Positions 1 to 17,442 of a DNA stretch of 17,442 bases are shown piece after piece. Made by a program: the position numbers and the translations under genes. The DNA lies in contig DHYQ01000072.1 in the NCBI GenBank assembly GCA_002414205.1, forward strand, positions 20,350 through 37,791, read 5' to 3'. Below the pieces are notes generated by a model that worked only from the letters and a program-made list of their open reading frames with translations, had not been told where the DNA came from and made no database searches. This stretch comes from Gallionellaceae bacterium UBA5126 (lineage in GTDB: Bacteria; Pseudomonadota; Gammaproteobacteria; Burkholderiales; Gallionellaceae). Each line of letters begins with the position of its first letter. The first letter of the stretch is position 1.

Positions 1-783
1 TGGGGCAGTCTGGATCAAAGTCTGGTGGTACGCATGATGGATGAGAATTCCCGTCTGGAAACGCCGAAAACCGTACAGGAAGTGACTCGCGCCGCGCTGA
101 TTGCCTCCGCGCTGCAAAGCGCGCAACGCGCCGAGCAACTGGGCATGCCGCATGACCACATCGTGCTGTCCTGCAAAGTGAGCGAAGTGCAGGATTTGAT
201 TGCCGTGTATCGCGCCTTGACGCAACAATGCGACTACGCCCTGCATCTGGGGCTGACCGAAGCGGGCATGGGCTCCAAGGGCATCGTCGCCTCCACCGCC
301 GCGCTGGCCGTGCTGTTGCAAGAAGGCATCGGCGACACCATTCGCATTTCCCTCACCCCGGAACCCGGCGGCGCACGCACTCAGGAAGTGGTGGTGGCGC
401 AGGAAATCCTGCAAACCATGGGTCTGCGCGCCTTTACCCCGCTGGTCACGGCCTGCCCCGGCTGCGGTCGCACCACCAGCAGTTTTTTCCAGGAATTGGC
501 GCAAACCATCCAAAACCACCTGCGTCAGCAAATGCCCATCTGGCGCGAACAACATCCCGGCGTGGAAAACATGACTGTGGCGGTGATGGGCTGTGTGGTG
601 AACGGCCCCGGCGAAAGCAAGCTGGCCAACATTGGCATCAGTCTGCCCGGCACCGGCGAAGCGCCGTCCGCGCCGGTGTATGTGGATGGCATCAAAGTCG
701 CCACCCTGCGCGGGGCCGACATCGCCAACGAATTCACCGCCATGGTGGATCAATATGTGGTGGACAAATATCCCGCCAACTAA
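1..783 (+). CDS. ispG: 4-hydroxy-3-methylbut-2-en-1-yl diphosphate synthase (IspG/GcpE), 3' part
   Basis: Converts 2-C-methyl-erythritol 2,4-cyclodiphosphate to HMBPP, the penultimate step of the MEP isoprenoid pathway, using a [4Fe-4S] cluster in the cytosol. The reading frame is open from base 1, so the 5' end lies outside the window; 260 codons plus the stop are present. The cluster ligands expected for the family are all visible: CPGC (codons 152 and 155, bases 454-465), the Cys of [10 protein letters not shown] (codon 198) and its Glu (codon 205). The C-to-E spacing of 7 equals that of the E. coli enzyme. The stretches [14 protein letters not shown] and [17 protein letters not shown] are the usual core. 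The CPGCGRTT form and the longer spacing between the second and third Cys are typical of beta- and alphaproteobacterial IspG rather than the shorter enterobacterial type. A GTG at base 25 is internal, not the start. A hairpin terminator follows the stop. Confidence 0.97.
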
Positions 784-807
784 GTGCCGGTCCCCAATGG
801 CAGTAAA

Positions 808-1215
808 CTAAACCGGGTGTTGCAGCCCGGTTTTTTGCGCCCACCATTGCGGCAGATCAGGATTAACGCGCTGCCACCACACGCCGTGATAGCTGGGGTG
901 ACGCAGTTGTAGCGCGGCCAATATCACGGTGGTCAGCAGGCTGAGGCCGTAAGTCTGTCCCCAATCGGGCGTGTCACTGCGCAAAGTTGTTACCGCCAAC
1001 CCCAAAAACACCGCCGTCCAGAGCTGTTCATAACGCCGCGCCATGCGCAGCACGTTGCAGAACAGGAAAAAGTGCCCGACGGTGAACAGGATGAGGGCGC
1101 TGAACCAAGGAGCCTCGCGCCACCATCCTGTGGCTGTTGCACCGCCCAGCAGCAACACCAGTACATCGCGCCGCGACAGGCGGAAGCCGGGTTGAAAGCG
1201 CAGCGAGTGGGTCAT
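808..1215 (-). CDS. Small integral membrane protein of unknown function
   Basis: A 135-residue protein that I do not recognise. It has a short basic N-terminus (R6, R12, R15, R16) and about four hydrophobic segments (roughly residues 17-32, 37-58, 65-79 and 86-104). A hydrophilic Trp-rich tail follows (W113, W114, W124, W125). The positive charges before segment 1 and after segment 2 (RMARR, 57-61) suggest both ends are cytoplasmic. The ATG overlaps the creA stop in an ATGA (1212-1215), so the two are co-transcribed and probably translationally coupled. The last codons contain the ispG terminator hairpin. No catalytic motif is visible. The coding call rests on the coupling to creA and on the protein-like composition. 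Confidence 0.8.
   Translation of the reverse strand: MTHSLRFQPGFRLSRRDVLVLLLGGATATGWWREAPWFSALILFTVGHFFLFCNVLRMARRYEQLWTAVFLGLAVTTLRSDTPDWGQTYGLSLLTTVILAALQLRHPSYHGVWWQRVNPDLPQWWAQKTGLQHPV
811..836 (+). terminator. Rho-independent terminator of ispG
   Basis: A perfect 7-bp stem AACCGGG (811-817) / CCCGGTT (826-832) with an 8-nt loop is followed by an uninterrupted T run (831-836), 28 bases after the ispG stop. The hairpin lies inside the last codons of the opposing gene at 808-1215, so the same bases encode that protein's C-terminus. On the minus strand the hairpin is followed only by a broken T tract (TTTAGTTT), so it may terminate weakly in that direction too. Confidence 0.85.
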
Positions 1216-1673
1216 TTCAGCGGAATGCGCGTCATGCCTTCCACGGGGACGGCTGTCACCGAATTTTTGGGGCTGCCGTTAACTAGTTTGTCGGTATAGG
1301 TCAGATAAATCAGTGTGTTGCGGGTCACATCCACCATGCGAACGATGTGCAGGGTCTTGAAAATCAGCGAGCGGCGCTCGGTAAAAGCATTTTCCTGTCT
1401 GGGGACGCTCTCGACAAAACGAATCGGCCCAACCTGACGGCAGGCAATCGACACGTCCGAAACCTCCTCCGCCACACCGACCAGTCCGCTCAATCCCCCC
1501 TTTTGTGGTTTGGAAACGTAGCACACCACCCCTTGTACCTTGGGATCGTCATATGCCTCCACCACCAGCTTGTGCGAGCCGAGCAGTTTCCATTCCGTGT
1601 TCACGCTGCCGATTTCTTCGGCGCTGCTGGAAGCGCAGGCCAGCAACAGGGCGGGGAGCAAGAATCTTTTCAT
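1212..1673 (-). CDS. creA: CreA family periplasmic protein
   Basis: A 153-residue CreA-family protein, recognised from EEIGSV at residues 19-24, VVEAYDDPKV (37-46), VCYVSK (50-55) and the conserved C-terminal segment with YTDKLVNGSPKN (126-137), which matches E. coli CreA closely. Its molecular function is unknown; in E. coli it sits beside the CreBC two-component genes, which are not seen here. I placed the start at 1673 rather than the longer open frame to 1808, because an export signal begins there (MKRFLLPALLLACASSSA) and an AAAGGA Shine-Dalgarno sits about 6 nt upstream. The signal allows two readings: cleavage after SSA before EE, as in E. coli, or a lipobox LLAC with Cys13 as lipidation site. 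Two further Cys (C51, C78) could form a disulfide in the periplasm. The gene overlaps the downstream membrane-protein gene by 4 nt. Confidence 0.93.
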   Translation of the reverse strand: MKRFLLPALLLACASSSAEEIGSVNTEWKLLGSHKLVVEAYDDPKVQGVVCYVSKPQKGGLSGLVGVAEEVSDVSIACRQVGPIRFVESVPRQENAFTERRSLIFKTLHIVRMVDVTRNTLIYLTYTDKLVNGSPKNSVTAVPVEGMTRIPLK

Positions 1674-1893
1674 GGTAATTCCTTTCACAGATAAATGATG
1701 CTGCCAGTATGCAGGGAAATGCCGTCGGACGGAAATTTTGTCTGGAAAATACCGGCAAATGTCGAAGATGGCTCTGGTGTCAGTATTTGCAAAGCGAAAA
1801 TTAAGCAATGAAGGTGTCGAGACGGCTGGCTATTCCCCTATTCGGTATGTAGCATCGGCACCACGTCAAATTTAAATCGAAAAAGGGGGAGCC

Positions 1894-3939
1894 ATGGGGA
1901 GGTCAGGGCAGTGGACACATCGTTGGGCAGGGCTGGGGATGTTGGCAATGATGCTCTGTGCTATCCCGGTGTATGCGTTTGAGGTGACGCCACCGGCGGC
2001 GCAAGCATCATTAACGGTGCAGCGCGCTGCGGTACTGGCGGAGCCGAATAATCCCGATGCGTTGTACAAGCTGGGAGTGTTAGAGTTCAAGGCCAATAAT
2101 TTCCCGGAGGCCAAGGAAGCGTTTAACCGGGTGCTGAAATTATTGGGTGACTTGAGTCATTTGAACGAGCGAGGCGTGCATTTTGTGTCCGTGGTGTATT
2201 CCTTCCTGGGGGAGATCGAAGCGAAACAGCAGCACCGCGACGAGGCTGTGGCCGCCTATCGCATGACCATCCAATTGCGGGAAAAGCTGGTGCAATACGC
2301 GCCCAAAAATACGAACTGGCAGCGTGCCTTGTCCGTTGCGTATGCAGAACTGGCGAAGTATTTACAAGAGAAAAACGAACTGCCGGACGCCTTGTATTAT
2401 GCCCAGCGCCGTTTGCCGCTGATTGAAAAACTGGCCAAAGATGCGCCCGAGGATGTACGTTTGCAAATGAATTACTCCTTTGCGCATGAGTCCATTGGGG
2501 ATATTTTTCTACAGCAAACCAAGTGGACAGAGGCTTTGCGGGCCTATCGCAACGCCCAGCACATCCGGGAGGACTGGGTGCGGCAACATCCTGACGACCT
2601 CAAGGTAGAAAGTGTATTGGTGGTTGCCTACCGCAAAATTTCCGATACGCAGTTGTTTCAGGATGATAAGACAGCGGCATTCAAAACCAGTCAGCAGGCC
2701 TTGCACATCGTGGAGCGACTGGCGCAGGCCAAACCTGATGATGCCAGTTGGCAATGGCAGTTGATGGGGCTGTATCGTGAAATCAGCGATATTTGTGAGG
2801 CACAATATAATTTGCCGCAGGCGCTGCATTGGGAGGAAAAGGCGCTGGCTGTTGTTGAAAAGCAGAACCGGGAGGAACTGCGCTGGCGGCATGAATGGGT
2901 AGAAGGGCAAAACCGCCTAGGTGGGTTGCGCGAGGTGCTGGATGACTTGCCCGCAGCGCGGCAGAACTATCAAGCGGGACTGACTGCCTGTGAGCCGCTC
3001 GCCCAAGAGAATGAATTCGATGAAGATATTCAAGATACCCTGAGACGGTTGTACAAAAACCTGAGCGATGTGTTGCGTGCACAAGGTGACATGGTGGCAA
3101 GCGCAGCCATGCTACAAAAGAGCCTAGCGATTACGGAGCGTTTTGCAGCGAAAGACCCAACGGACAGCGAATGGCAGTTGAAGCTGGCATCGCTACTCGA
3201 TAGCTTGGCTCGGTTAAAGAGGATGAAGGAGGGGGATTTCGTCGATTCAACCATGACATTCCAAAAGAGCCTTGACATGACGGAGGCCGCCCTTATGAAA
3301 GAGCCCGATAATGTGTTGTTGCGTTCATTGTTGCCTATGAAGTACAACAATCTGTGTGACACTTGGCTCAAGCGGGCGGATTACCCTGTTGCACTCTCTG
3401 TGTGTGGCAAGGGCTTAGTGCTGGCAGAACAACTGGCGCGTGAACAGCCGACGGATGACGATGTGCAAGATGCCTTGGCCTATTTGCATCTCACCTTGGG
3501 TGAGATTTACCAGGCTCAGGGCGATTTAGCCGGTGCGCTGGCGTATTACCAGAAATCGTTGCAAATTCGTCAACAATTGCTTAAAAAAGCGCCCAAAGAT
3601 ACGGATGTTCTGAGCAATCTGGCCTATGTGCAGGGGAAAATGGCTGAAGTGAGGCAATTACAAGGACACTGGAAGGTGGCCTTGGCCGGTTTCCAGCAGG
3701 CACTGCATATAACAGAACAGTTGGCCAGCCATTCGCCGACGCATGTGGAATGGCAAGTCAACTTGGCGGAGTATCGCTGGCGTTTGGCCAGCTTGCGCGG
3801 GCATGGCGTGACGAATAAACAGGCCGATGCTTGGCTGAAATCGGGCTGGGCGTTGTTGGCGTCTTTGCAGCAAAAAGTCCAATTGACCCACGAGCAAATA
3901 GGCTGGGTGAAAAAATATCAGGAGGTGTTGGCGAAATAA
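1894..3939 (+). CDS. Secreted tetratricopeptide-repeat protein, about 11 long repeats
   Basis: A 681-residue protein with a signal peptide (basic residues at 3, 9 and 10, hydrophobic core 12-27, likely cleavage after VYA at residue 28), so the repeat domain should be periplasmic or secreted. A first ordinary TPR (about residues 45-85) is followed by about 11 units of 45-50 residues. Each unit carries the TPR core A-x-x-Y-x-x-(S/A)-L-x-I-x-E-x-L, then a P-x-D turn, then a helix often opening W-Q-x-x-L (for example SEWQLKLA and VEWQVNLA). This is longer than the canonical 34-residue TPR and resembles the long TPR units of large proteobacterial and cyanobacterial scaffold proteins. No enzymatic domain is present. 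Start: ATG with AGGGGGA about 4 nt upstream. It is divergent from creA across 220 bp and convergent with yheS. A protein-protein scaffold is likely; the partner is unknown. Confidence 0.85.
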   Translation: MGRSGQWTHRWAGLGMLAMMLCAIPVYAFEVTPPAAQASLTVQRAAVLAEPNNPDALYKLGVLEFKANNFPEAKEAFNRVLKLLGDLSHLNERGVHFVSVVYSFLGEIEAKQQHRDEAVAAYRMTIQLREKLVQYAPKNTNWQRALSVAYAELAKYLQEKNELPDALYYAQRRLPLIEKLAKDAPEDVRLQMNYSFAHESIGDIFLQQTKWTEALRAYRNAQHIREDWVRQHPDDLKVESVLVVAYRKISDTQLFQDDKTAAFKTSQQALHIVERLAQAKPDDASWQWQLMGLYREISDICEAQYNLPQALHWEEKALAVVEKQNREELRWRHEWVEGQNRLGGLREVLDDLPAARQNYQAGLTACEPLAQENEFDEDIQDTLRRLYKNLSDVLRAQGDMVASAAMLQKSLAITERFAAKDPTDSEWQLKLASLLDSLARLKRMKEGDFVDSTMTFQKSLDMTEAALMKEPDNVLLRSLLPMKYNNLCDTWLKRADYPVALSVCGKGLVLAEQLAREQPTDDDVQDALAYLHLTLGEIYQAQGDLAGALAYYQKSLQIRQQLLKKAPKDTDVLSNLAYVQGKMAEVRQLQGHWKVALAGFQQALHITEQLASHSPTHVEWQVNLAEYRWRLASLRGHGVTNKQADAWLKSGWALLASLQQKVQLTHEQIGWVKKYQEVLAK

Positions 3940-4038
3940 GGCGCCCCAGTCCCGTCTCGCCACCTTGGGCAAACGCAGCTTAAGCCCCACGGAGCGATGG
4001 GTTACATACGGTCATGCTTCTTTTTTCCCCGTCAAAAA

Positions 4039-5889
4039 TTAGCCCGCCACCTCCAAACTCATTTCCAGCTCCAGCCAGTTTTCTTCCAGCGTGGCGACTT
4101 TGGCTTCCAGCGTTTCGCGCCGGGCATTGAGGTCGGCGATGAAGTCGGGGCTGGCGGTGGCGTAGGTGTCGGGGTTGCCGAGTTGTTCGTTGACTTTGCC
4201 AAGTTCGCTTTGCGCTTGTTCCAGCTCGCTTTCCAGTTTTTTCAGTTTGGATTGCACGGCCTTGCGGTTGATTTTGGGCGCGGGTTTGGGTTTTTCTACC
4301 TTGACCGCTTGCACGGTTTCACGCGGGCGGCGGGCTTCGATCCACACTTTGTAGTCTTCCAGATCGCCGTCGAACCAGGCGGCGTTGCCGTCGGCCACCA
4401 GCCACAATTCGTCCGCTACGGCGCGTATCAGGCTGCGGTCATGCGACACCAGCACCACCGCGCCGCCGTATTCCTCCAGCGCCAGGGTCAGCGCGTCGCG
4501 CATGTCCAAATCCAGATGGTTGGTCGGCTCGTCTAGTAACAGCAGATGCGGCTTTTGCCAGGCCAGCAGCGCTAAGGCCAGCCGACTTTTTTCTCCACCG
4601 GAAAAACTCGCCACCGGGCGATCTTCGCTATCGCCTGCCAGGCCGAAACGGCCCAAAAACGTGCGCAGCGTCAGCGTGCTTTCCTTGGGAGCCAAGCGCT
4701 CGAAATGCTGCAACGGCGTAGCCGCGCCATCCAGATTTTCCAGTTGGTGCTGGGCAAAATAGCCGATGCGCACGTCGGGCGTCAGTTCCAGCTTGCCAGC
4801 AGTCGCCGCCAATTCGCCCACCAAGAGTTTGATTAAAGTCGATTTTCCCGCGCCATTCGGGCCGAGCAAGGCAATGCGCGAACCCGCCCGCAGTAGCAAA
4901 TCGACATTTTTGAACAGTTGCTTGTCGCCGTAGCCGAAAGCCATTTTATCGGCCCTCAACAACAAATCCGGGCTGCGCTCTGGCGCTTCAATTTCCAGTT
5001 CAAAATGCCCGTCGCTGACGTGGGCGGGGGCGATGCGGGTCAGTCGCTCCAGTGCCTTGACGCGGCTTTGCGCCTGCTTGGCCTTGGTGGCTTTGGCGCG
5101 GAAGCGGCGCACGAAATCTTCCAGATGGGCGATTTTGGCCTGCTGGGTTTGGTAGGCCTGATTCTGCTGAGCAATTTTTTCAGCGCGGGCGCGCTCGAAA
5201 TCGTCGTAATCCCCGGCGTAGCTGTCGATGAGGCAGTCGTGCACATGCGCGATTCGGTTCACCGTGGCGTTGAGAAACTCGCGGTCATGCGACACCAGCA
5301 AAATGCTGCCGGGATAGCGCGCCAAGTATTGCTCCAGCCACAAAATCGCCTCCAAATCCAAGTGGTTGGTCGGCTCGTCCAGCAACAACAAATCGGCGCG
5401 GTGCATCAAGGCCCGCGCCAAATTCAAGCGCATGCGCCAGCCGCCGGAAAAACTTTGCACCGGACGTTGCAGGCTGTCGTTATCAAAGCCCAGCCCGTTC
5501 AACAACTGCGCCGCTCGCGCCGCTGCGCCATAACCATCAATGGATTCAAACACCTGCTGCGCCTCAAACCACGCCGCGTCATGCTGCTCCCGCGCTAGGA
5601 TTTTTTCTAATTGGCGCAGTTGCACATCGCCATCCAGCACAAACTCCAGCGCCGACGATGCCGAGGTGATGATTTCCTGCTCCACAAAGGCAATCGTCTT
5701 ACCACTTTGCAACGCCACCTCGCCGCCGTCGGGCTTGATTTCACCGCGTATCAGCCGGAACAAAGTCGATTTCCCGCAGCCATTGTGCCCCACCACCCCC
5801 ACGCGCTGATTGGCAAAAACCTGCAAATTCGCCTGTTGCAATAAAGGGATGCCGCCTTGGAGATAGGTTAAATTTTGAATGGAGAGCAT
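4039..5889 (-). CDS. yheS: ABC-F family ATP-binding protein, YheS type
   Basis: A soluble protein of two fused ABC ATPase domains without membrane segments, as in ABC-F translation factors that bind the ribosomal E site. At 616 residues it is close to E. coli YheS (637). Domain 1: Walker A GHNGCGKST (34-42), signature SFSGGWRMRL (146-155), Walker B LLLLDEP (167-173), H-switch H201. The linker at about 240-290 contains FRAKATKAKQAQSR, the P-site-tRNA interaction motif region. Domain 2: Walker A GPNGAGKST (343-351), signature SFSGGEKSR (428-436), Walker B ending DEP (453-455). A charged C-terminal coiled coil (about 540-612) follows a Lys/Pro-rich hinge. All catalytic motifs are intact. The N-terminus MLSIQNL aligns with the family start, yet the bases just upstream (CTCCCCC) hold no Shine-Dalgarno. 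Uup is the alternative family member, but the linker and tail fit YheS better. Confidence 0.95.
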   Translation of the reverse strand: MLSIQNLTYLQGGIPLLQQANLQVFANQRVGVVGHNGCGKSTLFRLIRGEIKPDGGEVALQSGKTIAFVEQEIITSASSALEFVLDGDVQLRQLEKILAREQHDAAWFEAQQVFESIDGYGAAARAAQLLNGLGFDNDSLQRPVQSFSGGWRMRLNLARALMHRADLLLLDEPTNHLDLEAILWLEQYLARYPGSILLVSHDREFLNATVNRIAHVHDCLIDSYAGDYDDFERARAEKIAQQNQAYQTQQAKIAHLEDFVRRFRAKATKAKQAQSRVKALERLTRIAPAHVSDGHFELEIEAPERSPDLLLRADKMAFGYGDKQLFKNVDLLLRAGSRIALLGPNGAGKSTLIKLLVGELAATAGKLELTPDVRIGYFAQHQLENLDGAATPLQHFERLAPKESTLTLRTFLGRFGLAGDSEDRPVASFSGGEKSRLALALLAWQKPHLLLLDEPTNHLDLDMRDALTLALEEYGGAVVLVSHDRSLIRAVADELWLVADGNAAWFDGDLEDYKVWIEARRPRETVQAVKVEKPKPAPKINRKAVQSKLKKLESELEQAQSELGKVNEQLGNPDTYATASPDFIADLNARRETLEAKVATLEENWLELEMSLEVAG

Positions 5890-5894
5890 GGGGG

Positions 5895-5927
5895 AGTCGT
5901 TAGTTGGGGGTTTTTAGTCGTTAGTTG
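5895..5927. repeat. Pair of 12-bp direct repeats upstream of yheS
   Basis: AGTCGTTAGTTG occurs at 5895-5906 and again at 5916-5927, 21 bp apart (two helical turns), ending only 6 bp from the yheS start codon. They may be binding sites for a regulator of yheS or remnants of a simple dispersed repeat. Two copies are too few to say more. Confidence 0.5.
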
Positions 5928-5943
5928 TGAGGCCGTGTCGCGT

Positions 5944-5972
5944 AGCCTGTATGCAGCGCAGCGGAATACAGG
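5944..5972. repeat. REP-like palindromic element
   Basis: CCTGTAT (5946-5952) and ATACAGG (5966-5972) form a 7-bp inverted repeat around GCAGCGCAGCGGA. The layout AGCC(n)GTATGCAGCGCAGCGGAAT(n)ACAGG is a variant of a dispersed element in proteobacterial intergenic DNA that usually has CCCGG/CCGGG arms around the same GCAGCGCAGCGG-type core. Here both arms carry compensating changes (CCTGTAT/ATACAGG), so pairing is kept. The family assignment is from memory. Confidence 0.55.
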
Positions 5973-5984
5973 ATGAAGGCAGAT

Positions 5985-6017
5985 AAAACCCGTATTGCGT
6001 TGTACTGCATACGGGTT
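5985..6017 (-). terminator. Probable terminator of the brnT-brnA operon
   Basis: A perfect 9-bp inverted repeat, AACCCGTAT (5987-5995) and ATACGGGTT (6009-6017), has a 13-nt loop. Read on the minus strand it begins 15 bases after the brnA stop and runs into TTTTATC, a short T tract. It separates the toxin-antitoxin pair from yheS. The T run is only four bases, so termination may be partial. Confidence 0.5.
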
Positions 6018-6032
6018 ACAGATTGGCCGCAA

Positions 6033-6245
6033 TTACTTCCATTCCAGATTCAGTTTGCGTTGTGACGCCGCACAATCCCGCAGATACAAGTTGATCAGGC
6101 TTTGATAGGGAATGCCAATTTCTTCGGAAATACCTTTGAAATAATTGATGCACTCCTCGTCCAAGCGAATGGTAATTTGCTTTTTGAGTTGCGAGGTGTA
6201 AGGGTTTTTTGTGGATTTTGAAAAATCGTATTCGGTTCTCATCAT
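6033..6245 (-). CDS. brnA: BrnA-type antitoxin (ribbon-helix-helix)
   Basis: A 70-residue protein resembling BrnA antitoxins: KKQITIRLDEECINYFKG (20-37) followed by E-E-I-G-I-P-Y-Q-S-L-I-N-x-Y-L-R-D-C-A, the family hallmark. The strand KKQITIRLD would form the ribbon that contacts DNA and the following helices the dimer core; family members neutralise BrnT and repress their own operon. Two ATG codons stand side by side (6243-6245 and 6240-6242). The AGGTG Shine-Dalgarno lies 4 and 7 nt upstream of them, so the second may be used, giving 69 residues. It begins 1 nt after the brnT stop, in the usual toxin-first order. It appears intact although its toxin partner looks damaged at the N-terminus. 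Base composition is low (24 of 60 G+C in the line at 6121). Confidence 0.9.
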   Translation of the reverse strand: MMRTEYDFSKSTKNPYTSQLKKQITIRLDEECINYFKGISEEIGIPYQSLINLYLRDCAASQRKLNLEWK

Positions 6246-6246
6246 G

Positions 6247-6474
6247 TCACCTTTCGTAAGCAGCCGCTTCGTGGCGGGTCGCCTTGCGCGCTGAGATTAT
6301 GCGGATAATGTGACTTTCGGTGCGATAGCAATGGCAAACCACCAGTAGCCGCAAATTGGCGCTATAGCCCAAAAGCACAAAGCGATCTTCATCATCGGAG
6401 TGGTCTGGATCGGCAATCAGCCGTGCTTTGTCGTCATAAAACGCAGTTTTCGCTTCTTCAAAGCTGACAATCAA
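6247..6474 (-). CDS. brnT: BrnT-type toxin, N-terminally truncated
   Basis: A 75-codon frame matching the BrnT (RelE-fold ribonuclease) family from SFEEA (4-8) onward: PDHSDDEDRF, LGYSANLRLLVVCH and IIRIISARKATRHE are all in family order. What is missing is the usual first 15-20 residues, which typically read F-E-W-D-x-x-K...K-H-G just before SFEEA and form the first strand and helix. The only available start in frame is TTG at 6472-6474, with no Shine-Dalgarno before it, and an in-frame TGA stands at 6520-6522. In another frame, bases 6507-6524 read F-E-A-D-A-K, which resembles the lost beginning. The gene may be a 5'-damaged copy, frameshifted, or expressed from TTG as a short form. Only 1 nt separates it from brnA. 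A functional toxin is uncertain; family membership is firm. Confidence 0.8.
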   Translation of the reverse strand: MIVSFEEAKTAFYDDKARLIADPDHSDDEDRFVLLGYSANLRLLVVCHCYRTESHIIRIISARKATRHEAAAYER

Positions 6475-6526
6475 GGTGATGTGATGGAACGCAAAAGAGC
6501 TGATCTTTTGGCATCCGCCTCAAAGG

Positions 6527-7588
6527 TTAGTGAGTGGATATTGTGGCTATGTGATACACGTACCCCAATGCGACGACAAACCCAACACCCAATACAGCTA
6601 CGAGTATTTTGAGGTTCTTTAATTGATTCATTCCATTAGCCTGCCGAGCGTCAAAATTTTGTGTTGTCTGCTCAAGTTTTTGCTCCAACTGTTTAATGGT
6701 TTCTTCTGTAGTTGCGTGTCGATTCGAGAATTCATCGTCAATTCGAGCGATAGATTGGGTTAGTTCATCCAAGCCCCGCTTGCTTTCTTGTTCGTTTTTG
6801 GCAACATCATTCTGAACAAATTGAATTTGAGTGACCAAAGCCTCTCTTTGCTCTAGCAATTCACTCGATTGTTTTGATTTGAATTGCTCATGACGTTCGC
6901 GCAGCTCATTGTCAAGGCCATCGCATCGACTCGCTACACGGCTAACATGTTCAATAAAATTTGCATTGAATGTTTCATTTTGTTGTAGGAGTAAATCCTT
7001 TAGGCCTCCGATTTGCTGTTCTAGCTCATTTGACCGTTTTTGCGTTTCCAGCATCTTTTCGTCAAAGGAGCGAATAAGATTGGTTTTGGTATTTTTAACA
7101 TCACTCGCAATGTCAATTAGCTTCTTAGCATTATCCGCAGTAAACCCTTGTAGATCCAAAAAGTTGTTGAGTAGTTCTTCTTGATTGCGAGAGGTCTCGG
7201 CTAATTTTTGCTGTTGTTTGCCAAGATCATCCGTATGTGCTGATATGTTGTTCGATTGCTTCTTAAGTTCTGTCTGTTGCTCCGACAGTAAGCGTTGCTG
7301 TTTCTCTAAGCGTTGAGACTGCAACATGCTGATAACCATCAATTGCCCGATTGATTTTGAGAATTCAGCCTGAACTTCCTGAGCGTTCAATTGAGCATCT
7401 TTTAACTTGTCGTTATGCCACCAGCGCGCCAGAAAATTTTTCTTTTCATATTCATTAGTAAATTTTTTTAAATCATCTAACTTATTGAAATTACTTCTAA
7501 AGTTAGTCAGTATATTGCGCATGTCTAGCTGATTTAATAGTTCAGTAGGCATATCAACTTGCGCCAAATCATGAATTAAATCGGTCAT
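6527..7588 (-). CDS. Tail-anchored coiled-coil protein, partner of the HNH-like membrane protein
   Basis: A 353-residue protein that I do not recognise. It is rich in Gln, Glu, Lys and Asn, with predicted long helices and coiled coils at about 85-135 and 165-320 and a globular N-terminal part (1-80) containing RWWHND (55-60). A single strongly hydrophobic segment (about 327-348, ILVAVLGVGFVVALGYVYHIA) lies 5 residues from the C-terminus, so the protein should be tail-anchored in the inner membrane with the coil in the cytoplasm. There is no signal peptide and no enzymatic motif. The start is well set: ATG at 7586-7588 lies 3 nt after the stop of the HNH gene, and its Shine-Dalgarno TTGGAG is formed by that gene's last codons, so translation is coupled. 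GC is low (21 of 60 at 6781-6840). Role by inference: sensor, spacer or oligomerisation arm of a two-protein membrane system. Confidence 0.85.
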   Translation of the reverse strand: MTDLIHDLAQVDMPTELLNQLDMRNILTNFRSNFNKLDDLKKFTNEYEKKNFLARWWHNDKLKDAQLNAQEVQAEFSKSIGQLMVISMLQSQRLEKQQRLLSEQQTELKKQSNNISAHTDDLGKQQQKLAETSRNQEELLNNFLDLQGFTADNAKKLIDIASDVKNTKTNLIRSFDEKMLETQKRSNELEQQIGGLKDLLLQQNETFNANFIEHVSRVASRCDGLDNELRERHEQFKSKQSSELLEQREALVTQIQFVQNDVAKNEQESKRGLDELTQSIARIDDEFSNRHATTEETIKQLEQKLEQTTQNFDARQANGMNQLKNLKILVAVLGVGFVVALGYVYHIATISTH

Positions 7589-7591
7589 TTT

Positions 7592-9238
7592 CTACTCCAA
7601 GTTGTAGTTGTTCAAACTAGCTTTCAATTCATCCATCTTTTTGCGAAAAGCGTCTATTTTGGATGGTATGTCGCGCAACATGCGCTCCTTGATCTGTAAT
7701 GTTTCCTCCCCATAACCCAAGGCACTCACCAAATTATGCTCAGCACGATTAAGGCTTGCCAATATGACAGTGTTTTCACTGAGGATTTGGTCATACAAAT
7801 AGGTATTTCGATATTGCTGTTGAATGAAACAGGCGAATTTGCCAATGAGTTCAGCATCTGCGTCCAGCTTACCCAATTGCGCTTGCAGCATTTCAGTGCC
7901 AGTTGAAGATAACCAATCGAACAGCCGGTCGATGGTGTAAATCGTAAAGGCTGTCACCAAGCCTGTCAGGATGCCTGTAAGCACCGGGGCAATGGTATCT
8001 GCAAGTGGAACCAAGATAGGAATGGTCAATAAAAATCCCTTGACGGACTCTTCAAACATCATTCCCAAAGAGCTTGTAATAACCCCTGCAATAATTTTTG
8101 TTACGGAACGGGCAATTTCCATTGTGGAAACATTCGGAGGTGGAGATACAAGCATCTTAATTGCATCCCACAACCCTTTTATTCCCTCCCGGATTATCGT
8201 GACTATTTTCGCCGCAGTCGTTACAAAATTGTTGATTACAAAGGTTAAAAAGTTGCTGATGAAACCTTGTGTTCCACCCGCAATAAAAGCATCGAATGCT
8301 TTATCCATCTTACTTTGTACGCGTTCCAGAACTTTCTTCAAGCTGATAATAATTTCATCTACCAATCCCGTTTCTGGTGGTGGCTGTTTAACAATTCGGG
8401 AAATTTCAAGATATGAACCGTTGACGAATTCAAACATCAACACCCCCATCGCTTGGCGCAAGGCATTTTTTCCAGCCTCTTTCGCGCCGGACTCCAATAA
8501 TTCTTTTCCCTGCTTTTTAATTTGAGCATGCAAAATTTCTTTTGATACATGCTCTTCTGCAACGGCAACGGTTTCGTTTAGCTTCTGCTTGTCAATATCA
8601 AAGGATTCGGCATTGGTTTTTCCGGGATCTTTTTTCCTAGGTGCCTCAGCCCATTCTCGCTTGTCTTTGTCTTGCATGGATTGATTGATACTGCTTTCAC
8701 ATGCAACGAGATTTTCAGGTGCATTGGCGATTTGTACTCGTTGCTCCTTAGTGGTAAACAAATTAGCCTCGGCACTTTTTTCAATGGCGTTGACAGGAAC
8801 CACATGATCCAAATGCGTTTGGCCGTCTTTGGTTAATTCTTTACCGGTGTAGGCACTTGTGATGCCTTCATTTTCCTGAAATGTTTTTTTACGCTTTTTG
8901 GATAAATCCTCGTCATATGCTTTGCGATCAACTGGATTATTCAAGCTATCTTGATGTTGCTTGTACCTGCTACCGTCTTCGTCAGTTGCCACAATTCCTT
9001 TTTCAAAATTATGCACAGTGGTGACATTGCCACCTGCTTTGTCTTCAAACATGGCTGAGGACAGTCCGAAAGGGCCAATAATTTGCTGAACAACTTGTTC
9101 CCGGCAGCTCATTAACAGCTCATCAAATCTTTTTTCACGCAGCGTCTTTTTGCTGACTACGAATGACGAAACTTCCTTGTTCGTATATTCAGAAGGTACT
9201 TTACCTGCGACGATATTTTCATCTGGTTGGTTGCTCAT
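7592..9238 (-). CDS. Membrane protein with N-terminal HNH-like nuclease domain
   Basis: A 548-residue protein of no family I can name. Residues about 125-197 read as an HNH (beta-beta-alpha metal) nuclease: Y130-T-G-K, then LDHVVPVN (143-150, D144-H145), then PENLVA (174-179, N176), then SSINQSMQDKDKREW with N185 and K191 in place of the final CHxxK-type element. No zinc-knuckle CxxC pairs are present. Residues 1-120 are charged and mostly helical. Hydrophobic, Gly-rich segments follow at about 323-348, 376-396 and 402-436, enough for three or four membrane helices. A helical C-terminal part (about 445-548) completes it. The start ATG has a strong AAGGAG 6 nt upstream. The gene follows tldD by 54 bp and is coupled to the coiled-coil gene. 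GC is about 37-43% in sampled lines (23/60 at 8041, 22/60 at 8521), far below tldD, suggesting transfer. Unlike colicins, the nuclease is N-terminal and no immunity gene is apparent. Confidence 0.85.
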   Translation of the reverse strand: MSNQPDENIVAGKVPSEYTNKEVSSFVVSKKTLREKRFDELLMSCREQVVQQIIGPFGLSSAMFEDKAGGNVTTVHNFEKGIVATDEDGSRYKQHQDSLNNPVDRKAYDEDLSKKRKKTFQENEGITSAYTGKELTKDGQTHLDHVVPVNAIEKSAEANLFTTKEQRVQIANAPENLVACESSINQSMQDKDKREWAEAPRKKDPGKTNAESFDIDKQKLNETVAVAEEHVSKEILHAQIKKQGKELLESGAKEAGKNALRQAMGVLMFEFVNGSYLEISRIVKQPPPETGLVDEIIISLKKVLERVQSKMDKAFDAFIAGGTQGFISNFLTFVINNFVTTAAKIVTIIREGIKGLWDAIKMLVSPPPNVSTMEIARSVTKIIAGVITSSLGMMFEESVKGFLLTIPILVPLADTIAPVLTGILTGLVTAFTIYTIDRLFDWLSSTGTEMLQAQLGKLDADAELIGKFACFIQQQYRNTYLYDQILSENTVILASLNRAEHNLVSALGYGEETLQIKERMLRDIPSKIDAFRKKMDELKASLNNYNLE

Positions 9239-9278
9239 CTTCGCTCCTTGGTTTGGTAGTGCGATTTTTTGCGAGAAA

Positions 9279-9293
9279 GAATTTCCGAAATTC
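9279..9293. promoter_or_regulatory. Perfect 15-bp palindrome between tldD and the HNH gene
   Basis: GAATTTC (9279-9285) and GAAATTC (9287-9293) are exact inverted copies around one central base, starting in the last base of the tldD stop codon and 41 bp upstream of the HNH gene start. The very small loop argues against a transcription terminator. The size and position suit a repressor operator, or a junction scar where the low-GC block joins tldD. No clear -35/-10 pair was found beside it. Confidence 0.45.
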
Positions 9294-10738
9294 TACACCG
9301 TCCCCCCCACCGTCAACCCGTCAATCCGCAGCGTCGGTTGTCCCACGCCGACCGGGACGCTTTGCCCTTCTTTGCCACACGTCCCCACGCCGGGGTCGAG
9401 TTTGAGGTCGTTGCCGATCATGCTGATGCGGGTGAGGGCGTCGGGGCCGTTGCCGATGAGGGTCGCGCCTTTGACCGGGCGGGTCACTTTGCCGTTTTCG
9501 ATGAGATAGGCTTCGGCGGTGGAGAAGACGAATTTGCCGCTGGTAATATCGACTTGTCCGCCGCCGAAGTTGACGGCGTACAGGCCGTTTTTGACCGAGG
9601 CGATGATTTCCGCCGGGTCTTTGTCGCCGTTGAGCATGTAGGTGTTGGTCATGCGCGGCATGGGCAGGTGGGCGAATGATTCGCGCCGCCCGTTGCCCGT
9701 CACAGGCACGCCCATCAGGCGGGCATTGAGACTGTCTTGCAGATAGCCTTTCAAAATACCGTTTTCAATCAAGGTGGTGCATTGTGTTTCGTTGCCTTCA
9801 TCGTCGATTTGCAACGAGCCGCGCCGGTTGGCGAGCGTGCCGTCATCCACCACGGTCACACCTTCCGAGGCCACGCGCTGGCCGACGCGTCCGGAGAAGG
9901 CGGAGCTGCCTTTGCGGTTGAAGTCGCCTTCCAGCCCGTGGCCGACGGCTTCGTGCAGCAAAATGCCGGGCCAGCCGTTGCCGAGTACCACGGTCATGTT
10001 GCCCGCCGGGGCGGGGTCGGCATCTAGGTTGACCACGGCCTGATGCACGGCGTCGCGGGCGTATTGTTGCAGCAGCGCATCGTCGAAATGGTCGTAGCCG
10101 AAACGTCCGCCGCCGCCGCCGGAGCCTTGTTCGCGCTTGCCGTTGCTTTCGATAATCACGGTCAGCGACAGGCGCACCAGCGGGCGGATGTCGGCGTTCA
10201 GCACACCGTCGCTGCGCGCCACCAGCACTTCGCCGTAGCTGCCGGACAGGCTGGCCATGACTTGCACCACACGCGGGTCGAGGGCGCGGGCGTAGCCTTC
10301 CAGCCGCTCCAGCAGCGCCACTTTGGCGGCGTCCTTCAGACTGGCAATCGGGTCATGCGGCAGATACAGCTCGCGCCGGGTGCCGCGTTTCAGCATGGGT
10401 ACGCTACGGTTTTCGCCCTGTGCGGCGATGGCGCGGGTGGCTTTGGCGGCGCTTTCCAGGGCGTCCAGGCTGATGTCATCGGAATAGGCGAAGGCGGTTT
10501 TTTCACCGCTGATGGCGCGCACGCCCACGCCCTGGTCGATGCTGAAACTGCCGGATTTGACGATGCCCTCTTCCAGCGCCCAGCTTTCCGCCCGGCGGTA
10601 TTGGAAATACAAATCGGCGTAGTCCAAGCGGTGGCTGAACATCTGCCCGAACACGCGCTCGATTTTGCCCGCGTCCAGCGCGTAGGGTTGCCACAAGGTT
10701 TGTTCAGCGGTGGTGAAAAGCGTGTCGTGGGTGGTCAT
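9293..10738 (-). CDS. tldD: TldD metalloprotease
   Basis: A 481-residue TldD, the full family length. TldD pairs with TldE/PmbA as a zinc peptidase that degrades unfolded peptides and matures microcin B17 in E. coli; its bacterial house role includes CcdA turnover. The zinc motif HEAVGH is at 262-267, and the third ligand is the Cys of [11 protein letters not shown] (C454). The Gly-rich run [10 protein letters not shown] (205-214) and [19 protein letters not shown] (400-418) are also typical. The start ATG has no good Shine-Dalgarno (GAGG lies 13 nt upstream), but the N-terminal alignment with the family is natural. It follows the nitrilase gene on the same strand, but 244 bp of palindromic repeats separate them. 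The partner pmbA/tldE is not in the window. The stop codon touches a 15-bp palindrome that precedes the HNH gene. Confidence 0.97.
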
Positions 10739-10760
10739 GGTGGTTTAACGGCCTCAAAAA

Positions 10761-10846
10761 GTAGGTTGGGTTGAGCGTCAGCGAAGCCCAACATTCACCG
10801 TGGCGAATCGTATTTGTTGGGCTGCGCTGCGCTCAACCCAACCTAC
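10761..10846. repeat. Long inverted repeat of the GTAGGTTGGG type
   Basis: Perfect 17-bp arms GTAGGTTGGGTTGAGCG (10761-10777) and its complement (10830-10846) enclose a second pairing layer (CAGCGAAGCCCAACA at 10779-10793 against TGTTGGGCTGCGCTG at 10815-10829, one mismatch). The whole would fold into a stem of about 32 bp. It sits between nit and tldD. Elements with these GTAGGTTGGG ends are dispersed in many proteobacterial genomes and behave like non-autonomous REP/MITE elements. That assignment is from memory; no transposase is nearby. Confidence 0.75.
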
Positions 10847-10857
10847 GGGATTACATT

Positions 10858-10980
10858 CCCTCCCCCTTGCAGGGGGAGGGTTAGGGTGGGGGTAGAAGTT
10901 TTGCCACGATGCGACGATTCAACCCCCATCCCCATTGCCCCCTCGCTATGCTCTCCCCCCTGCCAGGGGGAAGGAGTTGA
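10858..10980. repeat. Twin G/C-tract palindromic units in inverted arrangement
   Basis: The first unit is a perfect hairpin: CCCTCCCCC (10858-10866), loop TTGCA, GGGGGAGGG (10872-10880), then TTAGGGTGGGGGT. The second (about 10921-10975) runs the other way: AACCCCCATCCCC, then CCCCC/GGGGG arms around TGCCA (10956-10970). Together they make a BIME-like inverted pair, and the second unit carries about 20 extra bases. It ends near the stop of the nitrilase gene and could act as a transcript stabiliser or attenuator between nit and tldD. Confidence 0.6.
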
Positions 10981-10982
10981 GG

Positions 10983-11819
10983 TTAGCACTTATGCAAGGT
11001 GCGATGGGTCAGCGCGGGCAGGCTGTTGCGCACGCTGGTCTGGTAGTTCGGGTTGACCTCTGCCACCACCACGCCGGAGCCGCGTGGCAGGCGATCCAGC
11101 ACGCGGCCCCAAGGATCCACGATCATGCTGTTGCCGTGGGTTTCGCGTCCGTTGATGTGATAGCCGCCTTGCGCCGAGGCAATCACGTAGGCCAAGTTTT
11201 CAATGGCGCGGGCGCGCAGCAAGACTTCCCAGTGCATCTTGCCGGTGGTTTCGGTAAAGGCGGCGGGCAGCACGATCAGGTCAACATCGCCCATAGCGCG
11301 GAATAGCTCCGGGAAGCGCAGGTCGTAGCACACCGCCAGGCCGATGCGGCCAAACGGGGTATCCACCGTCACCACTTCGTTGCCGGGCTGGATGGTTTCC
11401 GCTTCGTGGTAATGCTCGGTGCCGAGGTCGAGGTTGAACAAGTGAATTTTGTCGTAACGCGCCACTTGCTGGCCTTGGTCGTCATACACCAGACAACTGT
11501 TCAGCACCTTGTCCGGGCTGTCGGCGGCCAGTGGAATGGAGCCGCCGACCAGCCAGATGTTGAAATAGCGGGCGGTTTCGCTCAGAAAATTCTGGATTTG
11601 CCCGCTGCCAGGCTGTTCGCGCACTTGAATTTTGTCCTGCTCGGTCATGCCCATGAGCGGAAAGAATTCCGGCAACACCACCAGCTTTGCCCCTTGTTCC
11701 ACCGCTTTGCCAATCAGGCGGCGGGCTTCGCTCAAGTTGCCGGATACCTTGGGGCCGGAGGCCATCTGGATGGCAGCGACTTTGAAGGGTTGGGTTGTAC
11801 GCGTAAAAGTGGCGGACAT
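10983..11819 (-). CDS. Nitrilase-superfamily amidase (Nit1/deaminated glutathione amidase type)
   Basis: A 278-residue carbon-nitrogen hydrolase. The Glu-Lys-Cys catalytic triad is plain: E51 in LPEFFPLMG, K124 in YDKIHLFN, C164 in AVCYDLRFPELFR. HLFNLDLG, RFPELFR and the segment with RARAIENLAYV (202-212) are those of the Nit branch, whose bacterial members hydrolyse deaminated glutathione to alpha-ketoglutarate and Cys-Gly. That substrate is inferred from the family; omega-amidase activity is the main alternative. It is cytoplasmic, with no signal peptide. A GAAAGAGAG sequence ends 6 nt upstream of the ATG. The start is 26 bp after the yhdP stop on the same strand, so it is surely in an operon with yhdP; yhdP-nit-tldD is a common order in betaproteobacteria. 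Confidence 0.93.
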   Translation of the reverse strand: MSATFTRTTQPFKVAAIQMASGPKVSGNLSEARRLIGKAVEQGAKLVVLPEFFPLMGMTEQDKIQVREQPGSGQIQNFLSETARYFNIWLVGGSIPLAADSPDKVLNSCLVYDDQGQQVARYDKIHLFNLDLGTEHYHEAETIQPGNEVVTVDTPFGRIGLAVCYDLRFPELFRAMGDVDLIVLPAAFTETTGKMHWEVLLRARAIENLAYVIASAQGGYHINGRETHGNSMIVDPWGRVLDRLPRGSGVVVAEVNPNYQTSVRNSLPALTHRTLHKC

Positions 11820-11845
11820 AACGTTCTCTCTTTCTGACGGTTTGG

Positions 11846-14800
11846 TTATTTTTCGGGTTTGGTGACGGGGGCGGGTACAGTCGTGGCACCCGCCTTGACC
11901 ACCACGGGGTCGCTCAGGCTGCCGGTAATATTGTATTGAAATGAGACCAGTTTATCGAATGGATTTCCCATCACTTTACTCAACACCAGCGTACCTACGC
12001 CCACCAGTGGGCCACCGGCAAAGCCGCTTAACAACGACAAGCTCTCACTGACGGTCGGCAAAATTTCCACGCGCAGGTTTTGAGTTTCCTGTGTCAAATT
12101 GACCCAGCCGCGCATGGTGACCTTGGCTGCGGAACCGTCAATGTGTAGATCCTGGGTGCTGAGGACGCCCTTCTTCAGCGTGGCGTTGCCATTGATGTTG
12201 TCAAACTGGAAGCCTTGGCTGAAAACATCGGTGAAGTCCAGTGTGATATGGCGCGGCAGGGCTTGCAGGCTGAGGATGCCCAACAGCTTGGCAATGCCTG
12301 GCTCGATTTTCAAAAAACGTCCCTTGCCGGTGTCCAGCTTGAGGTTGCCATCCAGCGTGGCGTAGTCAAACGCCATGGGGGTGTTGTTCCAAGCCAGTTG
12401 CGCGCTCAAGGTGCCGCTGCCGTTTTCCACGGTATTGGGAAAGCCAGAACGGGCCAGCACCTTGCCGGCATCACTGATATGCAAGCTGGCGCTCAGCTCG
12501 GTGCGCGGCTGTTTGCCGCCGTGCCACACGCCGCTGCCATGCAAGGTGCCATCAGGATTCAAAACATCCACTTGCTGTAATTGCCAGCCGTGTGCCAGCG
12601 GCTGACCGCTGAGGTGTACCTTGCCAATTTGCTTGTTGCGGATTTGCAATTGCTCGATGTCAATTTCCAGCGCGGGCAAGTTGGCGGGATTCAGGGGGGC
12701 GGTCTGAGGCTCGTTGTCGCTAGGAGTGTTATTGGCCGCTTCCTCACGGTTGCTGACCTGCCAGTTGAGATAGCGCAGGCGGGCTTGTAAACGGCCTGAT
12801 TGCTGCGGTTGCCACAGCAAGTCGCCGTTAATCACGGGGCTGACCAGATTCAGCGCGTAGCCCGCTGCCGTTGGCTGGCCGTTCAGGGTCAGGTCGGTGA
12901 TGTACTGCCGATGGGCGTTCACCCGCGCGATATGTAGCCCACGGATGGCGATGGGCAGCGGCGTGGCGGCCTGGTTGGGTTGGGTCGGCCAGCCGTGGAG
13001 CGCACATTCGGCGATCTCGCCGGTGATCCACAGGCCATCTTCGTCTATCCAGTTACCTCGGCCACCCAAGTTCAGAGTGCCGCGTTGCAGGCGTCCATCG
13101 GCACTGCGGCGCACCCGGCCACTCAGCAGCGCACCGAGTTGCACCTGCATATCGTCGCTACCATCGCCTTGGCCCTGACTTTCAACCTGCAAGGGCCAGA
13201 TGGTCTCGGCCATTTTGTGCAAAGGTGCGGGCAGATCTGACTGCAAGCCTTGCAAATCGCTACGGATGACCACGTGTGGTTGGCGATTGCGCACGCTGAT
13301 GTCCGCTTGCCAATGGCTGCTGCCATGGACGGCCTGCCACCAAGGGTGCGGATATTGCGCCGCGAGGGCGGTACTGTTGACCGTGCCATTGGCTTTGGCC
13401 TGTACCACTCCGCCACGGGCTTGCACCTCGATGTCACAGGGGCCACCGAGCACGTTGGCGTGGACATTTTGGGTATGAAAATCCGCCTCGCTGAATTTCA
13501 GTTCGCCATTCAGTTGTTGTAACAACGGAATGCCGCTGCCCAGATTCAGGGTGTTATCAAGTAAAAAATAACTGCCGGTGACTTCAGCGTGGGGCACGCC
13601 GACTTCCGGCAGGCGCACTTTCAAATCCAGATGTCCTTTGCCACTGGCTTGCAAGCGGTCGGTAAAGCCTTGGGCGTAGTTGCGAATTGGGCTGCCTTGT
13701 ACCAAGCGCAAAAAATCGGGGCTCTCGGCAGAGGCGTCCACCATGACGTGCAGCACGGTTTTGGCGCTCATCAAATCGGGAATCTGCACCCCGATACTTT
13801 GTGCGGGCACGCCCAACATATTGGCACCGCTGCTGTTAAACACCATTTGTTTGCCCCGGAACAGCAAGCTACCACTGATGTCATCGACGCTGGGCCAGTC
13901 ATTGGAAAAACGTAGCTTTCCACCCTGTACTGTAGCGCCTAGTTCAAATATTCCATTGTTTTCAAATGGAAAATTTTTCAAATCGCCTTTGATGCGCAAA
14001 TAAAAATCTTCACTGTGACCGGCGAGAATGGCGTTGTGCAGCCAATCGTTCACCGGGCGGCTCAGGGCAAACAGCGGGGTGTAGCGGGCCGTTTTACTGC
14101 CATCGGCACGTTTCAGATGAATGTTGAGATCAAGAAAACCGGGCGAATTGTGTACGGTGCGGTAGTGCAGGTTGGCATTCCCGGCCAGATCGCTGTTTTC
14201 GGCCTGAATATACGGCACGTCGATGCCCCAGGTGTCCCCGTCGTGTTGCCAGTTCAATTGCATGCTCAATTGATCTGCGTGCACCGGCTCACGCAGGATG
14301 CCGGGAACGTCCGCACTGAGCTGTTGTGACTGGATGCGCAAGCTGCCGCTTAAATCATTACCGTCGATGTCCGCCGTGAGATTGCTAAAGCCGGGCAGGT
14401 TGCCATGACGTGCCAGGCCAAAATTTTCAAAATGACCTTTCACCTTGAAATGTTGCGGCAGGGGCAGTGTACCCTCCCAGTTCACATCCAGGCCACTGAG
14501 CTTGCCGTGCGGCGCCAGACCATCCAGTTGGGCGCGCCAGGCCCGTGGCAAGGGCACGAAGTTAGCCAGGGTGACCAGACTTTCCAGTTGCACGGCATTG
14601 GCGCGCATTTCCCCGCTGGCGGGGGTGCGACCTTGCGCATCCTGAATGCGGATGTACACCTCGGTGGAGGGCAGGATGAGGCCGTTATGCAGTTGCACCA
14701 CCAACTTTTCGGTTTGCAGCAAAAAACCACCGGGCAGACTTTGCCAATTGGCGCGCCCACTCAGTTGATGCAGCACCATCGCTGGCACTTCCGGCGATAA

Positions 14801-15673
14801 GCGTGTCACCGCATCTTGCAGGATAAGGTCGCCGGTGAGATGGCTGATTTTGCCGTGATGCAAGTGCATCCAGGCTTGCAGCCCCCCGCGCCCTTGGCTG
14901 AACTCCGGCGGCAGGTTGACCCAGGGGCGCCAGGCGGTGATGTCGGTATGCGCCAGTCGGGCATAGAGTTGACCGCTCCATTCGGGCCAATGGTCAAAGC
15001 TATGCCCGTTGAAATCACCGCGCACGTCCAGTGGTGTGGAGAGACGGGCATCGGGCATGGCTTGCAGGGCAAAGCGGTGACGGTTGAGTTCATTATGGAA
15101 GCGCAGATTCACCGCGCGCAACACCAGATCCGGCGCGGCGCGCAGGGCATCTTGCCACACCAGTTTTCCATCGTGGATGATGACATCCGACTGGCGCAGC
15201 AGCCAGTCGCTCATGTCGTTATTGCCGCCTTGCGCACTGAGTGGAATGCCGCCGATACGGATGTTGCCCTGGCGGTCGCGCTGGATGCGCAGTTCGGCAT
15301 CCTTGATTTCCAGCAGGTCGAAGCGCAGTTGCAGGCTGGATAGCGAGCGCCAGGAAATGCGGATATTCACTTCTGGCAGGATCAGCGCCGGGTGATGTTG
15401 GTTATCCAGCAATTGCACATCACGCAGGTGTAGGCGTGGATTCAAGCCACGCCAATCAGCTTCGATCTGGCTTAGTTTGACTTCTACGCCCAGGCTACGC
15501 TGTATGCGGGCCGTGATTTCGGGCTGAAATTGTGCGATGTTCGGCAGAATAAAGTAGCGCAGTAGCAGAATGTTGAATGCCAGGAGCATGACCATGCCTG
15601 CCAGCAGCCAAGCCAATCGGCGCAGCAGTCGCCGCAGGGGCGTAGACAGAGAGGAAAGTAAAGTCAGGGTCAT
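11846..15673 (-). CDS. yhdP: YhdP family AsmA-like envelope phospholipid transporter
   Basis: A 1275-residue protein, almost the size of E. coli YhdP (1266). One N-terminal membrane helix (about 20-43) is preceded by a basic stretch (RRLLRR, 14-19) and followed by a very long periplasmic beta-rich part that, in this family, bridges the envelope and carries phospholipid to the outer membrane. The first periplasmic segment shows the family pattern G-V-E-V-K-L-S-Q-I-E-A-D-W-R-G-L-N-P (62-79). The end has the conserved block with SLLSGFAGGPLVGVGTLVLS and a final YNITGSLSDP. No frameshift is seen. The ATG has no obvious Shine-Dalgarno; the next in-frame Met lies inside the membrane helix, so this start is preferred. 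It is the first gene of the row with nit and probably tldD, and divergent from glnE. Confidence 0.94.
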   Translation of the reverse strand: MTLTLLSSLSTPLRRLLRRLAWLLAGMVMLLAFNILLLRYFILPNIAQFQPEITARIQRSLGVEVKLSQIEADWRGLNPRLHLRDVQLLDNQHHPALILPEVNIRISWRSLSSLQLRFDLLEIKDAELRIQRDRQGNIRIGGIPLSAQGGNNDMSDWLLRQSDVIIHDGKLVWQDALRAAPDLVLRAVNLRFHNELNRHRFALQAMPDARLSTPLDVRGDFNGHSFDHWPEWSGQLYARLAHTDITAWRPWVNLPPEFSQGRGGLQAWMHLHHGKISHLTGDLILQDAVTRLSPEVPAMVLHQLSGRANWQSLPGGFLLQTEKLVVQLHNGLILPSTEVYIRIQDAQGRTPASGEMRANAVQLESLVTLANFVPLPRAWRAQLDGLAPHGKLSGLDVNWEGTLPLPQHFKVKGHFENFGLARHGNLPGFSNLTADIDGNDLSGSLRIQSQQLSADVPGILREPVHADQLSMQLNWQHDGDTWGIDVPYIQAENSDLAGNANLHYRTVHNSPGFLDLNIHLKRADGSKTARYTPLFALSRPVNDWLHNAILAGHSEDFYLRIKGDLKNFPFENNGIFELGATVQGGKLRFSNDWPSVDDISGSLLFRGKQMVFNSSGANMLGVPAQSIGVQIPDLMSAKTVLHVMVDASAESPDFLRLVQGSPIRNYAQGFTDRLQASGKGHLDLKVRLPEVGVPHAEVTGSYFLLDNTLNLGSGIPLLQQLNGELKFSEADFHTQNVHANVLGGPCDIEVQARGGVVQAKANGTVNSTALAAQYPHPWWQAVHGSSHWQADISVRNRQPHVVIRSDLQGLQSDLPAPLHKMAETIWPLQVESQGQGDGSDDMQVQLGALLSGRVRRSADGRLQRGTLNLGGRGNWIDEDGLWITGEIAECALHGWPTQPNQAATPLPIAIRGLHIARVNAHRQYITDLTLNGQPTAAGYALNLVSPVINGDLLWQPQQSGRLQARLRYLNWQVSNREEAANNTPSDNEPQTAPLNPANLPALEIDIEQLQIRNKQIGKVHLSGQPLAHGWQLQQVDVLNPDGTLHGSGVWHGGKQPRTELSASLHISDAGKVLARSGFPNTVENGSGTLSAQLAWNNTPMAFDYATLDGNLKLDTGKGRFLKIEPGIAKLLGILSLQALPRHITLDFTDVFSQGFQFDNINGNATLKKGVLSTQDLHIDGSAAKVTMRGWVNLTQETQNLRVEILPTVSESLSLLSGFAGGPLVGVGTLVLSKVMGNPFDKLVSFQYNITGSLSDPVVVKAGATTVPAPVTKPEK

Positions 15674-15766
15674 GAAATCGGATTGCCATACATCAAGGGA
15701 GGGGGCGTGCTACGATAAACGCCCAGCGTCTATCGGGGCGCCATTCTACGTGAAGCCTTTGCAACC
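15674..15766. promoter_or_regulatory. Divergent yhdP-glnE intergenic region
   Basis: This 93-bp gap must hold the start signals of both yhdP and glnE. A 6-bp inverted repeat GGGCGT (15703-15708) / ACGCCC (15719-15724) encloses a -10-like TACGAT (15711-15716) on the glnE side, but no -35 at proper spacing accompanies it. I cannot define a promoter more exactly. Confidence 0.4.
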
Positions 15767-17442
15767 ATGAACCCTCACGCCGCTATTGCCATGAATTTTT
15801 CCGCGTTATTGAGCAAAACCCGTACTTGTAGCCGTTATGTCAGCCGGACTTTGGACGCTCGCCCGGCTTTGCTGGACTGGCTGGAATCCGCTTACACCAC
15901 GCCGTTTAGCCGCGAGGACATGCTGGATTTTTTGCGTGACAACGGCGATTGCAGCAATGAGGAAAGCCTGTCTCGTGCCGTGCGGCAGTTGCGGCAACGG
16001 GTAATGGTGAAGCTGATTCTGCGCGATTTGAATGGCTTGGCCGATTTGCCGGAGGTGATGCGCACCATGACCACCCTGGCCGAGGTGGTGGTGCAAACTG
16101 CGCAGCGCTGCGTGACGCAGTTGTTGAACGCGCAATATGGCACGCCCATTGGTCGCCACAGCCAGCAGCCACAAGAAATGCTCATCGTTGGCATGGGCAA
16201 GCTGGGCGGCGGCGAATTGAATGTGTCGTCCGACATCGACCTGATTTTCATTTACCCGGAAGACGGCGAAACCAATGGTCGCCGCGCCATCGACAATCAC
16301 AATTTTTTCACCCGCCTGGGCAAGCGCCTGATTAACCTGATTAACGATGTGACCGGCGACGGTTATGTGTTCCGCGTGGACATGCGTTTGCGCCCGTATG
16401 GCGACAGTGGCCCGCTGGTGATGAGTTTTGCCGCGCTGGAGGAATACCTGATTACCCAGGGGCGCGAGTGGGAGCGCTATGCCTGGATCAAGGGCCGGGT
16501 GATTTCGCCCGCCGAGCATCCGGCCATCGCCGCGTTACAAAAAATGGTGCAGCCGTTCGTGTTCCGCAAATACATGGACTTCGGCGCGATTGATTCCATG
16601 CGCGGCCTGCACAGCCAAATCCGCCAGGAAGTGGCGCGGCGCGAGCGTTTCAACAACGTCAAACTCGGCCCCGGCGGCATTCGGGAAATCGAATTCAGCG
16701 CCCAAGTGTTTCAGTTGATTCGCGGCGGCGGCGATGCCCGTTTGCGCATCATTCCCACCCAAAAAGTGTTGCAGGAGTTGGCGCGGCAAGGTTTGTTGAG
16801 CGAAGCGTTAGTGGCGCAACTGGATGCGGCCTATATTTTTCTGCGCGATTTGGAGCACCGGCTGCAATATCTGGACGACCAGCAAACCCAGGACATCCCG
16901 GACGATCCCGCCGAGCGCGCTTTGCTGGCGCTGGGCATGGGCTATGCCGACTACGCCGCGCTGGATGCGCAACTCAGCGCACACCGCGCCGTGGTCAGCC
17001 AGCAGTTTGGGCAGATTTTCGGGGAGCAGGAAGCGCCGCAGCAGGAGGTTTGGCACGAGGACATGGACGAGGCCGCGTTGCAAAACGTGCTGGCCGAACA
17101 CGGTTTTCAGCAAGCTGCCGACAGCGCGCAGCGCCTGCTGCAACTCAGACTGGGCAGCCGCTATTGCCGTTTGCCGGAAAGCAGCCGCCAGCGCATGGGC
17201 AAGCTGTTGCCGCAATTTATCCTCGCGGCGGCCAAACAAACCGACCCGGATACCGCCTTGGCGCGTGCCCTGCAACTGCTGGAAACCATTAGCCGCCGCG
17301 CCAGCTATTTGGCCTTTCTGGCCGAATATCCGCAGGCGGTGCAGCGCTTGATGCAGTTGATTGCCGCCAGCAACTGGGCGGCGGAATACTTGGGCCAGCA
17401 TCCGGCCTTGCTGGATGAGTTGCTGGATGCGCGGGAGATGTA
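15767..17442 (+). CDS. glnE: Glutamine synthetase adenylyltransferase / adenylyl-removing enzyme, 5' part
   Basis: The first 558 codons of GlnE (about 900-950 residues in the family), cut by the right edge. GlnE adds or removes AMP on glutamine synthetase in answer to PII and glutamine. This part covers the N-terminal adenylyl-removing domain and the linker. Visible are the nucleotidyltransferase motif GMGKLGGGELN...SDIDLIF (142-161, metal-binding D156 and D158), VDMRLRPYGDSGPL (204-217) and LGPGGIREIEF (300-310). The C-terminal adenylyltransferase domain lies outside. The start is ATG 15767; another in-frame ATG at 15791 is possible, and neither has a clear Shine-Dalgarno. The frame is open without a stop to the last base. 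It is divergent from yhdP. Confidence 0.96.
   Translation, partial: MNPHAAIAMNFSALLSKTRTCSRYVSRTLDARPALLDWLESAYTTPFSREDMLDFLRDNGDCSNEESLSRAVRQLRQRVMVKLILRDLNGLADLPEVMRTMTTLAEVVVQTAQRCVTQLLNAQYGTPIGRHSQQPQEMLIVGMGKLGGGELNVSSDIDLIFIYPEDGETNGRRAIDNHNFFTRLGKRLINLINDVTGDGYVFRVDMRLRPYGDSGPLVMSFAALEEYLITQGREWERYAWIKGRVISPAEHPAIAALQKMVQPFVFRKYMDFGAIDSMRGLHSQIRQEVARRERFNNVKLGPGGIREIEFSAQVFQLIRGGGDARLRIIPTQKVLQELARQGLLSEALVAQLDAAYIFLRDLEHRLQYLDDQQTQDIPDDPAERALLALGMGYADYAALDAQLSAHRAVVSQQFGQIFGEQEAPQQEVWHEDMDEAALQNVLAEHGFQQAADSAQRLLQLRLGSRYCRLPESSRQRMGKLLPQFILAAAKQTDPDTALARALQLLETISRRASYLAFLAEYPQAVQRLMQLIAASNWAAEYLGQHPALLDELLDAREM

Follow-up and report, generated by a model that had tools for sequence, protein, structure and literature searches.

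The 17,442-nucleotide stretch of DNA analysed here (the window, positions 20350-37791 of contig DHYQ01000072.1 in a 2.03 Mb Gallionellaceae genome of 113 contigs, judged 78% complete) carries two coupled genes, here called B and C, for a membrane protein with an HNH motif and a tail-anchored coiled coil, and comparison with relatives suggests that the nuclease part of B is exchanged as a cassette between conserved flanks. I lean, if only slightly, towards reading the pair as a two-gene module against phages or other foreign DNA, in which the partner would direct a membrane-anchored HNH nuclease to phage DNA on its way into the cell. A first-pass annotation made from the letters alone had called the system new, but PADLOC-DB 2.0.0, scanned with the four proteins encoded in the low-GC block around the pair, already lists it as a candidate anti-virus system, with B as PDC-M40B (E 6.3e-115, residues 30-516) and C as PDC-M40C (four models, best E 5.5e-14, residues 5-310). 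The pair resembles PDC-M40 in that models for both proteins are matched and B precedes C, an arrangement also seen in Klebsiella, where one plasmid encodes a 169-aa SUKH (SMI1/KNR4) protein immediately before B that matches PDC-M40A (E 2.3e-75) and a second has an SMI1/KNR4 gene, B and C consecutively; it differs in that the window's genome, at 78% completeness, yields no PDC-M40A match and the window's C lies far from the PDC-M40C models. The term PDC-M40 returned no paper in the open-licence literature. PDCs were derived by guilt-by-embedding, with validation pending for most in its core set, according to a 2026 paper (PMC12988326), and tests of two other PDCs brought no evidence that they are active (PMC12409345).

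The two genes are minus-strand open reading frames with a 3-nt gap, as first annotated (Table 1). They do not share a Shine-Dalgarno sequence as had been supposed, but have one ribosome-binding site each, AAGGAG 5' of the ATG of B and, for C, TTGGAG within the 3' end of B, shortly 5' of its stop codon. The low-GC block noticed earlier is equally real (B 42.6% and C 39.5%, against 63.4% upstream and 58.5% downstream), and lies between pmbA upstream and an ABC-F-type gene downstream, both named by eye. Its toxin-antitoxin neighbour is a BrnT/BrnA type II locus by Pfam (E 4.4e-20 and 2.8e-7), at 6033-6474 in the same block, downstream of B and C and on their strand. A scan against Rfam gave no match, and promoter and terminator scans gave signal no higher than shuffles. 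PmbA and its upstream neighbour stay together in all seven genus or family regions read (from 12 such genomes) and in 8/8 other regions of the order; the window's ABC-F gene is absent from its downstream place in the regions compared, where only weak ABC matches occur, and because of this a clean empty site is not demonstrable.

Table 1. Features of the B/C pair (positions in the window; residues of the encoded protein)
Feature	Positions	Strand	Basis or remark
B, membrane-anchored HNH protein, PDC-M40B type, 548 aa	7592..9238	-	ORF, Pfam, PADLOC-DB, homologues, AlphaFold2 model, motif
C, tail-anchored coiled-coil partner, PDC-M40C type, 353 aa	6527..7588	-	ORF, PADLOC-DB, homologues
Gap between B and C, 3 nt	7589..7591	-	C ribosome-binding site inside the end of B
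Conserved N-terminal motif of B, residues ~33-77 (IGPFGL..MF.DK.GGNVTT.HN)	9008..9142	-	
Exchangeable HNH cassette of B (putative), residues ~78-245	8504..9007	-	limits approximate, set by breakpoints in related proteins
Conserved membrane part of B, residues ~255-450	7889..8476	-	hydrophobic helices
Subdivisions of C: conserved 1-175; variable coil 176-320; membrane anchor 326-344			

The homologue search with B, which scored only the 7996 candidates with most words in common, returned 295 sequences at E <= 1e-3, and the alignment used below holds the best 120 of these 295, window included. Residues 127-192 match Pfam GmrSD_C (E 5.6e-5, 23.5 bits for a cut-off of 23), B also matches endonuclease VII in PHROGs (E 8.8e-5), and the HNH motif that B carries consists of D144, H145, N176 and N185. 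Among the best 120, H145, R167, N176 and N185 are identical in 120/120 and position 144 has D in 114 sequences and E in the other six, and all four motif residues are invariant in a diverse set of 14 (the window, two database homologues, ten plasmid-borne copies and one from a jumbo phage), with identity to the window's protein down to 20%. An HNH fold is expected to run strand, strand, helix, and the AlphaFold2 model of B (mean pLDDT 81, above 90 over about residues 81-240, pTM for the whole protein only 0.48) shows strand 141-145, strand 177-181 and helix 182-188, in keeping with this probable fold; from the motif, the chemistry would be that of an HNH nuclease, and the domain presumably faces the cytoplasm. 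In the Foldseek check proposed earlier, Cas9 HNH domains and endonuclease I are matched at modest scores, and a whole-model search finds 0/46 matches at E <= 0.001 in the PDB and 1/157 in the viral set, the one being a relative from Aeromonas phage LAh10, which is annotated there as 'putative cobalamin adenosyltransferase'. Searches of solved structures were set aside for the single sequence (three matches, best E 0.32, none relevant), and with the alignment gave 23 weak matches up to E 1, among which 7p9k alone, a DUF262 protein (BrxU), fits the HNH part (positions 128-189, a weak E 0.85). Hydrophobic windows at 331-349, 399-417 and 418-436 complete the N-terminal HNH-like domain on a membrane protein that the first-pass annotation had described; with a looser cut-off, region 320-450 has four such windows in 93 of the best 120 of 295, three in 21, two in four, five in one and one in one.

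It is this membrane part that the best-surviving alternative places at the centre, holding that the system is abortive, with the membrane part as effector through a pore or membrane damage, the HNH domain as sensor or as a cutter of host DNA, and death of the infected cell as the outcome. The conservation pattern fits, since mean pairwise identity in the best 120 of 295 is 67% over residues 33-77, 43% over the HNH core and 56% over the membrane part, within which N329, T332, N336, K344 and R350 are invariant or nearly so; yet the HNH motif is retained in every aligned sequence, both in these 120 and in the diverse 14. Also in its favour, a SUKH-type gene (M40A) stands ahead of the nuclease in Klebsiella, and JukB forms tetrameric pores according to a review (PMC13282480), whereas no clear channel fold emerges for B, CorA transporters appearing in Foldseek only at E 2.5 or worse and a resemblance to oleosin falling under the cut-off. 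The fold search of the whole model gave no clear match for the membrane part, which tells little. I judge an abortive mechanism unlikely, though not to be forgotten, and continue with the membrane-anchored nuclease.

The partner is indeed a long coil anchored by its C-terminus. C has 138 homologues at E <= 1e-3, and its model is helical with a single helix over 151-352 (pLDDT 84, pTM 0.32) and a C-terminal hydrophobic window at 326-344; the best hydrophobic window is at the C-terminus in 110 of the 116 homologous sequences of at least 290 aa, with four shorter ones left out of the count. Mean pairwise identity is 60-72% over the first 175 residues and 20% over the coil at 176-320. A search of solved structures with C gave 53 matches at E up to 0.1; most are apolipoproteins or other long helices that align to the coil part, and they were rejected as an effect of composition.

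That B and C occur as an adjacent pair in unrelated genomes turned out to hold for close relatives, while more distant nuclease relatives mostly lack the coil. At 430 bits or more for B, a cut-off chosen after the fact, there are seven separate loci, namely the window, a contig from an uncultured Holophagaceae (L002), E. coli (L009, the same as L056), a second genome from the order of the window (L101), a contig from a viral database (L024) and two plasmids of Klebsiella (L050, L010), and C directly follows B in six of the seven (running beyond the contig end in L002), an IS5 element taking that place in L010. Upstream of the pair in L101, at 4160-5587, lies a gene that looks recombinase-like by eye from its first residues. 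Searching with C by tblastn gave nine plasmid records (five E. coli, four Klebsiella), with matches spanning 48-65% of its length and C beside B by coordinates in 9/9. At 383 bits or less, below the cut-off, most B genes have no accompanying C: the remaining five class genomes that carry B give no C match, and in L018 there is only a weak coil match two genes from B. More indirectly, among 120 of the 295 B and 120 of the 138 C homologues, 16 pairs, counting that of the window, agree in the length of their longest contig (contig-matched pairs), where shifted lengths gave 0.83 on average and 4 at most. The C profile has 12 matches in 369 class genomes; all but the window's own begin at model position 155 or beyond, in the coil part, and these 11 are probably unrelated coils. 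Scanning genome contigs with a single protein found one locus, L002, and scanning viral contigs twice with the nuclease found the same contig, L024 (again as L088); the coil found none among the viral contigs, and since it missed the coil that L024 encodes, that scan was insensitive.

Within B, the relatives differ in a patterned way, which I could follow at the protein level throughout. Where the membrane parts of two proteins are at least 90% identical (71 pairs), identity in the HNH core is below 35% in 26, 35-60% in 13 and at least 60% in 32. P0064 and P0109 agree at 98% in the N-terminal motif, 96% in the membrane part and 99% in the C-terminal coil but at 19% in the HNH core; likewise, a V. 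parahaemolyticus protein compared with an E. coli copy shows 91% (motif), 13% (cassette, 78-245) and 93% (membrane part), where Pectobacterium against the same E. coli copy shows 93%, 87% and 94%. Breakpoints fitted to 39 pairs (membrane part at least 85%, HNH core below 35%, the pairs not mutually independent) have medians of 78 and 245 and quartiles of 76.5-79 and 245-250, and 4 of the 14 multi-member membrane clusters (at least 88%) contain more than one HNH cluster. Profile comparison still shows the cassettes to be related, hhalign giving probabilities of 95.3, 95.5, 99.7 and 99.9 for the largest class against the other four and 43 to 99 between the smaller classes. In the 16 contig-matched pairs, C correlates more strongly with the membrane part (rho 0.52) than with the cassette (0.29), and these two parts of B show no correlation with each other (0.06); the comparisons are not independent. 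Residues ~78-245 thus appear to behave as an exchangeable cassette, and recombination would account for the differences in cassette and partner. Open reading frames of 176-229 aa that match the HNH part only (G323, G1231, G1320, G1376, G823, G954) are a possible source of cassettes. No description of an exchangeable HNH cassette or of exchangeable partners was found in the open-licence literature. HsdS proteins, the specificity subunits of type I restriction enzymes, also have an internal variable domain that is exchanged between conserved flanks; in B, however, the exchanged part holds the nuclease motif and sits within a membrane protein.

Cassette differences, together with the SUKH neighbour in Klebsiella, would also suit a weapon used between bacteria or plasmids in the manner of polymorphic toxins, with an HNH toxin whose toxic domain is exchangeable and an immunity protein, but in B the cassette is internal between conserved flanks rather than C-terminal, no secretion or export domain exceeds the cut-off in Pfam or NCBIfam and none in PHROGs convinces, the window's pair has no adjoining SUKH gene, and relatives are present in jumbo phages, all of which makes such a weapon improbable.

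The partners of the membrane nuclease are themselves varied. At 28 loci examined (some near duplicates, with L029 and L059 weak or partial B matches), C was found by profile in five and a downstream coil with no match to C in two (L027, with a C-terminal anchor, and L012, from annotation). A PDC-M09A-type protein lies upstream in seven (by PADLOC in L013, L016, L017 and L028, by eye in L019, L031 and L054), with a Cys-rich YkgJ-type gene downstream in 6/7 of these; JukA lies upstream in two loci of a single operon type (L014 and L055), and in eight that place is taken by a 178-291 aa protein with an N-terminal anchor; an IS5 element follows B in one, and three have no recognised partner. The order seen in L016, L017, L019, L028, L031 and L054, a glycine-rich anchored PDC-M09A-type protein, the HNH-membrane protein and a small Cys-cluster YkgJ-type protein, looks like a separate candidate system, and WYL or TerB genes are close by in some. 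The anchored 178-291 aa protein directly precedes the HNH-membrane protein in L011, L015, L030, L051, L052, L053, L057 and L058, and resembles TerB/DUF533 weakly, below cut-off, in one case. In L014 (4621-8413) and L055 (3621-7413) the order is a WYL-domain gene, the JukA-matching gene and the HNH-membrane gene, then radical SAM and histidinol-phosphatase genes. By annotation, and as observations with no background count, a Sau3AI enzyme (L011) and csm6 (L052) are encoded near relatives.

Known systems can be compared with these arrangements. GmrSD-type restriction enzymes share with B an HNH domain that matches GmrSD_C barely over the cut-off, but B has no DUF262 (GmrS) domain at E <= 1 and a membrane part instead, and the other cassette classes tested stay below the GmrSD_C cut-off. 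The defining parts of Zorya are ZorA, with a MotA/ExbB motor domain, and ZorB, with a peptidoglycan-binding domain. The likeness to Zorya drawn in the first-pass annotation reduces to an outline, a long membrane-anchored coil beside a second protein; Pfam gives no MotA_ExbB match at E <= 1, neither B nor C has a ZorB-like or peptidoglycan-binding domain in Pfam or PADLOC at E <= 1, and the one ZorA3 match (E 0.0068) covers the coil of C only (model part 295-509), so that membership in Zorya is rejected. In Juk, JukA is a sensor that detects early phage proteins and works with varied effectors, including JukB, which it recruits, according to the review (PMC13282480). A relative of B lies directly downstream of a JukA-matching gene on Raoultella and Enterobacter plasmids, and a recruited membrane effector may be the logic common to both; however, JukA has no match in the window's genome (78% complete), C does not match it, and neither the window's nor the Raoultella nuclease matches a JukB model in PADLOC. 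That the coil might sense and license the nuclease, as suggested earlier, is made somewhat more plausible by the nuclease relative that adjoins JukA, but this is seen in one operon type only, and distant nuclease relatives mostly lack the coil; by analogy with Juk the partner may recruit the nuclease.

B is rare and scattered in the overlapping genome samples (6/369 class genomes, 4/299, 4/301, 2/62 and 7/399 order genomes), several of these matches being weak or to the HNH part only, as are four of the seven in the order sample, and it has no match in six genomes of the same genus and six of the same family within the order sample. A near copy occurs in 2/5,426 E. coli genomes, once chromosomal and once on a plasmid. 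A mobile context is seen in some relatives: in the E. coli CUPF06 chromosome the pair, preceded by an IS5 gene and followed by an IS1634 gene, lies between pstS and Tn7-like tnsE/tnsD genes and may be Tn7 cargo. Four Aeromonas phages with genomes of about 260 kb (seven records) carry a distant relative of B, which in phage D3 (L013, 4934-7530) adjoins a PDC-M09A-type gene, with which it possibly serves superinfection exclusion. The thought that B is broken in G969 and G1217 was dropped because the counted stops fall at or past the gene end, leaving intact frames of 550 and 524 aa. A housekeeping or plasmid-maintenance role unrelated to phage, which would suit the 74 plasmid records of B relatives at any identity and the fact that no phage phenotype is known, sits poorly with the patchy spread (6/369, 7/399 and, near identity, 2/5,426) and the low GC of the pair in the window, and is just as improbable as the toxin-like weapon.

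In the mechanism that I favour, the C-terminal half of the 548-aa B would fix the HNH nuclease in the inner membrane, and the 353-aa C would form a rod anchored by its tail, with its conserved first ~175 residues touching the membrane part of B or a phage signal. Phage proteins or DNA at the membrane would lead C to gather or unlock the nuclease there, which would then cut the incoming DNA. Recombination between the conserved flanks would swap the HNH cassette, and therefore, in this proposal, the warhead changes while chassis and partner stay. A broader proposition, to which I give a little short of even weight, is a class of membrane immune nucleases in which an HNH cassette is recombined at fixed junctions (~78 and ~245) on a constant chassis that serves several sensor families, with the rod, PDC-M09A, the short anchored protein and JukA each plugged into it, and where the cassette would set the choice of target or evade phage inhibitors, like the target-recognition domains of restriction enzymes.

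If true, this would supply a concrete mechanism for the listed candidate PDC-M40, with a nuclease stationed at the membrane where phage DNA enters, and the natural cassette chimeras would offer a direct test of whether the HNH part determines phage range. Furthermore, a partner in common with Juk would tie the candidate system to one of known biology.
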